Below, piece by piece: positions 1 through 64,000 of a DNA stretch of 64,000 bases (within the stretch, counting starts at the first letter, position 1; each line of letters begins with the position of its first letter). A model generated the notes under the pieces. The model made no database searches. It was not told the origin of the DNA and worked only from the letters and a program-made list of their open reading frames with translations. The position numbers were made by a program, and so were the translations under genes. This DNA comes from Variovorax sp. PAMC26660 (GTDB lineage Bacteria; Pseudomonadota; Gammaproteobacteria; Burkholderiales; Burkholderiaceae_C). Location of the stretch: the NCBI RefSeq assembly GCF_014302995.1, contig NZ_CP060295.1:1612001-1676000 (forward strand), read 5' to 3'.

Positions 1-650
1 CCGAATCACCGGGCCGGGTGGAAGACCGCGCAATGGTGGCCTGGTTCGGCCAGGTCGGGCTGCGAGCGGATGCCGCGTTTGCATGGGAGTCGCTGGATGA
101 GCCGGCACGCGAGGGCCTGCTCGAAGGCTTTGCCGAAGGCGTGCAGCTGATCGCGGCCACGGGCCGCAACCGCCGCCCCAAGCCCTGGTCGATGACACCA
201 GCGACCGGACGCTACGGCAACGAATTCCTCGGCCGCGCCCGCACGGCCTACCTGGGCCTTGGCGCGCTGGCCACCAGCGAGGCGGTGTACGCGGCGGCGC
301 ATCACGACGCGAAGCAGGAGCCGCTGGATGGCCAGCGCAGCTACGCGATGCGCTTCGAGGCGGACGACCTGCCGCCGGCGGATGCCTTCTGGTCGGTGAC
401 GCTTTACGACGCAGACCGTTTTCTCTATTCCAACGAGATCAGGCGCCATGCGATCGGCGACCGCACGCCCGGTTTGAAGCGCGCAGCGGACGGCAGCCTG
501 GAGATCAGGCTGAGCCACGCGCGTCCGGCCGACACCGCCAACTGGCTGCCCACGCCGGCCGGTCGCTTCTACCTGATCCTGCGCATGTACTACCCGCGCG
601 AAGGCGTGCAGAGCTGGCGCATTCCTGCACTGCAGGCACAACAAGGCTGA
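1..650 (+). CDS. DUF1254/DUF1214 domain protein, 5' end cut by window edge
   Basis: The reading frame is open from the first bases of the window, so this is the C-terminal part (about 215 residues) of a longer protein. The end carries the DUF1214 type of region: YAMRFEADDLPPADAFWSVT, then LYDADRFLYSN, IGDRTPGLKR and NWLPTPAGRFYLILRMYYP. The same blocks recur in the next gene, so the two are paralogues in tandem. The stop lies 3 bases before the ATG of the next gene, which indicates one operon. The biochemical role of DUF1254/DUF1214 proteins is not established. GTG 18 and ATG 33 lie in frame but are probably internal, because full-length members are far longer. Confidence 0.8.
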   Translation, partial: ESPGRVEDRAMVAWFGQVGLRADAAFAWESLDEPAREGLLEGFAEGVQLIAATGRNRRPKPWSMTPATGRYGNEFLGRARTAYLGLGALATSEAVYAAAHHDAKQEPLDGQRSYAMRFEADDLPPADAFWSVTLYDADRFLYSNEIRRHAIGDRTPGLKRAADGSLEIRLSHARPADTANWLPTPAGRFYLILRMYYPREGVQSWRIPALQAQQG

Positions 651-653
651 GCG

Positions 654-1991
654 ATGCAAGCGAACACCGATACCGAACTGCACACGCTGGCCGAAGAGGC
701 CGTCGTCTACGCCTTTCCGCTCTACGAGATGGGCCGCATGCGCGCGGCCACCTCGCCGCAGCGCACCGACATCGCCGGCGAGGCGCCGAAGCCCCAGCGC
801 TGGTGCAACGTGTTCACGCACGCGCGGCAGTTGCTGGGCGCGGGCAAGAGTCGCGTGGTGACGCCGAACAATGACACGCTCTACACCAACGCATGGCTCG
901 ACCTGGTCGACGGCCCGCTGGTGATCGACGTGCCGGACACGGCCGGGCGCTACTACGTGCTGGGCCTGCTCGACTTCTACACGAACCCCTTCGTGCACAT
1001 CGGCCAGCGGCTCACGGGCACGGGCGCGCGTTCGTTCCTCGTCACGCCGCCGGGCTGGCGCGGCGAACTGCCTGCCCCATTCCGTGAGGCCGGCGCGCAC
1101 ATCGAAGCGCCCACGCGCTGGCTGTGGATCATCGGCCGCATCCTGGTCGACGGGCTGCAGGACGTGCCTGCGGTCAATGCGCTGCAGGATGGTTTTCTCG
1201 TTCGCACGCTCGATGACTGGCAGGCCGGCAAGCCTTCAAAGCCGAAGCCCTTCGACCCGGCCTGCGACCCGAAGGCACCGCTGACCGCCGAACACTTCGC
1301 GGCGCAGGTGAACCGTGCGCTGCGCGAGAACCCGCCGCCCGCGCGTGATGCCGAATTGATCGCCCGCTTCGCCCAACTCGGGCTCGGGCCTGATGCCGGC
1401 GCATTCGACGAAGCGCAACGTACCGTGCTGCAGGACGCGCTCGATACCGTGCTGCCGCGGCTACGCAACGCGCAGTCCGGCGCCTCGACTTCCACCGGCT
1501 GGGTGCAGATGCCGCTGGTCGAAGGCAGCTTCGGCGACGACCATCTGGCGCGCGCGCTGGTGGCGCTCAAGTACATCGGCATGCTCGAAAGCCGCGAGGC
1601 GACCTATCCGCTCGCATGGCACGACGCCTCGGGCCGCAAGCTGCGCGGAAGCGGCCGCTACACGCTGCGATTCGCGCCCAATGCGATGCCACCGGTCGAG
1701 GCCTTCTGGTCGCTCACGATGTACGACTGCCGCGACTACATGCTGGTCGACAACCCTATCGACCGCTATGCCATCGGCGACCGCACGCCCGCGCTGCGCC
1801 GCGATGCCGACGGCGGGCTCACGCTGCACATCCAGCATGCGCGCCCCGACAGCGAAGCCGCGCAGGCGAACTGGCTGCCCGCGCCCGAAGGCGATTTCTA
1901 CCTTTGCCTTCGCGCCTATGTGCCGCGCACCGAAATGCTGGACGGCCGCTATGCGTTGCCGGCGCTGGTCCGCACCGGGGAGGCCGCATGA
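654..1991 (+). CDS. DUF1254 and DUF1214 domain protein
   Basis: 445 residues, full length for the family. The N-terminal half (about residues 5-150) is DUF1254-like, with EEAVVYAFPLYEMGRMR, VTPNNDTLYTNAWLDL and the block YYVLGLLDFYTNPF. The C-terminal half (about 310-440) is DUF1214-like, with YTLRFAPNAMPPVEAFWSLT, IGDRTPALRR and NWLPAPEGDFYLCLRAYVP. There is no signal peptide, although many relatives are secreted. The stop overlaps the ATG of the next gene (ATGA at 1988-1991), so translation is probably coupled. Function is unknown; the linkage to an alkylsulfatase-like protein and a Bug binding protein suggests uptake or processing of a small organic acid or ester, which is inference only. 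Confidence 0.85.
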   Translation: MQANTDTELHTLAEEAVVYAFPLYEMGRMRAATSPQRTDIAGEAPKPQRWCNVFTHARQLLGAGKSRVVTPNNDTLYTNAWLDLVDGPLVIDVPDTAGRYYVLGLLDFYTNPFVHIGQRLTGTGARSFLVTPPGWRGELPAPFREAGAHIEAPTRWLWIIGRILVDGLQDVPAVNALQDGFLVRTLDDWQAGKPSKPKPFDPACDPKAPLTAEHFAAQVNRALRENPPPARDAELIARFAQLGLGPDAGAFDEAQRTVLQDALDTVLPRLRNAQSGASTSTGWVQMPLVEGSFGDDHLARALVALKYIGMLESREATYPLAWHDASGRKLRGSGRYTLRFAPNAMPPVEAFWSLTMYDCRDYMLVDNPIDRYAIGDRTPALRRDADGGLTLHIQHARPDSEAAQANWLPAPEGDFYLCLRAYVPRTEMLDGRYALPALVRTGEAA

Positions 1992-3247
1992 GCACGAACA
2001 ACGTGGAACAGGAGAAACCCTTCCTCATCGTCGGCACGGGCACCGAGACGGTCGCGCCCGGCCTGCATATCCTGCGTGGACAGGGGCAGTCCTTCGTGGC
2101 CGAGACCGACCTCGGCCTCGTGGTGATCGACGCCGGTCCGGGCGGCTCGGTGACGCAGGGAATGATCGACGCGGTGCGCCAGATCAGCGATGCGCCGCTG
2201 CATGCGCTGTGCTACAGCCACGGGCACGTGGGCTACAACGCCGGCGTGCCGATGTGGCTGGCGCATGCCGCGCAGCGAGGCGATGCGCCGCCACGCGTCA
2301 TCGCGCACCGCAACGTGCCGCGGCGCTATGCGCGCTACCGCGAGACCGAGGCGCTGCAGCACCGCATGGCCGAGATCCAGTTCAACCGGCCTGCCGGCTT
2401 CTTCGACCGCCGGCTCGCCATGCACACGCCGACAGAGACCTTCGACGACCGCCTGCAGATCGGCCACGGCGACCGTCGCGTCGAGCTGCGCTGGGCGCCT
2501 TCGGAAACCGACGACGCGATCGCGCTGTGGAGCCCGGCTCAACGCGTGCTCTACGGCGGCGCGGCGCTGATCGATTCGATTCCCAACATCGGCACGCCCT
2601 TTCGCACGATGCGCGACACGGTGCGCTGGGCCGACACGCTCGATGCGCTCGCAGCACTCGGTGCGCGCAAGGCGGTGCGCGAATTCGGCACCACGCTCGA
2701 AGGCGAGGAACAGGTGCGGCACGTGCTCACGCACACCGCCCGCGCGCTGCGCTGGCTGCGTGCCGAAGTCGTGCGGCTCATGAACGAGGGGCTGAACGAG
2801 CGCGGCATCCTGGCGCGCATCCGCTTTCCCGACGAGCTGTTCGGCGTCGACTGGATGAAGCCCACCTACGGCGACCCTGGCTACATCGTGCGCGACATCT
2901 ACCGCTCGGAGAACGGCTGGTGGGACCGCAACCCGACCTCGCTGCATCCCGAGGCGCCCGAGGCGATAGGGCAGGCCGTGGCCGACGCCATCACCGACAA
3001 GCGCGGCGTGATCACGCATGCAAGCACCTTGGCGCAGGGCGGCAACTGGCAGCTTGCGCTTCACGTGATCGACCTGCTGGCCACCGCCGAGGGCAACGCG
3101 CCAGAGATCGTGGAAGCACGCTCGCTCAAGGCCGAATGGCTTCGCGAGCGCGCACGGCAGGTGCCCAGCTACGTGTCGCGCAACCTGTACCGCGTCGGCG
3201 CGGACATGATCGAGCAGGGAACGCAGGCGCGCTTCGGCATTCACTGA
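1988..3247 (+). CDS. Alkylsulfatase-like metallo-beta-lactamase-fold protein with degenerate metal site
   Basis: 419 residues from the ATG that overlaps the upstream stop. The fold is recognisable: beta-strand block VAETDLGLVVIDAGPGG (about 37-53), motif-1 region YSHGHVGYNAG (about 76-86), an SETDDA block (about 173-178), and a C-terminal alkylsulfatase dimerisation-like region with YRSENGWWDRNPTSLHPE and SYVSRNLYRVGADMI. Catalytic members carry HxHxDH, a ligand Asp near GD, GETDDH and PGHG. Here the first two histidines remain (H78, H80), but D82 is Gly, H83 is Tyr, SETDDA ends in Ala, and the PGHG position reads EFGTTLEG. Metal binding and hydrolysis are therefore doubtful. It may be a pseudoenzyme or a divergent family with other chemistry. 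It is followed after 24 bases by a Bug binding protein. Confidence 0.75.
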   Translation: MSTNNVEQEKPFLIVGTGTETVAPGLHILRGQGQSFVAETDLGLVVIDAGPGGSVTQGMIDAVRQISDAPLHALCYSHGHVGYNAGVPMWLAHAAQRGDAPPRVIAHRNVPRRYARYRETEALQHRMAEIQFNRPAGFFDRRLAMHTPTETFDDRLQIGHGDRRVELRWAPSETDDAIALWSPAQRVLYGGAALIDSIPNIGTPFRTMRDTVRWADTLDALAALGARKAVREFGTTLEGEEQVRHVLTHTARALRWLRAEVVRLMNEGLNERGILARIRFPDELFGVDWMKPTYGDPGYIVRDIYRSENGWWDRNPTSLHPEAPEAIGQAVADAITDKRGVITHASTLAQGGNWQLALHVIDLLATAEGNAPEIVEARSLKAEWLRERARQVPSYVSRNLYRVGADMIEQGTQARFGIH

Positions 3248-3271
3248 TTCAAATCCCAGGAGACAAAAAAC

Positions 3272-4267
3272 ATGACAAACACATTCCTGCGACACCCCCT
3301 GCGCGCGCTGGCCTGCGGCGCGCTCGCCGCCTGGGTGGCGACAGCCACCCACGCACAGGGCCCCGAGGCCTACCCCGACAAGCCGGTGACACTGGTCGTT
3401 CCCACGACGGCGGCCGGCGGCACCGACACCATCGCGCGCCTGATCGGGGAAGCGCTCGGCAAGACGCTGAAGCAGACCTTCATCGTCGACAACCGGCCCG
3501 GTGCCAATGGCATCCTCGGCATCGACCTTGCGGCGCGCGGCACGCCCGACGGCTATCGGCTGCTGTTCACCTACGCCGCGGCGATGGTGGTGAACCCCAG
3601 CCTCTACAAGAAGCTGCCCTACGACCCGGTGAAGGACTTCGCGCCAGTGGCGCAGGTCGGGCGCGGCGGCAACCTGCTGCTGGTGCGCCAGGACCTGCCG
3701 GTGAAGACGCTCAAGGAATTCATCGCCTATGCGAAGGCACGCCCCGACAAGCTCAGCTACTGCTCTTGGGGCAACGGCTCCGGCGGCCACCTGGCGATGG
3801 AAAGCCTCAAGAAGCAGGCCGGCCTGTCGATGATGCATGTGCCCTACAAGGGCAGCGGCCCCTGCGTGCAGGACCTGATGGGCGGCCAGGTCGATGCGGC
3901 GTTCGCCGACATATCGTCGACGGTGGAGATCGTGCGCGCCGGGCGCCTGAAGGCGCTGGCCTACAGCGGGCCCGCGCGCATCCCGATGCTGCCCGACGTG
4001 CCGACGATGACCGAGGCCGGCTACCCCTTCACCAACTATTCCTGGTACGGGTTGCTGGCGCCGGCGAAGACGCCGCCGGCCATCGTGAAGCGGCTCAACG
4101 AGGCGGTGAACCAGGTGCTGAAAGACCCGGCCGTGGTGCAGCGCATGCGCGAGCTCAATTTCACCGACCTGCCGCAGAACACGCCCGAGCAGTTCGCCGC
4201 GACGATCCAGAAAGACATGCACGACTGGGGCGCGCTGGTGAAGGACATCGGGTTGACGCTCGAATGA
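3272..4267 (+). CDS. Tripartite tricarboxylate transporter substrate-binding protein (Bug family)
   Basis: 331 residues. A Sec signal peptide ends near ATATHAQG. The mature protein has the Bug/TctC landmarks YPDKPVTLVVPTTAAGGTD, VDNRPGANG, the central VPYKGSGPCVQDLMGGQVD and DVPTMTEAGYP. Bug proteins bind small carboxylated compounds in the periplasm and pass them to TctAB-type permeases. No TctA or TctB gene is adjacent, which is common in this bacterial group. A good ribosome site (AGGAGA) precedes the ATG by 8 bases. It is the last gene of the DUF1254 operon, so its ligand may be the substrate or product of those proteins (inference). Confidence 0.9.
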   Translation: MTNTFLRHPLRALACGALAAWVATATHAQGPEAYPDKPVTLVVPTTAAGGTDTIARLIGEALGKTLKQTFIVDNRPGANGILGIDLAARGTPDGYRLLFTYAAAMVVNPSLYKKLPYDPVKDFAPVAQVGRGGNLLLVRQDLPVKTLKEFIAYAKARPDKLSYCSWGNGSGGHLAMESLKKQAGLSMMHVPYKGSGPCVQDLMGGQVDAAFADISSTVEIVRAGRLKALAYSGPARIPMLPDVPTMTEAGYPFTNYSWYGLLAPAKTPPAIVKRLNEAVNQVLKDPAVVQRMRELNFTDLPQNTPEQFAATIQKDMHDWGALVKDIGLTLE

Positions 4268-4271
4268 GCGA

Positions 4272-5162
4272 TCAATCCTTGTCCATGGTCCGCGACCGGC
4301 CGAACCAGAAGCCCACGATGAGGCCGACCGTGCCGAAGCCGATGGCGCCCCAGAGGCTCAGGAAGGTGAAGATGTTGTAGCGACCCGGCTGTTGCGCGAG
4401 CGCGCTCACCAGTTCGGGCTCGTTCAAGCCGCCCAGTCCCCGGGCGGCGGCGAAGTCGAAGGCGGCCGAGCCGAGGAAGTTGAGCGTCAGCAGCATCGGC
4501 AAGACCACCAGCAGCGGAAACCACGCACCGCGCACCTTGCGCCACGCCATCAACTGCGCCGCGACGAACAGGGCGGCCCCGACACCGATCAGCCCGAGCA
4601 CGAAGCGGTCGCGGACCAGCGGCAGCAACCATTGCCAGATCCATTGCAACGGGTACAGCGGCCATTCCGCCTGCGGCGCCAGGCCGCCGGGGCGCGCAAA
4701 GGCCTGCCAGCCCAGCGCGAGCGTGGCGCGCCCTGCCAGCGCGGACATGCAAGCCACGGCCGCAACGCTCAGGCAGCCGATGCGCAACGGGGAAGAACGA
4801 GGCTGCGGAAAAACATGCGGCGGCGGCGCGGGCAACGGAAAAATCCCCGGCCGCCAGACCTGCTTCTTAACCACCGTGACTGGCGGCGGCACGGGCTCCA
4901 GCTCGCCACGCACCAGCCAGTCGACCGCGAAGATCGCCAGCGCGAAAGCCATCGCGGCCGTCAGCCAGGCGCAGGCACCCGGCATGTCGATGAAGCCGAT
5001 CGGCGTGAACAGCGGCAGGTTGCCGTACACGAGGCCCGCGCACCCGTAGGCCAGGAGGATCGGCACGCAGCCGATCAGGGCTGCGCGCATCAGCAGCTCA
5101 TCGCTGCGGACGGACTCCTGGCGCAGCGCCTGGACGCGCGACCAGGCCCCGCGCAGGCTCAC
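4272..5162 (-). CDS. Polytopic membrane protein of unknown function
   Basis: 296 residues with about six hydrophobic membrane segments: near 25-47, 63-83, 127-147, 187-212, 215-235 and 265-288. A proline-rich cytoplasmic or periplasmic stretch ([11 protein letters not shown] to [11 protein letters not shown]) lies between segments 2 and 3. No family is recognised. The GTG start overlaps the stop of ruvA (GTGA at 5159-5162), so it is co-translated with ruvA, although nothing suggests a part in recombination. Its 3' end meets the convergent Bug gene with a 4-base gap. Confidence 0.7.
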
Positions 5163-5731
5163 TTGGCCAGGGCCTTCAGTGCCAACTTGATGCCTTCGCT
5201 CACCGTCGCTTCCTTCGGCAACGCCTTGAGCGCGAGCGCGGCTTCCTTGTCGCTGTAGCCCAGAGCGATCAGCGCCTGCAGGATGTCGGCCTGCGCGTCG
5301 GAGGTCGCGTGCGCGGGCAGGCCGATGTCGGCGCCCAGCTTGCCCTTGAGTTCGAGCAGCAGCCGCTCGCCGGTCTTCTTGCCGATGCCCGGAATCTTCA
5401 CCAGGCGGCCGAGTTCCTGCAGCGTGATGGCTTGCGCCAGTTCGCCCACGCTCATGCCCGAGAGCAGGCCGAGCGCGGTGCGCGGGCCCACGCCGGTGAT
5501 CTTGATGAGCTGGCGAAAGGCCGCTCGCTCCTCGGCGGTGCCGAAGCCATAGAGAATCTGCGCGTCCTCGCGCACGACGAAGTGCGTGAGCAGCGACACG
5601 CGCTCGCCGGTGGCGGGGAGGTTGTAGAACGTGCTCATCGGCACATCGACCTCATAACCGACGCCGTTGCAGTCCACCACCACTTGCGGCGGATTGCGTT
5701 CGGCCAGGATGCCGGTGAGTTTGCCTATCAT
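5159..5731 (-). CDS. ruvA: Holliday junction branch migration protein RuvA
   Basis: 190 residues, normal length. RuvA tetramers bind Holliday junctions and load the RuvB motor. Visible parts are the N-terminal OB domain ([20 protein letters not shown], then [13 protein letters not shown]), the two helix-hairpin-helix motifs ([19 protein letters not shown] and [20 protein letters not shown]), and a C-terminal domain III ([19 protein letters not shown]) that contacts RuvB. An AAGGA ribosome site lies about 12 bases before the ATG. No ruvB or ruvC is next to it here. The divergent ybeZ start is only about 20 bases away, so the two genes must share or interlock their control region. Confidence 0.96.
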
Positions 5732-5751
5732 GGGTGCCCTTTTTCCTTGAA

Positions 5752-6708
5752 ATGTCCGGCGTGATTCTGCGACACACCTTTACCCCACTGAACAATTCGC
5801 GCCTCGGTCACCTGTGCGGCCCCCTGGATGCGCACCTGCGCCGCATCGAGGAAGCCCTGGGAGTGAAGATCGCGCACCGTCACGAGCAGTTCAAGGTCGA
5901 CGGCCCGAAGGCCACCGCGCGGCGCGCAATGGACGTGCTGCAGGCACTCTACGAAATTGCCCAGCGCACGATCGACCCGGCCGTGGTGCAGCTCACGCTG
6001 GCCGGCGACGGCTCGATGACCGAGGGCGACGACGACGCGGCCATGCTCGTCACCCGCCGCCCCGACCTGCGCGCACGCACGCCCACTCAGGCGCTGTATC
6101 TGGACAACATCGCCAAGCACGACATCACTTTCGGCATCGGCCCGGCCGGCACGGGCAAGACTTACCTGGCGGTGGCCTGCGCGGTCGATGCGCTGGAGCG
6201 GGCGGCGGTGCAGCGCATCGTGCTCACGCGTCCGGCGGTGGAAGCGGGCGAGCGGCTCGGCTTCCTGCCGGGTGACCTGACGCAGAAGGTCGACCCGTAT
6301 CTGCGCCCGCTGTACGACGCGCTGTACGACCTGATGGGCTACGAGAAGGTGCAGAAGGCCTTCGAGCGCAATGCGCTGGAGATCGCGCCGCTGGCCTTCA
6401 TGCGCGGGCGCACGCTGAACAACGCTTTCGTGATCCTGGACGAAGCGCAGAACACTTCGGTCGAGCAGATGAAGATGTTCCTCACGCGCATCGGCTTCGG
6501 TGCGCGCGCGGTGGTGACGGGCGACGTGAGCCAGATCGACCTGCCCAAGAACCAACTGAGCGGGCTGATCGACGCGGAGCGCGTGCTCAAGCGCGTGAGC
6601 GGCATCGCGATCACGCACTTCACGAGTGCGGACGTGGTGCGGCATCCGCTGGTGGCGAAGATCGTGGACGCCTATGACGGGCAGCGCAAGCGTGCGGGGG
6701 CTCACTGA
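5752..6708 (+). CDS. ybeZ: PhoH-like ATPase YbeZ
   Basis: 318 residues from ATG 5752; a GTG at 5734 and a GTG at 5758 are alternatives, and an in-frame stop at 5716 limits the choice. None has a good ribosome site. It has the PhoH P-loop [16 protein letters not shown], the Walker B block [11 protein letters not shown], and the [16 protein letters not shown] and GDVSQIDLP motifs typical of YbeZ. The N-terminal part resembles a KH-like RNA-binding region. YbeZ is a putative RNA helicase or NTPase that works with the YbeY endoribonuclease, whose gene follows at 7066. Here the two are separated by a 357-base gap filled with a double-hairpin repeat. Confidence 0.93.
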
Positions 6709-6740
6709 TGCGGGCTTGCTTTTTTGTTCGTCGCGTTGTG

Positions 6741-7016
6741 TTTGGAGTGCGTCGTTCTTCAGGGCGCGCCCACGCCGACGGTGTGCTCTGCTCCGCGAAT
6801 GTCCCCCGGGGCGCTGCGCGCCCCTCCTCCTTTATTTCGCTGCGCAGAGCACACCGCCAGCGTGAGCGTTATGCACAGCGGTCGTTGATCGGCTGCACAC
6901 CAGCAGCGTGCCCTGTGCGCATGACACCGGGTGCTCCCCGCAGCGAAATAAAGGAGGAGCGAAGCGGGGGACATTCGCACAGGGGAGTACCCGGTGTCAT
7001 TCGCACAAGCCCCGAA
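6741..7016 (+). repeat. Double-hairpin dispersed repeat, copy A (in ybeZ-ybeY operon)
   Basis: This 276-base element fills the only long gap between ybeZ and ybeY; outside it, 6709-6740 and 7017-7065 hold nothing recognisable except the ybeY ribosome site. The reverse complement of it occurs at 34570-34836. It contains two stem-loops: arms 6767-6791 with 6844-6868 (25 bases, 3 mismatches) and arms 6915-6939 with 6982-7006 (25 bases, 2 mismatches). Each loop holds an inner module running from GCGAATGTCCCCC through TCCTCCTTTATTTCGC, in opposite orientations. The linker 6875-6914 contains GGTCGTTGATCGGCTGCACA and is nearly identical in copy B. In the first loop the inner hairpin is replaced by a GGGGCGC/GCGCCCC stem. 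No credible gene lies within it. Confidence 0.9.
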
Positions 7017-7065
7017 TGTATCCAGCATCCGCACCCGCAGCACAACGCCCAACGGAGCCACTGAA

Positions 7066-7524
7066 ATGGCACTCCCCACACTGTCACTCTCCCTGCAGTT
7101 CGGTCGTTTCAAAGGCGTCGAACGGCATCGCGCCGCATTGCCGCGCCACAGCGTGACGCGCTGGATTCGCCATGCGCTCGACATCGACGGCGAGATCACC
7201 GTGCGCATCGTCGATGCCGACGAAGGCCAGCGCCTGAACCGCGAGTTCCGCGGCAAGGACTACGCCACCAACGTGCTGACCTTCGACTATGCGAACAACC
7301 CGCTGGTGATGGCCGACCTGGTGCTGTGCGCGCCGGTGGTCGCGCGCGAGGCGAAGGAAAACCGCAAGACGCTGGCCGCGCACTACGCGCACCTGCTGGT
7401 GCACGGCACGCTGCACGCGCAGGGCTGGGACCACGAGACCAGCGAAGGCGACGCCGATGAGATGGAAGCGTACGAAATCGAGATTCTTGCGGGCCTGGGC
7501 ATTCGCAATCCCTACGGCAAGTAG
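7066..7524 (+). CDS. ybeY: Endoribonuclease YbeY (rRNA maturation factor)
   Basis: 152 residues from ATG 7066, chosen because an AACGGAG ribosome site lies about 9 bases upstream and the family begins here; an in-frame ATG at 6994 lies in the repeat and is not used. YbeY is a zinc-dependent single-strand endoribonuclease involved in 16S rRNA 3' maturation and ribosome quality control. The metal site [11 protein letters not shown] has three histidines in the H-x3-H-x5-H spacing. Upstream, [17 protein letters not shown] is also diagnostic. It follows ybeZ as usual, but with the repeat in between. The next gene begins 2 bases after its stop. Confidence 0.95.
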
Positions 7525-7526
7525 CA

Positions 7527-8141
7527 GTGACGAACGCGGGCGCGAACACCGATCCCTGGCTGACGCGGTGGCTGCCCCTGCTGGTGGAACGGGCCCGTGA
7601 AGGCCCGGTGCTCGAACTGGGTTGCGCGGCGGGTCGCGACAGCGCCACGCTGGTCGATGCGGGCCTGCATGTCGTGGCGGTCGAGCTGTCGTCGGAAGCG
7701 GTGACGCACGCGCGTGTGCGGGTGCCGGCCGGTGCGCAGTTTCACTGCCAGGATTTTCGCGATCCGTTTCCGCTACCAGCCGACGCCACCGTGGGCGTGG
7801 TGCTGGCCAGCCTGTCGCTGCATTACTTCGAGTGGGCTGCGACGCTGGAACTGGTCCGACGCATTCATCGCGTGCTGCGTCCAGATGGCGTGCTGCTGTG
7901 CCGACTGAATTCGGTCAACGACCTGCACTACGGAGGGCGCGGCCCGTCGTCGGTGACCGGCAGGGATGAAGACTGCTTCTACCTGTTCGACGGTTTCCCC
8001 AAGCGCTTCTTCGACCGCACTGCGGTGGAACAGCTCTTTGCCGACGGCTGGCACATGCACCATCTCGCAGAGGTCACGATCGACCGCTACGAGCACCCGA
8101 AGGTCGCGTGGGAAGTGGTGCTCGAGCCCCGGCCTTATTGA
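7527..8141 (+). CDS. Class I SAM-dependent methyltransferase
   Basis: 204 residues, GTG start 2 bases after the ybeY stop. Motif I is [16 protein letters not shown] (about 30-45) and motif II ends with [12 protein letters not shown] motif IV-like block [15 protein letters not shown] and the post-motif [14 protein letters not shown] follow. The substrate cannot be told from the sequence; it resembles small-molecule methyltransferases of the UbiE/Tam type rather than an RNA enzyme, although its coupling to ybeY is suggestive. The last 7 bases overlap the convergent dtd gene. Confidence 0.85.
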
Positions 8142-8581
8142 GCGGTCATCTGCAGCGGGATCGTGACCGGTCCGTCGTTGAGCAGGTGCACCTGCATGTC
8201 GGCGCCGAACTCGCCGGTCGCCACCACCGGATGCGCGGCGCGCGCCTGGGTCACGAAGTAGTCGTAGAGCCTGCGCCCTTCGTCGGGCGATGCAGCCTGG
8301 GTGAAGCTGGGGCGGTTGCCGCCGCTCACATCGGCCGCCAGCGTGAACTGGCTCACGACCAAGAGGCCGCCGCCGACGTCCTGCACGCTGCGGTTCATCT
8401 TGCCGGCGTCGTCGGAAAAGATGCGCAGCTTGAGGATTTTCGCGAGCATGCGGTCGGCCAGCGCATCGACGTCGCCGCGCTCGGCGCACAGCAGCACGAG
8501 CAGGCCTGCGTCGATGGCGCCGACGGTGCGGCCCGCGATGTCGACACGGGCGTGGGCCACGCGCTGGAGCACGGCTTTCAT
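8135..8581 (-). CDS. dtd: D-aminoacyl-tRNA deacylase
   Basis: 148 residues, normal length. Dtd hydrolyses D-amino acids (and Gly from mischarged tRNA-Ala) off tRNA, which protects translation. The two catalytic motifs are clear: SQFTL (about 77-81) and the Gly-cisPro motif in NDGPVTIPL (about 135-143). The start [15 protein letters not shown] is typical. The start codon overlaps the stop of the upstream cation transporter gene (ATGA at 8578-8581), so the pair forms an operon. The C-terminus overlaps the convergent methyltransferase by 7 bases. Confidence 0.96.
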
Positions 8582-9492
8582 GAGTGATGTTCCTCGAGTC
8601 GGGTGGCGCGCGCTTCCATGGTCAGCGGCAGCAATTGAATGGTCACGCGCAGGCCGGGCACGGCGTCCATCAGGGCCTGCTCCAGTTCGTCGCGCATGTT
8701 CGCGGCGCGTTGCAGGGTCCAGTCGCCGGGCACGTGCATGTGCAGGTCCGCAAAGCGGCGCTGGGCGGCGCCGCGCGTCACCATGTCGTCGAAGCGCAGC
8801 CGGTTGCCTTCGGGCTGGCGTGCGGCGAAGGCGTCGAGGGTGGCGCGCACGGTGGCGATGGTCTCGGGGTCAAGGGCTTCGTCCATCAGCCCTTGCGACG
8901 AGCGCCACACCAGCTTGACGCCCTCGCGCACGATGTTGAGCGCGACGCCGATGGCGAGCAGCGGATCGAGCCAGAGCCAGCCACTGAAATGCACGCCGAT
9001 GATGCCGATCACCACGGCGGCGGAGGTCCAGACGTCGGTCATCAGGTGGCGGCCGTCTGCTTCCAGCGCAATCGAGCGGTGCGTGCGCGCCGCCCGGAAC
9101 AGCACGATGGCCAGCGCCGCATTGAAGCCCGAGCTGATCACCGACAACGCAAGGCCCCAGCCCAACTGCTCCAGGGGCTGCGGGGACAGTAGCCGCTGGA
9201 TGGAAACCCACAGGATCGCGATGGCGGCGCCCACGATCAGGATGCCTTCGAAGCCCGAGGAGAAATACTCGGCCTTGTGGTGGCCGTAGGGATGGTCGTC
9301 GTCGGCAGGGCGCTCGGCGATGGTCACCATGGCCAGCGCGAACATGGCGCTCGCGAGGTTGACGAAGGACTCCATCGCGTCCGAGATCAGGCCCATGGAA
9401 TTCGTCATGTAGCCGGCCAGTCCCTTGAGCACGATGGTGATCAAGGCAACGACTACTGACACACGAAGCAGCGTTTTGGGGTTCAACGTCAT
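8578..9492 (-). CDS. Cation diffusion facilitator family transporter
   Basis: 304 residues from ATG 9492 ([14 protein letters not shown]); a longer frame to 9549 has no family support. CDF proteins exchange divalent metals (Zn, Fe, Mn, Co) for protons across the inner membrane. The family signature around [16 protein letters not shown] (TM2) and [13 protein letters not shown] are present, as is the TM5 region with [14 protein letters not shown] carrying the HxxxD metal pair. Five to six membrane segments are visible in the first 200 residues. The C-terminal cytoplasmic domain (about 205-290) ends with [12 protein letters not shown] and a long helix. It is translationally coupled to dtd. Metal specificity cannot be assigned. 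Confidence 0.9.
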
Positions 9493-9646
9493 GCAAATTT
9501 GGTCGAGTTTTGGGCAAAAGGCCACGCGAAAAGCGGTAAAAGGCCGCAAGAACCGAGTGAATTATCGGCCTCGTGTCCACATGTAACGCCTTCGCCTTAA
9601 CATTTACGACTATCGCGAAAACATTCCAATCGCAGAGAGCCAGACG

Positions 9647-10177
9647 ATGAAAAATTTCTTGATCGCCCTGGGCGGTCTTGCCATTGTGGGCTCAGCCACA
9701 TTGGCGCAAGCCCAGACACCGCCCCCCGCACCTGCAACGCCCATTGCCCCCGTTGCGGCGCCTGCCGTGGCGCCTGCCGCAACCGCAGCCGAACTCCACG
9801 CGGGCTTCGTGAAGTCCGTGCGCGGCAATGTGCAACTGCTCGGCGCGGCCGGCACCACGCGCCCGGCCAACCCCGGTGACGCGCTGGGCGCCGTCGACCG
9901 GATCGTGACCGGCCCCGACTCCTCCGCCGCCGTGGTGCTGCGCGACGACACAACGCTGGTGGTCGGCCCCTCGTCGCGCCTGGACCTGAAGGAATTCCAC
10001 TTCGACGGCACCACGCACGAAGGCGGCATGCTGGTCTCGCTGCTGCGCGGCTCGATGCGGATGATCACCGGCCTGATCGGCAAGACGAACCCCGACGCGG
10101 TGCGGGTCGAGACGCAAACAGCCACCATCGGCATTCGCGGCACCGACTTCATCGTGCAGGCGGACGGCCAGCCATGA
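9647..10177 (+). CDS. Secreted FecR domain protein
   Basis: 176 residues. A signal peptide is cleaved near LAQAQ, followed by a proline/alanine linker (about 24-48). The FecR fold (about 55-170) shows VKSVRGNVQLLG, PGDALGAVDRIVTG, DDTTLVVGPSSRLDL and the closing TATIGIRGTDFIVQ. Free-standing periplasmic FecR domains of this kind probably bind a ligand or partner rather than act as anti-sigma factors, as no sigma factor is nearby. The stop overlaps the ATG of the OmpA gene (ATGA). In related genomes such pairs often continue into a CHASE2 cyclase gene; none is present here. Confidence 0.85.
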   Translation: MKNFLIALGGLAIVGSATLAQAQTPPPAPATPIAPVAAPAVAPAATAAELHAGFVKSVRGNVQLLGAAGTTRPANPGDALGAVDRIVTGPDSSAAVVLRDDTTLVVGPSSRLDLKEFHFDGTTHEGGMLVSLLRGSMRMITGLIGKTNPDAVRVETQTATIGIRGTDFIVQADGQP

Positions 10178-10791
10178 AGATGAAGACATCGCGCTACGCC
10201 TCGTTCCTTGCTGCCGCATTGGTGGCCCTGCTGCTCGCCGCATGCTCGACGCCGGGCACGCGCGTGGTGCTGCTGCCCCAGGCCGATGGCACGCCTTCCG
10301 CCGTGGTGGTGCGCGCCAAGGACGGCGAAGAAGTCCTCTCGCAGCCCTACCAGCGCGCCACTGCGGCCGTGGGCGCCAAAGGTGCGCCGGTTGTCGACCG
10401 GGCCGACGCGGCCAAGGTGCAGGCAGAGAACAAGCCGTTGTTCGACATGCGCCCGCCCCTGCCACAGCGCTACACGGTGTACTTCGAGCTGGGCGGCACG
10501 ACGCTGACAGCCGCTTCGCAGCAGATCATGACCGAGGCACTGGCTGCGGCGCTGGCGCGCAGCGGTGGCGACATCGTGGTGACGGGCCATACCGACACCA
10601 AGGGAACCGTCGAGCAGAACGACGAGCTTTCGCGCCGTCGAGCGCAGGAAGTGGCTCAGCTGTTCGTGGAGCGCCAGTTCCCGGCGAGCCGCATCGAGGC
10701 GGTGGGCCGGGGCGAACGCGAACTGGCAGTGCCCACGGCCGATGACGTGGACGAGCCGCGCAACCGGCGCGTCACCATCGAAGTTCGCTGA
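10174..10791 (+). CDS. OmpA-family lipoprotein
   Basis: 205 residues. The N-terminus is a lipoprotein signal with lipobox LLAAC (Cys about 25). After a variable spacer with a TVYFELGGTTLT strand, the C-terminal OmpA-like peptidoglycan-binding domain (about 95-205) has VTGHTDTKGT, NDELSRRRAQEV and NRRVTIEVR, including the conserved Asp and Arg that grip diaminopimelate. It should sit in the outer membrane facing the periplasm and tether it to the wall. It is coupled to the FecR-domain gene. Confidence 0.9.
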   Translation: MKMKTSRYASFLAAALVALLLAACSTPGTRVVLLPQADGTPSAVVVRAKDGEEVLSQPYQRATAAVGAKGAPVVDRADAAKVQAENKPLFDMRPPLPQRYTVYFELGGTTLTAASQQIMTEALAAALARSGGDIVVTGHTDTKGTVEQNDELSRRRAQEVAQLFVERQFPASRIEAVGRGERELAVPTADDVDEPRNRRVTIEVR

Positions 10792-10794
10792 GGG

Positions 10795-10812
10795 CAGGCC
10801 CCGCGGGGCCTG
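10795..10812. terminator. GC palindrome between convergent genes
   Basis: A perfect 18-base palindrome (CAGGCCCC and its complement) lies between the stops of the OmpA gene and the convergent tyrS. It has no clear T-run on either side (GTGTC follows on the plus strand), so it is a weak candidate for a shared terminator or RNA 3'-end stabiliser. Confidence 0.4.
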
Positions 10813-10818
10813 TGTCGA

Positions 10819-12051
10819 TCAGCTCAGGGTCACGCGCGCGAACTTGCGCTTGCCGACCTGCACCACGTAGATGCCCGCAGGCAGCTTCAACCCCTTGTCA
10901 CTGACCACTGTCGAGTCGACCCGCACACCGCCACCGTCGATCAGGCGGTTGCCTTCCCCCGACGAAGCTGCCAGGTTTGCCTGCTTGAGCAACTGCCCGA
11001 TGCCCAACGGGGCGCCTGTCAGCAACACCTCGGGAATCTCGTCCGGCACGCCGCCCTTGCTGCGGTTGACGAAATCCTGCTCGGCCGTCTCGGCCGCCGC
11101 CGCGCTGTGGAAGCGCGTGGTGATTTCCTTGGCCAGCGCGACCTTCGCATCCTTCGGGTTGCGGCCACCCGCGATTTCCGCCTTGAGCGCCTCGATCTGC
11201 GCCAGCGACTGGAAGCTCAGCAGCGTGTACCAGCGCCACATCAGGTCGTCGGAAATCGACAGCACCTTGGCAAACATGGTGTTGGCGTCTTCGCTGATGC
11301 CGATGTAGTTGTTCTTGCTCTTGGACATCTTTTCGACGCCATCGAGCCCTTCCAGCAGCGGCATAGTGAGTATGCACTGCGGTTCTTGACCATACTCCTG
11401 CTGGAGATGTCGGCCGACGAGCAGGTTGAACTTCTGGTCGGTGCCGCCCAGTTCGAGGTCGCTCTTGAGCGCGACCGAGTCGTAGCCCTGCATCAGCGGG
11501 TAGAGAAACTCGTGCACCGAGATCGACTGGCCGGCCTTGAAGCGCTTGTTGAAGTCGTCGCGCTCCATCATCCGGGCGACCGTGTACTTGGCCGCGAGCT
11601 GGATCATTCCGCGAGCGCCCAGCGGGTCGCTCCATTCGGAGTTGTAGCGAACCTCGGCGCGATCCACGTTCAGCACGAGGCGCAACTGGTCGAAGTAGGT
11701 CGCGGCGTTGGCCTCGATCTGCTCGCGCGTCAGCGGCGGTCGGGTGTTGTTGCGCCCGGAAGGGTCGCCGATGGTGGTCGTGAAGTCGCCGATCAAGGGG
11801 ATCACGGTGTGCCCCAAGTCCTGCAACTGGCGCATCTTGTTGAAGACGACCGTGTGCCCGAGGTGGATGTCGGGAGCCGTGGGGTCCAGGCCGAACTTGA
11901 TGCGCAGCGAGGTTCCAGTGGCCTCGGCCCGCTGCAGCTTTTTCACCCACTCGTCCTGCGGCAGCAGCTCGTCAGCGCCGCGGAGGGATATTTCGAGTGC
12001 TTGTCTTACACCATCTGAGAGGCTGGCGGATGTAACAGAATCGGCATTCAT
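10819..12051 (-). CDS. tyrS: Tyrosyl-tRNA synthetase
   Basis: 410 residues. It charges tRNA-Tyr. The class I signature appears as DIHLGHTVV (HIGH motif variant HLGH, about 61-64) and the second as KMSKSKNN (about 240). The C-terminal S4 RNA-binding domain (about 345-410) starts at GIGQLLKQANLAAS and ends in VVQVGKRKFARVTLS. This is the TyrRS type of about 400 residues common in beta- and gammaproteobacteria. It faces the M23 peptidase gene across a 159-base divergent region. Confidence 0.97.
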   Translation of the reverse strand: MNADSVTSASLSDGVRQALEISLRGADELLPQDEWVKKLQRAEATGTSLRIKFGLDPTAPDIHLGHTVVFNKMRQLQDLGHTVIPLIGDFTTTIGDPSGRNNTRPPLTREQIEANAATYFDQLRLVLNVDRAEVRYNSEWSDPLGARGMIQLAAKYTVARMMERDDFNKRFKAGQSISVHEFLYPLMQGYDSVALKSDLELGGTDQKFNLLVGRHLQQEYGQEPQCILTMPLLEGLDGVEKMSKSKNNYIGISEDANTMFAKVLSISDDLMWRWYTLLSFQSLAQIEALKAEIAGGRNPKDAKVALAKEITTRFHSAAAAETAEQDFVNRSKGGVPDEIPEVLLTGAPLGIGQLLKQANLAASSGEGNRLIDGGGVRVDSTVVSDKGLKLPAGIYVVQVGKRKFARVTLS

Positions 12052-12063
12052 AGGCTTTTTTGG

Positions 12064-12091
12064 CTGACTTTTTAGATGCCGAAGCTATACT
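12064..12091 (+). promoter_or_regulatory. Candidate promoter for the M23 peptidase gene
   Basis: A CTGACT -35-like hexamer (12064-12069) and a TATACT -10 (12086-12091) are separated by 16 bases. Transcription would start near 12098 and give a leader of about 110 bases before the TTG start at 12211. The assignment rests on motif match only. Confidence 0.4.
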
Positions 12092-12210
12092 CAGCCCGAC
12101 TTTTCAAGCGCCGAATTCTAAGCGGCGCTTTTTCCGCACCGTCTCCTGCCGCCCTGAACGTACTGGGCCTTGCAGCACGGATTTGCAGAACCTGAGCTGG
12201 AATTCAAAGT

Positions 12211-13557
12211 TTGATCAACGGCATTCTTGCCGCCGAGGAGCTTCTCGCTTCTCGCGTGGCCTATACGTTCCGGACCTACCCCAAGCAGATCACCGCGATC
12301 ATCGCGGCGGCCTTGCTGAGCGCCGGCACCCTCGCGGTCGCCTCGCTGGGTCCTGACGCCTCCGACCTCCCCGTCCGCCAGATTCTCGAAGCGGCGGCCC
12401 CGGTGTCTTTCGCCGACCAGACGGCATCGCTCGAAAACTTCAGCTTCACGCTGTTTCGCACCGATGTCACACGCTCGAGCGACACGGCCGAGGCGCTGCT
12501 GAAGCGCCTGGGCATTTCCGACCCCACCGCCACCGCCTTCGTGCGCGGCAGCCCCGAAGCCCGCAATGCGCTGTTCGCGCGCGCCGGCCGCACCGTGACG
12601 GCCGAGGCCACGCAGGAAAACCGGCTCCAGAAGCTCAGCGCCCGCTGGATTCCCGACGGCGACGGCGGCTTCAAGCGCTTCGTCATCGAACGCACGCCTA
12701 CCGGCTTTGCCGGCGTCACCGAGCGCGACACGCTGACGCCGGGCACGCGGCTGGCCAGCGGCACCATCCGCACCTCGCTGTTCGCCGCCACCGACGACTC
12801 GCGCATTCCCGATGCCGTGGCGAGCCAACTGGCCGACATCTTCGCGGGCGACGTCGACGTGCGCGCGCTGCGCAAGGGCGACCGCTTCGCCGTGGTCTAT
12901 GAAACCCTCGAGGCCGATGGGCAGGCGCTGCGCAGCGGGCGCGTGCTGTCGGCCGAGTTCGAGAACAACGGCAAGGTGCACCAGGCCGTCTGGTTCCAGC
13001 CCCCGGGCGCGAACCAGAAGGGCAGCTACTACCGCCCGAACGGCGACAGCCTGCGCAAGGCCTACCTGGCGACGCCGGTCGAGTTCTCGCGCGTGTCGAG
13101 CGGCTTCGCGATGCGCATGCACCCGATCCTGAACAGCTGGCGCCAGCACAACGGCATCGACTACGCGGCGCCCACGGGCACCTCGGTTCGCACCGTGGGC
13201 GATGGCACGGTCGATTTCGCCGGCACGCAGAACGGCTACGGCAACATCATCATCATCAACCACCGCAACAACCAGCAGACGGCGTATGCGCACCTGAGCC
13301 GCATCGACGTCAAGGCCGGCCAGAGCGTGAGCCAGGGCCAGGCCATCGGCGCGGTGGGCTCCACCGGCTGGGCTACCGGCCCGCACCTGCACTTCGAATT
13401 CCGCGTGGGCGGCGTCTACCAGGACCCGGCTTCCATCGCGCAAGAAGGCGGCGCACCGATCACCGCGGCGCTGCGCCCGGCCTTCGAGCGGATCGCCGTG
13501 GGCGCCCGCACCGAGCTGGCGGCCGCGTTCTCGGTCATCCAGGCCAGCGCGGACTGA
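12211..13557 (+). CDS. Membrane-anchored M23 family metallopeptidase
   Basis: 448 residues from a TTG start. One membrane anchor lies at about 27-50 (QITAIIAAALLSAGTLAVAS), with the remainder in the periplasm. A middle region (about 90-270) is OapA/LysM-like linker. The C-terminal M23 domain (about 295-420) carries the zinc ligands in RQHNGIDYAAPTGT (HxxxD) and the HLHFEF motif near residue 395; AYAHLSRIDVKAGQ lies between. Such enzymes cut peptidoglycan cross-links during growth or division. The next gene, anmK, recycles murein sugars, so both serve wall turnover. The TTG start has no strong ribosome site, and no ATG fits the family better. Confidence 0.88.
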   Translation: MINGILAAEELLASRVAYTFRTYPKQITAIIAAALLSAGTLAVASLGPDASDLPVRQILEAAAPVSFADQTASLENFSFTLFRTDVTRSSDTAEALLKRLGISDPTATAFVRGSPEARNALFARAGRTVTAEATQENRLQKLSARWIPDGDGGFKRFVIERTPTGFAGVTERDTLTPGTRLASGTIRTSLFAATDDSRIPDAVASQLADIFAGDVDVRALRKGDRFAVVYETLEADGQALRSGRVLSAEFENNGKVHQAVWFQPPGANQKGSYYRPNGDSLRKAYLATPVEFSRVSSGFAMRMHPILNSWRQHNGIDYAAPTGTSVRTVGDGTVDFAGTQNGYGNIIIINHRNNQQTAYAHLSRIDVKAGQSVSQGQAIGAVGSTGWATGPHLHFEFRVGGVYQDPASIAQEGGAPITAALRPAFERIAVGARTELAAAFSVIQASAD

Positions 13558-13595
13558 ATCGCCGCCTCGCGGCCTTCCAGCCTCCTCGAAACACC

Positions 13596-14720
13596 ATGGC
13601 CGCCGAGCTTTTCATCGGCCTGATGTCGGGCACCTCGCTCGACGGTGTCGATGGCGTGCTTGCCGATCTTTCCGACGGCCGCATCGCGGTGCAGGCCTAC
13701 GCGACGGCCGAGTTTCCCGTGTCACTGCGGGCCGAGCTGCTGGCGCTGAACACACCGGGCGACAACGAACTGCATCGTGCAGCGCTGGCCGGCAACGGGC
13801 TTGCGCGGGCTTATGCCGGCGTGGTTCATCAGCTCCTGGCGGACAGCGGCACGGCCGCCGAGGCCGTCACCGCCATTGGCGCCCACGGGCAGACGGTGCG
13901 CCACCGGCCGATCGAATTCGATGAGGTCGGCTACACGCTGCAGATCAACAACCCCTCGCTGCTGGCCGAACTGACGGGCATCGACGTGGTCGGCGACTTC
14001 CGCAGCCGCGACCTGGCCGCGGGCGGCCAGGGTGCGCCGCTGGTGCCTGCCTTCCATCGCGCCCTGTTCGCGCGCGCCGACGAGACCGTTGCGGTGCTGA
14101 ACATCGGCGGCATTTCCAACTTGAGCCTGCTGCCGGCCACCAATGCGCCGGACGGCGCCATCGTGCGCGGCTTCGACTGCGGCCCCGGCAACGCGCTGAT
14201 GGACCACTGGTGCCAGACCTACCTCGGCCAGCCTTTTGACCGCTGCGGCCAATGGGCGGCCAGCGGGCAGGTGCTGCCTGGTCTGCTTGCGCAGTTGCTG
14301 GCCGATCCCTACTTCGCCAAGGCGCCGCCCAAGAGCACGGGGCGCGACCTGTTCAACCCGACCTGGCTTGCCGCGCAACTCGGCACCACGGCGATGGAGC
14401 CGGCCGATGTGCAGGCGACGCTGACCGAATTGACCGCAAGCGCTTGTGCAGCGGACGTTCGGCACTACGGAAAAGATAGCAAGTTGCTAATCGTCTGCGG
14501 TGGCGGCGCATTGAACGACCACCTGCTCGAACGCCTACGGGCGTTGCTGCCCGGCGTGGAAGTGGCTGCCTCGAACGATCACGGCCTGCCGCCCCAGCAG
14601 GTCGAAGCGGCCGCCTTCGCCTGGCTGGCCCGCGCCACCGTGCGGCGCGAGCCTGGCAATCTGGCGAGCGTGACCGGCGCACGCGGTCCCCGGGTGCTGG
14701 GCGCGATCTACCCCGCCTGA
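13596..14720 (+). CDS. anmK: Anhydro-N-acetylmuramic acid kinase
   Basis: 374 residues, normal for AnmK. It phosphorylates and opens 1,6-anhydro-MurNAc to MurNAc-6-phosphate during peptidoglycan recycling. The ATP-binding start FIGLMSGTSLDGVDGVL (about 6-22), the GAHGQTVRHRP block (about 90), GDFRSRDLAAGGQGAPLVP (about 132-150) and the VCGGGALND block (about 300) are all present. It lies 38 bases after the M23 peptidase gene and is probably co-transcribed. No murQ is nearby. Confidence 0.95.
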   Translation: MAAELFIGLMSGTSLDGVDGVLADLSDGRIAVQAYATAEFPVSLRAELLALNTPGDNELHRAALAGNGLARAYAGVVHQLLADSGTAAEAVTAIGAHGQTVRHRPIEFDEVGYTLQINNPSLLAELTGIDVVGDFRSRDLAAGGQGAPLVPAFHRALFARADETVAVLNIGGISNLSLLPATNAPDGAIVRGFDCGPGNALMDHWCQTYLGQPFDRCGQWAASGQVLPGLLAQLLADPYFAKAPPKSTGRDLFNPTWLAAQLGTTAMEPADVQATLTELTASACAADVRHYGKDSKLLIVCGGGALNDHLLERLRALLPGVEVAASNDHGLPPQQVEAAAFAWLARATVRREPGNLASVTGARGPRVLGAIYPA

Positions 14721-14736
14721 GCGCCTGTTGGCGGCG

Positions 14737-16170
14737 TCAGCCCTGGCCGGAAACCTCCGGCTGCGCCGGATGCGCTGCGCGCACTTCGCCCGGCAAATGC
14801 CAGAAGATCAGCGCAGAAGCGATCGTGATCAACCCCATGCTTGCAAAAGTGGCCTGGAAGGCATCCAGCGTGTGCGCCGCCGTTTCGGTGCCGAAGATGC
14901 CGTTGTAGCCCGCCAGCACGGCGCCGGCCGCCGCCACGCCCAGGCTCATCGCCAGCATCTGCACCATCGACAGCAGGCTGTTGCCGCTGCTCGCCATGCT
15001 GCCGTCCAGGTCCTTCAAGGTGATGGTGTTCATGGCCGTGAACTGCAGCGAATTGACCGCGCCAAACGCCAGCAGTTGCAGCACGTGCAGCACCATGGGC
15101 TGGCCCGGCGCCGTCAGGCCGAAGCTGGCCATCGTGAGCCCCACCAACACGGTGTTGACCACCAGCACCTTGCGGTAGCCGTGGCGCGTGATCAGCGGCG
15201 TGGCAAAGCGCTTCATGGCCATGCCGGCCAGCGCGATCGGCAGCATCATCAGCCCGGCCCTCACCGGCGAATAGCCCATCGACACCTGCAGCAGCAGCGG
15301 CACCAGGAAGGGCATGCAACTGCTGCCCAGGCGCGAGAACAGGTTGCCGATCAGCCCGATGCTGAGCGTCGGCACGCTGAAGAGCGAGGGCGCGAACAGC
15401 GGCTCGGGTGTGCGTGCCGCGCGCAGCCAGTAGGCCACCACGCTCGCGAAGCCGAAGATCAGCACGACCATCACGCCACCCTGGCGCAGCCCCAGTTCGG
15501 AAACGCCGTCGAGCGCCAGCGAAATTGCCACCATGCCGAAGGCCAGCATCGCGTAGCCCACACTGTCGAAGCGCTTCTGCACGACGCCGCGCAGGTCGGG
15601 CATGTACTTGAGCGTGGCGATGCAGCCCGCCAGCCCCACTGGCACGTTGATCAGGAAGATCCAGTGCCAGGAAGCGTACTGGACCAGCCACCCGCCCAGC
15701 GTAGGCCCCAGCAAGGGCCCTATTAGCCCCGGGATGGCCACGAAACTCATCGCCTGGAGGAACTCCCCGCGCGGCACCGTGCGCAGCAGCGACAGTCGCC
15801 CCACGGGCAGCAGCAGCGCCCCACCAAGCCCCTGCACCACGCGCGCCGCCACCAGTTGGCCCAGGCTGTGCGACAGCGCACACAGCACCGAGCCGATCGC
15901 GAACAGCACGATGGCCGAAAAAAAGATGCGCCGCGTGCCGAAGCGGTCGGCGATCCAGCCCGAGGCGGGGATCAGCATCGCCATGGTGAGCGCATAAGCC
16001 ACCACCACCGACTGCATGCGCAGCGGGCTTTCGCCCAGGCTCGCTGCCATCGCCGGCAACGCCGTGTTGATGATGGTGGCGTCGAGCGTCTGCATGAAGA
16101 AGCCGACGGCCACGAGCCACAACAGGCTCTTGCGGGCGGGATCGACGGGGATGGCTGCCTCGGAGGTCAT
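14737..16170 (-). CDS. MFS drug exporter, DHA2 (14-segment) type
   Basis: 477 residues with about 13-14 hydrophobic segments. The DHA2 landmarks are LDATIINTALPAMAASLGES (motif D1 region), SGWIADRFGTRRIFF (motif A) and GALLLPVGRLSLLRT (motif C neighbourhood). Proton-driven exporters of this type expel hydrophobic drugs or metabolites. It is encoded alone, convergent to anmK and downstream of erpA on the same strand, from which it is separated by a terminator. No regulator is adjacent, so a substrate cannot be guessed. Confidence 0.9.
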   Translation of the reverse strand: MTSEAAIPVDPARKSLLWLVAVGFFMQTLDATIINTALPAMAASLGESPLRMQSVVVAYALTMAMLIPASGWIADRFGTRRIFFSAIVLFAIGSVLCALSHSLGQLVAARVVQGLGGALLLPVGRLSLLRTVPRGEFLQAMSFVAIPGLIGPLLGPTLGGWLVQYASWHWIFLINVPVGLAGCIATLKYMPDLRGVVQKRFDSVGYAMLAFGMVAISLALDGVSELGLRQGGVMVVLIFGFASVVAYWLRAARTPEPLFAPSLFSVPTLSIGLIGNLFSRLGSSCMPFLVPLLLQVSMGYSPVRAGLMMLPIALAGMAMKRFATPLITRHGYRKVLVVNTVLVGLTMASFGLTAPGQPMVLHVLQLLAFGAVNSLQFTAMNTITLKDLDGSMASSGNSLLSMVQMLAMSLGVAAAGAVLAGYNGIFGTETAAHTLDAFQATFASMGLITIASALIFWHLPGEVRAAHPAQPEVSGQG

Positions 16171-16205
16171 GGAAGAAAAGGAAAAGTGAAAAGACGACGG
16201 GCAGC

Positions 16206-16229
16206 AAAAAGCCGCCCGGAGGCGGCTTC
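16206..16229 (-). terminator. Rho-independent terminator of erpA
   Basis: On the minus strand AAGCCGCC and GGCGGCTT pair around a TCCG tetraloop and are followed by a T-run (A-run at 16206-16210 on plus). It lies 32 bases past the erpA stop. Confidence 0.85.
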
Positions 16230-16260
16230 TTGAGGGGGCTGGATCAGCAGCATCCAGGCA

Positions 16261-16626
16261 TCAGGCCGAGAAGCTCGATCCGCAGCCGCAGGTGCTGGTG
16301 GCGTTCGGGTTCTTGATCACGAACTGGGCGCCTTGCAGATCTTCCTTGTAGTCGATCTCCGCGCCGACCAGGTACTGGTAGCTCATGGCATCGATCAGCA
16401 GCGACACACCATTCTTGGTCATGGTGGTGTCGTCTTCGTTGGTGATTTCGTCGAAGGTGAAACCGTACTGGAAGCCCGAGCAGCCGCCACCCTGCACGAA
16501 CACGCGCAGCTTCAGATCGGGATTGCCTTCTTCGGCGATCAGGTCGGCCACCTTGGCTGCCGCGCTGTCGGTGAAGACAATCGGCTCTGGCATCTGGGTC
16601 TGGATGTTTTCGGCTACGGCGCTCAT
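16261..16626 (-). CDS. erpA: Iron-sulfur cluster insertion protein ErpA
   Basis: 121 residues. A-type carrier that delivers [4Fe-4S] clusters, essential for isoprenoid synthesis in many bacteria. The three conserved cysteines are in [11 protein letters not shown] (about 49) and the C-terminal CGCGSSFS (about 114 and 116). The long acidic middle ([14 protein letters not shown]) is typical of ErpA rather than IscA. It lies downstream of rpsI behind a strong terminator, so it should have its own promoter in 16627-16766. Confidence 0.95.
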
Positions 16627-16766
16627 GGGGTGGTTACTCCTGGGGGGCCGAACGAACGGCCAATGGAACGAATGCTACTGCAATGCCGCATTTCCGGCAG
16701 GCGGACTGTGGCGTGCACCCCAACGCAAGTGGGGTTGGATGCCTCGCACACCAAGTACTGGCAACG

Positions 16767-16789
16767 AAAAAGCCGCCCGAAGGCGGCTC
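16767..16789 (-). terminator. Rho-independent terminator of rplM-rpsI
   Basis: On the minus strand AGCCGCC and GGCGGCT pair around a TTCG loop (16778-16781 on plus) and are followed by TTTTT. It lies 22 bases after the rpsI stop. Confidence 0.9.
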
Positions 16790-16810
16790 TTGTGTTCGCA
16801 AGGAACAGGA

Positions 16811-17203
16811 TCAGCGCTTGCTGAACTGCTTGCGACGACGGGCGGAGTGCAGACCGACCTTCTTACGTTCGACTTCACGCGCATCGCGCGTCACGAAGCC
16901 GGCTTGGCTCAGCACGGGCTTGAGCGTTGCGTCGTAGTCGATCAGCGCACGGGTGATGCCGTGGCGCGTGGCGCCGGCTTGACCCGATTCGCCGCCACCG
17001 TTCACGTTGACCATCACATCGAATGCTTCGAGGTTGTTGGTCAGCGCCAGGGGCTGCTTGGCAATCATGATCGAGGTTTCGCGGCCGAAGAACTCTTGGA
17101 TGTCCTTGCCGTTGACCGTGATCTTGCCGGTGCCTTTTTTCAGAAACACACGAGCGACGCTGGATTTGCGACGGCCGGTGCCATTGTTCCATTCACCAAT
17201 CAT
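16811..17203 (-). CDS. rpsI: 30S ribosomal protein S9
   Basis: 130 residues starting at [20 protein letters not shown]. Two further in-frame codons upstream are ignored because the family starts here. The C-terminal tail [17 protein letters not shown], which reaches the P-site tRNA in the ribosome, is intact. It is the second gene of the rplM-rpsI operon, 12 bases after rplM. Confidence 0.98.
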
Positions 17204-17215
17204 TCTCAAGGCTCC

Positions 17216-17647
17216 TTACAGTTCCAGCACTTTGGGCTGTTGGGCGGTATGCGGGTGCTCAGCACCACCGTACACCTTGAGTTTCTTGATCATCGCGTAA
17301 CCAAGCGGGCCCTTGGGCAGCATGCCCTTGACAGCCTTTTCCAGGGCGCGGCCCGGGTGCTTGTTCTGCATGTCGCGGAAGTTCGTCGCCGTGATACCGC
17401 CGGGATAGCCCGAGTGACGGTAGTACACCTTGTCGATCGACTTGGCGCCGGTGACGCGCAGTTGCGCGGCGTTGATGATGACGATGAAGTCACCGGTATC
17501 GACGTGAGGCGTGTAAATGGCCTTGTGTTTGCCGCGCAAACGGAGAGCAACTTCGCTGGCTACTCGTCCGAGGACCTTGTCGGTCGCGTCAATCACAAAC
17601 CACTCGTGCGTCACGTCAGCGGGCTTGGCGCTGAACGTTTTGGTCAT
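17216..17647 (-). CDS. rplM: 50S ribosomal protein L13
   Basis: 143 residues from ATG 17647 ([12 protein letters not shown]); an upstream in-frame ATG at 17689 lacks family support. Typical segments are [32 protein letters not shown] and the conserved core of RHSGYPGG and MLPKGPLG. It is transcribed from a consensus promoter at 17795-17823 through a roughly 140-base structured leader. Confidence 0.98.
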
Positions 17648-17790
17648 GAGTTTTTCTCTTTGAAGAGGGTTTGGCGAGCCCTTTTCCACGGTCGGCGTTC
17701 CTCTGATGGGAATCTCTTAGGTGGGTTTTGCAAGCCTGCCAAAGCAGGTGAGTGCCCTTCGCCGCGGGGCTACAAAAACGCTGCGAAGCC
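17648..17790 (-). promoter_or_regulatory. Structured 5' leader of rplM-rpsI mRNA
   Basis: The leader is about 140 bases long. In transcript order it can form a 5'-terminal stem (CGCGGGCT pairing with AGCCCCGCG, one bulge, plus-strand 17766-17797 area), a CCTGC-TTTG-GCAGG hairpin, and an AGGG/CCCT stem close to the ribosome site AAGAGA. Ribosomal protein leaders often carry autoregulatory sites, and L13 leaders are known in other phyla, but no match to a described L13 leader class can be claimed. Confidence 0.4.
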
Positions 17791-17794
17791 CGCG

Positions 17795-17823
17795 ATTATA
17801 TGAAGAAACGGCCAAATGGCCAA
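17795..17823 (-). promoter_or_regulatory. Sigma70-type promoter of rplM-rpsI
   Basis: On the minus strand TTGGCC (-35, 17818-17823) and a perfect TATAAT (-10, 17795-17800) are spaced by exactly 17 bases. It lies 12-40 bases beyond the stop of the preceding protease gene and fits the strong expression expected for ribosomal proteins. Confidence 0.8.
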
Positions 17824-17834
17824 TTTCCTGCAAA

Positions 17835-19091
17835 TCAGCGCTGGATGCGGACGAATTCCATGGTTTCGCTGCCGCCGACCGAGCCCGTGCGCTGGATCTC
17901 GCCGTCGAACTTGACGACCCGCCCCAATTCGACGCTGTACCACGCGGTGCCCGTGAAACGGGCGCTGATCGTGGTTAGCGGCGCGCCTCCGTAGGCCCCG
18001 TAGATCCAGCCCTCGTAGGCCACTCGCGTCACGTTCATTTCCGTGCCGCCGATGTGCATCGGGCGCTCCTCGCCCACGGTGGCGTCCAGTTCGTGCCGCT
18101 GCCTGCCACGCGTCGTGTAGTCCAGGTGCCAGCGCATCCCAGGCTGCATGTCCTTTCGGCCCCAGCCGCCGGGCGGCGCTGAGGAATCGAAAAGACCGCC
18201 GAGCGGGGACGGTGCCGACACCAGCCGCCCATCTGCTTTCTCGATGCGTCCGCCACCGTTGAACGACAACACGTCGCCGTCGATCCGGTCCAGCCGGTAG
18301 ATCACCGGCGTGCGGATGCCCGTCAGCTTGTCGGTGTGCACGTATTCGATTGCGTCGCCACGGTGCAGCGGCACGGCGAGCCCGGCTGCGCCGCCGCTGC
18401 CGGCTTCGGCCGTCTTTCGGACCGTCTCGGCGGCGGCAGGCCCGCTCGGACGCGTCTCCAGCATCGCCTTGGCGCGCGCCGGCAGCTCGGCCAGAAATTC
18501 GATCGGGACCGCGAAATTGAGGCTGCCACCATCCCTGGCACCGAAGCTCGTGATGCCCAACAGCCGGCCTTCGCTGTCGAACAGGCCGCCACCGCTGGAG
18601 CCCGGCGAAATGGCGGCGGTGGTCTGCAGCAGCGGCGCTTGCGAATCGCCGCCGCGAAGCCCCGACAGAATCCCTTCGCTGAGCGTGTTCTCCAGGCCCA
18701 GTGGATTACCGATGGCATACACGCGCTGACCGACATGCGCACTGCCCGCGGGCGCGAGTGGAACGGGCGCAACGCTGAAATTCGCGACCTTGATCTGGCA
18801 CAGGTCGCGCGCCGGGTCGGGATATTCCAGCGTGGCGCCGTAGGTGACGTTGTCTTGGCGAATCACGAAGCTGCTGGCCTTGGCCAGCACATGGCAATTG
18901 GTGACCAGCCGCCCGGGCGCAATGACCACCGCACTGCCCGCCCGCAACGGACGCTCTTGCGCGTCGAAGGTGCGGACGGCCCAGACGCCGCCCGACACTT
19001 TGGTGAACAGCGCGTCGGGCTCCAGCGCCGAGGCGTTGCCGGCGGCGAACACGACCGCCAGCGAGATGAATGCGCGATGGACCCGCTTCAT
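17835..19091 (-). CDS. Secreted trypsin-like serine protease
   Basis: 418 residues from ATG 19091. A signal peptide ends near GNASALEP. The S1 protease domain (about 35-220) has the triad: His in VTNCHVL, Asp in DPARDLCQIKV, Ser in ISPGSSGGGLFD. A cysteine pair flanks the active-site region. After a linker, the C-terminal half (about 255-418) is a beta-rich domain of unknown kind with YVHTDKLTGIRTPVIYRLDR and GMRWHLDYT. No PDZ domain is evident. The start overlaps the stop of a lipoprotein gene (ATGA at 19088-19091). Longer in-frame starts would run through the lipoprotein gene and are rejected. Confidence 0.85.
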   Translation of the reverse strand: MKRVHRAFISLAVVFAAGNASALEPDALFTKVSGGVWAVRTFDAQERPLRAGSAVVIAPGRLVTNCHVLAKASSFVIRQDNVTYGATLEYPDPARDLCQIKVANFSVAPVPLAPAGSAHVGQRVYAIGNPLGLENTLSEGILSGLRGGDSQAPLLQTTAAISPGSSGGGLFDSEGRLLGITSFGARDGGSLNFAVPIEFLAELPARAKAMLETRPSGPAAAETVRKTAEAGSGGAAGLAVPLHRGDAIEYVHTDKLTGIRTPVIYRLDRIDGDVLSFNGGGRIEKADGRLVSAPSPLGGLFDSSAPPGGWGRKDMQPGMRWHLDYTTRGRQRHELDATVGEERPMHIGGTEMNVTRVAYEGWIYGAYGGAPLTTISARFTGTAWYSVELGRVVKFDGEIQRTGSVGGSETMEFVRIQR

Positions 19092-19714
19092 GGCTTGGGG
19101 GGTAGCAAGCCCGCGAGATCGTCGATCGAGACGCGAGCGTCGGGCTGCGCCTTCGGCGCCGGCGCCGGGACGGGGGGACTCACCTGAGGCGGGGCCGCGC
19201 CCGTCGCCGGCTTGCCAGCCACCGACGCCAGCTTCGTCTCCCCGACGCGCACGCCCACCGTCACCTGGTCGCCCGTCTGCGCGCTCCGGTCGAAATTCCG
19301 CACCTCGCCGAACACCAGTTGCATCCAGCTCGGATAGTTGAAGCCGGCTCCCGTGCCAGAATCGACCGCGGCGCCGATCACGCCGCCCAGCAGGATGTTG
19401 CCCACCATGCCCGTGTTGACGCGGGACACGGCCTGTCCGCTGGCTGGCGCATAGCCGGGCTGCGTGCATTCGATGTTCAGATTGGCGCTCGAACGGCGCA
19501 CCGGCAGGCTCTGGCCCGAGCGCATCACCGCGTCGTTCTTGTCATTCGTTACCAGGCACTTGGCACCGTCGACCACCTGGCCTGCAGGCGTCCGCGTCTC
19601 GATCTTCACGTTTTGCGTGGTGCCGTGGGTGACCGACGCACAGCCCGTCAAAATAGACAGAACGCCTGCGCCAACGAACAGGCCCCAAAATCGCCATCCA
19701 GTTCCTCGCATCAT
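19088..19714 (-). CDS. Outer-membrane-type lipoprotein of unknown function
   Basis: 208 residues with a lipoprotein signal, lipobox SILTGC (Cys about 25). The sequence after it (VTHGTTQNVKIETRTPAGQ, about 28-46) resembles lipoproteins with a short translocation-enhancer-like strand motif, and a glycine-rich helix (NILLGGVIGAAVDSGTG) may insert in a membrane. The C-terminus is a proline/alanine-rich tail. It is coupled to the trypsin-like protease, suggesting a shared envelope function. No specific role is known. Confidence 0.75.
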   Translation of the reverse strand: MMRGTGWRFWGLFVGAGVLSILTGCASVTHGTTQNVKIETRTPAGQVVDGAKCLVTNDKNDAVMRSGQSLPVRRSSANLNIECTQPGYAPASGQAVSRVNTGMVGNILLGGVIGAAVDSGTGAGFNYPSWMQLVFGEVRNFDRSAQTGDQVTVGVRVGETKLASVAGKPATGAAPPQVSPPVPAPAPKAQPDARVSIDDLAGLLPPKP

Positions 19715-19789
19715 CTGCCCTTTTTGTTAGCCAATGTTTCCGGGCAAGTCTAGCGTTCTCCCTTCTTTATTCTTCAGGCACCATTTCTC

Positions 19790-20740
19790 ATGTTCAGTTA
19801 CCGCCACGCCTTCCATGCCGGCAACCACGCCGACGTGCTCAAGCACACGGTGCTGATTGCCACGCTCGACCACATGCTCGAAAAAGAGGCCGCACTGACG
19901 GTCGTCGACACCCACGCCGGCGCCGGCCTGTATCGCCTTGACGGCGACTACGCCGGCACCAGCGGCGAGGCGGCCGACGGCATCCTGCGCCTGCTTGCGG
20001 AAAAGAAAGAGCCCGCCACGCCCATCCCTGCAGCGAAGTCCGCTGCAAAAAAGGTAGCGCCCAAAGCCGAAGTCCCGCTGGCCGACGCCATCGCGCGCTA
20101 CCTCGGCGTGATCCACGACTTCAACCCCAAGGGCGGGGCGCGCGTCTACCCGGGCTCGCCGTTCATCGTGCAGCACCTGCTGCGCGACCACGACAAGCTC
20201 AAGCTGTTCGAGCTGCACCCCACCGACTCGCGCACGCTCGAAGCCAACATTGCCCAGCTCGAAGCCGGCCGCCAGATCGCCGTGCTGCGCGACGACGGCT
20301 TCGGCAGTGCCACCAAGTTCCTGCCGCCGCCCTCGCGCCGCGCGCTGGTGCTGATGGACCCGAGCTACGAGATCAAGAGCGATTACGCCCGCGTGCTCGA
20401 CTTCGCGGCCGAGGCGCTCAAGCGCTTTGCCACCGGCACCTACGCCATCTGGTATCCGATCATTCCGCGCCCCGAGGCGCACGACCTGCCACGGCGCCTG
20501 AAGACGATGGCGACCAAGGCCGGCAAGTCGTGGCTGCACGCCACGCTGACGGTCAAGTCCAGCAAGATCACGACGGACGCCTCGGGCGAGACGCACCGGC
20601 CGGGCCTGCCGGCCAGCGGCATGTTCCTGATCAATCCGCCGTACACGCTGAAGCCGCTGCTCGCGGCTGCACTGCCGCAACTGGCAGAGCGCCTGGCGCA
20701 AGACCGGCACGCCACCTTCTCGCTCGATTCGGGCGGCTGA
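19790..20740 (+). CDS. rlmJ: 23S rRNA (adenine2030-N6)-methyltransferase RlmJ
   Basis: 316 residues. It methylates A2030 of 23S rRNA. The diagnostic N-terminus is MFSYRHAFHAGNHADVLKH, followed by DTHAGAGLY (motif X) and the SAM and catalytic blocks. The catalytic motif reads DPSYEIK where E. coli has DPPYE. An alanine/lysine-rich insert (about 75-100, TPIPAAKSAAKK) lengthens the protein against the roughly 280-residue E. coli enzyme. It stands alone with its own upstream region. Confidence 0.93.
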   Translation: MFSYRHAFHAGNHADVLKHTVLIATLDHMLEKEAALTVVDTHAGAGLYRLDGDYAGTSGEAADGILRLLAEKKEPATPIPAAKSAAKKVAPKAEVPLADAIARYLGVIHDFNPKGGARVYPGSPFIVQHLLRDHDKLKLFELHPTDSRTLEANIAQLEAGRQIAVLRDDGFGSATKFLPPPSRRALVLMDPSYEIKSDYARVLDFAAEALKRFATGTYAIWYPIIPRPEAHDLPRRLKTMATKAGKSWLHATLTVKSSKITTDASGETHRPGLPASGMFLINPPYTLKPLLAAALPQLAERLAQDRHATFSLDSGG

Positions 20741-20755
20741 AGCCGAACGGCTTGT

Positions 20756-21454
20756 CTATCGGCGGCGGCGCGGCGGCACGGCCGCCTTGCGCCGTGCGGG
20801 AGCCGGCGCCTTCGCGCGATCAGCCACCGGCGCGGGCGCCTGCGCATCGCCCGACTCCACGGACAAGCCGCCGCAGCGCATGCCCTCCCGGTCGACGACG
20901 GTCAACGCCACCTGCTTGATGCCCAGCCCGGTCAGGCCGATGCGGTCGGCCGCCGCGCGGCTCAGGTCGATCACGCGGCCCAGCGCGTAGGGGCCACGGT
21001 CATTGATGCGCACCAGCACTTCGCTGCCATTCACGAGACTGCGCACACAGACGCGCGTGTTGAAAGGCAGGGTCTTGTGGGCTGCCGTCATGGCGGTCAT
21101 GTCGAAGCGCTCGCCGCTGGCGGTCTTGCGCTGATGAAACTGGATGCCGTACCAGGAAGCACCGCCGCGCTCGAAAATGTCGCGCGGGCCGTCGTCGCCG
21201 GGCACGCCGTCATCGGGCGTCAGTTCGCCGGTACCCGACACGGCCAGGTCGTAGCGCACCGAGGGCACATCGGAGCGCGCGGGCACGCCCGGCGGCACGG
21301 CGAGCGCGCGTGCCAAGGGCTTCAACTGGCCATCGGCCGTGCCCTCGGTGGCCGGAGGCATGGCGCAGCCCGCGAGCACGCAGGTCGCAGCGACGAGGGC
21401 TATGCGAAGCCCCGCGCGCAACGTACCCGCCGCTCCGGCCGCGCGCCCTGTCAA
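20756..21454 (-). CDS. rlpA: RlpA-type septal lytic transglycosylase lipoprotein
   Basis: About 232 residues if translation starts at the TTG overlapping the metF stop (TTGA at 21451-21454); a second TTG at about 21415 is possible. A lipoprotein signal ends in VLAGC. The double-psi beta-barrel domain (about 95-190) has GGASWYGIQFHQRKTASGE, TAMTAAHKTLPFNTRV and VRINDRGPYALGRVIDLS, including the family Asp in NDRGP. The C-terminus is a basic, Ala/Pro/Arg tail and no SPOR domain is present, so septal targeting would need another route. It is the last gene of the ahcY operon, which is an unusual place for a wall enzyme. Confidence 0.85.
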   Translation of the reverse strand: MTGRAAGAAGTLRAGLRIALVAATCVLAGCAMPPATEGTADGQLKPLARALAVPPGVPARSDVPSVRYDLAVSGTGELTPDDGVPGDDGPRDIFERGGASWYGIQFHQRKTASGERFDMTAMTAAHKTLPFNTRVCVRSLVNGSEVLVRINDRGPYALGRVIDLSRAAADRIGLTGLGIKQVALTVVDREGMRCGGLSVESGDAQAPAPVADRAKAPAPARRKAAVPPRRRR

Positions 21455-22275
21455 TCGAGGCGCTCCAGCAAAGCCAGCGTCGCCGCCGACTGGTTCATCG
21501 TGTAGAAGTGCAGCGCCGGCGCGCCACCGTCGCGCAGGCGTGCGCACAGGTCGGCGACCACGTCGAGGCCGAAGGACTTGATCGACGCGATGTCGTCGCC
21601 AAAGCCCTGCAGCCGCAGGCGAATCCAGCGCGGAATCTCGGCGCCGCAGGCGTCGGAGAAGCGCATCAATTGCGTCGAACTGGTGATCGGCATGATGCCG
21701 GGCACGATGGGCGTGTCGATCCCCAGCTTGCGCACGTCGTCGACGAAACGGAAGTAGGCCTCGGGGCTGAAAAAGTACTGCGTGATGGCCGAATCGGCAC
21801 CCGCCTTCACCTTCGCGGCAAAGGCCTGCAGGTCGGCTTCGGGCGAACGTGCCTGCGGATGGATCTCGGGGTAGCAGGCCACCTCGATGTGGAAGTCGCG
21901 GCCGGTCTCTTCGCGGATGAATTCCACGAGGTCGCTCGCATAGTGAAACTCGCCGCCGATGCCGTAGCCGCTCGGCAGGTCGCCGCGCAACGCCACCAGG
22001 CGCTTGACGCCCATGGCCTTCAGCTCGGCGAGTTGCTCGCGCACCGTGGCACGCGTGGCGCCGATGCACGAGAAATGGCTCGCGGCGTCGACGCCTTCAG
22101 AAAGAATCTCCTGCACCGCACCGAAAGTGCCCTGGTGCGTGGAGCCACCCGCGCCATACGTGACCGAGCAGAACTGCGGCTTGCGCACATACAGCTGCTG
22201 GCGCACGGCGCGCAGCTTGACCGCGCCTTCGGGCGTCTTGGTCGGAAAGAATTCGAAGCTCAGCGGAAGGCGCAC
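21451..22275 (-). CDS. metF: 5,10-methylenetetrahydrofolate reductase
   Basis: 274 residues from a GTG start at 22275, chosen because AAGGAG lies 6 bases upstream and the protein then begins with LPLSFEFFPTKTPEG, as the family does. MetF reduces methylene-THF to methyl-THF for methionine synthesis. The catalytic Glu is in FEFFPTKT, and VTYGAGGST, LVALRGDLP, ITQYFFSPEAYFRFVDD and PGIMPITS follow in order. It is the third gene of the ahcY-tlyA-metF-rlpA run, so SAH-dependent control should reach it. Confidence 0.96.
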   Translation of the reverse strand: MRLPLSFEFFPTKTPEGAVKLRAVRQQLYVRKPQFCSVTYGAGGSTHQGTFGAVQEILSEGVDAASHFSCIGATRATVREQLAELKAMGVKRLVALRGDLPSGYGIGGEFHYASDLVEFIREETGRDFHIEVACYPEIHPQARSPEADLQAFAAKVKAGADSAITQYFFSPEAYFRFVDDVRKLGIDTPIVPGIMPITSSTQLMRFSDACGAEIPRWIRLRLQGFGDDIASIKSFGLDVVADLCARLRDGGAPALHFYTMNQSAATLALLERLD

Positions 22276-22285
22276 CTGCGTCTCC

Positions 22286-23062
22286 TTAAGAACCGTTCGC
22301 TGCGTCCGCGCGAACGGCATGAATGAAAAACTCGCGGTTGCCGTCGCCGCCGGCGATCGGGCTGTCGAACCACTGCAGCACGCGCAAATCGAGCGCCTCG
22401 CAAGCCTCGCGCAGGCGCTTTTCGACCACCGCATACATCGACTCGTCGCGCACGATACCGCCCTTGCCGACCTGGCCGGGCTGCAGCTCGAACTGCGGCT
22501 TGACCAGCATGAGCAAACGGCCGTCTTCGGCCAGGAACTCGACGACAGCCGGCAGAACGAGCGTGAGCGAGATGAAGGACAGGTCGCCAACGATCAGGTC
22601 GAAGCGCGACTCACCTTCTTCTTCCAGATCGTCCGGCGAGAGGGCCCGCGCATTGACGCCTTCGATGGCGACGACGCGCTCGTCCTCGCGCAACTTCGCA
22701 TGCAGTTGCCCGTGGCCGACATCGACGCCCACAACCTTCGTCGCACCGCGCTGCAGCAGGCAATCGGTGAAGCCGCCGGTCGACTGGCCCACGTCGAAGC
22801 ACAGCTTGCCGGCGGGATCGATCCCGCTGACCTGCAGTGCCCCTTCGAGCTTCAGGCCGCCGCGCGACACATAGCGCGCCTCGGCCGCATCGACCAGCTC
22901 CAGCTCGGCGGACTCGGGCACGTCGTCCTTGTTCTTGACGACCGAGCGCCACGCGTCGCTCGTGCCCGCGTCACGCCAGCGCATGCCGCCGGCAATCAGC
23001 CGCACGGCCTGCGAACGCGACGCGGCAAGGCCGCGCTCCACCAACAGTTGATCAGCGCGCAT
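22286..23062 (-). CDS. tlyA: TlyA-family rRNA methyltransferase (S4 plus FtsJ domains)
   Basis: 258 residues from ATG 23062. An N-terminal S4 RNA-binding domain (MRADQLLVERGLAASRSQAV, about 1-60) is followed by an FtsJ-like Rossmann domain with CFDVGQSTGGFTDCLLQRG, VVGVDVGHGQLH, DLIVGDLSFIS and LMLVKPQFEL. In mycobacteria TlyA is a 2'-O-methyltransferase acting on 16S and 23S rRNA. The betaproteobacterial homologue is usually annotated as haemolysin but is more likely an rRNA methyltransferase. It sits between ahcY and metF, linking a SAM-consuming enzyme to SAH recycling. Confidence 0.9.
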   Translation of the reverse strand: MRADQLLVERGLAASRSQAVRLIAGGMRWRDAGTSDAWRSVVKNKDDVPESAELELVDAAEARYVSRGGLKLEGALQVSGIDPAGKLCFDVGQSTGGFTDCLLQRGATKVVGVDVGHGQLHAKLREDERVVAIEGVNARALSPDDLEEEGESRFDLIVGDLSFISLTLVLPAVVEFLAEDGRLLMLVKPQFELQPGQVGKGGIVRDESMYAVVEKRLREACEALDLRVLQWFDSPIAGGDGNREFFIHAVRADAANGS

Positions 23063-23133
23063 GAGCGAAGCGCCGGGCCGCCCCAAGCAAGCTCGCACCG
23101 CAGTGCGAAGCACGAAGGTTTTTCATCGTGCTA

Positions 23134-24573
<1,440 letters not shown>

Positions 24574-24616
24574 GAGAACTCCAAAACTGGTTTGAAAGAT
24601 GCCACTGCGTACGGGG

Positions 24617-24646
24617 AAAAAACTCACCGCGAGAACAGCGGATGAG
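24617..24646 (-). terminator. Attenuator terminator in ahcY leader
   Basis: On the minus strand CTCATCCGC (24638-24646) pairs with GCGGTGAG (24623-24630), one bulged T, 7-base loop, followed by six T (24617-24622). The 5' arm overlaps the last strand of the SAH riboswitch pseudoknot (CGCTC, 24644-24648). Binding of SAH should therefore compete with terminator formation. Confidence 0.7.
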
Positions 24647-24704
24647 CGTGGTTGCGATGTGGTCCGAGCCTCACGCCTGATGGCGCTGCAACGCTCCTCG
24701 GAAC
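24640..24704 (-). ncRNA. SAH riboswitch upstream of ahcY
   Basis: In transcript order the segment has CCGAGGAGCGTTGC, a short hairpin (GCGCC-ATCA-GGCGT), AGGCTCGG and then GCAACCACGCTCA. This is the SAH riboswitch pattern: P1 from CCGAG/CTCGG, and a pseudoknot from GAGCG plus TTGC with GCAA plus CGCTC. SAH riboswitches are known upstream of ahcY in proteobacteria and turn the gene on when SAH accumulates. The ahcY start follows 66 bases later, after a terminator-like hairpin. Confidence 0.88.
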
Positions 24705-24709
24705 CGCGG

Positions 24710-24738
24710 ATTGTAGACGGGGCGCAAGGCCGAGCCAA
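24710..24738 (-). promoter_or_regulatory. Sigma70-type promoter of the ahcY operon
   Basis: On the minus strand TTGGCT (-35, 24733-24738) and TACAAT (-10, 24710-24715) are spaced by 17 bases. A start about 7 bases downstream would place the 5' end at roughly 24703, exactly at the riboswitch. Confidence 0.75.
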
Positions 24739-24867
24739 GCCGGGGGGTTTGGGCTGCCATTTGTCAGCCTCGGCGTTAAAGACACCTCTTTTTACGATTT
24801 CCCCGGGGTTCGGTTCAGGAGCCAGCCGGCTCGCTGCCTAGCCCATCTGAAAAGAAGAGGGATCCAC

Positions 24868-26955
24868 ATGAGGATGACGAGATATCTCGCGGGTTGCGGA
24901 CTGGCCGCCTTGCTGGCGGCCTGCGGAGGTGGCGGTGGCGGCGGCGCGCCCGGCGGCGGGCTCCCGCTGTCCGGTGGCAATGCCCAGCCGCAAGCAGAAG
25001 TCGCGGTGGCAGCCGCGATGGCCAAGGCACAGGACAACGCCGACGCGCGCAGCGGCACCTACCGCGTCTACGCGGCCAACGGCACGCAGCAAACGCTGTC
25101 GGTGGACTTCGACACCGCCAGCTACACGATGACCGACAACCTCAGCGTGGCGGAATCCGGCTCCTTCAGCGAGGACTTCACCGAACCGGGCACCTACGTC
25201 TTCGCCAGCAGCCGCATTAGCTCGGCGGCCAACACGGCGCGCTTCCGCGTCACGGCCGATGCCATCGTCGGCGCGTTCCCGTTCCAGGCGGCATATTCGA
25301 GCCCTGCCGCATACGCGGTGCAGCCCTTCGTGGCCGCGCGCAACTTCCTGACAGCGGCGGCGCAGCTCGACGGCACCTACAACCGCTTCGGCGTCACGCG
25401 CAGTCCCGGCGGGCCGGATTCGCAGATGCTCGCCATGCGCATTTCAGGCAGCGGCACGCTGCTGGAGTTCTGCTTCGACAACGTGATCTACAAGATCGAC
25501 CTCTGCCCCGCCGCCTCCAAGCGGACGTATGCGGTCACGGCCGGAATCGACGACGCGTGGGTCGCGACGAACACCGCCAACGCGAACGAAACCGCGAACT
25601 TCCGCATGGCGCGCATCGGGGGCCAGAACGTCTACCTGAGCGCCGGCCTGAGCACCACGCCGGCGGTGCAGTTCCTGCGGGTCGCCCTGCCCGAATCACC
25701 CAACTGGCCCACCACGCGCGGCCTGGGCGCATCGACCGAGGGCAGTTGGGGCAGCAACCTCATCGACACCGCGAACTCCGTGCGAACCGCCACCAATCTG
25801 GATGGTTCCTACGGCAGCCTGACGCTCCCGGTGGGTGGCACCTTCTCGTCGCAGCCCGAAGGCATCCGCCTGCTCAACGCCAGCGGAACGCGCAAGTACT
25901 ACGCGATGCAGAACGGCCTGCTGTCGGTGGTCGTCGGCACGCGCAACCCGAATACGCAGGGCTACATCCAGATCAACCTGATCGACACCGGCCCGGCCCC
26001 CGATGCACGCAACGGCCGCTACAAGGTCTACGCCGCCAACGGCTCGCGGCAGACGCTGGCGCTGAACATGGACAGCCTGCGCTACGAGATGACCGACGAC
26101 ACCGGCGTCACCGCATCCGGCAGCTTCACGGCAGACAGTGCCGAGGCGGGCAGCTTCGTCTTCGACAGCAGCCGCATCACAAGCCCGACGAACACGGCGC
26201 GTTTCAGGCTGACGACGGACACGGTGGTCGGCGCATTCCCGTTCGCGGTGGCGCAGGTCACGCCGGCCAGCTACGCGGTGCGTCCGTTCGTCGCCTCGCG
26301 TGCGCTGGTCAAGGCACAGGCCGAGCTTGACGGCGTCTACAACCGCCTGGGCATCAACCTGACGGCCACCACCGGAGACTCGTCGATCACCCAGATCCAG
26401 GTCGCCAACGGCGGGACCACGCTCTACCTGTGCAACGACAACGGGGTGTACCGCATCGACAACTGCCCCACAGCCTCGGTGCGGACGTACACCGTGTCGG
26501 CAGGGCCGACCGTCGACACCTGGCACATCGTGAACGTGACCAATCCGTCGGACAACGGCAACTTCGGCATCGCGCGCATCGGCGGCGACAACGTGTATCT
26601 CTCGGCCGGCATCGTGCCTTCGACGCCCACCACCTCGGTGTTCCGCATCGGCCTGCCGGAGCGCGCGACCTGGCCCACCATCGCCGCGCGCGGCGGCGCC
26701 ACCAACGGCAGCTGGGGCAACACATCCATCGGCGCCACCAGCTATGCGCGCACGCAGGTGCTTCCCGACGGCACGTCGGCCACCCGCAGTGCCACGCTCG
26801 CCACGATGGGCATCATCGGCCCGCTCAACATGCGCCTGGCCTCGTTCAGCGGCCCCGAAGGCCACTTCGCGAGCCAGAGCAACAAGCTCTTTGCGATGGT
26901 CGGCTCGCGCAACCCGGCCACCGCCGGCGCGATTGAAATCGACCTGATCGACTGA
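24868..26955 (+). CDS. Large lipoprotein built of two tandem repeat units
   Basis: 695 residues from ATG 24868; a second ATG at 24874 is possible. A lipoprotein signal with lipobox LLAAC (Cys 19) is followed directly by seven glycines and a GAPGGG linker. The rest consists of two units of about 318 residues (about 59-377 and 379-695). Paired blocks include GTYRVYAANGTQQTL / GRYKVYAANGSRQTL, NTARFRVTADAIVGAFPF / NTARFRLTTDTVVGAFPF, LDGTYNRFGV / LDGVYNRLGI and NVYLSAGL / NVYLSAGI. Each unit contains two cysteines near a YKIDLCPAA / YRIDNCPTA site. The fold looks beta-rich, and no known domain is recognised. A perfect terminator follows. Confidence 0.85.
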   Translation: MRMTRYLAGCGLAALLAACGGGGGGGAPGGGLPLSGGNAQPQAEVAVAAAMAKAQDNADARSGTYRVYAANGTQQTLSVDFDTASYTMTDNLSVAESGSFSEDFTEPGTYVFASSRISSAANTARFRVTADAIVGAFPFQAAYSSPAAYAVQPFVAARNFLTAAAQLDGTYNRFGVTRSPGGPDSQMLAMRISGSGTLLEFCFDNVIYKIDLCPAASKRTYAVTAGIDDAWVATNTANANETANFRMARIGGQNVYLSAGLSTTPAVQFLRVALPESPNWPTTRGLGASTEGSWGSNLIDTANSVRTATNLDGSYGSLTLPVGGTFSSQPEGIRLLNASGTRKYYAMQNGLLSVVVGTRNPNTQGYIQINLIDTGPAPDARNGRYKVYAANGSRQTLALNMDSLRYEMTDDTGVTASGSFTADSAEAGSFVFDSSRITSPTNTARFRLTTDTVVGAFPFAVAQVTPASYAVRPFVASRALVKAQAELDGVYNRLGINLTATTGDSSITQIQVANGGTTLYLCNDNGVYRIDNCPTASVRTYTVSAGPTVDTWHIVNVTNPSDNGNFGIARIGGDNVYLSAGIVPSTPTTSVFRIGLPERATWPTIAARGGATNGSWGNTSIGATSYARTQVLPDGTSATRSATLATMGIIGPLNMRLASFSGPEGHFASQSNKLFAMVGSRNPATAGAIEIDLID

Positions 26956-26974
26956 CGCTCCGAAGGCGCAGGCC

Positions 26975-27015
26975 AAAGGCCGCATGCCGCATCGCGCGGC
27001 ATGCGGCCTTTCTTC
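26975..27015 (+). terminator. Strong Rho-independent terminator after the repeat lipoprotein
   Basis: A perfect 16-base stem (26975-26990 with 26996-27011) with a 5-base loop runs into TTTCTTC. It begins 19 bases after the stop codon. Confidence 0.9.
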
Positions 27016-27107
27016 ATTCCGCGTGCTCATTTCCACCTAATTCGGCAGCCGGCACGTTTGGCCGCAGCGGCGTACATTGGCTTCATCCCCCACCCTCGAA
27101 AGCTCTC

Positions 27108-27749
27108 ATGTCGCTTCTACCCGGCGCCCCCAAGGTCCTGCTCGCCACCGCCGCCCTGTGCCTGACCGCCGCCGTTCTGCCGATCTCCGCGGCCGCCCAG
27201 ACCTCCGAGACCGTGCGCATCCGGGGCACCCTCGTGCGCGTCGACGCAAACACCCTCATCGTTCAGGACCGTGGCGGCGAAGTCATCAGCCTTGCGCGGC
27301 CGGCCGACATGGCGGTGTCGGAGGTCTACCGCATCAAGCTGTCCGACATCAAGCGCGGCAGCTTCATCGGCACCGCTGCCATGCCGCAGGCCGACGGCAC
27401 GCAGAAGGCGCTCGAAGTGGTGGTGTTCCCCGAGGCCGCGCGCGGCACCGGCGAAGGCCATCGCCCATGGGACCTGCTGCCGCAGAGCACCATGACCAAC
27501 GCCACCGTGGCCGACCTTGCCGCCGCGCCGAAATCGGTACGCGGCGGGCAGCAACTGCGGCTGACCTACAAGGGCGGCGAAAAAACCGTGATCGTGCCGC
27601 CCGACGTGCCGGTGGTTACCTTCCGCCCCGGCACCGAGGCCCTGCTGGTGCCCGGCGCCAAGGTGCTGGTGAACGCGCAGGAAAAGAACGGCACGCCCAC
27701 GGCGCTGCGCGTGACGGCCGGGCGCAACGGCTTCGCGCCGCCGATGTAA
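27108..27749 (+). CDS. Secreted protein of unknown function
   Basis: 213 residues with a signal peptide ending near ISAAAQ. The mature protein begins with a small OB-like strand pattern, VRIRGTLVRVDANTLIVQD, and ends with KVLVNAQEKNGTPTALRV, which resembles the repeated beta units of DUF5666-type periplasmic proteins. A conserved-looking block HRPWDLLPQSTMTNATV lies in the middle. It is monocistronic by spacing, behind a terminator and 149 bases ahead of the phasin gene. Confidence 0.7.
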   Translation: MSLLPGAPKVLLATAALCLTAAVLPISAAAQTSETVRIRGTLVRVDANTLIVQDRGGEVISLARPADMAVSEVYRIKLSDIKRGSFIGTAAMPQADGTQKALEVVVFPEAARGTGEGHRPWDLLPQSTMTNATVADLAAAPKSVRGGQQLRLTYKGGEKTVIVPPDVPVVTFRPGTEALLVPGAKVLVNAQEKNGTPTALRVTAGRNGFAPPM

Positions 27750-27898
27750 TCAATCGGTCACCCAAGGGAAATCCCGCAGGCATTTTTTTCGCTGCGGTGA
27801 ACTTGGCCGTGCCGGTGCGGCGTATCGTGGCGAGGGACTTTTGCCGTCCGGCTGGTCCTTGCCATCCACCCGTTCACCCGCACAGGAGATACCGCACC

Positions 27899-28399
27899 AT
27901 GGCCACTGCCAAGAAAGCCGCCGCCAAGAAGACCACTGCCAGCAGCAGTGGCAGCAGCAAGGCGGCTGCCCCCAGCGCCGCCGACATGCTCAACCCGCTG
28001 AAAAATCTCAAGGGCATGACCGACCGCCTGCAGGAACTCAACCTGACCGGCGGCGCGGGCAAGCTGCTCGAAAGCGGCCGCAAGGACCTGCAGGCGCTGA
28101 TGCAGGCCAACGAAAAGTCCTACCAGGGCCTGCAGACCGTGGTGCAGCGGCAGACCGAGATGATCAAGAGCGCCATCGGCGAATGGCAGACTGCAGCCAA
28201 GGAAATGCCCGGCAAGGACGCCAAGGCCAACCTCGCCAAGCTCGACGAACTGGGTCGCCAGTCGTTCCAGCGCGCCATCGACGACATCAAGGAGCTGGCC
28301 AACCTCGCCGCCAAGTCGCAGGCCGATGCCTTCGACGTGGTGCGCCAGCGCATCCAGTCCAACGTGGACGAAGTGACCAAGCTGCTGCAGCGCAAGTAA
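27899..28399 (+). CDS. Phasin family protein
   Basis: 166 residues, ATG 27899 with AGGAG about 9 bases upstream. A lysine/alanine N-terminus (MATAKKAAAKKTTASS, PhaF/PhaM-like) is followed by amphipathic helices. The phasin-type core spans about 45-165, with QALMQANEKSYQGLQTVVQR, SIGEW-like AIGEWQTAAKEM and AFDVVRQRIQSNVDEVTKLL. Phasins coat polyhydroxyalkanoate granules. The basic N-terminus may contact DNA or the polymer synthase. It opens an operon ending in a PHA synthase. Confidence 0.88.
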   Translation: MATAKKAAAKKTTASSSGSSKAAAPSAADMLNPLKNLKGMTDRLQELNLTGGAGKLLESGRKDLQALMQANEKSYQGLQTVVQRQTEMIKSAIGEWQTAAKEMPGKDAKANLAKLDELGRQSFQRAIDDIKELANLAAKSQADAFDVVRQRIQSNVDEVTKLLQRK

Positions 28400-28419
28400 G
28401 CAAGCAAGCCGGCAGCCCC

Positions 28420-29340
28420 ATGACCGCCGTTCCGCAGAACACCGAACATCGCACGCGCGCCAATGGCATCGAACTCGCATGGGACAGCTTCGGCGACCCC
28501 GGCGCGCCGCCGCTGCTCCTGATCATGGGCCTCGGCGCCCAGATGGTGGCGTGGGACGACGCGTTCTGCGCCCGCCTCGCGCAAGCGGGCGGGCACCGGG
28601 TGATCCGCTTCGACAACCGCGACACCGGCCACTCGACGCATCTGTCGCATCTCGGCGTGCCCGACATCCAGGCGCTGATGCTGCAGGCCATGGCGGGCAA
28701 GGCGCTGCAGGCGCCCTACACGCTGCACGACATGGCCAACGACTGCATCGGCCTGCTCGACGCACTGAAGATCGAGCGCGCGCACATCGTCGGCGCCTCG
28801 ATGGGCGGTGCCATCGGGCAGGAGCTGGCAATCCGCCATCCGCAGCGGATGCATTCGTTCACCAGCATCATGTCGACCACCGGCAACCCCGGCCTGCCGC
28901 CGCCCACGCCCGAAGCGATGGCGGTGCTGTTCTCGCCCTCGCCCACCACCTTCGAGGCCTACCTGCCGCACTACGCCAAGGTGTGGCGCGTGCTGCGCGG
29001 CCCCGACGCCTTTCCGCTCGATGAAGCACGCGATGCCGAGCGCGCGCAGCTCACCTTCCTGCGCGGGCTCAACCCCGGCGGCGTGGCGCGCCAGCTCGCG
29101 GCCATCTTCGCGTCGGGCAACCGCAAGCCCGCGCTGCGCGACGTGCGCGTGCCCACGCTGGTGATCCACGGCGATGTCGATCCGCTCGTGCCGGTGGAAT
29201 GCGGCGTCGATGTGGCCGATGCCATTCCCGGCGCGCGGCTGCTGCGCATCCCGCGCATGGGCCACGCGCTGCCGATTCCGATGTGGCCGCAGATCGTCGA
29301 CGCCATCGCCACGCACACGGCGCAACGTCGCGATCACTGA
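28420..29340 (+). CDS. Alpha/beta hydrolase
   Basis: 306 residues. The fold is shown by LLLIMGLGAQMVAWDDAF (oxyanion region), FDNRDTGHS, the nucleophile elbow VGASMGGAIGQELA (Ser about 128), the acid in VIHGDVDPLVP and the histidine in RMGHALP. It belongs to the group near haloalkane/proline esterases and carries no lid signature that fixes a substrate. It lies between the phasin and PhaE-like genes. A granule-associated esterase or PHA oligomer hydrolase is plausible but unproven. Confidence 0.85.
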   Translation: MTAVPQNTEHRTRANGIELAWDSFGDPGAPPLLLIMGLGAQMVAWDDAFCARLAQAGGHRVIRFDNRDTGHSTHLSHLGVPDIQALMLQAMAGKALQAPYTLHDMANDCIGLLDALKIERAHIVGASMGGAIGQELAIRHPQRMHSFTSIMSTTGNPGLPPPTPEAMAVLFSPSPTTFEAYLPHYAKVWRVLRGPDAFPLDEARDAERAQLTFLRGLNPGGVARQLAAIFASGNRKPALRDVRVPTLVIHGDVDPLVPVECGVDVADAIPGARLLRIPRMGHALPIPMWPQIVDAIATHTAQRRDH

Positions 29341-29357
29341 CGACGGAGCTTCCTTCC

Positions 29358-29792
29358 ATGACCCAGTTCTCGTCCCTCGACCCGATGGCCATGTGGCGCG
29401 AGCTGATGGCCCAGTGGGAGAAAGGCACCAACGCGTTCGCCAACGAGACCATGTCCTCGGACCCGTTCCGCCAGGGCATGCATGGCGGCATGAACGCCTC
29501 GCTGACGGCGCAGAAGGCGCTGGGCGAATTGATGGCGCGCTACCTCACACTGCTGAACCTGCCGACGCGCGCCGACATCCAGGCGCTGGGCGAGCAGTTG
29601 CAGCGCATCGACGATCACTTGGCGAACATCAGCCGCGCGATGGAAGGCGGCCGCAGCCCGGCAACCCGTGCAACGGCCGCGGCGCCCGTCAAGCCGCGCC
29701 GGACGAAGCAGCCGCCAGGCGCACCACCCGCAGCGGCATCGAAAACGCCCGCAGCCCCGCCCAAGCGCCCCGCCGGAAAGCGCGCACGATGA
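29358..29792 (+). CDS. Short PhaE-like protein, PHA synthase partner candidate
   Basis: 144 residues. The helical core (about 5-95) begins with DPMAMWRELMAQWEKG and ends with LLNLPTRADIQALGEQLQRI, which matches the conserved C-terminal PTR block of PhaE subunits. The tail (about 96-144) is rich in Ala, Pro, Lys and Arg. Classical PhaE is about 350 residues, so this is a short form. The stop overlaps the start of PhaC (ATGA at 29789-29792), as expected for a synthase pair. Confidence 0.75.
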   Translation: MTQFSSLDPMAMWRELMAQWEKGTNAFANETMSSDPFRQGMHGGMNASLTAQKALGELMARYLTLLNLPTRADIQALGEQLQRIDDHLANISRAMEGGRSPATRATAAAPVKPRRTKQPPGAPPAAASKTPAAPPKRPAGKRAR

Positions 29793-30859
29793 GCCCTCCC
29801 GCCGATCTCGCCCTGCCCGACATCGGCGCCGAAATAGAGCGTGCGATCCAGCGCAATATCAAGGGCCTCGACTTCCTCACCTCCGCCGCGCCGGCCGTCG
29901 GCCTGACGCCGAAGGATGAAATCCATCGCCGCGGCACCCTGAGCCTGTACCACTACCGCCCGCTGGTCGACGAGATCTACCGCGTGCCGGTGCTGATGGT
30001 GATGGCCACCACCAACCGCGCCTACATCTTCGACCTCGCGCCGGGCCAGAGCATGGTCGAGTATTTGCTGCACAAGGGCTACGACGTCTACGTGATGGAC
30101 TGGAACGCGCCGCGCGCCGACGAGAAGCGCCTGCGCATCGAGGACTACGTGCTCGACTTCATTCCCGATTCCATCCGCCGCGTGCAGGAAGACTCGGGCG
30201 AAGAAGACGTGACCATTGCCGGCTACTGCATGGGTGGCGTGCTGTCCACGATGTACGCGGCGCTGCACCCCGGCGGGCCGATGAAGAACCTCGCGCTCTT
30301 CACCACACCCATCGACTTCAGCCGCATGAAGCTCTTCCATGCGTGGTCGGACCGCCGTTATTTCGACGTTGACCGCCTCATCGACACCGTGGGCAACGTG
30401 CCGCCCGAGATGCTGTTCGCCTCCTTCGACATGCTGCGCCCGGCCGGTCGCAGCGCCGGCGTGGTGCAGCTCTGGGACAACATGGCCAACGACGAGTTCG
30501 TGAAGTCCTATCGCATGTTCGACCGCTGGGGTGCCGAGATGCTGCCGCTGGCCGGCGAGTACTTCCGCCAGACCGTGAAAGAGCTGATGTGGGACAACAA
30601 GCTCTTCAAGAACGAGCTGGTATTGGGCGGCCGCAAGGTGCTGCTGAAGAACATCAAGGTGCCGGTGCTGCATGCGCTCGCGCAGCACGACCACATCGTG
30701 CCGTACGAAGCCGGCCAGCCGCTGATCGCCAACATCGGCTCGGCCGACAAGGAAGAGATCGTGCTCAAGGGCGGCCACGTCAGCCTGGCCGCAGGCGCCA
30801 ACGCGGTGCGCAGGCTGTGGCCCAAACTCGACGAATGGCTTGGAGTGCGATCGACATGA
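29789..30859 (+). CDS. phaC: Class III-type polyhydroxyalkanoate synthase PhaC
   Basis: 356 residues, the length of class III PhaC and much shorter than class I (about 590). It polymerises (R)-hydroxyacyl-CoA. The active-site elbow is AGYCMGG with Cys at about 147; the Asp is in LAQHDHIVP and the His in LKGGHVSLAAG. Other family blocks are YVMDWNAPRADEKRL, FTTPIDFSRMKLF and VQLWDNMANDEFVKSYRMFD. The upstream gene encodes a short PhaE-like protein, consistent with the class III pair. Overlap with the next gene (ATGA) suggests co-translation. Confidence 0.92.
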   Translation: MSPPADLALPDIGAEIERAIQRNIKGLDFLTSAAPAVGLTPKDEIHRRGTLSLYHYRPLVDEIYRVPVLMVMATTNRAYIFDLAPGQSMVEYLLHKGYDVYVMDWNAPRADEKRLRIEDYVLDFIPDSIRRVQEDSGEEDVTIAGYCMGGVLSTMYAALHPGGPMKNLALFTTPIDFSRMKLFHAWSDRRYFDVDRLIDTVGNVPPEMLFASFDMLRPAGRSAGVVQLWDNMANDEFVKSYRMFDRWGAEMLPLAGEYFRQTVKELMWDNKLFKNELVLGGRKVLLKNIKVPVLHALAQHDHIVPYEAGQPLIANIGSADKEEIVLKGGHVSLAAGANAVRRLWPKLDEWLGVRST

Positions 30860-31464
30860 CCATCACCACCGTTTCCGATTCTTTTTCGCGGACCTATCCG
30901 CGCACCGTGACGAGCAGCGAAGGCAACATCGTCCTGCGCCTGATGACCGCGTTCGACGCGGCCGCCGTGCTGGCCTTCGCACAGGCCCTGCCCGCACACG
31001 ACCTGCTCTTCCTGCCGCGCGACATCACGCAGCCCAAGGTGATGGGTGCGTGGATTCGCGCCATCGAGCGCGGCGACATCGACAGTGTGCTGGCCGTGCG
31101 CGGCGACACGGTGCTCGGCTGCGCGGCGGTGATCCGCGATCCGCACTCGTGGTCCAGCCACGTGGCCGAGCTGCGCGTGCTGGCCGCGCCCGAGCAGCGC
31201 GGCAGCGGCCTGGGCCACCGGCTCGCGCGGGAAGCCTGCGCGCTCGCCATCGAGCGCGGTGCGGAAAAACTCGTCGCGCGCATGACCGTCGACCAGCGCG
31301 GCGCCATCGCCGTCTTCCAGGCCCTGGGCTTTCGCCCCGAGGCGTTGCTGGGCAAGCACGTGAAGGACTGGCAGGGCCTGACGCACGACCTCGTGGTGCT
31401 GAGCCACGACGTGGCCCGGTTCGAGGCGCAGATGCGGGCTTATGGGATGACGGAGGCGTTTTAG
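30856..31464 (+). CDS. GNAT family N-acetyltransferase
   Basis: 202 residues. The acetyl-CoA-binding motif A is visible as LRVLAAPEQRGSGLGHRLA (about 113-131), followed by VARMTVDQRGAIAVFQALGF, the usual motif B region. The substrate is unknown. It is coupled to phaC by an ATGA overlap, which is unexpected for an acetyltransferase and may hint at a regulatory link with acetyl-CoA-rich storage metabolism (inference). Confidence 0.85.
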   Translation: MTITTVSDSFSRTYPRTVTSSEGNIVLRLMTAFDAAAVLAFAQALPAHDLLFLPRDITQPKVMGAWIRAIERGDIDSVLAVRGDTVLGCAAVIRDPHSWSSHVAELRVLAAPEQRGSGLGHRLAREACALAIERGAEKLVARMTVDQRGAIAVFQALGFRPEALLGKHVKDWQGLTHDLVVLSHDVARFEAQMRAYGMTEAF

Positions 31465-31522
31465 GCCCCCGAAGCGGGCCGGTTCCGGGCGCCCTTCTAA
31501 AATCGCGGCATTCCCCCGCAGA

Positions 31523-33160
31523 TTGCCCACCTTGTCTTTTGTTGCCGAAACCCGCCGCCGTCGCACCTTTGCGATCATTTCCCACCCTGACGCCGGCAAG
31601 ACCACGCTGACCGAAAAGCTGCTGCTTTTCTCCGGCGCGATCCAGATCGCCGGCTCGGTGAAGGCGCGCAAGGCCACGCGCCACGCCACGTCCGACTGGA
31701 TGGAAATCGAAAAGCAGCGCGGCATCTCGGTGGCGTCGTCGGTCATGCAGATGCTGTACCGCGACCATGTGATCAACCTGCTCGACACGCCCGGCCACAA
31801 GGACTTCTCGGAAGACACCTACCGCGTGCTCACGGCCGTCGACTCGGCGCTGATGGTGATCGACGCGGCCAACGGCGTGGAAGCGCAGACGCGCCGGCTG
31901 ATCGAGGTCTGCCGCCAGCGCGACACGCCCATCATCACCTTCGTCAACAAGATGGACCGGGAAGTGCGCGAGCCGCTGGACATCCTGGACGAAGTGGAAC
32001 GCGAACTGGGCATGCCCTGCGTGCCCATGACCTGGCCCGTGGGCCAGGGCAAGACTTTCCGCGGGATCATGAACCTGCGCACGCACACGATGACGGTGTT
32101 CGAGTCGGGCAGCGAACGACTGCCGCATGACTTCGAGACCATCGCACTCACCGAGCGCGAAACGCTCACCAAGCGCTTCGGCGCCGATTTCGAATCCGCC
32201 ATGGACAGCATGGAGCTGGCCACCGGTGCATCGCCCACCTGGGACCGCGAGGCCTTCCTGGCCGGCAAGCAGACGCCGGTGTTCTTCGGCTCGGGTGTGA
32301 ACAACTTCGGCGTGATGGAAGTGCTGGACGCGCTGGTCGACCTGGCACCGCAACCGCAGTCGCGCACCAGCACCACGATGGTCAACCGCCAGCCGGTGGT
32401 GAAGGAAATCCAGCCCGAGGACAAGGACTTCGCGGGCGTGGTCTTCAAGGTGCAGGCCAACATGGACGCCAACCACCGCGACCGCATCGCCTTCGTGCGC
32501 ATGGCCTCGGGCAAGTACACGCCGGGCATGAAGCTGAAGGTGCAGCGCACCTCGAAAGAGCTGCGCCCCACCAGCGTCGTGACCTTCATGAGCCAGCGCC
32601 GCGAGGCGGTCGAAGAAGCCTATGCGGGCGACATCGTGGGCTTTACCACCCATGGCGGCGTGCAGTTGGGCGACACCATCACCGACGGCGCGAGCCTGCA
32701 GTTCACCGGCCTGCCCTTCTTCGCGCCCGAGCTGTTCATGACGGTGATCTTGAAGAACCCGCTGCGCACCAAGCAGCTTCAGCAGGGCCTGGCCCAGCTC
32801 GGTGAAGAAGGCGCAATCCAGGTGTTCCGCCCCGAAGTCGGCGGCCCGATGCTGCTGGGCGCCGTCGGCCAGCTGCAGTTCGAAGTGGTGCAGCACCGCC
32901 TGAAGGCCGAGTACGACGCCGACGTGCGGCTCGAAGGCTGCCAGTACACCGGCGCGCGCTGGATCACGGCCGATACCCCGGCCGAGCTGCGCGAGTTCGT
33001 CAACGCCTATCCGGTGCGCATGGCCAAGGACGCGGCCGATACGCTGGCCTTCCTGTGCACCTCGCCGTACGACGTGCGGCTGGCGCAGGAACGCTTTCCG
33101 AAGATCCATTTCCATCCGCTGCGCGAGCATGCGGGGTTGGCGCTGCAGAGCGCCGGCTGA
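31523..33160 (+). CDS. prfC: Peptide chain release factor 3
   Basis: 545 residues from TTG 31523; a TTG at 31532 (giving MSFVAETRRRRTFA) is equally likely, as neither has a strong ribosome site. RF3 is the GTPase that removes RF1/RF2 from ribosomes after release. The G motifs are ISHPDAGKTTLTEKL (G1), DTPGHKDFSEDTYRVL (G3) and FVNKMDREVREPLDI (G4). Domains II and III follow, with RPEVGGPMLLGAVGQLQFEV typical of RF3. A -10-like TAAAAT at 31498-31503 lies just upstream. Confidence 0.95.
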   Translation: MPTLSFVAETRRRRTFAIISHPDAGKTTLTEKLLLFSGAIQIAGSVKARKATRHATSDWMEIEKQRGISVASSVMQMLYRDHVINLLDTPGHKDFSEDTYRVLTAVDSALMVIDAANGVEAQTRRLIEVCRQRDTPIITFVNKMDREVREPLDILDEVERELGMPCVPMTWPVGQGKTFRGIMNLRTHTMTVFESGSERLPHDFETIALTERETLTKRFGADFESAMDSMELATGASPTWDREAFLAGKQTPVFFGSGVNNFGVMEVLDALVDLAPQPQSRTSTTMVNRQPVVKEIQPEDKDFAGVVFKVQANMDANHRDRIAFVRMASGKYTPGMKLKVQRTSKELRPTSVVTFMSQRREAVEEAYAGDIVGFTTHGGVQLGDTITDGASLQFTGLPFFAPELFMTVILKNPLRTKQLQQGLAQLGEEGAIQVFRPEVGGPMLLGAVGQLQFEVVQHRLKAEYDADVRLEGCQYTGARWITADTPAELREFVNAYPVRMAKDAADTLAFLCTSPYDVRLAQERFPKIHFHPLREHAGLALQSAG

Positions 33161-33162
33161 GC

Positions 33163-33672
33163 ATGTCGTGCCTGCGTGCCGCGCTGATCGCGGCGAGCCT
33201 GTTGCTGCTGCCATCTGCATGGGCACAGTCGCCCTCGAACAACGCCCGGGGGTCGTCCAGGATGGCTTCCATCACGCCCGCGCAGATCGCATCCATCGAG
33301 GCGAACGCGAAGTCTGTTCAAGATCGGCTTGGCGCGATCTCCGGCGTGGACTTCAATTTCACGCCAGAGTCCGTGAAATGGCTCGACGGATACATAGAGA
33401 GAACGCGATCCAAGATCCCTGATGCTTCGGGGATTTCACAGGTCCTGGGCTCCTACCTGGGCGAGGCCATGCGGCGCAAGTACGACTGCACCTGGGTCGG
33501 GAACGAAGGTCAAGTCGCCTTGCAGTGCGAGCCCGAATTCGTCGTCTTTCCATTCAACAAGGTGGCCAAGCAATTTGCCAACGGCGGCGAGGATTCCATC
33601 TTCTCGTTCTATGAAACCGCCGGGATTCTTCTTGCCGAGCATCGCGCCAAGAAAGCGGTGCCGAAGAAGTAA
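33163..33672 (+). CDS. Small secreted protein of unknown function
   Basis: 169 residues, ATG 2 bases after the prfC stop. A signal peptide ends near SAWAQS. The mature part has an acidic-helical character (IASIEANAKSVQDRLGA), then FTPESVKWLDGYIERTRSK and a block with two cysteines, DCTWVGNEGQVALQCEPEF, that could form a disulfide. GC content and codon use appear lower than in its neighbours, which is a mild sign of recent gain. Some similarity in layout to DUF3806-type proteins is possible but not certain. Confidence 0.75.
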   Translation: MSCLRAALIAASLLLLPSAWAQSPSNNARGSSRMASITPAQIASIEANAKSVQDRLGAISGVDFNFTPESVKWLDGYIERTRSKIPDASGISQVLGSYLGEAMRRKYDCTWVGNEGQVALQCEPEFVVFPFNKVAKQFANGGEDSIFSFYETAGILLAEHRAKKAVPKK

Positions 33673-33696
33673 GTGACGTTCGCGCGCTGCGCCGGG

Positions 33697-34500
33697 TCAA
33701 CTCCCGGTTGAGGCGTAGCGCCGCAGCCCCAGCCGCCACACGCCGAAGGCGGCGGCCAGAAACACGAAGCCCGCGAGCGGGGACACCATGCCCATCCAAT
33801 CCGGTGCCCCCAGCGGATCGGGCTTGCCGAGGATGGTCAGCGCCGGGTAATAGGCCACGCAGGCCAACGGCACAACGAAGGTCAGCACACGGCGGAACCA
33901 GTTCGCGTACAGCGCCAGCGGGTACTGCGCCGCCTGCACGCCGCCGTAGGTGAGCACGTTGGCAATCTCCAGGCTCTCGACGGTCCAGAACGCCAGCGTG
34001 CCCTGCAGCACCAGGATGCCGAGGAACAGCGCGATGCCGCCGGCCAGCGCGAACAGCGCCACGGCCACCGTGGCCGGCGTCCATGCAATGCCCGCCTGGT
34101 ACGTGGCGAACACCATCACCCCGATGCCCTGCAACAGCCGGCCCATGCGGCTGATGCGGAAGTCATGCCCCATCAGTTGCAGCGCGAGCGGGCGCGGGCG
34201 CAGCAGCAGGCGATCGAACGCGCCGGTGCGCAGGAACTCGGTGCCGAGCACATCGAAGCCGCGCCCCAGCGCATCGGCGATGGCGAACATGCAGTTCACC
34301 AGACCGTAGAACAGCGCCACCTCGCCGATGTGCCAGCCCTGCACGTCGCCAAAGCGGTGGAACAGCGCCCAGACGGCGACCACCTCGATGCCACTGCCCA
34401 GGAACTGGCCCAGGGTCAGCAGCAGCGCCGAGGCGGGATAGCGCGCCTGGCCGCCGACTGACGCCTGCACGAGACGGAAGAAGAGAGGGAGCGAGCCCAT
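33697..34500 (-). CDS. ABC-2 type transporter permease, second subunit
   Basis: 267 residues from ATG 34500 (MGSLPLFFRLVQASVGGQ); longer frames enter the repeat and are rejected. Six membrane segments are visible. The region LLRPRPLALQLMGHDFRISR is typical of the ABC-2 (DUF990-like) permeases found in ATPase-permease-permease operons. It is the third gene of the exporter operon (ATPase at 36724, permease at 35732, then this gene) but is set apart from the second by 374 bases that hold a double-hairpin repeat. Confidence 0.85.
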   Translation of the reverse strand: MGSLPLFFRLVQASVGGQARYPASALLLTLGQFLGSGIEVVAVWALFHRFGDVQGWHIGEVALFYGLVNCMFAIADALGRGFDVLGTEFLRTGAFDRLLLRPRPLALQLMGHDFRISRMGRLLQGIGVMVFATYQAGIAWTPATVAVALFALAGGIALFLGILVLQGTLAFWTVESLEIANVLTYGGVQAAQYPLALYANWFRRVLTFVVPLACVAYYPALTILGKPDPLGAPDWMGMVSPLAGFVFLAAAFGVWRLGLRRYASTGS

Positions 34501-34569
34501 TTCAGTTGCCCTTCCTCGTTTTGTGATGCGGTTCTTTTGTGTTCGGGCGTGTTCGTTCAGGGGAGTTCG

Positions 34570-34836
34570 TTCGGGGCGCGTGCGAATGACACCGGGTACT
34601 CCCCTCCGCGAATGTCCCCCGCTTCGCTCCTCCTTTATTTCGCTGCGGGGAGCACCCGGTGTCATTCGCACAGGGACGCGCTGCTGGTGTGCAGCCGATC
34701 AACGACCGCTCTGTCCAACGCTCACGTCGATACGGGGCTCTTTTTCGCGAAATAAAGGAGGAGCGAAGCGGGGAACATTCGCGAAAAAGAGCACCGTGTC
34801 GGCGTGAGCGACGCCCTGAACAACCGCGCCCCAAAC
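34570..34836 (-). repeat. Double-hairpin dispersed repeat, copy B (in ABC exporter operon)
   Basis: This is the reverse complement of the element at 6741-7016 and occupies most of the 34501-34874 gap; the flanks hold nothing else recognisable. Stem-loops: arms 34580-34604 with 34647-34671 (25 bases, 1 mismatch) and arms 34719-34751 with 34778-34810 (33 bases, about 3 mismatches). The second stem has the perfect inner part CTCTTTTTCGCGAA with its complement, where copy A has GGTGTGCTCTGC with its complement. The linker GCTGCTGGTGTGCAGCCGAT at 34679-34698 is shared. Confidence 0.9.
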
Positions 34837-34874
34837 GAACAGCGCGAAGAACAGAAAGGCAGGAAATTTCCATC

Positions 34875-35732
34875 CTAGCCACCCTGAATCTGAAGACTGC
34901 GCATCGTGCGCCCCATCGCGAACCGGCCCAACGTGACCAGCACCGCGATCCAGAAGCACTGCAGGCCCAAGCCGGCCAGCGCATGCCAGCCGCTCAGTTG
35001 CCCGAAGTACAACCGCGCCGGAATGTCCATCAGGCCAGCCAATGGCTGAATCAGCAGTGCGGTCTGCCAGGCATCCGGCATCAGCGCGAGCGGCAGCAGG
35101 TTGCCCGAGAGCACGATGACCACAGGTGTCGCCACCGCGTTGATGCCGCGCTCGTTCAGCGCCGCCGTGGCTGCCACGTTGAGCAGCATCACCATCGACG
35201 CCGAAAGCAGCAGTGCGAGCAACGCCGACAACAGGAACGCGACGGCCGCCGTCACGCTCGCGGGCAATTGCCAGGCCCAGTCGCCCAAGCCCGTCAGCGG
35301 CAGAGCGACCGCGGCGAAAGCGGCCATGAGCGCCACGCGCGGCAGCAGACGCGCTGCGATCCAGCCGGCGCTGCGCGCGAACCAGAGCGCGTAAGCGTCC
35401 ACCGGACGCAGCCGGTCGTAGGCGACCGCGCCGGTGCGCACGGCCTGCCCCACCTCCGGGTCGCCCAGCCAGGGCATCAGCACGAGCATGCCCTGCGCGA
35501 GCCAGGTGTAGGTAATGGCTTGTGCGAGCGACATCGACGAACTCGCGCCCGCAATGGCCGTCCCGCCGTAGAACGCGGCGAACACCATCACCTTGATGCC
35601 GCCCCACCAGCACTGCGTTGCAAAGCCCGCGAGCGCGGCCGTTCGGTACTGCAGCATCTGCAGGAAGCGCGAAGCAAAGGCCGCGACGTAAGGGCGCACC
35701 GTGTCTCGCAGGCCGTGCGTGCGCGTGCTCAT
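34875..35732 (-). CDS. ABC-2 type transporter permease, first subunit
   Basis: 285 residues with six membrane segments. Blocks such as YRTAALAGFATQCWWGGIKV (about 29-48) and QAVRTGAVAYDRLRPVDAYA are typical of ABC-2 permeases of this operon type. Its ATG overlaps the ATPase stop (35729-35732). It should form a heterodimer with the 33697-34500 product. Substrate unknown; polysaccharide, lipid or drug export are all possible. Confidence 0.88.
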   Translation of the reverse strand: MSTRTHGLRDTVRPYVAAFASRFLQMLQYRTAALAGFATQCWWGGIKVMVFAAFYGGTAIAGASSSMSLAQAITYTWLAQGMLVLMPWLGDPEVGQAVRTGAVAYDRLRPVDAYALWFARSAGWIAARLLPRVALMAAFAAVALPLTGLGDWAWQLPASVTAAVAFLLSALLALLLSASMVMLLNVAATAALNERGINAVATPVVIVLSGNLLPLALMPDAWQTALLIQPLAGLMDIPARLYFGQLSGWHALAGLGLQCFWIAVLVTLGRFAMGRTMRSLQIQGG

Positions 35733-36724
35733 GCCTCGGCCGCCCCGTGCATCGCGTAGAAGCGCGCAATGACGGCCTCGATGGCCATGCCTTCGAGGCG
35801 CAGGTCTTCCACCGGATGCTCAGCCGCGATGCGCGCGATCAGCGCCGGGGCCGTGGTCACGGCGGGATCGAAGTCGAGCACCAGCGTCTGGCCGTCGCGC
35901 GAATGCACGGTGGCGCCGGGCACCTGCGCGGGCAGTTCGGCACCTTGCGCGAAATCGACCACCAGCCGGCGCTCGGCCATCACCTGCGCGCGCAGCGCCT
36001 CGACCGGGCTGTCGGCCAGCACGCGGCCGTGGCCGATGACGATCACGCGCCGCGCCAGCGCTTCGATGTCGTGCATGTCGTGCGTGGTCAGCAGCACGGT
36101 GGTGCCGCGCTCGCGGTTGGCGCGCCGCACGAAGTCGCGCACCGCCAGCTTCGACGGCGCGTCGAGGCCGATGGTCGGCTCGTCGAGGAACAGGATGTCG
36201 GGTTCGTGCAGCAGCGCCGCCGCGATCTCGGCGCGCATGCGCTGGCCCAGCGAGAGTTGCCGCACAGGCTGGTCGAGCACGCGCTCCAGGTGCAGCAGCG
36301 CGACCAGTTCGTCACGCGTGCGGCGGTAGCGCTGCGGATCGACACGGTAGATGTCGCGCAGCAGGTCGAAGCCGTCGCCCACCGGCAGGTCCCACCACAG
36401 TTGCGTGCGCTGACCGAACACCACGCCGATGCGCGCCACGTGCCGCTCGCGGTCCTTGAACGGGTCGTGGCCGTCGATTTCCACGCGACCGCCGTCGGGC
36501 CGCAAGATGCCCGCGAGGATCTTGATGGTGGTGGACTTGCCCGCGCCGTTCGGCCCGATAAAGCCCAGCAGCTCGCCGCGTTCGAGCGAAAAAGACACGC
36601 CCGACAGCGCCTCCACCGTGCGATGGCGACGGTGCACGAGCCCGCGCAGCGCGCCCATCACGCCCGGGTCGCGCTCGGAGATGCGGTAGGTTTTGAGGAG
36701 TTGATCGACGAGGATGTGAGACAT
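35729..36724 (-). CDS. ABC-2 type exporter ATPase
   Basis: 331 residues from ATG 36724. Walker A is GFIGPNGAGKSTTIKILAG (about 53-71), the signature is RQLSLGQRMRAEIAAAL, Walker B is DILFLDEPTIGLD, and the H-loop is LLTTHDMHDIEAL. The C-terminal domain (about 245-331) is a small extension of the type found in NodI/DrrA-like ATPases. It is the first gene of the three-gene exporter operon and faces the HAD phosphatase gene across about 100 bases. Confidence 0.93.
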   Translation of the reverse strand: MSHILVDQLLKTYRISERDPGVMGALRGLVHRRHRTVEALSGVSFSLERGELLGFIGPNGAGKSTTIKILAGILRPDGGRVEIDGHDPFKDRERHVARIGVVFGQRTQLWWDLPVGDGFDLLRDIYRVDPQRYRRTRDELVALLHLERVLDQPVRQLSLGQRMRAEIAAALLHEPDILFLDEPTIGLDAPSKLAVRDFVRRANRERGTTVLLTTHDMHDIEALARRVIVIGHGRVLADSPVEALRAQVMAERRLVVDFAQGAELPAQVPGATVHSRDGQTLVLDFDPAVTTAPALIARIAAEHPVEDLRLEGMAIEAVIARFYAMHGAAEA

Positions 36725-36826
36725 GGAAAGCGCCGCGCCGGGCTTGAATGCGCGGCGGGGGCGGGATGCTACACGAAACAAAAAATCCACCCGGTACGAT
36801 CACGGCCCCTTCAGAGATTCCTTGCC

Positions 36827-37663
36827 ATGCCCGCGTCGTCCCTCCTTCCGTCCTCGCCGAACCACCTGCTGCCGCTGACCCGATGGGCCGCGCCGGCGCG
36901 CAGCGCGCTCGTCGGCGTGTTCACCGACATCGACGACACGCTGACCACCGACGGCGCCATCACGCCCGATGCGCTGCAGGCGCTGGGCGACCTGAAAGCG
37001 GCGGGCCTGGCCGTGGTGGCCATCACGGGCCGGCCGGTCGGCTGGAGCCTGCCTTTCGTGACCACCTGGCCGGTCGATGCCATCGTGGCGGAAAACGGTG
37101 CGGTGGCGCTGCTGCCCACGGCCGATGGCCAGGTCGAGAAGCGCTACCAGCAGGACGCCGCCACACGCGCCACCCACTTCGCGCGCATGCAGGCCGTGCT
37201 GGCGCGCATCGAGCGCGAGATTCCCGGCGCCGCACGCGCCACCGACTCGCCCGGCCGCGAAACCGACATCGCCATCGACCACAGCGAGTTCGTGCAACTG
37301 GGCGAAGAAACCATCGCGCAGGTCGTGGCGCTGATGCGCAGCGAAGGCATGCACGCCACCGTGAGCAGCATCCACATCAACGGCTGGTACGGCGACAACG
37401 ACAAGCTCGAAGGCGCGCGCTGGATCGTGCGCGAACTCTGGGGCCGCACGCTCGACGACGAGATGGACCGCTGGGCCTACGTGGGCGATTCCACCAACGA
37501 CCAGTTGATGTTCCGCACCTTCGCCAGCAGCATCGGCGTGGCGAACGTTGCGCGCTTCGTGCCGCAACTGGAGCACCTGCCGCGCTACGTGACGCAGGGC
37601 GAGCGCGGCGCGGGCTTTGCCGAAGCGGCGCGCGCGATTCTCTCGGCCCGCGCTACCCGCTGA
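36827..37663 (+). CDS. HAD-IIB family phosphatase
   Basis: 278 residues. HAD motif I is FTDIDDTLTTDG with both catalytic Asp residues, motif II is VVAITGRPVG, and the C-terminal motif IV is YVGDSTNDQLMF. The cap lies between, about 95-215. It belongs to the Cof/mannosyl-3-phosphoglycerate phosphatase type; the substrate is a sugar phosphate by family but is not defined. Its last 11 bases overlap the convergent MFS gene. Confidence 0.87.
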   Translation: MPASSLLPSSPNHLLPLTRWAAPARSALVGVFTDIDDTLTTDGAITPDALQALGDLKAAGLAVVAITGRPVGWSLPFVTTWPVDAIVAENGAVALLPTADGQVEKRYQQDAATRATHFARMQAVLARIEREIPGAARATDSPGRETDIAIDHSEFVQLGEETIAQVVALMRSEGMHATVSSIHINGWYGDNDKLEGARWIVRELWGRTLDDEMDRWAYVGDSTNDQLMFRTFASSIGVANVARFVPQLEHLPRYVTQGERGAGFAEAARAILSARATR

Positions 37664-38912
37664 GCGGCAGGCGATTGCGCCGCAGCACCGCCCATTGGCT
37701 CCACGCGCCCGCGACGGCAATCAGGATCAGCACGGCCGCATAGCCTTCCACTGTCGCCAGCAGGCCCAGCGGCTTGACGAGAAAGCCCGCCAGCATCGCG
37801 GGCAGGCTGAACGCGAGATAGCTCACCACGAAGATCGCCGCGAACAGCTCGCCGCGCTCATGCGATTGCGCCAGTGGCGCCAGCGTCTGCACCAGCGCCG
37901 AGAACGCGCCGCCGAAGCCGATGCCCGCCACCGCGGTACCGACGAAGAACAGCGCGAGCGAGCGCGTGGCGAGCGATGCCAGCAGCAGCGCAACGCCCAG
38001 CGCGATGCTCGCCATGCCGACGATGGCCGGCCGGGGCGCGGCAAAGCGACCGAGCAGCGTGGGCGCGATGGCGCCCATGCCCGAGAGCACCGCCACCGTG
38101 AGGCCGTTGACCACGCCGTTGTCGACGCCGAACACATGCAGCATCAGCGACGGCGCAAGGGAAAGGTACAGCCCGCCGAGCGCCCACACCACGACGAAGG
38201 CCGGCAAGCCACGCGCAAACTCGGCGCGGGCCTGCACGGGAATCGACACGCGCGGCACCAGCGAGGCCAGCGCGCCGGCGCGCGGCGTGACGGTCTCGGG
38301 CATCCACAGCACCACCACCGCGCCGATGGCAAACACGACCGCCAACACGCCGAACACCAGCATCACCGGCTGGCCTGTGAGCTTGACGGCCATGCCCGTC
38401 AGCAGCGCACCGACCGCGAGCCCGGCCAGCGGCGACACGCTGGTGATCAGCGCGCCCAGCCGCTTGCGTGAGGCCGGAGCGGCTTCGACCACCGCCGCGC
38501 TCAATGCACCGCTCGCGACGCCCGTGGCAATGCCCTGCACGACGCGCGCGACGATCAGCCCGCCGATGTCGTGCGCCCACAGGAAGAGCCCCATCGCCAC
38601 CGCCTGCAGCACCAGCGCGGCCAGCACCACCGGCCGCCGGCCGATGTGGTCCGACAGCGAGCCCGCCACCAGCAGCGAGATCAGCAGTGCGATCGCATAG
38701 ATCGCAAAGGCCACCGTGAGCATCGACGACGAGAAGCCCCAGGCGTGCTGGAACACCACGAACAGCGGCGACGGCGCGCTGGCCGCGAAGAAGAAGGCGA
38801 ACAGCACGGCCGCCAGCAACGGAAACGCCACACCGGCCGGCAGGCGCCAGGGCTTGGAGCGGGCGGCAATGGCGGCGGTGGCAACGGCCAGTTCAGGGCA
38901 GGTGGACGGCAT
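37653..38912 (-). CDS. MFS exporter
   Basis: 419 residues with twelve predicted segments. Motif A-like LVAGSLSDHIGRRPVVLAA lies between TM2 and TM3. It resembles arabinose- or drug-efflux type permeases (12-segment DHA1-like), with GIATGVASGALSAAVVEAA in TM4-5. It is divergent from a TetR gene with palindromic sites in the shared 88-base region, so it is probably the repressor's target. Confidence 0.9.
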   Translation of the reverse strand: MPSTCPELAVATAAIAARSKPWRLPAGVAFPLLAAVLFAFFFAASAPSPLFVVFQHAWGFSSSMLTVAFAIYAIALLISLLVAGSLSDHIGRRPVVLAALVLQAVAMGLFLWAHDIGGLIVARVVQGIATGVASGALSAAVVEAAPASRKRLGALITSVSPLAGLAVGALLTGMAVKLTGQPVMLVFGVLAVVFAIGAVVVLWMPETVTPRAGALASLVPRVSIPVQARAEFARGLPAFVVVWALGGLYLSLAPSLMLHVFGVDNGVVNGLTVAVLSGMGAIAPTLLGRFAAPRPAIVGMASIALGVALLLASLATRSLALFFVGTAVAGIGFGGAFSALVQTLAPLAQSHERGELFAAIFVVSYLAFSLPAMLAGFLVKPLGLLATVEGYAAVLILIAVAGAWSQWAVLRRNRLPLSG

Positions 38913-38921
38913 GGCAGATCC

Positions 38922-38991
38922 TTAACGCAACTTTTTTAGCTTTTGTGATTCTAGACCTGCACCTCTTCTAAAGCAAATATCTTTGCGTTAA
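38922..38991. promoter_or_regulatory. Candidate TetR operators between MFS and tetR genes
   Basis: The site TTAACGCAA at 38922-38930 is exactly inverted as TTGCGTTAA at 38983-38991. The right copy also forms a tight palindrome, GCAAA-TATC-TTTGC at 38973-38986, suiting a TetR dimer. The left copy lies just ahead of the MFS start and the right one just ahead of the tetR start. Confidence 0.6.
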
Positions 38992-39000
38992 AGTCCGAAC

Positions 39001-39576
39001 ATGAACGACCTTGCCCTTCCCAACAAGCGCCCAGGCGGCCGCAGCGCACAGGTGCAGACACTGGTGCGAACGGCGCTCGAAGAGTTGGTGGCCGAACAGG
39101 GGCGCGAGCGCGTCACCGTGCCGGCCGTGGCCGAACGCGCGGGCGTCAGCGCTTCCAGCATCTATCGGCGTTGGGGCGATCTGGCGGGGCTGCTGGCCGA
39201 AACGGCCACCCACAAGCTGGACCCGAACCGGCCGCTGCCCGACACCGGCACGCTGCGCAAGGACCTGGAAGCCTGGGCGCGCGAACTCATCGTGCACCTC
39301 GCGCTTCCGTGCAACACCTCGCTGCTGAAAGCCGCGGCTGCGCTGGCCAACGGCGGCTCCGACACCGACTGCCTGCGCAACCGCCGCAAGGAGGCGCTCG
39401 CGCTGGTCGAACAGGCGCGCGCTCGCGGCGAGCAGACGCCCGAGCCGGAACAGGTGATCGACCACCTGATCGCGCCCATCGTGTTTCGCCTGGTGTTTGG
39501 GGGCGATCCGGTGAAGCCGGCGCTCGCGAAGCGGCTGGTGGGCGAGCTGTTTGCGATCGCAGCCGCAACTCACTGA
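39001..39576 (+). CDS. TetR family transcriptional regulator
   Basis: 191 residues. The N-terminal helix-turn-helix is ERVTVPAVAERAGVSASSIYRRWGDLAGLLAE, split here as ERVTVPAVAERAGVS and SSIYRRWGDL (about 35-65). The C-terminal domain resembles TetR_C ligand-binding domains of the type with a short 120-residue core. It most likely represses the divergent MFS gene and itself; the inducer is unknown. Confidence 0.92.
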   Translation: MNDLALPNKRPGGRSAQVQTLVRTALEELVAEQGRERVTVPAVAERAGVSASSIYRRWGDLAGLLAETATHKLDPNRPLPDTGTLRKDLEAWARELIVHLALPCNTSLLKAAAALANGGSDTDCLRNRRKEALALVEQARARGEQTPEPEQVIDHLIAPIVFRLVFGGDPVKPALAKRLVGELFAIAAATH

Positions 39577-39606
39577 TTCACCGAATCTTCCATGCTTCGC
39601 ATCTAT

Positions 39607-39675
39607 ATGTATAGAAATTCGATTTTTCTATGCATGTCAGGCCTACCATGTATAGGAAACCGAAACTCCTATGCA
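39607..39675 (+). promoter_or_regulatory. Duplicated palindromic operator at the fic start
   Basis: Two 25-base sites at 39610-39634 and 39651-39675 share the pattern TATAGRAA ... CGA ... YCTATGCA and are spaced 41 bases, close to four helical turns. Each is a near-palindrome with half-site ATGTATAGRA. The second site contains the ATG of the Fic gene (39671-39673). The region is AT-rich compared with its surroundings. The Fic protein ends in a winged-helix domain that could bind here. Confidence 0.7.
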
Positions 39676-40741
39676 CTTCCTCCAGCCCCTTGACCATCTG
39701 GTCCCCTCCCGCTTCGATTCGCCCGCCATTCTGAAGAGGCTCGCCAGCGCGAGCCGCCAGTTGGCTGAACTGAAAGGCATCGCGGCGGCCATCCCCAATC
39801 AGGGAATCCTCATCAATACCCTGGGGCTGCAGGAAGCCAAGGACAGTTCCGCAATCGAGAACATCGTCACCACACACGACGAACTGTTCAAGGACGACGT
39901 CTTGCCCGAGGCCTTCGTCAATCCAGCGGCCAAAGAGGTTCTGCGATACCGGCAGGCATTGCGCGTGGGCTTCGAGCAAGTGCGCGAAAGTGGCCTCATC
40001 ACCGCCAACCACATCCTCGTGATCCAGTCGGAACTGGAGAAGAACAACGCAGGTTTTCGCAAGCTGCCAGGCACCGCACTGAAAGACAGCGGCGGCCGAA
40101 CGGTCTACGCACCACCGCAGGATCACAGCGAAATCGTTGCACTGATGCGCGCACTCGAGCGCTTCATCAATGAGTCCGATCTGTTCGCCGTCGATCCCTT
40201 GATCAAGATGGCACTGATTCATCATCAGTTCGAGAGCATTCATCCGTTCTACGACGGCAACGGACGCACGGGCCGCATTCTCAACGTGCTCTATCTGGTC
40301 AAGGAGCGGCTGCTCGACATTCCAGTGCTCTATCTGAGCAGTTACATCGTGCGCACCAAAGCCGACTACTACCGGCTGCTGCAAGCGGTACGAGATGACG
40401 ACGCGTGGGAAGAATGGGTGCTTTACCTGCTGGAGGCCGTGGAGCAGACGGCAGGCCAGGCCATCGCAACCATCCAGGCGATCAAGGCAGCGCTGTTCGA
40501 CTACAAGCACCGAATTCGCGAGGGCTACAAGTTCTATAGCCAGGACCTGATCAACAACCTCTTCACGCACCCCTACACAAAGATCGAATTCGTGCAGCGC
40601 GACCTGCAGGTGTCGCGCCTCACTGCGACCAAGTATCTGGATGCTTTGGTCGATGGAGGCTTCCTGCAAAAGCAGAAGATCGGGCGCGCCAATTACTACA
40701 TCAACGTGGCACTCACGCCCATTCTTCAAGGTGGCAAATAG
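39671..40741 (+). CDS. Fic family protein with N-terminal inhibitory motif and C-terminal winged helix
   Basis: 356 residues. Fic enzymes transfer AMP (or a related group) from ATP to a hydroxyl of a target protein. The N-terminal Fic_N-like region (about 1-95) has the self-inhibition motif SSAIEN, which fits (S/T)xxxE(G/N). The Fic core (about 115-235) has the complete active site HPFYDGNGRTGR (about 196-207). The C-terminal part (about 290-350) is a winged helix, VQRDLQVSRLTATKYLDALV. This is the SoFic-like arrangement. No antitoxin gene is adjacent, as the inhibitory helix is internal. Confidence 0.93.
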   Translation: MHFLQPLDHLVPSRFDSPAILKRLASASRQLAELKGIAAAIPNQGILINTLGLQEAKDSSAIENIVTTHDELFKDDVLPEAFVNPAAKEVLRYRQALRVGFEQVRESGLITANHILVIQSELEKNNAGFRKLPGTALKDSGGRTVYAPPQDHSEIVALMRALERFINESDLFAVDPLIKMALIHHQFESIHPFYDGNGRTGRILNVLYLVKERLLDIPVLYLSSYIVRTKADYYRLLQAVRDDDAWEEWVLYLLEAVEQTAGQAIATIQAIKAALFDYKHRIREGYKFYSQDLINNLFTHPYTKIEFVQRDLQVSRLTATKYLDALVDGGFLQKQKIGRANYYINVALTPILQGGK

Positions 40742-40747
40742 AGCGTC

Positions 40748-41719
40748 CTACTTCTCCTTCGCCAGCCCCAGCTTGTCGATGATGACCTTCTCTCGCACCA
40801 CCGTGTCCTGCGCAAACTTGGTGTACGTCGCCGAACTCATGTAGTTCGGCAGCATGTCGTAGCGGCCGAGCGAGGCCACGTAGCTCGGTTCTTCCATCGC
40901 CTGCTTGAAGGCGTCGTGCAGCTTCTTCACAACTTCGGGCGGCGTGCCCTTGGGTGCGCCGATGCCGAAGGGCGAGTTCTGCACGATGTCGTAGCCCAGT
41001 TCCTTCAGCGTGGGCGCGTCGGGGAACTTGGCCAGGCGCTTGTCGCCCCAGGTGTTCAGCACGCGCAGCTTGCCGGCTTCGACCTGCGGCGCGAAGCCGG
41101 TGCTGTCTGCAGCGGCCATCAGTTGGCCGCTGACCACCGCGAGCATCAGGTCGGCGCTGCCCTTGTAGGGCACGTGCTGCAGCTCGATGCCGGCCTTCTG
41201 CGCAATGATTTCGGTCGTCAGGTGCGGGCTGGTGAGGTTGCCGGTCGAGCCGTAGGTGAGCTTGCCGGGGTTGGCCTTGGCGTAGGCGACGAAGTCGGCC
41301 CAGGTCTTGAACGGGCTGTTGGCGGGCACCACGATGCCGAAGGCGTAGCCCGTCACGTTCAGGACGTAGGTGATGTCCTTGAGCGGGTCCCAGTTGATCT
41401 TGGTGGTGTAGCCCAGGCGGAACACGCCGAGCGGGATCTGCGCGACGGTGTAGCCGTCGGGCTGCGAGGTCTGCAGCGCCTGCGCGGGCAGCGTGCCGCC
41501 AGCACCGGGCTTGTTGTCGATGATGACGGGCTGGCCGAGGATGCGGCTTGCGTTGTCGGCAAGCTGGCGCATCGTGATGTCGGTCGGGCCGCCTGCGGGG
41601 AAGGCAATGACCAGCTTGATGGGCTTGGTGGGAAAGGCCTGCGCAAAGGCCGCCAGCGGAGAAACGAGGCCGCACGCGGCGAGCGTGGCGGCACGAAGGA
41701 ATGATGAGCGGCGGAGCAT
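40748..41719 (-). CDS. Tripartite tricarboxylate transporter substrate-binding protein (Bug family)
   Basis: 323 residues from ATG 41719; an upstream in-frame ATG to 41818 adds non-family residues. The twin-arginine-like start MLRRSSFLRAATLAACG leads into a signal peptide ending near AAFAQ. The family blocks are FPTKPIKLVIAFPAGGPTD, IDNKPGAGGT, LTYGSTGNLTSPHL, LQHVPYKGSADLMLAV and FPDAPTLKELGYD. It lies behind a polyamine-type cluster on the same strand after a 141-base gap with a stem-loop, so it may serve that pathway or be separate. Confidence 0.9.
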   Translation of the reverse strand: MLRRSSFLRAATLAACGLVSPLAAFAQAFPTKPIKLVIAFPAGGPTDITMRQLADNASRILGQPVIIDNKPGAGGTLPAQALQTSQPDGYTVAQIPLGVFRLGYTTKINWDPLKDITYVLNVTGYAFGIVVPANSPFKTWADFVAYAKANPGKLTYGSTGNLTSPHLTTEIIAQKAGIELQHVPYKGSADLMLAVVSGQLMAAADSTGFAPQVEAGKLRVLNTWGDKRLAKFPDAPTLKELGYDIVQNSPFGIGAPKGTPPEVVKKLHDAFKQAMEEPSYVASLGRYDMLPNYMSSATYTKFAQDTVVREKVIIDKLGLAKEK

Positions 41720-41789
41720 GGCTGACTGGATCCTGACTTTGCAAAGCGCCGATTGGGCCTTGCCCGGTGGGCGAAGGCAATCGGGGCTC

Positions 41790-41814
41790 CCCTGATTTCC
41801 CGGGGAAATCAGGG
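41790..41814. other. Perfect 11-bp stem-loop between acetylpolyamine amidohydrolase and Bug genes
   Basis: CCCTGATTTCC (41790-41800) pairs fully with 41804-41814 around a CGG loop. Neither strand has a T-run after it, so it is not a standard terminator. A second, weaker GGGCTG/CAGCCC pair lies at about 41820-41850. Confidence 0.5.
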
Positions 41815-41860
41815 CCATTCGGGCTGCCGGAGTCGCGCTTGCGTCAGCCCGACCCCGTGG

Positions 41861-42901
41861 CTACACCTGCTCGAACCCCTGGAGCACGTTGACCGCGTTG
41901 ATGCCGACTTCTTCCACCGCGTAGCCGCCCTCGAACACGAACACTGTCGGCAGGCCGGCACGCGCCAGGTCTTCGCCCATGCGCAGGTAGTCGTCGCTCT
42001 TGAGCTTGAAACCGGAGATCGGGTCGCCCTCGAAGGTGTCGACGCCGAGCGAGACCACGAGCGCGCCCGCCTTCACCGCGGCGATGCCGTCGAGCGCGGT
42101 CTTCAGCGCCGCGCGCCAGGCCGTGAAATCGGTGCCGCGCGGCAGTGGCAGGTTGTGGTTGAAGCCCTCGCCTTTTCCGGCGCCGCGCTCGTCGGCATGA
42201 CCGAGGTAGTACGGGTAGTCGGTCAGCGGATCGCCATGCAGGCTGGCGAAGTGCACGTCGCTGCGCTCGTAGAAGATGGCCTGCGTGCCGTTGCCGTGGT
42301 GGTAGTCCACGTCGAGCACGGCCACGCGCTCCACGCCCGCATCGCGCAGCGCCTGCGCCGCGACGGCGGCGTTGTTGAGGAAGCAGTAACCGCCGAAGAA
42401 ATCCACGCCCGCATGGTGGCCCGGTGGCCGCGTGAGTGCGAAGGCCGAGCGTTCGCCGCCGATGACGCGCTGCGCCGCTGTCCATGCGCAGGCCGCGCCG
42501 TGGCGCGCGGCGGCCCAGCTGCCCGCCATCAGCGGCGTGCCCGCATCGAACGAGAACAGCCCCATGCGCGCCGGAAAGCTCCTGGGCAGCACATCGGTGC
42601 GCATGCCGCGCGTGGGCCAGTACGACGGCAGCACGTCGCGTGTCGCGTTGGCTGGATCGAGCGCCACCCACTCTTCCCACGCATGCGCAATGAAGTCCAG
42701 GTAACGCGGCGCATGCACCTTGGCGAGCAAGGCGTCGTCGAAGGCATCGGGCAGTTGCAGCGCACCTAGCTTGCGGCGCTCCAGCTCATGCCTCACATGG
42801 TCGACGCGCGCGGGCACCTCGAAGCACGGCACGAGTTCGCCGCGGAACATCTCGACTTTGCCCTGGTGAAGCGAATGCTGGTCGTTGTAGATGGTGAGCA
42901 T
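41861..42901 (-). CDS. Acetylpolyamine amidohydrolase-like histone deacetylase family protein
   Basis: 346 residues, ATG 42901. The arginase/HDAC fold has the metal and catalytic blocks RPPGHHAGVDFFGGYCFLNN (about 150-169), AVLDVDYHHGNGTQAIFY (about 184-201) and SLGVDTFEGDPIS. The N-terminus MLTIYNDQHSLHQGKVEMF and length match bacterial acetylpolyamine amidohydrolases of about 345 residues, which deacetylate acetylputrescine and acetylcadaverine. It lies 31 bases downstream of an ornithine cyclodeaminase gene, supporting a polyamine/ornithine theme. Confidence 0.88.
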   Translation of the reverse strand: MLTIYNDQHSLHQGKVEMFRGELVPCFEVPARVDHVRHELERRKLGALQLPDAFDDALLAKVHAPRYLDFIAHAWEEWVALDPANATRDVLPSYWPTRGMRTDVLPRSFPARMGLFSFDAGTPLMAGSWAAARHGAACAWTAAQRVIGGERSAFALTRPPGHHAGVDFFGGYCFLNNAAVAAQALRDAGVERVAVLDVDYHHGNGTQAIFYERSDVHFASLHGDPLTDYPYYLGHADERGAGKGEGFNHNLPLPRGTDFTAWRAALKTALDGIAAVKAGALVVSLGVDTFEGDPISGFKLKSDDYLRMGEDLARAGLPTVFVFEGGYAVEEVGINAVNVLQGFEQV

Positions 42902-42932
42902 GAAAGGAATGCGTGATCGACGAAGCCGCCGA

Positions 42933-43982
42933 TCATGCCGCACGCCGCAGCACCGCCCGGCGCCGCCCCGAGGCCGTGAGGCCGAACAGGTCCTTCGGGT
43001 CGTCCAGCTCGGGCACCAGCGCAATCTGCTGGCCGATGCCGCGTTCACTGGCGATCCGCTGGATGTAGCGCAGCGCGGTGTAGTCCTCCAGCGCGAAGCC
43101 GACCGAATCGAACAGCGTGACCTGCCCCGCACTTTCGCGGCCCGGTACTTCGCCGAGCAGCACGCGCCACAGTTCATGCACCGGGAAGTCGGCAGGCAGT
43201 TGCTGGATCTCGCCCTCCACGCGGGTCTGCGGCTCGTACTCGACGAACACGCGCGCCATGCGCAACACGTCGGGGTGCAGTTCGGTCTTGTCGGGCGAGT
43301 CGCCGCCCACGGCGTTGATGTGCATGCCTGGCTCGATCATGTCGGGCGTGAGCACGGTCGCGCGGCCCTGGTAGGCGGTGATGGTGGTCACGATGTCCGC
43401 GCCGCGCACGGCCTCGGCCACGGAACGCGCACGCACGATCTCCAGCGGCGTGCACGCCGACAGGTGGCGCACCAGCTTGTCGGTGGCGTGCGGGTCGGTG
43501 TCGAACACGCGCACTTCCTCGATGCCCAGCAGCGCATGGAAGGCCAGCGCCTGGAACTCGCTTTGCGAGCCGTTGCCGATCAGCGCCAGGCTGCGCGAAT
43601 CGGGCCGCGCCAGCGCCTTCGCCGCCATGGCCGAGGTGGCGGCGGTGCGCAAGGCGGTGGTGAGCGTGAGTTCCGACAGCAGCGTCGGATAGCCGGTATC
43701 GACCTCGGCCAGCACGCCGAAGGCCATGACGGTGGGCAGTCCGACCTGTGTGTTGTGGGGGTGCCCGTTGACGTACTTGAAGGCGTAGGCGCCATCGTCG
43801 GCCACCGGCATCAGCTCGATCACGCCCAGGTGCGAATGGCTGGCCACGCGTGCCTTCTTGTCGAACTCGCGCCAGCGCAAGAAGTCGTCGCGCAGGGCGT
43901 CCGCCAGGGCCTCGAGGAATTGGGGAACGCCGGTCTCGTCCACCAGGCGGACCAGGCTGTGAACATCGATGAAGCGGGTCAT
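42933..43982 (-). CDS. Ornithine cyclodeaminase family protein
   Basis: 349 residues. Ornithine cyclodeaminase converts ornithine to proline with release of ammonia, using bound NAD. Visible blocks are KARVASHSHLGVIELMPV, FKYVNGHPHNTQVGLPTV (Lys of the active site), TALRTAATSAMAAKAL and the Rossmann site LALIGNGSQSEFQALAF (about 152-168), then INAVGGDSPDKTELHPDVL with the catalytic Asp. The N-terminus MTRFIDVHSLVRLV matches the long (about 350) proteobacterial type. Some relatives act on other amino acids, so the substrate is probable, not certain. Confidence 0.88.
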   Translation of the reverse strand: MTRFIDVHSLVRLVDETGVPQFLEALADALRDDFLRWREFDKKARVASHSHLGVIELMPVADDGAYAFKYVNGHPHNTQVGLPTVMAFGVLAEVDTGYPTLLSELTLTTALRTAATSAMAAKALARPDSRSLALIGNGSQSEFQALAFHALLGIEEVRVFDTDPHATDKLVRHLSACTPLEIVRARSVAEAVRGADIVTTITAYQGRATVLTPDMIEPGMHINAVGGDSPDKTELHPDVLRMARVFVEYEPQTRVEGEIQQLPADFPVHELWRVLLGEVPGRESAGQVTLFDSVGFALEDYTALRYIQRIASERGIGQQIALVPELDDPKDLFGLTASGRRRAVLRRAA

Positions 43983-44125
43983 GACATGGCTCCTTGCGTA
44001 GCCCCGACGCGGCGCTTCATCCCTTCACATGTTCACTCCACCATGGCTGATTCAGGATGCGCCTGCGCCAAGGGTTCGAGTCATTGTGCGCCCGTTTCAA
44101 CACCCGTGCGAGACCCTCGAAAGGC

Positions 44126-45349
44126 CTATGCGTTCAGGTGGAATGGCGTGTTGGCGAACAGTTGCACGCCATGCAGCAGCGCGTCTTCGTCGAAGTCGAA
44201 ATGCGGATGGTGATGCGGGTGCACGATGCCCTTGGCACCGCTGCGCGCGCCCACGAAGACATAGGCGCCCGGCGCATGCTTCAGGAAGGCGCTGAAGTCC
44301 TCGCTGTTCGGCAGCGGCCGAATCGCGTGGAGCGCCGCCGTGGCAATGCCTTGCTGCACCACCGCGCGCATCCGCTCGGCCACCGCCGCGTCGTTGACCA
44401 CCGGGCTGTAGCCGCGGATGTATTCGAGCGTGCACTGCGCGCCGTGCGCCGCCGCCACGCCGTTGGCGATGCGCTCCACCAGCGCGGGCACCTGCTCGCG
44501 CACCGGCTCGCTGAAGCAGCGCACCGAGCCCCAGAGTTCGACCGTATCGGGAATCACGTTGAAGGCGCTGCCGCCGTCGAAACGCGTGACCGAGAGAATC
44601 ACCGCCTCGTGCGGATCGGTGTTGCGCGAGACGATCGACTGCAGGTTGCCGACGATCTGCGCGCCGATCATGATCGGATCGATGCAGCGGTCGGGGTTGG
44701 CCGCGTGGCCGCCACGGCCGCGCAGGCGCAGCACGAAGCGGTCGGAGCTGGCCAGCGCCGGGCCGTCGAGCACGGCAATGTGGCCGGTGTCGAGCGTCGA
44801 CATCACGTGGGCCGAGATGATCTGATCGACACCCTGCATCACGCCCGCATCCACCATCTGCTGGGCGCCGCCCGGGTGCTGTTCTTCGGCATGCTGAAAG
44901 AAGAAGCGGACCTCGCCCGGCACCTGCGCGCGCAGGCCGGCCAGGATGCGGGCAGCGCCGAGCAGCATGGCCGCGTGGCCGTCATGGCCGCAGGCGTGCA
45001 TGACGTTGGCATTGCGCGAGGCGTAGTCGCAGCTTTTCTGGTCCTGCAGCGGCAGCGCATCGATGTCCGCGCGCATGGCGAGCGTGCGCCCTGCCCGGCC
45101 TCCGACCAGGCGCGCCACCAGACTTGTCGATGTGGGGCGTGTCACCTCCAACCCCTCGATGGCCGCGAGTTCGCGCTCCAGGAAGTCGGCCGTGTCCACC
45201 TCCTTGAACGACAGCTCCGGATGCCGGTGCAGGTGGCGCCGCATGGCGACGACCTCCGCATGCTGGCGCTGCGATTGCGCGTCGACGGTTTCTGCAATGC
45301 TCGCGTGGGACATGGTGATTTCTTTGATTGCGGTCATGGCGGTGCTCAC
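44126..45349 (-). CDS. M20 family amidohydrolase (hippurate hydrolase-like)
   Basis: 407 residues from a GTG that overlaps the upstream Bug stop (GTGA at 45346-45349); ATGs at 45337 and 45313 are alternatives. The metal-binding blocks are ALRADID-like TLAMRADIDALPLQD, MHACGHDGHAAMLLGAAR (Cys and His ligands), FFFQHAEEQHPGGAQQMVDAG and the C-terminal HHHPHFDFDEDALLHG. Enzymes of this group remove acyl groups from amino acids. It follows the Bug gene and precedes the ornithine cyclodeaminase by 143 bases. A role in releasing ornithine from acyl forms is plausible. Confidence 0.88.
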   Translation of the reverse strand: MSTAMTAIKEITMSHASIAETVDAQSQRQHAEVVAMRRHLHRHPELSFKEVDTADFLERELAAIEGLEVTRPTSTSLVARLVGGRAGRTLAMRADIDALPLQDQKSCDYASRNANVMHACGHDGHAAMLLGAARILAGLRAQVPGEVRFFFQHAEEQHPGGAQQMVDAGVMQGVDQIISAHVMSTLDTGHIAVLDGPALASSDRFVLRLRGRGGHAANPDRCIDPIMIGAQIVGNLQSIVSRNTDPHEAVILSVTRFDGGSAFNVIPDTVELWGSVRCFSEPVREQVPALVERIANGVAAAHGAQCTLEYIRGYSPVVNDAAVAERMRAVVQQGIATAALHAIRPLPNSEDFSAFLKHAPGAYVFVGARSGAKGIVHPHHHPHFDFDEDALLHGVQLFANTPFHLNA

Positions 45350-46341
45350 TCGGGGCTGATGCCCGCGGCCTGGACGATGCGGCGGTTGCGCGCCAGCCCG
45401 CTTTCGATCTGCGCACGGAAGGCTTCGGGCGAACCGCCGACAGCCTCCACGCCCAGTTCCTTCATGCGCGCCAGCAGGGCCGGGTCGCGCAGCGCCGCAA
45501 CGGCCGCGTCGTGCAGCTTCTTCTGGATGGCAGGTGGCGTCTTCACAGGCGCCACGAGGCCGAACCAGGTCATGGCGAGTTCATTGAGGTCGGGTTGGCC
45601 CAGTTCCTTGAGCGTAGGCACCGAGGGCAGCGCGTCCAGCCGCCGCTGGGCGCCCACGGCGAAGGGCAGCAGCTTGCCGCTCTTGATGTACGAGGCCGAC
45701 GAGGGGTACTGGTCACTGGAAACCTGGGTCTCGCCCGCGAGCGCCGCGGTCAACGCGGGGCCCATGCCACGGTAGGGAATGTGGCGCAGCTTGAACTTGA
45801 GGTCGGCGTTCATCGCCTCGATCAGCAGGTGGCTGATCGAGCCCGGGCCCGACGAGCCCATGTTGTAGTTGTCGGGCTTGGCCCGCACCTCGGCCACGAC
45901 CTGCTCGAAGCTGCGCGCCGGAAACGACGGATGCACCATGAACACGGACGGCACGGTGGCCAGCACGGTGATCGGCGCCAGGTCCTTGAGCGGGTCGACG
46001 CGGTTCGCCTTGAGCATGACGGGGTTGACCGTCAGCGTGCTCACGGTGCCGATGCCGATGGTGTAGCCATCGGCATCCGCCCGGCTCACCGCCTCGGAGC
46101 CGATCATGCCGCCGCCGCCGGCGCGGTTGTCCACGATCACCGGCTGCCCCAGCGTGGCTTGCATCCTGTCGGCCACGAGGCGGGCCACGAGGTCGGTGGA
46201 ACCACCGGGCGCGAACGGAACGACCAGCTTGATCGGGCGTTGCGGGTAGCCGTCCTGCGCGAAGACCGGCGCAGCGGCCGAGAACGCGAGAAGACCCAGG
46301 AGGGATGAAAGGGCCGCAAGCCGACGTCGCGAAAACTGCAT
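45346..46341 (-). CDS. Tripartite tricarboxylate transporter substrate-binding protein (Bug family)
   Basis: 331 residues. Signal peptide with MQFSRRRLAALSSLLG ending near APVFAQ. The family blocks are YPQRPIKLVVPFAPGGSTD, VDNRAGGGGMIG, YNMGSSGPGSISHLLIEAMN, LRHIPYRGMGPALTAALAG and LPSVPTLKELGQPDL. It opens the putative acylornithine/polyamine cluster and faces a LysR regulator, so its ligand may be an acylated amino acid or polyamine (inference). Confidence 0.92.
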   Translation of the reverse strand: MQFSRRRLAALSSLLGLLAFSAAAPVFAQDGYPQRPIKLVVPFAPGGSTDLVARLVADRMQATLGQPVIVDNRAGGGGMIGSEAVSRADADGYTIGIGTVSTLTVNPVMLKANRVDPLKDLAPITVLATVPSVFMVHPSFPARSFEQVVAEVRAKPDNYNMGSSGPGSISHLLIEAMNADLKFKLRHIPYRGMGPALTAALAGETQVSSDQYPSSASYIKSGKLLPFAVGAQRRLDALPSVPTLKELGQPDLNELAMTWFGLVAPVKTPPAIQKKLHDAAVAALRDPALLARMKELGVEAVGGSPEAFRAQIESGLARNRRIVQAAGISPE

Positions 46342-46446
46342 GGCGTTTCTCTGTGGGAGCGAAAAGTGGGTCGGATTATGTTGACGCCATCGATCGGTTT
46401 CCAATAGATTCATCGCCACACCCATAAGCAGAATCAATACCGCCCG

Positions 46447-47400
46447 ATGCCCACGGTCACGCCCGCCTCCTCGGTTCTGTACGCCCGCCTGCTCGCCAAG
46501 GGGCGCCTGCGGCACCTGCAACTGCTGGTGTCGATTGCCGATTCGGGCGGCGTCCGGCGCGCGGCCGAGCAGATCGGCATGAGCCAGCCAGCGGCGACGC
46601 AGGCGCTCGGCGACATCGAGGAACTGCTCGGCACGCCGCTCTTCGAGCGCCATGTGCGCGGCATGCGGCTCACGGCTGCCGGGCGCGCCGTGGTCCCCAT
46701 GGCCCGCAACACGCTGAGTGCCTTGCGCGCCTCCGCCGACACGGTGCACGCGCTGCAGGCGGGCGCAAGCGGTGTGCTGCGCGTGGGCGCCATTCCTGCG
46801 GCCGCATCGGGCCTGCTGTGCCGCATACTGCCCGCGTTCGGCGCACGCCATCCGGGCCTGCGCATCGAAGTGCTGGAGGCGCCCGGCGAGCAGTTGCAGG
46901 CCGACGTGATGTCCGGCCGCGTCGACCTGGCGCTGTGCCGGCGGCCGACTGAAACGCCGGCGCCCTGCATGTTCGAGCCCCTTGCGCCGGACGTGCCCTG
47001 GATCGTGGCGGGCCGGCGCCATCCCTTGGCGCGCAAGCCAAGGCCCACGCTCGACGACCTGCGCGCCGCGCGCTGGACGCTGCCGGTTCAGGGACTGGGC
47101 GTGCGCGACGTCTTCGACGCGCTGTTCGACCCCGGCGCACCCGCGCCTGCGCTGCACCCGATCTCGACCACCTCGCTTCCGCTGGTGCTGGAGATCCTGC
47201 GCCGCGAGCGTGTGCTGTCGCTGGTGCCGCGCAGCCTGATCGAGCCCTTCGTGCAGTGGGGGCTGATCGCGCGCGTCGCGTTCGAGCTGCACAGCGAGTT
47301 CGAGGGCATCGGCGTGCTGCGGGGCCCCCAGAGCGACAGCCAGGCCGTGGTGGCATGCCTCGAAGCGCTGCGCGAGGCGGCGCAGGCGCCCATCGCCTGA
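46447..47400 (+). CDS. LysR family transcriptional regulator
   Basis: 317 residues. The N-terminal winged helix is RLRHLQLLVSIADSGGVRRA and AAEQIGMSQPAATQALGDIE (about 20-65). The ligand-binding domain (about 100-305) starts with GVLRVGAIPAAASGLL. It is divergent from the Bug gene with 105 bases between the starts, the usual LysR layout. It probably controls the 46341-41861 genes in response to their substrate. Confidence 0.92.
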   Translation: MPTVTPASSVLYARLLAKGRLRHLQLLVSIADSGGVRRAAEQIGMSQPAATQALGDIEELLGTPLFERHVRGMRLTAAGRAVVPMARNTLSALRASADTVHALQAGASGVLRVGAIPAAASGLLCRILPAFGARHPGLRIEVLEAPGEQLQADVMSGRVDLALCRRPTETPAPCMFEPLAPDVPWIVAGRRHPLARKPRPTLDDLRAARWTLPVQGLGVRDVFDALFDPGAPAPALHPISTTSLPLVLEILRRERVLSLVPRSLIEPFVQWGLIARVAFELHSEFEGIGVLRGPQSDSQAVVACLEALREAAQAPIA

Positions 47401-47430
47401 ACCGCCCGCGCGCCCCTCAAGGCCGGCAAG

Positions 47431-50400
47431 TCAGCGTGCCAGCACCGGCGCCAATGCCACGCCGGTGTGCGTGCCCAGCCGCACCACTTCTTCAGGCGGC
47501 GCCGCCGCCACGATGCGCCCGCCGGCGTTGCCGCCTTCGGGCCCGAGGTCGATGATCCAGTCGGCCTCGGCGATCACGTTGAGGTCGTGCTCGATCACGA
47601 CCACGCTGTGGCCGCCGTTCACCAGCCGGTGCAGCACGTGGATCAGCTTCTCGACGTCGGCCATGTGCAGGCCCACGGTCGGCTCGTCGAGCACGTAGAG
47701 CGTGTGCGGCGCCTTCTGGCCGCGGCGCGTGATGTCGTCGCGCACCTTGCTCAACTCGGTCACCAGCTTGATGCGCTGCGCCTCGCCACCCGACAGCGTG
47801 GGCGAGGGCTGCCCCAGCGTGAGGTAGCCCAGCCCCACATCCTTGAGCAACTGCAGCGGATGGCTGATGTTGGGCATGGCCGAGAAGAACTCGACCGCCT
47901 CGTCCACTTCCATCTTCAGCACGTCGCCGATGCTCTTGCCGCGCCAGCTCACGGCCAGCGTCTCGGGGTTGAAGCGCGCGCCGTGGCAGACCTCGCAGGG
48001 CACCTTCACGTCGGGCAGGAAGCTCATCTCGATGGTCCGCACGCCCGCGCCGTCGCAGCCGGGGCAGCGGCCTTCGCCGGTGTTAAAGCTGAAGCGCGCC
48101 GGGCCGTAGCCGCGCGCCTTGGCTTCGAGCGTGTCGGCAAAGAGCTTGCGGATGGTGTCCCAGAAGCCGATGTAGGTGGCCGGGCAACTGCGCGGCGTCT
48201 TGCCGATGGGGGTCTGGTCGACTTCGAGCACGCGGTCGATGACTTCATAGCCATCGACGCTGCTGCAGCCGGCCCAGGCCGGGCGCTTGCCGGCGGCGTC
48301 CGCATCGCGGCCCGCCTTGGTCATGCGCTGGATGACGATGGCCTGCACGTTGGCCAGCAGCACGTCGCGCGCCAGCGTGGACTTGCCCGAGCCGCTGACG
48401 CCAGTGACCACCACGAGGCGGTGCAGCGGGACCGTGGCGGTGATGTCCTGCAGGTTGTGCAGATCGGCGCTGTGCACGGTGAGCCAGGCATTGGCATTTG
48501 CCCCCTCCCCCTCTGGGGGAGGGTTGGGGTGGGGGCTAGCGGCGCTCGAACGGCCAGTGGTCTTCTTGGAGGCCGTCGTGCCCCCACCCCGGCCCTCCCC
48601 CGGAAGGGGAGGGAGAGGGACAAGACGCCGCGCCTGCAGCGGATGTCTGATCGCATCCCGCAGGTAGCGCCCGGTCTGCGATTCGCCCGCCGCCTCGATG
48701 TCGGCCACAGAACCCTCTGCCACCAGCCGCCCGCCGCGCTTGCCCGCGCTCGGCCCGATGTCGATGATGTGATCGGCCCGGCGGATGGTGTCTTCGTCGT
48801 GCTCCACAACCACCAGCGTGTTGCCCTTCTCGCCGAGCTTGTGCAGCGCGTTCAGCAGGATCTGGTTGTCACGCGCATGCAGGCCGATGGTCGGCTCGTC
48901 GAGCACGTAGCACACGCCCTGCAGGTTGCTGCCGAGCTGCGCCGCCAGGCGGATGCGCTGGGCTTCGCCGCCGCTCAGCGTGGGCGCGCCACGGTCGAGC
49001 GTGAGGTAGCCCAGGCCCACCTCTTCGAGAAATTCGAGGCGGCTCTTGATTTCCGGCACCAGGTCGCGCGCGATCTCCGCTTCGCGGCCCTTGAGCACCA
49101 GCCCCTCGAACCACTGGCGCACCTCGGTCACGCTCATGCGCGCCAGCTCGGTGATGCCGATGCCGCCCGAGCCGTCGGCCAACGCGGCGCCGAAGCTCAC
49201 TGCGCGTGCCGTGGCGTTCAGGCGCGTGCCCTGGCAGGTCGGACAGGCGGTGTCGGCCAGGTCTTCGATCTCGGGTTCGGCGAAGGTCTGTTCGCGGCCC
49301 TTGTTGTCGTCGTCGCGGATGGAGTCGTCGAAGACCTTGCGCTGGTCCTTGCTGAGCTTGACGCCGGTGCCCACGCAGTCGGGGCACCAGCCGTGCTTGC
49401 TGTTGTAGCTGAACAGGCGCGGGTCGAGTTCGGCGTAGCTGGTGCTGCAGATCGGGCAGGCGCGCAACGTGGAGAACACGTTGACGCGGCCGATGCCAAC
49501 GGCCGACACGCCGGCCATCATCGCGGCGCGCAGGCCGTCGAGATTGCTCAGCACATGCACCACGCCCTTGCCGTGCTCGAGCGCCCGGGTCAATGCCTCG
49601 CGCAGTTCGTTTTCTTTCGAGGGCAGCACGTCGAGGCTGGCCACCGGCAGTTCGATGCTGTGCTCCTTGAAGCGGTCGATGCGCGGGAAGCCGGTGGTCG
49701 GCAAAAAGTCGCCATCCACGCGCAGGTGCGTGAAGCCGCGCGGCCGCGCCCAGTCGGCCAGCTCGGTGTACACGCCCTTGCGGTTGCTCACCAGCGGCGC
49801 GAGCAGGCCGATGTGCTGGCCCTTGAAGTTGCGCATCAGCTGCGCCGCGATGCTGTCGGGCGTCTGCGGCTGCACGGCCGCGCCGTCGTGGATGCAGTGC
49901 TGGATGCCGAGCTTCACGTACAGGAGGCGCAGGAAGTGCCAGACCTCGGTGGTGGTGCCCACCGTGCTCTTGCGGCCGCCGCGCGACAGGCGCTGCTCGA
50001 TGGCCACGGTCGGCGGAATGCCGTAGACCGCATCGACCTCGGGCCGGCCAGCCGGCTGCACGATGCTGCGCGCATAGGCGTTGAGCGATTCGAGATACCG
50101 GCGCTGCCCTTCGTTGAACAGGATGTCGAAGGCCAGCGTCGACTTGCCCGAGCCGCTGACGCCCGTCACCACGCTGAACTTGCCGCGCGGGATGTTCACG
50201 CTCAGGTTCTTCAGGTTGTGCTCGCGCGCGTTCACGATCTCGATCGCGTTGCTGCCGGGCGCCGTCTTGGCGTTGGCGATGTAGCGCCGTGCCGCACGCT
50301 CGGCCACCTTGTAGGCCTCGGGGCCGATGGCGAGTTCGTAGTCGGCCAGCGCCGCACCGGTGAGCGATGCGCGGTTCTCGCGCAGTTGCTCGGGCGTGCC

Positions 50401-53280
50401 TTCGGCCACCACCAGGCCGCCGCCCTCGCCGCCTTCGGGGCCGAGGTCGATGCACCAGTCGCTGGCGCGGATCACGTCGAGGTTGTGCTCGATCACCACC
50501 AGCGAATGGCCGGCGTCGAGCAGCTTGCGCAGCGCGCGCATCAGGCGCGCGATGTCGTCGAAGTGCAGGCCGGTGGTCGGCTCGTCGAACAGGAACAGCG
50601 TGCCCTTGCGCGCGAGCGACTGCTTGCTCGATGTCGCGCTCTTCACCGCTTCCGCAAGGAAGCCGGCGAGCTTCAGGCGCTGCGCCTCGCCGCCGCTCAG
50701 CGTGGGCACGGGCTGGCCGAGCTTGACGTAGTCGAGCCCCACGTCGGAGATCGGCTGCAGCACGCGCAGCACGTCGCGGTCGGCGTCGAACACCACGGCC
50801 GATTCGGCCACGGTAAGGTCGAGCACGTCGGCCACGTTGTAGGTCTTGCCCTTGCGCTCCACGCGCACTTCGAGGATTTCGGGGCGGTAGCGCTTGCCGT
50901 CGCAATCGGGGCAGCGCAGGTACACGTCCGACAGGAACTGCATCTCGACGTGCTCGAAGCCCGAGCCGCCGCAGGTCGGGCAGCGCCCGTCGCCGGAGTT
51001 GAAGCTGAACTTGCTCGCGGTGTAGCCGCGCTGGCGCGAGAGCGCGGCGGTGGCGAAGATTTCGCGGATCGCGTCCCATGCGCCCACGTAGCTCGCGGGG
51101 TTGGAACGCGCGGTCTTGCCGATGGGCGACTGGTCGACAAACACCACGTCGCCCAGGTGATCCGCGCCGAGCATGCGGTCGTGCGCCCCCGGCGTTTCCG
51201 TGGCTTTGCCGAAGTGGCGCATGAGCGCGGGCGCCAGCACGTCCTGAATGAGCGTCGACTTGCCGGAGCCGCTGACGCCGGTCACGCACACGAGGCGCGC
51301 GAGCGGAAACTCGACGGTGATGTTCTGCAGGTTGTGCTCGCGCACACCCTCCAGGATGAGCCGGTGCGTGTTCTCGCTCACCAGCCGCTTGAAGCCCATG
51401 CCGATCTTCTTGCGCCCGCCGAGATAGTGGCCGGTGAGCGTGTCGGCATCGCGCAGTTGGTCGGTGGTGCCGTCGAACACGATCTGCCCGCCGCGGATGC
51501 CGGGGCCGGGGCCCATGTCGATCACGCGGTCGGCCGCGAGCATCACGGCCGGGTCGTGCTCGACCACCACCAGCGTATTGCCGGCATCGCGCAGGCGCAG
51601 CATGGCCTCGGTGATGCGGTTCATGTCGCGCGGGTGCAGGCCGATGCTGGGCTCGTCGAGCACGAACAGCGTGTTGACGAGCGAGGTGCCCAGTGCTGTC
51701 GTGAGGTTGATGCGTTGCACTTCGCCTCCGCTCAGCGTGCGGCTCTGGCGGTCGAGCGTGAGGTAGCCGATGCCGACGTCGTGCAGGTAGCGCAGGCGCG
51801 TGGTGATTTCATCGAACAGCAGCTTGAGCGCCTGCGTGTCGCCTTCGTTCGCGCTGTTGCCGTTGCCGTGGCGCTCGACGCGATCGAAGAACCGCCGCAA
51901 CCGCTCGATCGGCAACAGCATCAAATCATGCAGGCACAACCCCGGCAGCGCTTCGAGCTGCGCGCGCGTCCACTTCACCCCCGTCGGCATGAAACGCTTT
52001 TCGGGCGGCAGTACCGCGTCGGCGTCGTCCTTGCTGCCGATGCGCCAGATCAGGCTGTCGAGCTTCAGGCGCGCGCCGCTGCAGGTCGGGCATTGCGTGT
52101 AGCTGCGGTACTTCGACAAGAGCACGCGGATGTGCATCTTGTAGGCCTTGCTCTCCAGGTACGCGAAGAAGCGGCGCACGCCGTACCACTGCTTGTTCCA
52201 GTTGCCGTCCTTGTAGTTGGGCGTGCCTTCGATCACCCAGTGCTTCTGCTCGTCGGTGAGCTTGTTCCAGGGCGTGTCGCGCGGAATGCCGGCGGCCTCG
52301 GCGTGGCGCATGAGGTCGTCCTGCGCTTCTTTCCACGCGGGCGTCTGAATGGTCTTGATGGCGCCGGCACGCAGCGTGAGCTTGTCGTTCGGGATCACCA
52401 GGCCCAGGTCGACGCCGATCACGCGACCGAAGCCGCGGCAGGTGTCGCAGGCGCCGACGGCCGAGTTGAACGAGAACATCGACGGAATGGGGTCGGTGTA
52501 GCGGATGTCGCTCTCGGGGCAATGCAGCCCGGTGGAGAACTTCCACACATCGGGCGGCGTGGCCTCGTCGGCCGCGAGCGCATGCACCGTGACGCGCCCA
52601 CTGCCGCGCTTGAGCGCCACCTCGATGGCCTCGACCACGCGCGCCCGCTCGCCGCTCGACACGCGGAAGCGGTCGGCCACCACGTCGAGCACCTTGCGCG
52701 GCCCGGTGGGCGTGGCCACCTCGCGCTCCGACTGCACCCGCGTGAAGCCGCTGGCCGACAGCCACTGCGTGACCTCGTCCGCCGTGGTGCCGGCGGGCAG
52801 CTCGACCGGGAAGGTGATGACCAGGCGCGGATCGCCCGCGGCCGCCGCGCGCTCGACAATCTGCGCATAGATGCTGTCGGGCGAATCGTGGCGCACCGGC
52901 AGCGCGGTCTCGCGGTCGAACAGATTGGCCGCGCGCGCGAACAGCAGCTTCAGGTGGTCGTTCAGCTCGGTCATCGTGCCGACCGTGGAGCGCGAGGAGC
53001 GCACCGGGTTGGTCTGGTCGATGGCGATGGCGGGCGGCACGCCTTCCACCTTGTCGACGGCCGGCTTGTCCATGCGGTCCAGGAACTGGCGCGCATAGGC
53101 GGAGAAGGTCTCCACATAGCGCCGCTGGCCTTCGGCATAGAGGGTGTCGAACACGAGGCTCGATTTGCCCGAGCCGCTGGGCCCGGTGACCACGGTCATC
53201 TCGCCTGTGCGGATGTCGAGGTCGAGGTTCTGGAGGTTGTGCTGGCGCGCGCCGCGAATCCGGATGGAGCCCTGTGTCAT
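47431..53280 (-). CDS. uvrA: Tandem-duplicated (fused) excinuclease ABC subunit A
   Basis: 1949 residues from ATG 53280 (MTQGSIRIRGARQHNLQ), about twice the length of UvrA (about 940). Two complete UvrA modules are joined head to tail; the second begins near residue 1008. Four Walker A motifs are visible (GPSGSGKSS, then GVSGSGKST three times) and four LSGGE signatures. Each module has zinc-type cysteine sets (CDTCRGFG, CPTCSGARL, CPTCGGSG and CPDCDGKRY; CPICSTSY, CPDCVGTG, CPTCQGTRL, CPGCDGAG and CEVCHGARF). UvrA recognises bulky DNA lesions with UvrB. A palindromic repeat is inserted in frame at about residues 1552-1594. Upstream in-frame codons run through the neighbouring gene and are rejected. 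Whether the genome also has a normal single UvrA cannot be seen. Confidence 0.92.
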   Translation of the reverse strand: MTQGSIRIRGARQHNLQNLDLDIRTGEMTVVTGPSGSGKSSLVFDTLYAEGQRRYVETFSAYARQFLDRMDKPAVDKVEGVPPAIAIDQTNPVRSSRSTVGTMTELNDHLKLLFARAANLFDRETALPVRHDSPDSIYAQIVERAAAAGDPRLVITFPVELPAGTTADEVTQWLSASGFTRVQSEREVATPTGPRKVLDVVADRFRVSSGERARVVEAIEVALKRGSGRVTVHALAADEATPPDVWKFSTGLHCPESDIRYTDPIPSMFSFNSAVGACDTCRGFGRVIGVDLGLVIPNDKLTLRAGAIKTIQTPAWKEAQDDLMRHAEAAGIPRDTPWNKLTDEQKHWVIEGTPNYKDGNWNKQWYGVRRFFAYLESKAYKMHIRVLLSKYRSYTQCPTCSGARLKLDSLIWRIGSKDDADAVLPPEKRFMPTGVKWTRAQLEALPGLCLHDLMLLPIERLRRFFDRVERHGNGNSANEGDTQALKLLFDEITTRLRYLHDVGIGYLTLDRQSRTLSGGEVQRINLTTALGTSLVNTLFVLDEPSIGLHPRDMNRITEAMLRLRDAGNTLVVVEHDPAVMLAADRVIDMGPGPGIRGGQIVFDGTTDQLRDADTLTGHYLGGRKKIGMGFKRLVSENTHRLILEGVREHNLQNITVEFPLARLVCVTGVSGSGKSTLIQDVLAPALMRHFGKATETPGAHDRMLGADHLGDVVFVDQSPIGKTARSNPASYVGAWDAIREIFATAALSRQRGYTASKFSFNSGDGRCPTCGGSGFEHVEMQFLSDVYLRCPDCDGKRYRPEILEVRVERKGKTYNVADVLDLTVAESAVVFDADRDVLRVLQPISDVGLDYVKLGQPVPTLSGGEAQRLKLAGFLAEAVKSATSSKQSLARKGTLFLFDEPTTGLHFDDIARLMRALRKLLDAGHSLVVIEHNLDVIRASDWCIDLGPEGGEGGGLVVAEGTPEQLRENRASLTGAALADYELAIGPEAYKVAERAARRYIANAKTAPGSNAIEIVNAREHNLKNLSVNIPRGKFSVVTGVSGSGKSTLAFDILFNEGQRRYLESLNAYARSIVQPAGRPEVDAVYGIPPTVAIEQRLSRGGRKSTVGTTTEVWHFLRLLYVKLGIQHCIHDGAAVQPQTPDSIAAQLMRNFKGQHIGLLAPLVSNRKGVYTELADWARPRGFTHLRVDGDFLPTTGFPRIDRFKEHSIELPVASLDVLPSKENELREALTRALEHGKGVVHVLSNLDGLRAAMMAGVSAVGIGRVNVFSTLRACPICSTSYAELDPRLFSYNSKHGWCPDCVGTGVKLSKDQRKVFDDSIRDDDNKGREQTFAEPEIEDLADTACPTCQGTRLNATARAVSFGAALADGSGGIGITELARMSVTEVRQWFEGLVLKGREAEIARDLVPEIKSRLEFLEEVGLGYLTLDRGAPTLSGGEAQRIRLAAQLGSNLQGVCYVLDEPTIGLHARDNQILLNALHKLGEKGNTLVVVEHDEDTIRRADHIIDIGPSAGKRGGRLVAEGSVADIEAAGESQTGRYLRDAIRHPLQARRLVPLPPLPGEGRGGGTTASKKTTGRSSAASPHPNPPPEGEGANANAWLTVHSADLHNLQDITATVPLHRLVVVTGVSGSGKSTLARDVLLANVQAIVIQRMTKAGRDADAAGKRPAWAGCSSVDGYEVIDRVLEVDQTPIGKTPRSCPATYIGFWDTIRKLFADTLEAKARGYGPARFSFNTGEGRCPGCDGAGVRTIEMSFLPDVKVPCEVCHGARFNPETLAVSWRGKSIGDVLKMEVDEAVEFFSAMPNISHPLQLLKDVGLGYLTLGQPSPTLSGGEAQRIKLVTELSKVRDDITRRGQKAPHTLYVLDEPTVGLHMADVEKLIHVLHRLVNGGHSVVVIEHDLNVIAEADWIIDLGPEGGNAGGRIVAAAPPEEVVRLGTHTGVALAPVLAR
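48501..48620 (-). repeat. GC-rich palindromic repeat, copy 1, in frame inside uvrA
   Basis: Arms 48501-48536 and 48580-48613 are complementary over about 30 of 34 positions (CCCTCCCCCTCTGGGGGAGG-type left arm). The centre is variable but shares GCGCTCGA with copy 2 at 63633-63732. In the uvrA frame it encodes LPPLPGEGRGGG and then SPHPNPPPEGEG, with no stop and no frame change. It lies ahead of the last ATPase module, where normal UvrA has no such segment. Confidence 0.9.
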
Positions 53281-53393
53281 GGATGCCTTGGGGGGTGGGG
53301 CAAACATTCTAGGGAGTGGTCCGTGACGCGTTCGCGCAAGGGCCCACATGGTTGGTGGCCGCGCAGGGGTTTGTCTGGATGGCATTTCGGACA

Positions 53394-53460
53394 CTTTCAG
53401 AAACAAATACGACGTTTGTTTGCACCCGTTTCCGCCGCCACTTGCGGCCCTTTCTGAAAG
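53394..53460. promoter_or_regulatory. Nested inverted repeats between uvrA and the first LivJ-type gene
   Basis: CTTTCAGAAA (53394-53403) is perfectly inverted as TTTCTGAAAG (53451-53460), and an inner palindrome AAACAAA ... TTTGTTT lies at 53401-53421. The right arm overlaps the ribosome site (GAAAGG) of the gene starting at 53467, so it could act as operator or mRNA structure. Confidence 0.5.
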
Positions 53461-53466
53461 GTTTCC

Positions 53467-54579
53467 ATGACGAAGACGCGCACGCTTTGCGCCGCCGCCC
53501 TGCTGGCCCTGACGGCCATGGGCGCATCGGCCCAGCTCCTGATCGGCCAGACCGCCGGCATGACCGGCTCGGTGGCCGCAAGCGTGAACGAGACCATCGG
53601 CGGCGCGCAACTGGTGATCGATGCGGCCAACGCACAGGGCGGCATCCACGGCGAGAAGATCGAGGTGCTGCGCATGGACGACGGCTTCGACGTCAAGCGC
53701 GCCAGCGAGAACGCACGCGTGCTGATCGAGGACAAGAAGGTGCTGGCGCTCTTCATGAGCCGCGGCACGCCGCATTCGCAGGCCATCATTCCGTGGCTCG
53801 ACAAGTACGACGTGGCGCTCATCGGCCCGTCCACCGGCGCGATGGTGCTGCACAAGCCGCTGCAAAAGCATGTGTTCAACGTGCGCGCCACCTACCAGCG
53901 CGAAGCCGAGAAGGCGGTGCAGCACCTGTTGACCATCGGCCTGACGCGCATTGCAGTGATCTACGTGACCGACTCGTTCGGGCAGGACGCGCTCGAAGGC
54001 GCCATGACCGGCTTCACCAAGGGCAAGGCCAAGCCCATCGTGACGGTGCCGGCCGACCGCGACAAGCCCGACTACAAGACCATCGTGCCGGCCATCAAGG
54101 AAGCCAATGCGCAGGCCGTGCTGTGGATCGGCTCGGGCGTCGCGGTGGTCGATGGCATCAAGGCGCTGCGCGCCTCGGGCTCCGCGGCGCAGGTGGTCAC
54201 GCTGTCGAACAACGCGTCGTCGGGCTTCATCAAGCAACTGGGCGATGCGAGCAAGGGCGTGATCGTGACGCAGGTGTTCCCGAGCGAGCGCTCGCTCGGC
54301 CAGCCGATGGTGAAGGAGGCGCTCGCACTCGCGCAGGCCAAGGGCCAGAAGGAACTGTCGCCGGCCGCGCTCGAAGGCTTCGCCTCGGCCAAGGTGCTGG
54401 TCGAGGCGCTGCGCCGCGCGGGCCCCAAGCCGACGCGCGCCAAGGTGGTGGCCGCGCTCGAAAGCATCCGGGGCTATGACCTGGGCGGCGGGCTGGAGGT
54501 GAGCTATTCGCCCACAGACCACAGCGGGATCGACTTTGCGGACCTGGCCATCATCAGCGACGGGCGGTTCAAGCGCTGA
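53467..54579 (+). CDS. LivJ-type ABC transporter substrate-binding protein
   Basis: 370 residues. Signal peptide ends near MGASAQ. The periplasmic binding protein type I fold is shown by LLIGQTAGMTGSVAASVNET, GGIHGEKIEVLRMDDGFD, GTPHSQAIIPWLDKYDVALI, FNVRATYQREAEKAVQHLLT and VVTLSNNASSGFIKQLGD. Such proteins bind amino acids or aromatic acids for LivHMGF-type transporters, but no permease or ATPase genes are nearby. A paralogue of the same length follows. Confidence 0.92.
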   Translation: MTKTRTLCAAALLALTAMGASAQLLIGQTAGMTGSVAASVNETIGGAQLVIDAANAQGGIHGEKIEVLRMDDGFDVKRASENARVLIEDKKVLALFMSRGTPHSQAIIPWLDKYDVALIGPSTGAMVLHKPLQKHVFNVRATYQREAEKAVQHLLTIGLTRIAVIYVTDSFGQDALEGAMTGFTKGKAKPIVTVPADRDKPDYKTIVPAIKEANAQAVLWIGSGVAVVDGIKALRASGSAAQVVTLSNNASSGFIKQLGDASKGVIVTQVFPSERSLGQPMVKEALALAQAKGQKELSPAALEGFASAKVLVEALRRAGPKPTRAKVVAALESIRGYDLGGGLEVSYSPTDHSGIDFADLAIISDGRFKR

Positions 54580-54606
54580 GCTGCAGCCCTCTTCGCCGCT
54601 CCGCAC

Positions 54607-54644
54607 ACGGCCCGCCCGGTCACCCGGCGGGCCGTTGCTTTTGG
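54607..54644 (+). terminator. Rho-independent terminator after the first LivJ-type gene
   Basis: ACGGCCCGCC (54607-54616) pairs with GGCGGGCCGT (54627-54636), followed by TGCTTTT. It lies 27 bases after the stop, so the second paralogue should have its own promoter; TTGACA hexamers occur at 54663 and 54720. Confidence 0.8.
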
Positions 54645-54756
54645 GACTCTGGAAACAATGGTTTGACAGGGTTTCCGCGAGCTAGTGAATGTCACTTCCA
54701 GCAACACATTACACACCTGTTGACAGAGGCCTTCGCCTCGCGAAAGGCTTTGCTTG

Positions 54757-55869
54757 ATGAAGAAGACGTTCACGTCCTGCGCTGCTGCGCTTCTCCTGGC
54801 GGCTGCGGTTCCGGGCGCATCGGCCCAGATCCTGATCGGCCAGTCGGCCGACCTGTCGGGCCCGGTGGCGGCCAGCGTGAAGGAAACCATCATGGGTTCG
54901 CAACTGGTCATCGACCAGGTGAACGCCCAGGGCGGCATCAATGGCGAGCAGATCGAGGTGATCCGCATGGACGACGGGCTCGATGCCAAGCGTTCGCTGG
55001 AAAACTCGCGCGTGCTCATCGAAGACAAGAAGGTCGTGGCGCTGCTGCTGAACCGGGGCACGCCCAACACGCTCGCCATCATTCCGCTGCTCGACAAGTA
55101 CGGCGTGGCGCTGGTCGGCCCTTCGACCGGCGCGATGGCGCTGCACAAGCCGCTGCAGAAGAACATCTTCAACGTGCGCTCGACCTACCAGCGCGAAGCC
55201 GAGAAGGCCGTGCAGCACCTGCAGACCACCGGCATCCAGCGCATTGCCGTGGTGCAGGCCGACGACTCCTTCGGCAAGGACGCGATGGAAGGCGCGAACA
55301 AGGGCTTCGAGAAAGCGAAGCTGAAGCCGGCTGTGGTCGCACTGGCCGACCGCAACAAGCCCGACTACAGCGTCATCGTTCCGCAACTGACCAAGGCCAA
55401 TGCGCAGGCGGTGCTGTGGATCGGCTCGGGCACCGCGGTGACCGAAGGCATCAAGGCGCTGCGGGCCACGGGCTCGGCGGCGCAGATCATCACGCTGTCG
55501 AACAACGCGGCCTCGGGTTTCATCAAGGAACTGGGCTCGGCCAGCGCGGGCGTGATCATCACGCAGGTGCTGCCCTACGAGCGTTCGTTCGGCCATCCGC
55601 TCATCAAGGAGGCGCTGGCGCTCGCCAAGGCCAAGGGCCAGAACGACCTGTCGCCCGCACTGCTGGAAGGCTTCGTCGCCACCAAGGTGCTGGTGGAGGC
55701 GCTGCGCCGCACGGGCCCCAAGCCCACGCGCGCGAAGCTGATCGCCACGCTCAACAACTTCCAGTACGACGTGGGCGGCGGGCTCGACGTGAGCTATTCG
55801 CCGACGGATCACACGGGCATCGACTACGTCGACCTCTCGATCGTGAGCGACGGCCGCTTCAAACGCTGA
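54757..55869 (+). CDS. LivJ-type ABC transporter substrate-binding protein, paralogue
   Basis: 370 residues from ATG 54757 (a TTG directly ahead is less likely). The signal peptide ends near VPGASAQ. It parallels the preceding gene throughout: GGINGEQIEVIRMDDGLD, FNVRSTYQREAEKAVQHLQT, VLWIGSGTAVTEGIKALRAT and the closing SYSPTDHTGIDYVDLSIVSD. The two arose by tandem duplication and have diverged modestly. A terminator lies between them, so they may be expressed separately and bind related but distinct ligands. Confidence 0.92.
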   Translation: MKKTFTSCAAALLLAAAVPGASAQILIGQSADLSGPVAASVKETIMGSQLVIDQVNAQGGINGEQIEVIRMDDGLDAKRSLENSRVLIEDKKVVALLLNRGTPNTLAIIPLLDKYGVALVGPSTGAMALHKPLQKNIFNVRSTYQREAEKAVQHLQTTGIQRIAVVQADDSFGKDAMEGANKGFEKAKLKPAVVALADRNKPDYSVIVPQLTKANAQAVLWIGSGTAVTEGIKALRATGSAAQIITLSNNAASGFIKELGSASAGVIITQVLPYERSFGHPLIKEALALAKAKGQNDLSPALLEGFVATKVLVEALRRTGPKPTRAKLIATLNNFQYDVGGGLDVSYSPTDHTGIDYVDLSIVSDGRFKR

Positions 55870-55885
55870 AGAACGATCCCGCGCC

Positions 55886-56050
55886 TTACTTCGGCGCAGC
55901 CGGCGCAGGCACCGGCGTGGCGGCGGGCTCGTGCGTCGTCGCATCCACGCCGTGCTTCTCGCCCGACATGTCGACCTTGTCACCGGCCTTCGAGATCACG
56001 AACAAGGCGATGGCCGCGAAGATGACGAAGCCGACTGCAATCTTCCACAT
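55886..56050 (-). CDS. 54-residue single-pass membrane protein
   Basis: Starts at MWKIAVGFVIFAAIALFVIS, ATG 56050, preceded by CAGGAG about 11 bases upstream. One membrane helix (about 3-20) is followed by a short charged part (KAGDKVDMSGEKHGVDATTH) and a proline/alanine tail. It lies between the convergent LivJ paralogue and the MHS transporter gene. The family is not recognised but small proteins of this kind occur in related bacteria. Confidence 0.6.
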   Translation of the reverse strand: MWKIAVGFVIFAAIALFVISKAGDKVDMSGEKHGVDATTHEPAATPVPAPAAPK

Positions 56051-56093
56051 GGGGGTTGTCTCCTGGGTTGCTGATGATGCTGATGCGTTCAAG

Positions 56094-56128
56094 AAAAAGG
56101 CCTCATGCCGACTGGCATGAAGCCTCTT
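56094..56128 (-). terminator. Rho-independent terminator of the MHS transporter gene
   Basis: On the minus strand AGGCTTCATGCC pairs with GGCATGAGGCCT (one mismatch) around a 4-base loop, followed by TTTTTCTT (A-run 56094-56098 on plus). It lies about 40 bases past the MHS stop. Confidence 0.85.
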
Positions 56129-56168
56129 TGTTGAACGGAGGGCCTGCGCCCTCCGGTGCGGCTGAAGA

Positions 56169-57863
56169 TCAGTCGTTGGCGTAGATGTCCACGTCCTTGG
56201 TCTCGCGGATGAACAGCGTGCCGATCACCAGCGTGATGCCCGCGATGATGATCGGGTACCAGAGGCCGTTGTACATGTTGCCGGTCGAAGCCACGATGGC
56301 GAAGGCGGTGGTCGGCAGCAGGCCGCCGAACCAGCCGTTGCCGATGTGGTACGGCAGGCTCATCGAGGTGTAGCGGATGCGCGTGGGGAACATCTCGACC
56401 AGCATCGCTGCGATCGGGCCGTAGACCATCGTCACCAGCAGCACCAGCCAGAACAGCAGCAGGATCGTCACCACCTTGTTGATCTTCGCGGGGTCGGCCT
56501 TCGCCGGGTAGCCCGCGACCTTCAGGTCTTCGGCCACGCCCTTCTTGAAGGCGGCGATTTCCTTGGCGGAGCCTTCGTCGAACTTGAGGTTCACGACGTT
56601 GCCGACAGGTGCTTCGACCGACTTGTCGCCGATCTTCACGATCGCCTTCGAGCCCGGCGCGCCGGCCACGTTCTCATAGCTAACCGAGTTCTGCACGAGG
56701 TAGCGCTTGGCGATGTCGCACGAGCTCTTGAAGTCGATCTCGCGGGCCACCGGATTGCCCTGGAACGAGCACGAAGCCGGGTCGGCCGTCACCGTGACGC
56801 CGGCCGTGGCTTGCGCACGGGCCAGGTCGGGGTTGGCGGCTTCGGTCAGCATCTTGAAGACCGGGAAGTACGTGACCACGGCCAGCAGGCAGCCGGCCAT
56901 GATGATCGGCTTGCGGCCGATCTTGTCGGACAGCGTTCCGAAGATCACGAAGAAGGGCGTGCCCAGCAGCAGCGCCGCGGCAATCATCAGGTTGGCCGTG
57001 GTCGCATCGACCTTCAGCTGTGCCGTCAGGAAGAAGAGCGCGTAGAACTGGCCCGAGTACCAGACCACCGCCTGGCCTGCCGTGAGGCCGACCAGCGCCA
57101 GGATCACGATCTTCAGGTTCTTCCACTCGCCGAAGGATTCGGACAGCGGCGCCTTCGAGGTCTTGCCCTCGGCCTTCATCTTCTGGAAGGCCGGCGACTC
57201 GCTCAGCGACAGACGAATCCACACCGAAATGCCGAGCAGCAGGATCGACACCAGGAACGGAATGCGCCAGCCCCAGTCGTTGAACACCGCTTCGCCCATG
57301 AACTCGCGCACGCCCAGGATCACCAGCAGGCTCAGGAACAGGCCCAGCGTTGCCGTGGTCTGGATCCACGAGGTGTACGCACCGCGCTTGCCGTGCGGCG
57401 AGTGCTCGGCCACGTAGGTGGCGGCACCGCCGTACTCACCGCCGAGCGCCAGGCCCTGCAGCATGCGCAGCGCGATCAGGATCACCGGCGCCGCGACGCC
57501 GATGGTCGCGTAGCTGGGCAAGAGGCCGACGATGAAGGTCGACAGGCCCATGATCAGGATCGTCACCAGGAATGTGTACTTGCGCCCGATCATGTCGCCC
57601 AGGCGGCCGAACACGATGGCGCCGAACGGACGCACCAGGAAACCGGCAGCAAACGCCAGCAGCGCGAAGATGAACCCGGCGGCCGGATCCAGGCCACTGA
57701 AGAACTGCTTGGCGATGATCGCGGCGAGCGAACCGTAGAGGTAGAAGTCGTACCACTCGAACACGGTGCCGAGCGAGGAGGCGAAGATGACTTTCTTCTC
57801 CTCCGCTGACATGGGCCGGGGGGCCGGATGCGGCACTCCCCGTGAATCTAGTGTGGCTGCCAT
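56169..57863 (-). CDS. MHS-type MFS transporter with an enlarged periplasmic loop
   Basis: 564 residues against the usual 430-460. MHS (metabolite:H+ symporter) signatures are SSLGTVFEWYDFYLYGSLA (TM1), GRLGDMIGRKYTFLVTILIM (motif A) and the RMLQGLALGGEYGGAATYVA block of TM4-5. Twelve segments are visible. An insertion of about 115 residues (about 343-460) between TM8 and TM9 contains ASCSFQGNP and KSSCDIAKRY, whose cysteines could pair, and EVAPVGNVVNL-like beta content; it must face the periplasm. MHS symporters import organic acids such as alpha-ketoglutarate or proline. A good ribosome site (AGGAGA) precedes the ATG. Confidence 0.88.
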   Translation of the reverse strand: MAATLDSRGVPHPAPRPMSAEEKKVIFASSLGTVFEWYDFYLYGSLAAIIAKQFFSGLDPAAGFIFALLAFAAGFLVRPFGAIVFGRLGDMIGRKYTFLVTILIMGLSTFIVGLLPSYATIGVAAPVILIALRMLQGLALGGEYGGAATYVAEHSPHGKRGAYTSWIQTTATLGLFLSLLVILGVREFMGEAVFNDWGWRIPFLVSILLLGISVWIRLSLSESPAFQKMKAEGKTSKAPLSESFGEWKNLKIVILALVGLTAGQAVVWYSGQFYALFFLTAQLKVDATTANLMIAAALLLGTPFFVIFGTLSDKIGRKPIIMAGCLLAVVTYFPVFKMLTEAANPDLARAQATAGVTVTADPASCSFQGNPVAREIDFKSSCDIAKRYLVQNSVSYENVAGAPGSKAIVKIGDKSVEAPVGNVVNLKFDEGSAKEIAAFKKGVAEDLKVAGYPAKADPAKINKVVTILLLFWLVLLVTMVYGPIAAMLVEMFPTRIRYTSMSLPYHIGNGWFGGLLPTTAFAIVASTGNMYNGLWYPIIIAGITLVIGTLFIRETKDVDIYAND

Positions 57864-58014
57864 TGGTCGTCTCCTGGTTGTATGCGTTCATGCGGTTCCC
57901 CGATTCCGGAGACCGTGAAGCATTCTTGGAGGCCTGACTGACCCGAGGCTTTCGCGAAACTGAACCGACGCTTACGGATTAGGGTGAAACCCGCGCGGTG
58001 CGTTTCAGCCTGTA

Positions 58015-58041
58015 AGAAATCGGGCCCTTGCCCGGGTTTTT
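58015..58041. terminator. Weak bidirectional hairpin after the isomerase gene
   Basis: CGGGC (58021-58025) pairs with GCCCG (58030-58034). On the minus strand it is followed by ATTTCTT, and on plus by GGTTTTT. It lies 3-20 bases past the isomerase stop and probably ends that operon. Confidence 0.45.
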
Positions 58042-58043
58042 AC

Positions 58044-58691
58044 TCAGCCCTGTTTGCTGCTGCGCAGCAGAGACGGACGCTGGTCTGCCGCAGTCCATTG
58101 CGGACCGTCGAACCACGCATCGCCGGCCAGGTACGCGCGCAGCATCGCAAGGCCGTCGAAGCCCCAGAACAGGCGGCCATCGACGACATAAGCAGGAGTG
58201 CCGAACACACCGAGCGCCAATGCTTCGTCGGTGTTGCGCTTGAGCAGGGCCTTGCTCTCGTCGCTGCTGGCCTCGCGCTTCGGGTTCAGTTGTGCGGCCA
58301 ACGCGGCAAGGCGCGTGGCATCGCCGGCTTCTTCGCCGCCGCGCCACACGTTGCGCAGGATGGTCTCGGCCACGAGGCGGCTGATGCTGCCGTCGTCGCC
58401 GCTCGACACCGCGAGCCGCAGATGCGGCAGCGGGTTGTAGGGGTGCGAGGCCGGCATCTCGATGGGGATGCCATGGGTGTGGCCCAGCCACAGCACGTGG
58501 CGATAGGTCCAACTGCGCTTCGACGGAATCTCCGCCGGGCCGAGCTGGCCGTGCTGCTTGAGCAGCGCGCCGAGCAGCACCGGCTTGTAGGCCACGCTGT
58601 AGCACAGGCCTTCGAGCGCCTCGGGCAAATGCTCGAACGCGAGGTGCGCGTAAGGCGAGATGAAGTCGAGATAGAAATCGATGTGCTTCAT
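58044..58691 (-). CDS. DsbA-family 2-hydroxychromene-2-carboxylate isomerase
   Basis: 215 residues from ATG 58691. The kappa-class GST/DsbA-like fold is seen in [19 protein letters not shown] (about 3-21), with Ser in place of the thioredoxin CxxC (SPYA), as in 2-hydroxychromene-2-carboxylate isomerase. [20 protein letters not shown] carries the cis-Pro. The known reaction is glutathione-dependent isomerisation in naphthalene breakdown, but many homologues act elsewhere. It is coupled to a DUF1289 gene by an overlap at 58688-58691. Confidence 0.88.
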
Positions 58692-58954
58692 GCGTGGGTG
58701 TCTCCGGATTCTTCCGGGATGCGCCAGATGCCGGCCCGGGCCCGCAACTCTATCGCGCGCCACACGTTGCGCCGCGCGTCGTCTTCCATCTTGCTCCAGC
58801 CCGCGATCTCGGGGATGGTGCGCAGGCATCCTTCGCAGAAGCCGCTCAGACGGTCCATGCGGCAGACCGAGGTGCAAGGCGACGGGACGTCTTCGGGCAA
58901 GTCGCGCACGGCCACCGCGCGATCGGCCAGCGTCTCGGCTTCCGCGAAATTCAC
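58688..58954 (-). CDS. DUF1289 domain protein
   Basis: 88 residues from a GTG that overlaps the upstream stop (GTGA). The DUF1289 pattern is [22 protein letters not shown] with four cysteines (about 26-43), suggesting a metal or Fe-S site, followed by EIAGWSKM. Proteins of this family are often adjacent to YbaK- or isomerase-type genes; function unknown. Confidence 0.85.
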
Positions 58955-59439
58955 ACCACGTCCGCCACCGGCGCGCCGGTGAGCGTTTCAAGGTCTTGCG
59001 GCTTGAGCTGGAACACCGCATGCGGATGACCCGCAGCAGCCCAGATTTCCTCGAAGCGGAACAGCTCGCGATCGATCAGCACCACGGGCTTGGTCACGTG
59101 CCCGACCGGCGACACGCCGCCGATGGTGAAGCCGGTGCGTGCCTTCACGAACTCGGCATCGGCGCGGCCGGTCTTGCCGACCAGCGCATCGACCTTCTTC
59201 TCGTCGACCCGCTTGTCGCCCGAGGTGATGACCAGCACCGCCACCTCGTCGCTCTTGCGGCGGAAGATGATGCTCTTGGCGATCTGACCGACCGAGATGC
59301 CGAGCGCATCGGCCGCCTGCTGCGCGGTGCGGCAGGCGTCGTCGAGCATGCGCGGCGAATGGGGATGGCCGGCATCCTGCAGCACACGGGAGACGCGCTG
59401 GACGCCTTCGGGGAGCGAGTGGAGTTCAGAGCCGCACAT
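58951..59439 (-). CDS. YbaK/EbsC-type aminoacyl-tRNA deacylase-like protein
   Basis: 162 residues from ATG 59439; a GTG at 59460 would overlap the LysE stop and is possible. The YbaK fold has [20 protein letters not shown] (catalytic Lys region), [21 protein letters not shown] and [20 protein letters not shown]. Family members hydrolyse mischarged Cys- or Ala-tRNA-Pro. This version is closest to the YbaK-type cysteinyl-tRNA(Pro) group by layout, but the exact substrate is not fixed. Confidence 0.88.
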
Positions 59440-59452
59440 GGGTTTGAATCTA

Positions 59453-60100
59453 TCAGGCACTGCGCTTGAACATGAACAGGAATGCGCCCATCGCCATCAG
59501 CACGCCGCCGAAGACGCGGTTCTGCGCACGCCGGGCGCGCACGCTGCGCAGCATGCCCTGCAGGCGCGCGGCCAGCCAGGCGTAGCCGTGCATCACGGTC
59601 ACATCGACCATCACCGTCGTGGCCAGCAGCACCAGCAGTTGCAGCCACAACGGCCGCGTCGGCTGAATAAACTGAGGCAGCACGGCGGCCATGAAGACGA
59701 TGCCCTTGGGGTTGGTCACGTTGGTCAGGAAGCCGCGCAGCACGCGCTGCGGTGCCGTGAGGCCGGGCTCGCGCGCCGATTCGGGCGCACCGCCGTCCGC
59801 TGTTGCCACGGCCGCGACAGGCGCTCGCCATTGCCGCCAACCCAGCCACAGCAGGTAGCACGCGCCGACCACCTTGATCACCGTGAACGCGGTGGCCGAG
59901 GCGGTGAGCACCGCGCCCACGCCAAGACCGGCCACCAGCAGGATCACGGCCAGCCCCAGTTGCAGGCCGACGATGGTTGCCGTGGTGCGCCGCACGCCGT
60001 AGCTGAGCCCATGGCTCATGCTGAGCACCGCGCCCGAACCGGGCGATACCGCGATGACGCAACTGGCCACCAGAAATGCGAGCCAGACATGCAGGTCCAC
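59453..60100 (-). CDS. LysE/RhtB family amino acid exporter
   Basis: 215 residues from a GTG at 60100 with AGGAG 5 bases upstream. About six membrane segments. The LysE pattern is in SPGSGAVLSMSHGLSYGVRR (about 20-39) and FLTNVTNPKGIVFMAAVLPQ (about 118-137). Members export lysine, threonine, homoserine and other amino acids. It lies 25 bases downstream of the HMG-CoA lyase gene and is read with the following genes. Confidence 0.9.
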   Translation of the reverse strand: MDLHVWLAFLVASCVIAVSPGSGAVLSMSHGLSYGVRRTTATIVGLQLGLAVILLVAGLGVGAVLTASATAFTVIKVVGACYLLWLGWRQWRAPVAAVATADGGAPESAREPGLTAPQRVLRGFLTNVTNPKGIVFMAAVLPQFIQPTRPLWLQLLVLLATTVMVDVTVMHGYAWLAARLQGMLRSVRARRAQNRVFGGVLMAMGAFLFMFKRSA

Positions 60101-60125
60101 AAAAACTCCTGTGTGTGTAAGTGGC

Positions 60126-61046
60126 TCAGCCGGCCCGCTTGGTGCGGATGGCCTTCGACGCGCGCGAGTTCGGCTCGCGGCCCAGTGCCTCGCTGATGTA
60201 CACGCCCGCGTCGATCAGCTTGTCGAGATCGATGCCGGTCTCGATGCCCATGCCGTGCAGCATGTAGACCACGTCTTCGGTCGCCACGTTGCCGGTCGCC
60301 CCCTTGGCGTAAGGACAACCGCCCAGGCCGGCCGAGGACGACTGGAAGTTCCACACGCCCATCTCGAGCGCCGCCAGCGTGTTGACCAGCGCCTGCCCGT
60401 AGGTGTCGTGAAAGTGGCCGGAAATGGCGGCTACATCGAAGTGCGCCAGCGTGGCCTCCATCGCCGCTTGCACCTTGCGCGGCGTACCCACGCCGATGGT
60501 GTCGGCCACGTCCACGCGCTGCACGCCAATGCCCTTCATCAGTTGCGCGAGGTAGCCGACCTTGGCCGGCGCGATCTCGCCCTCATAGGGGCAACCGACC
60601 GTGCACGACATCGCGCCGCGCACGCGGATGCCCTTCTCGAGCGCCGCTGCCACCACAGGCGCGAAGCGCTCGATGCTCTCGGCGATCGAGCAGTTGATGT
60701 TCTTCTGGCTGAAGGCCTCGCTCGCGGCGCCGAACACCACGATCTCGTCGGGCCACTCTTCGCGCGGCGCGGCGATGGCGGCCTCGAAGCCCTTCATGTT
60801 GGGCGTGAGCACCGAATAGCGCACACCGGGCAAGCGCCGGATGCCGTGCATCACCTCGGCGTTGTCGGCCATCTGCGGCACCCACTTGGGCGACACGAAG
60901 CTGGTGACCTCGATTTCCTTCAGGCCCGCGTCCTGCAGGCGGTGCACGAGGCCGATCTTGATGTCGGCGGAAACGGGCTGCTTTTCGTTCTGCAGGCCGT
61001 CGCGCGGGCCGACGTCGACGAGCTTGACTTGGGTGGGGAGTTTCAT
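60126..61046 (-). CDS. Hydroxymethylglutaryl-CoA lyase
   Basis: 306 residues from ATG 61046. The enzyme splits HMG-CoA to acetyl-CoA and acetoacetate at the end of leucine breakdown. The HMGL-like TIM barrel has VKLVDVGPRDGLQNEKQPVS (catalytic Arg and Asp), FSQKNINCSIAES, SGHFHDTYGQALVN (metal His pair) and the lyase signature GLGGCPYAKGATGNVATED with the catalytic Cys. No isovaleryl- or methylcrotonyl-CoA genes are in the window. Confidence 0.94.
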   Translation of the reverse strand: MKLPTQVKLVDVGPRDGLQNEKQPVSADIKIGLVHRLQDAGLKEIEVTSFVSPKWVPQMADNAEVMHGIRRLPGVRYSVLTPNMKGFEAAIAAPREEWPDEIVVFGAASEAFSQKNINCSIAESIERFAPVVAAALEKGIRVRGAMSCTVGCPYEGEIAPAKVGYLAQLMKGIGVQRVDVADTIGVGTPRKVQAAMEATLAHFDVAAISGHFHDTYGQALVNTLAALEMGVWNFQSSSAGLGGCPYAKGATGNVATEDVVYMLHGMGIETGIDLDKLIDAGVYISEALGREPNSRASKAIRTKRAG

Positions 61047-61225
61047 GGGATGTCTCTTGTGTCGCGGGAGGATGAAAAACCGCCGCCCATTGTCCGACAC
61101 ATGGAAATGCCCTGCTGGGTACACAAGTCGCGGAAGGTAGCAATGCGCGCCTGTGAGGTTGCAAATGGTGCCAGCCGCACGCCGCCGGGTGCGCGGCGCG
61201 TGCCCGCACCGGCGGCGGCGAAGGA

Positions 61226-62395
61226 TCAGTACGACTTCGGCAGGCCCAGCGCCTTCTCGGCGATGAAGTTCAGGATCATCTGCGGGCTGACCGGTGCGAT
61301 GCGCGGGATGTAGCTTTCGCGCAGCAGGCGTTCGACGTGGTATTCCTTCGCGTAGCCCATGCCGCCCAGCGTGAGCACGGCGTTCTGGCAGGCATCGTGC
61401 GCCGCTTCGGCCGCGAGGTACTTGGCGGCGTTGGCCTCGATGCCGCAGGGCTCGCCCGCGTCGTACAGCGTGGCGGCCTTGAACACCATCAGGTCGGCCG
61501 CTTCGAGGTTGGCCCAGGCGCGCGCCAGCGGATGCGCCACGCCCTGGTTCTGGCCGATGGGCCGGCCGAACACGACGCGCTCCTGCGCGTACTGCGAAGC
61601 GATGCGAAGCGCAGCGCGGCCGATGCCGATGGCCTCGGCCGCAATCAATATGCGCTCGGGGTTGAGGCCGTGCAGGATGTATTCGAAGCCGCGCCCTTCC
61701 TCGCCGATGCGGTCTGCTTCCGGCACTTCGAGCCCGTCGATGAAGAGCATGTTGGAGTCCACCGCCGCACGCCCGAGCTTGTGGATCTCGCGCACTTCGA
61801 CCTTGCTGCGGTCCAGCGGCGTATAGAACAGCGTGAGGCCCTGCGTGGGTTTCTTCACCCGGTCGAGCGGCGTGGTGCGCGTGAGGATCAGCATGCGGTC
61901 GGCCACCTGCGCGGTCGAAATCCAGATCTTGCGGCCGTGCAGCAGGTAGCCACCATGCGGCTGGCGCACCGCCTGTGTCTTGAGGCTGGTGGTGTCCAGG
62001 CCCGCATCGGGCTCGGTCACGGCAAAGCAGGCCTTCTCGGTGCCGGCGATCAGCGGCGGCAGGAAGCGCTGGCGCTGTTCTTCCGTGCCGAACACCACCA
62101 CCGGATTGAGCCCGAAGATGTTCATGTGCACCGCCGATGCACCCGACATGCCCGCGCCCGACGCGCTGATGGCGCGCATCATCAGCGCCGCCTCGGTGAT
62201 GCCGAGCCCCGCGCCGCCCTGCGCCTCGGGCATGGCGATGCCGAGCCAGCCGCTCTGGGCCACGGCGCGGTGGAATTCGTGCGGGAACACGGCGCGGTCG
62301 TCATGGTCGCGCCAGTAGTCGGCGGGGAAGTCTTCGCACAGCCGTTCGATGGCCGCGACCAGCGAGCGCTGGTCTTCGTCGAGGGAGAAATTCAT
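61226..62395 (-). CDS. Acyl-CoA dehydrogenase
   Basis: 389 residues from ATG 62395, overlapping the CaiB stop (ATGA). FAD-dependent alpha,beta-oxidation of an acyl-CoA. Key blocks are FAVTEPDAGLDTTSLKTQ (flavin contact), KIWISTAQVADRMLILTR, GIGRAALRIASQYAQERVVF and GGMGYAKEYHVERLLRES with the Glu likely to be the catalytic base. Pairing with a CaiB/BaiF transferase points to a route where a free acid is first made into a CoA ester and then oxidised. Chain specificity is not evident. Confidence 0.92.
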   Translation of the reverse strand: MNFSLDEDQRSLVAAIERLCEDFPADYWRDHDDRAVFPHEFHRAVAQSGWLGIAMPEAQGGAGLGITEAALMMRAISASGAGMSGASAVHMNIFGLNPVVVFGTEEQRQRFLPPLIAGTEKACFAVTEPDAGLDTTSLKTQAVRQPHGGYLLHGRKIWISTAQVADRMLILTRTTPLDRVKKPTQGLTLFYTPLDRSKVEVREIHKLGRAAVDSNMLFIDGLEVPEADRIGEEGRGFEYILHGLNPERILIAAEAIGIGRAALRIASQYAQERVVFGRPIGQNQGVAHPLARAWANLEAADLMVFKAATLYDAGEPCGIEANAAKYLAAEAAHDACQNAVLTLGGMGYAKEYHVERLLRESYIPRIAPVSPQMILNFIAEKALGLPKSY

Positions 62396-63618
62396 TCGCT
62401 GTTGTCCTTGGGTGGGTTCGGCTGCACGGTGATGCCGCGCGCGAGCATCCGGTCGATCTCTTCGCTCGCATAGCCCGCTTCGCGCAACAACTCGACGCTC
62501 TGCTCGCCGATGCGCGGCGTGGGGCGACGGATGGCGGCGGGCGTGGCGCTGTAGCGGCCGACCGGCGCGAGGGTGCGGATGCGGCCTTCGGTCGGGTGAT
62601 CGAACTCGGGATAGAAGTCGACGGCGCGCAGGTGCGGATCGTCGAGCAGGCTTTCGGTGCTGTGCAGGCGCGCGACCGGAATGTCGGCGGCTTCCAGCAC
62701 GGTCATCCATTCGTCACTGCCGCGCGTGGCCATCACCTCGGCCACGAAGGCGTAGACCGCACCGATGTTGGCGGCGCGCGCCGTGTGCGTACCGAACATC
62801 GGCGAGCTGCGCAGCTCGGGCCGGCCGATCACATCGAAGAAGGCCTGCCAGTGCTTGTCGTTGTAGATGAGCACGCTGAGGTAGCCGTCGGACGTGGCGT
62901 AGGGCTTGCGATGCGGCGCGAGCAGGCGCGCATAGCCGGTGGGGCCGAGCGGCGGCTCGAAGCTGTGGCCGCCGAGGTGGTCGCCCATCACGAACTGCGA
63001 GAGTGCCTCGAACATCGGCACTTCGACCGCCTGGCCCTGGCCGGTGCGCTGCGCATGCAGCACTGCCGCCAGCAATGCGATGGCCGCCTGCAGCCCCACC
63101 GCGCGGTCGGCCAGCGTGACGGGCGCATAGCGCGGCGCACCGCCGCTTTGCTGCGCGAACAGCGAAGCGACGCCGGCGGCGCCCTGGATCAGGTCGTCGT
63201 ACGCGGGCTTGCCTGCATACGGTCCTTCTTCGCCGTAGCCGAAGGCGCCGAGGTAGACGATCTTCGGGTTCACCGCGGACACCGCCGCGTAGTCGAGCCC
63301 GAGCCGCGCCATCGCCTGCGGACGCGTGTTGTAGATCAGCGCATCGCAACCGGCTGCGAGCCGCAGGCAGGCCTCGCGGCCCTCGGGTTGCTTCAGGTCG
63401 AGCACGATCGAGCGCTTGTTGCGGTTCAGGTGCATCGCCATCGCGCCCATGCCTGCGTTGCGCATCGGCCCGACCGCGCGCAGGTTGTCGCCGGCGGGCG
63501 GCTCGACCTTGACGATGTCGGCGCCGAGATCGCCCAGCGTCTGCGTGGCGTAGGGGCCCATCACCACGGCGGTGAGGTCGAGGATGCGGATGCCTTGCAG
63601 AGGTCCGGAGATGTTCAT
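62392..63618 (-). CDS. CaiB/BaiF family CoA-transferase
   Basis: 408 residues. Class III (formyl-CoA transferase type) fold: GIRILDLTAVVMGPYATQTL (about 9-28), LGADIVKVEPPAGDNLR and RNKRSIVLDLKQPEGREA. The catalytic Asp is in VTLADRAVG (about 167-175). It moves CoA between carboxylic acids and supplies the acyl-CoA dehydrogenase encoded next. A Bug gene follows on its upstream side, with a palindromic repeat in between, so an organic-acid uptake/activation/oxidation unit is likely. Confidence 0.92.
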   Translation of the reverse strand: MNISGPLQGIRILDLTAVVMGPYATQTLGDLGADIVKVEPPAGDNLRAVGPMRNAGMGAMAMHLNRNKRSIVLDLKQPEGREACLRLAAGCDALIYNTRPQAMARLGLDYAAVSAVNPKIVYLGAFGYGEEGPYAGKPAYDDLIQGAAGVASLFAQQSGGAPRYAPVTLADRAVGLQAAIALLAAVLHAQRTGQGQAVEVPMFEALSQFVMGDHLGGHSFEPPLGPTGYARLLAPHRKPYATSDGYLSVLIYNDKHWQAFFDVIGRPELRSSPMFGTHTARAANIGAVYAFVAEVMATRGSDEWMTVLEAADIPVARLHSTESLLDDPHLRAVDFYPEFDHPTEGRIRTLAPVGRYSATPAAIRRPTPRIGEQSVELLREAGYASEEIDRMLARGITVQPNPPKDNSE

Positions 63619-63632
63619 GTCTTGGTCTTCGC

Positions 63633-63732
63633 TCCTTCCCCCTCTGGGGGAAGATTGGGATGGGGGCGGGCAGAGCGCTCGATGGGTACGCCGCTTTCCC
63701 CCACCCCTGCCCTCCCCCGGAAGGGGAGGGAG
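63633..63732. repeat. GC-rich palindromic repeat, copy 2, intergenic
   Basis: Same family as 48501-48620. Left arm from about 63634 (TCCCCCTCTGGGGGAAG) and right arm to 63732 (CCTCCCCCGGAAGGGGAGGG) are complementary with a few mismatches; the centre is shorter (about 29 against 43 bases) but shares GCGCTCGA. It sits between the CaiB and Bug genes. Confidence 0.88.
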
Positions 63733-63766
63733 AAATTCAAACTCAAATGCAAATTCGACACCGCGC

Positions 63767-64000
63767 TCATTCGGGTTGAATGCCCGCGGCCTGAATCAGC
63801 TTCTTCCACTTCGCCAGCTCGGACACGGTGAACGCGCCCAGCTCTTCCGGCGTGCTGCCGAACGCATCGAAGCCCAGCTTGGCCACCCGCTCGCGAAACG
63901 CCGCACTGTTCGCCATGCCCGACAGAGCCTTGTTCAGCTTCAGCACGATGTCGCGCGGCGTGCCGGCCGGTGCGAACACGCCGTTCCACGAAGTGATGTC
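63767..64000 (-). CDS. Bug-family binding protein, 5' part beyond window
   Basis: The frame stays open to the window edge. The visible C-terminal 77 residues show WNGVFAPAGTPRDIVLKLNK, FGSTPEELGAFTVSELAKW and the end KLIQAAGIQPE, all typical of Bug/TctC proteins. It is the fourth such protein in the window and the likely binding protein for the CaiB/acyl-CoA dehydrogenase route. Confidence 0.88.
   Translation of the reverse strand, partial: DITSWNGVFAPAGTPRDIVLKLNKALSGMANSAAFRERVAKLGFDAFGSTPEELGAFTVSELAKWKKLIQAAGIQPE

Follow-up and report, generated by a model that had tools for sequence, protein, structure and literature searches.

A dispersed double-hairpin repeat of Variovorax whose copies inside operons mostly keep an open reading frame coupled to the neighbouring genes

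Introduction

In Variovorax sp. PAMC26660 the genes ybeZ and ybeY, which are normally adjacent, are separated by a sequence predicted to fold into two long hairpins. What is this sequence, and how is it accommodated between two genes of one operon? A first, sequence-only reading had described it as copy A of a family of double-hairpin repeats placed inside operons, with an inverse copy (copy B) at 34570-34836, and had proposed a role in mRNA processing, differential decay or partial termination. We report here a computational analysis of both copies in the window, that is the whole 64,000-nucleotide stretch of DNA under study, and of related sequences in other genomes.

Results

Two inverted modules make up each copy

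The features of the two loci are as follows, in window coordinates.

5734..6708, + strand: ybeZ (PhoH-like), upstream of copy A (PF02562, E 2e-95)
6708..7064, + strand: copy A-spanning open reading frame (ORF), 118 aa; its ATG overlaps the ybeZ stop (TGATG)
6741..7016: copy A as first delimited, two hairpins and a linker
6769..6866: copy A hairpin 1, motif on the − strand (covariance model, 90.6 bits)
6867..6916, + strand: copy A linker, the interval between the two model matches
6917..7004: copy A hairpin 2, motif on the + strand (covariance model, 83.4 bits)
7066..7524, + strand: ybeY, downstream of copy A (PF02130, E 5e-27)
33697..34500, − strand: ABC-2 type permease, downstream of copy B (PF06182, E 3e-47)
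34502..34873, − strand: copy B-spanning ORF, 123 aa, with TAG-G-ATG at its start and TGA-A-ATG at its end
34570..34836: copy B, inverse element, two hairpins and a linker
34582..34669: copy B hairpin 2 in reading direction, motif on the − strand (covariance model, 90 bits)
34721..34808: copy B hairpin 1 in reading direction, motif on the + strand (covariance model, 77 bits)
34875..35732, − strand: ABC-2 type permease, upstream of copy B (PF12698, a weak match at 23 bits for a cut-off of 31.6)

A covariance model, with six modules from PAMC26660 itself among its input, found exactly four modules in the 64-kb window, with E values of 1e-15 to 1e-18. The two long stem-loops and their opposite inner modules were thereby confirmed, the latter being a single motif, GCGAAATAAAGGAGGAG...GGGGGACATTCGC, on opposite strands. 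From one end to the other, each hairpin (~88-105 nt) comprises a variable arm, the sequence GCGAAATAAAGGAGGAG, an inner hairpin of small size, the sequence GGGGGACATTCGC and an arm that matches the first. Its module is directed leftwards in hairpin 1 and rightwards in hairpin 2, so that each DNA strand carries one. Folding of the 276-nt stretch of copy A was predicted to be very stable (z = −7.8; 0 of 200 shuffles as stable), and terminal inverted repeats, TGTTCAGGGCG...CGCCCTGAACA, with variants, were present at the ends of many PAMC26660 copies. Copy B also lies in an operon, as announced, its ORF standing between genes of the − strand. The unit found in the operon is wider than 276 nt, and corresponds to the ORF (6708-7064 for copy A, 34873-34502 on the − strand for copy B). 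That of copy A ends with a TGA one base ahead of the ybeY ATG (TGAAATG), and fills the ybeZ-ybeY gap.

A conserved folded motif

The predicted pairing held over many copies. Among 72 aligned modules from many genera, 24 of the 27 predicted pairs showed compensatory change and three were invariant; the invariant alignment columns were internal, none being conserved at the hairpin feet. In an alignment-free check with 153 modules outside PAMC26660, the arms of one module scored 20.5 out of 25 for pairing, compared to 10.1 for swapped arms. The same score for the 223 modules of PAMC26660 was 22.0 with their own arms and 16.5 with swapped arms, the latter value being higher because the arms of these modules are alike. 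The inner-loop stem was also longer than in shuffles (5.5 versus 3.5 pairs, 127 modules).

The internal loop was analysed in 181 modules, a few of them from PAMC26660. Its 3′ side, left free in the search pattern, was GG-N-GG-A in 177 of the 181, N being G in 168 and A in 13; its 5′ side was biased to A by the pattern, and in the 8 modules with G as the 5′ middle base the 3′ middle base was A in all 8. On the motif strand, the partners GCGAAA/ATTCGC and GCGAAG/ATGAGC accounted for 172 of the 181 modules (p = 5e-37, uncorrected for relatedness). Some of these pairings depart from the Watson-Crick rules, and they are maintained on the motif strand, which points to a function for this strand when single and folded. 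We take a (GGA)4-type quadruplex or a multi-GGA protein site to be candidate identities of the GGRGGA loop. Kissing between the two complementary loops was considered and rejected as a conserved feature: the inner loop was identical within 2 of 44 pairs, a rate like that of random pairs (0.038).

No Rfam family (4227 families, gathering score) was found at the module, in the window and in 16 module loci; below the cut-off, only MIR898 (32 bits versus 75) and two weaker chance matches appeared. Given its strong conservation and the lack of an Rfam match, the hairpin motif is probably read by some enzyme or binding protein. Elsewhere in the window, at 24637-24705 on the − strand, Rfam recognised a SAH riboswitch (51 bits for a gathering score of 37).

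Copy number and distribution

The family proved to be of high copy number, as had been supposed: the motif core was found 174 times in forward and 173 times in reverse orientation in PAMC26660 (one contig, 7.39 Mb), and a reversed-pattern control gave 0. Two right-arm variants had 139 and 32 matches in this genome. At least 135 distinct elements were collected from it, positions past ~4.8 Mb being under-sampled.

In the genus, 89 of 100 genomes contained a short core (≤2 mismatches) and 52 had at least 10 matches; the control reached up to 3 matches per genome, so that low counts mean little. Allowing one mismatch, the short core was present in 97 of 299 family genomes and in 58 of 141 genera (four genomes belonging to the genus itself), with two control matches overall. 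The long loop pattern was confined to PAMC26660 among the 299, because the loop centre differs between species. When the best ten first-look candidates per genome were scored with the covariance model, at least 11 of 398 phylum genomes were positive, 7 in the same family, PAMC26660 included, and 4 in a single further family of the class. Among the matches listed, modules were recognised in Ramlibacter, Rhodoferax, Hydrogenophaga, Pseudorhodoferax, Aquabacterium, Rubrivivax and Sulfurisoma, as well as in Lysobacter, Luteimonas, Thermomonas and Stenotrophomonas; in Bifidobacterium, Paenibacillus and some other matches the remainder of the module was missing. Besides Variovorax, these matches place the family in other Burkholderiales and in Lysobacter-type bacteria. 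Two contigs titled Bacillus subtilis SK7B5 (L278 and L304) carried modules like those of Stenotrophomonas-type genomes, and are probably mislabelled or contaminated. An RNase P RNA gene adjoins a module pair in Luteimonas colneyensis (L255:4093-4446).

Phages gave no match to the element, and three plasmid records, all from Variovorax, matched. Copy A had no match at E 1e-5 among 20,395 E. coli records. A literature search outside subscription journals returned, among the matches listed, no published description of this element; those papers listed as containing pieces of the motif did not concern bacterial repeats of such kind.

Empty sites and the search for a mover

Copy A does split two normally adjacent genes. 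ybeY was present in 98 of the 100 genus genomes, and the ybeZ-ybeY junction was empty in 29 out of 29 most similar relatives (no core within 420 nt), the empty junctions mostly reading CACTGAGATG or alike. In genome G062, 14 of the 135 elements could be compared, both flanks lying within the ~0.6 Mb part that was fetched. Eleven of these sites were without module, one of them having a sequence like the outer ends of the element; remnants, a single-hairpin form and a filled site were found once each. CACTGA is present on both sides of copy A at ybeZ-ybeY; it was not consistent over the 14 sites, nor was a consistent target-site duplication seen over copies with a TAG upstream stop. Among 49 pairs of adjacent modules within 250 bp, 45 were −/+ and 4 −/−, with no +/− or +/+ pair. 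Taken together, the element is present in many copies, its folded motif is conserved, relatives have empty sites, and its modules keep a fixed inverted order.

The mover candidate searched across genomes was Y1_Tnp, the RAYT domain. It was rejected: the core was found in 0 of 30 Y1_Tnp loci (~3.3 kb each). A Y1_Tnp gene was present in 96 of the 100 genus genomes (one match each in 93 of them), with no relation to copy number. All 11 genus genomes without core match still have the gene, and G035 (99% complete), which is without it, has 14 core matches. The RAYT-type gene of PAMC26660 lies at L061:1501-1836, just before a gene that we take to be glutamate-synthase-like. An autonomous parent between far-apart modules was also sought and discarded, as no transposase was present in the two intervals examined, L302 and L344. 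In the former, the 3.8 kb between near-identical modules hold EamA, alcohol dehydrogenase, DUF520 and DUF1415 genes. In the latter (1732-3085), inverted modules 1.3 kb apart flank a gene for an Mrr-type restriction endonuclease (PF04471, PF14338), which looks as if it were cargo that had entered between the hairpins.

Single hairpins with a left arm of one type and a right arm of the other were seen near 14919 in L345 and near 1246 in L283, as expected from recombination between two modules. In L346, near-identical modules (near 1594 and 1930) follow each other in head-to-tail order at a spacing of 336 bp, and enclose a diverged hairpin.

Elements lie behind genes

Neighbouring genes were assigned with our own codon-score gene caller, which made at least two errors (loci L114 and L134), taking the orientation of copy A as forward. 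The neighbour strands of the 135 elements were ++ in 76 cases, +− in 39, −− in 15 and −+ in 5. No element lay within a called gene, and the left + gene ended 4-90 nt from the core in 111 of 115 cases. The same caller applied to G062 gave a background of 483 gaps, 349 co-directional, 69 convergent and 65 divergent. The proposed placement inside operons stood in part: 91 of the 135 elements are found between co-directional genes, which is no preference for operons as such, since the background is already 349 of 483 (p = 0.28). Convergent gaps were over-represented (39/135 versus 69/483, p = 0.0002) and divergent ones avoided (5/135 versus 65/483, p = 0.001). The placement rule is therefore "behind a gene", not "inside operons". 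A pattern scan detected no T-run terminator after either hairpin of copy A; the two terminator-like sites that it did return (0.6 expected from shuffling) were both upstream of hairpins.

Inside operons, the element is an ORF coupled to both neighbours

What is new here is that the intraoperonic element is an ORF coupled to the genes on either side. An ATG was present at −4..+3 of the upstream stop in 46 of the 76 ++ copies, versus 2 of the 39 convergent ones and 91 of the 349 ordinary co-directional junctions of G062 (p = 2e-8); the figure for co-directional junctions of the window is 13 of 39. A common frame was used in 39 of these 46 copies (p = 8e-13), with start-to-core distances of 71 to 149 in steps of three; the exceptions, 425 and 452, fit the gene-call errors L114 and L134. 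Among the 39 coupled copies, 29 read past the core and 7 end at the right end of hairpin 2, and the rest are L112, which stops in loop 2, and the two gene-call errors. Both hairpins are hence passed in 36 of 37 sound cases. Reading through occurred in any frame in 31 copies, 22 of which end within −4..+3 of the next start. We conclude that ++ copies mostly keep one ORF, from the upstream stop codon to, often, the downstream start codon. Uncoupled ++ copies either had no ATG at the upstream stop (30/76) or used another frame (7/46). There was no clear tie between coupling and closeness of the next gene (34/61 near, 5/15 far, p = 0.15).

Closed copies had a different distribution. A hairpin-1 variant, TTTAGCTAA, which places a TAG in frame, was found in 0 of the 39 coupled copies versus 19 of the 39 convergent ones (p = 2e-7), and elsewhere in 7 of 37 other ++, 2 of 15 −− and 3 of 5 −+ copies, four further copies with related arm forms being left out of this count. 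At least one forward frame was open in 66 of 76 ++ copies versus 20 of 39 +− copies. The reverse strand was open in 19 of 135 elements. It was closed in all 15 reversed co-directional copies, which had no coupled ATG and a single GTG that stops at once; the orientation bias, 76 versus 15, fits with a closed reverse strand. Hairpin 2 is open in two of the three linker phases, and the coupled copies were distributed as 24 and 14 of 39 in the open phases and one in the closed phase. Since both open phases are in use, it is openness, and not a peptide, that appears to be kept.

Other loci provided 38 inverted pairs, 6 of them at contig edges; 25 of the 32 left were co-directional, and 3 of these were PAMC26660 copies met again, which leaves 22. 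An ATG or GTG was found at the upstream stop in 14, and 8 had no coupled start. Of the 14, 12 read through both hairpins (L238 and L329 stop early), compared to an open-frame rate of 18/42 for the same elements (p = 0.001). Five of the 12 end within −4..+4 of the next start, in G338 (L215), an unclassified Pseudomonadota (L237), Sulfurisoma (L258), Aquabacterium (L266) and Variovorax (L328).

Discussion

With moderate confidence, we propose that the element is a dispersing, non-autonomous double-hairpin repeat, BIME/REPIN-like, that is tolerated in operons because it is still translatable. Ribosomes leaving the upstream gene would translate through the element and melt its hairpins, so that coupling within the operon would be maintained and the transcript shielded from Rho; untranslatable copies would be lost from operons, and those in convergent gaps would be free of this constraint. 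What counts for the element itself would be the hairpin in its folded, single-stranded state, perhaps most likely as the ssDNA substrate of some moving enzyme, this being the least certain step. The hairpins would then serve the spread of the element itself, and the frame would limit harm to the host. Such a repeat suggests a way for repeated DNA to enter tight operons without breaking them, by being translatable and coupled to the codons of its neighbours. As natural copies exist with and without the frame, the cost of untranslated operon spacers becomes directly testable.

Alternatively, it may be that the hairpins act at the RNA level, as 3′-end stabilisers, exonuclease blocks, or sites of processing or partial termination. 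We regard this as possible though rather unlikely. A position 3′ of genes and the enrichment in convergent gaps would serve mRNA 3′ ends, folding is very stable, and structure is conserved on the motif strand. However, operon copies are translatable in one orientation, and translation would melt the hairpins; those of copy A have no T-run terminator, and the two terminator-like sites lie upstream. Moreover, each transcript would contain one motif hairpin and one complement, whichever the reading direction. Nothing found here supports the first proposal of a role in mRNA processing, in differential decay or in partial termination, and the operon element is laid out for translation-through.

Selection for the open frame is suggested by contrasts between gene contexts; part of the frame pattern could also come from a coupled subfamily that was inherited. 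The left-end sequence is common to the coupled copies, which may for this reason be one inherited subfamily, and copies with the closing variant have a single hairpin-arm form in common. In the full version of this explanation, which we find unlikely, the frame is inherited and not selected: a subfamily with ATG and open frame inserts at stop-start junctions, and a closed-frame one between convergent genes. Against it stand the read-through coupled elements of other genera, with different arms and linkers (12/14), the three-step variation of start-to-core distances and the use of two linker phases that are both open.

It is also conceivable, if doubtful, that we are dealing with a new class of mobile hairpin element, in which a folded single-strand motif does the work while the element poses as an operon gene. 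The motif would be two helices around an internal loop with GGRGGA on both sides, whose four GG tracts possibly form a small G-quadruplex or a protein site, and in operons the element would have evolved a start codon and a stop codon of its own at the junctions, with an open frame between them. Such a portable joint may cut off the downstream genes when ribosomes no longer arrive and the hairpins fold.

Finally, a real small protein whose function keeps the element in operons is most improbable: the ORF does have ~100-135 codons with start and stop at gene junctions, but it had no Pfam or NCBIfam match and 7 homologues at E ≤ 0.001 among 5.8 billion proteins (one with a precomputed PF24481 covering 29% of the query, one named hypothetical protein), the reading frame across hairpin 2 is one of two, depending on the copy, and the peptides from different genera look unrelated.

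Comparison with known systems

The tolerated, translatable repeat that we favour shares with REPs, BIMEs and REPINs (the last reportedly treated by Bertels in 2011) its nature of high-copy intergenic palindrome close to genes, in inverted pairs with a linker (45/49 −/+). REPs are associated with RAYT transposases (Nunvar 2010, PMC2817692) and include GTAG and CGTC types (PMC3733652). REPs and REPINs are presumed to move as folded ssDNA, a point in which the present element may be likened to them. In contrast to the 20-40 bp given for REPs in the abstract of PMC3733652, hairpins here are ~88-105 nt; the conserved part is the internal loop instead of a tetranucleotide at the foot, the 72 aligned modules being without GTAG- or CGTC-type foot tag; and no module flanks the RAYT-type genes of the 30 loci examined. 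The sequence-only reading was right that the composite build is unlike REP or ERIC. ERIC, an intergenic palindromic repeat near gene ends as well, is 127 bp long according to PMC2229807, and copy A was unmatched in the E. coli records.

The BRE repeat of Bordetella and Comamonadaceae (~90 bp, GC-rich, 29 copies in Polaromonas JS666) has roughly the size of one module, a comparison made by description only; its excerpted description (PMC3110155) reports tandem arrays, and mentions no inverted pair or ORF. MITEs are similar in being non-autonomous, of hundreds of bp, and with inverted ends, here TGTTCAGGGCG...CGCCCTGAACA; the element differs from them by its two internal structured modules, and a target-site duplication consistent over the sites compared was not seen. 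The Chunjie MITE, by the title cited in PMC10969869, inserts into an operon that stays undisturbed. The Rickettsia palindromic elements, lastly, are likewise small palindromic repeats translatable in frame (PMC2229807 and PMC10969869, in excerpt). These are described there as fused into host proteins, whereas the element presented here forms a separate ORF between genes.
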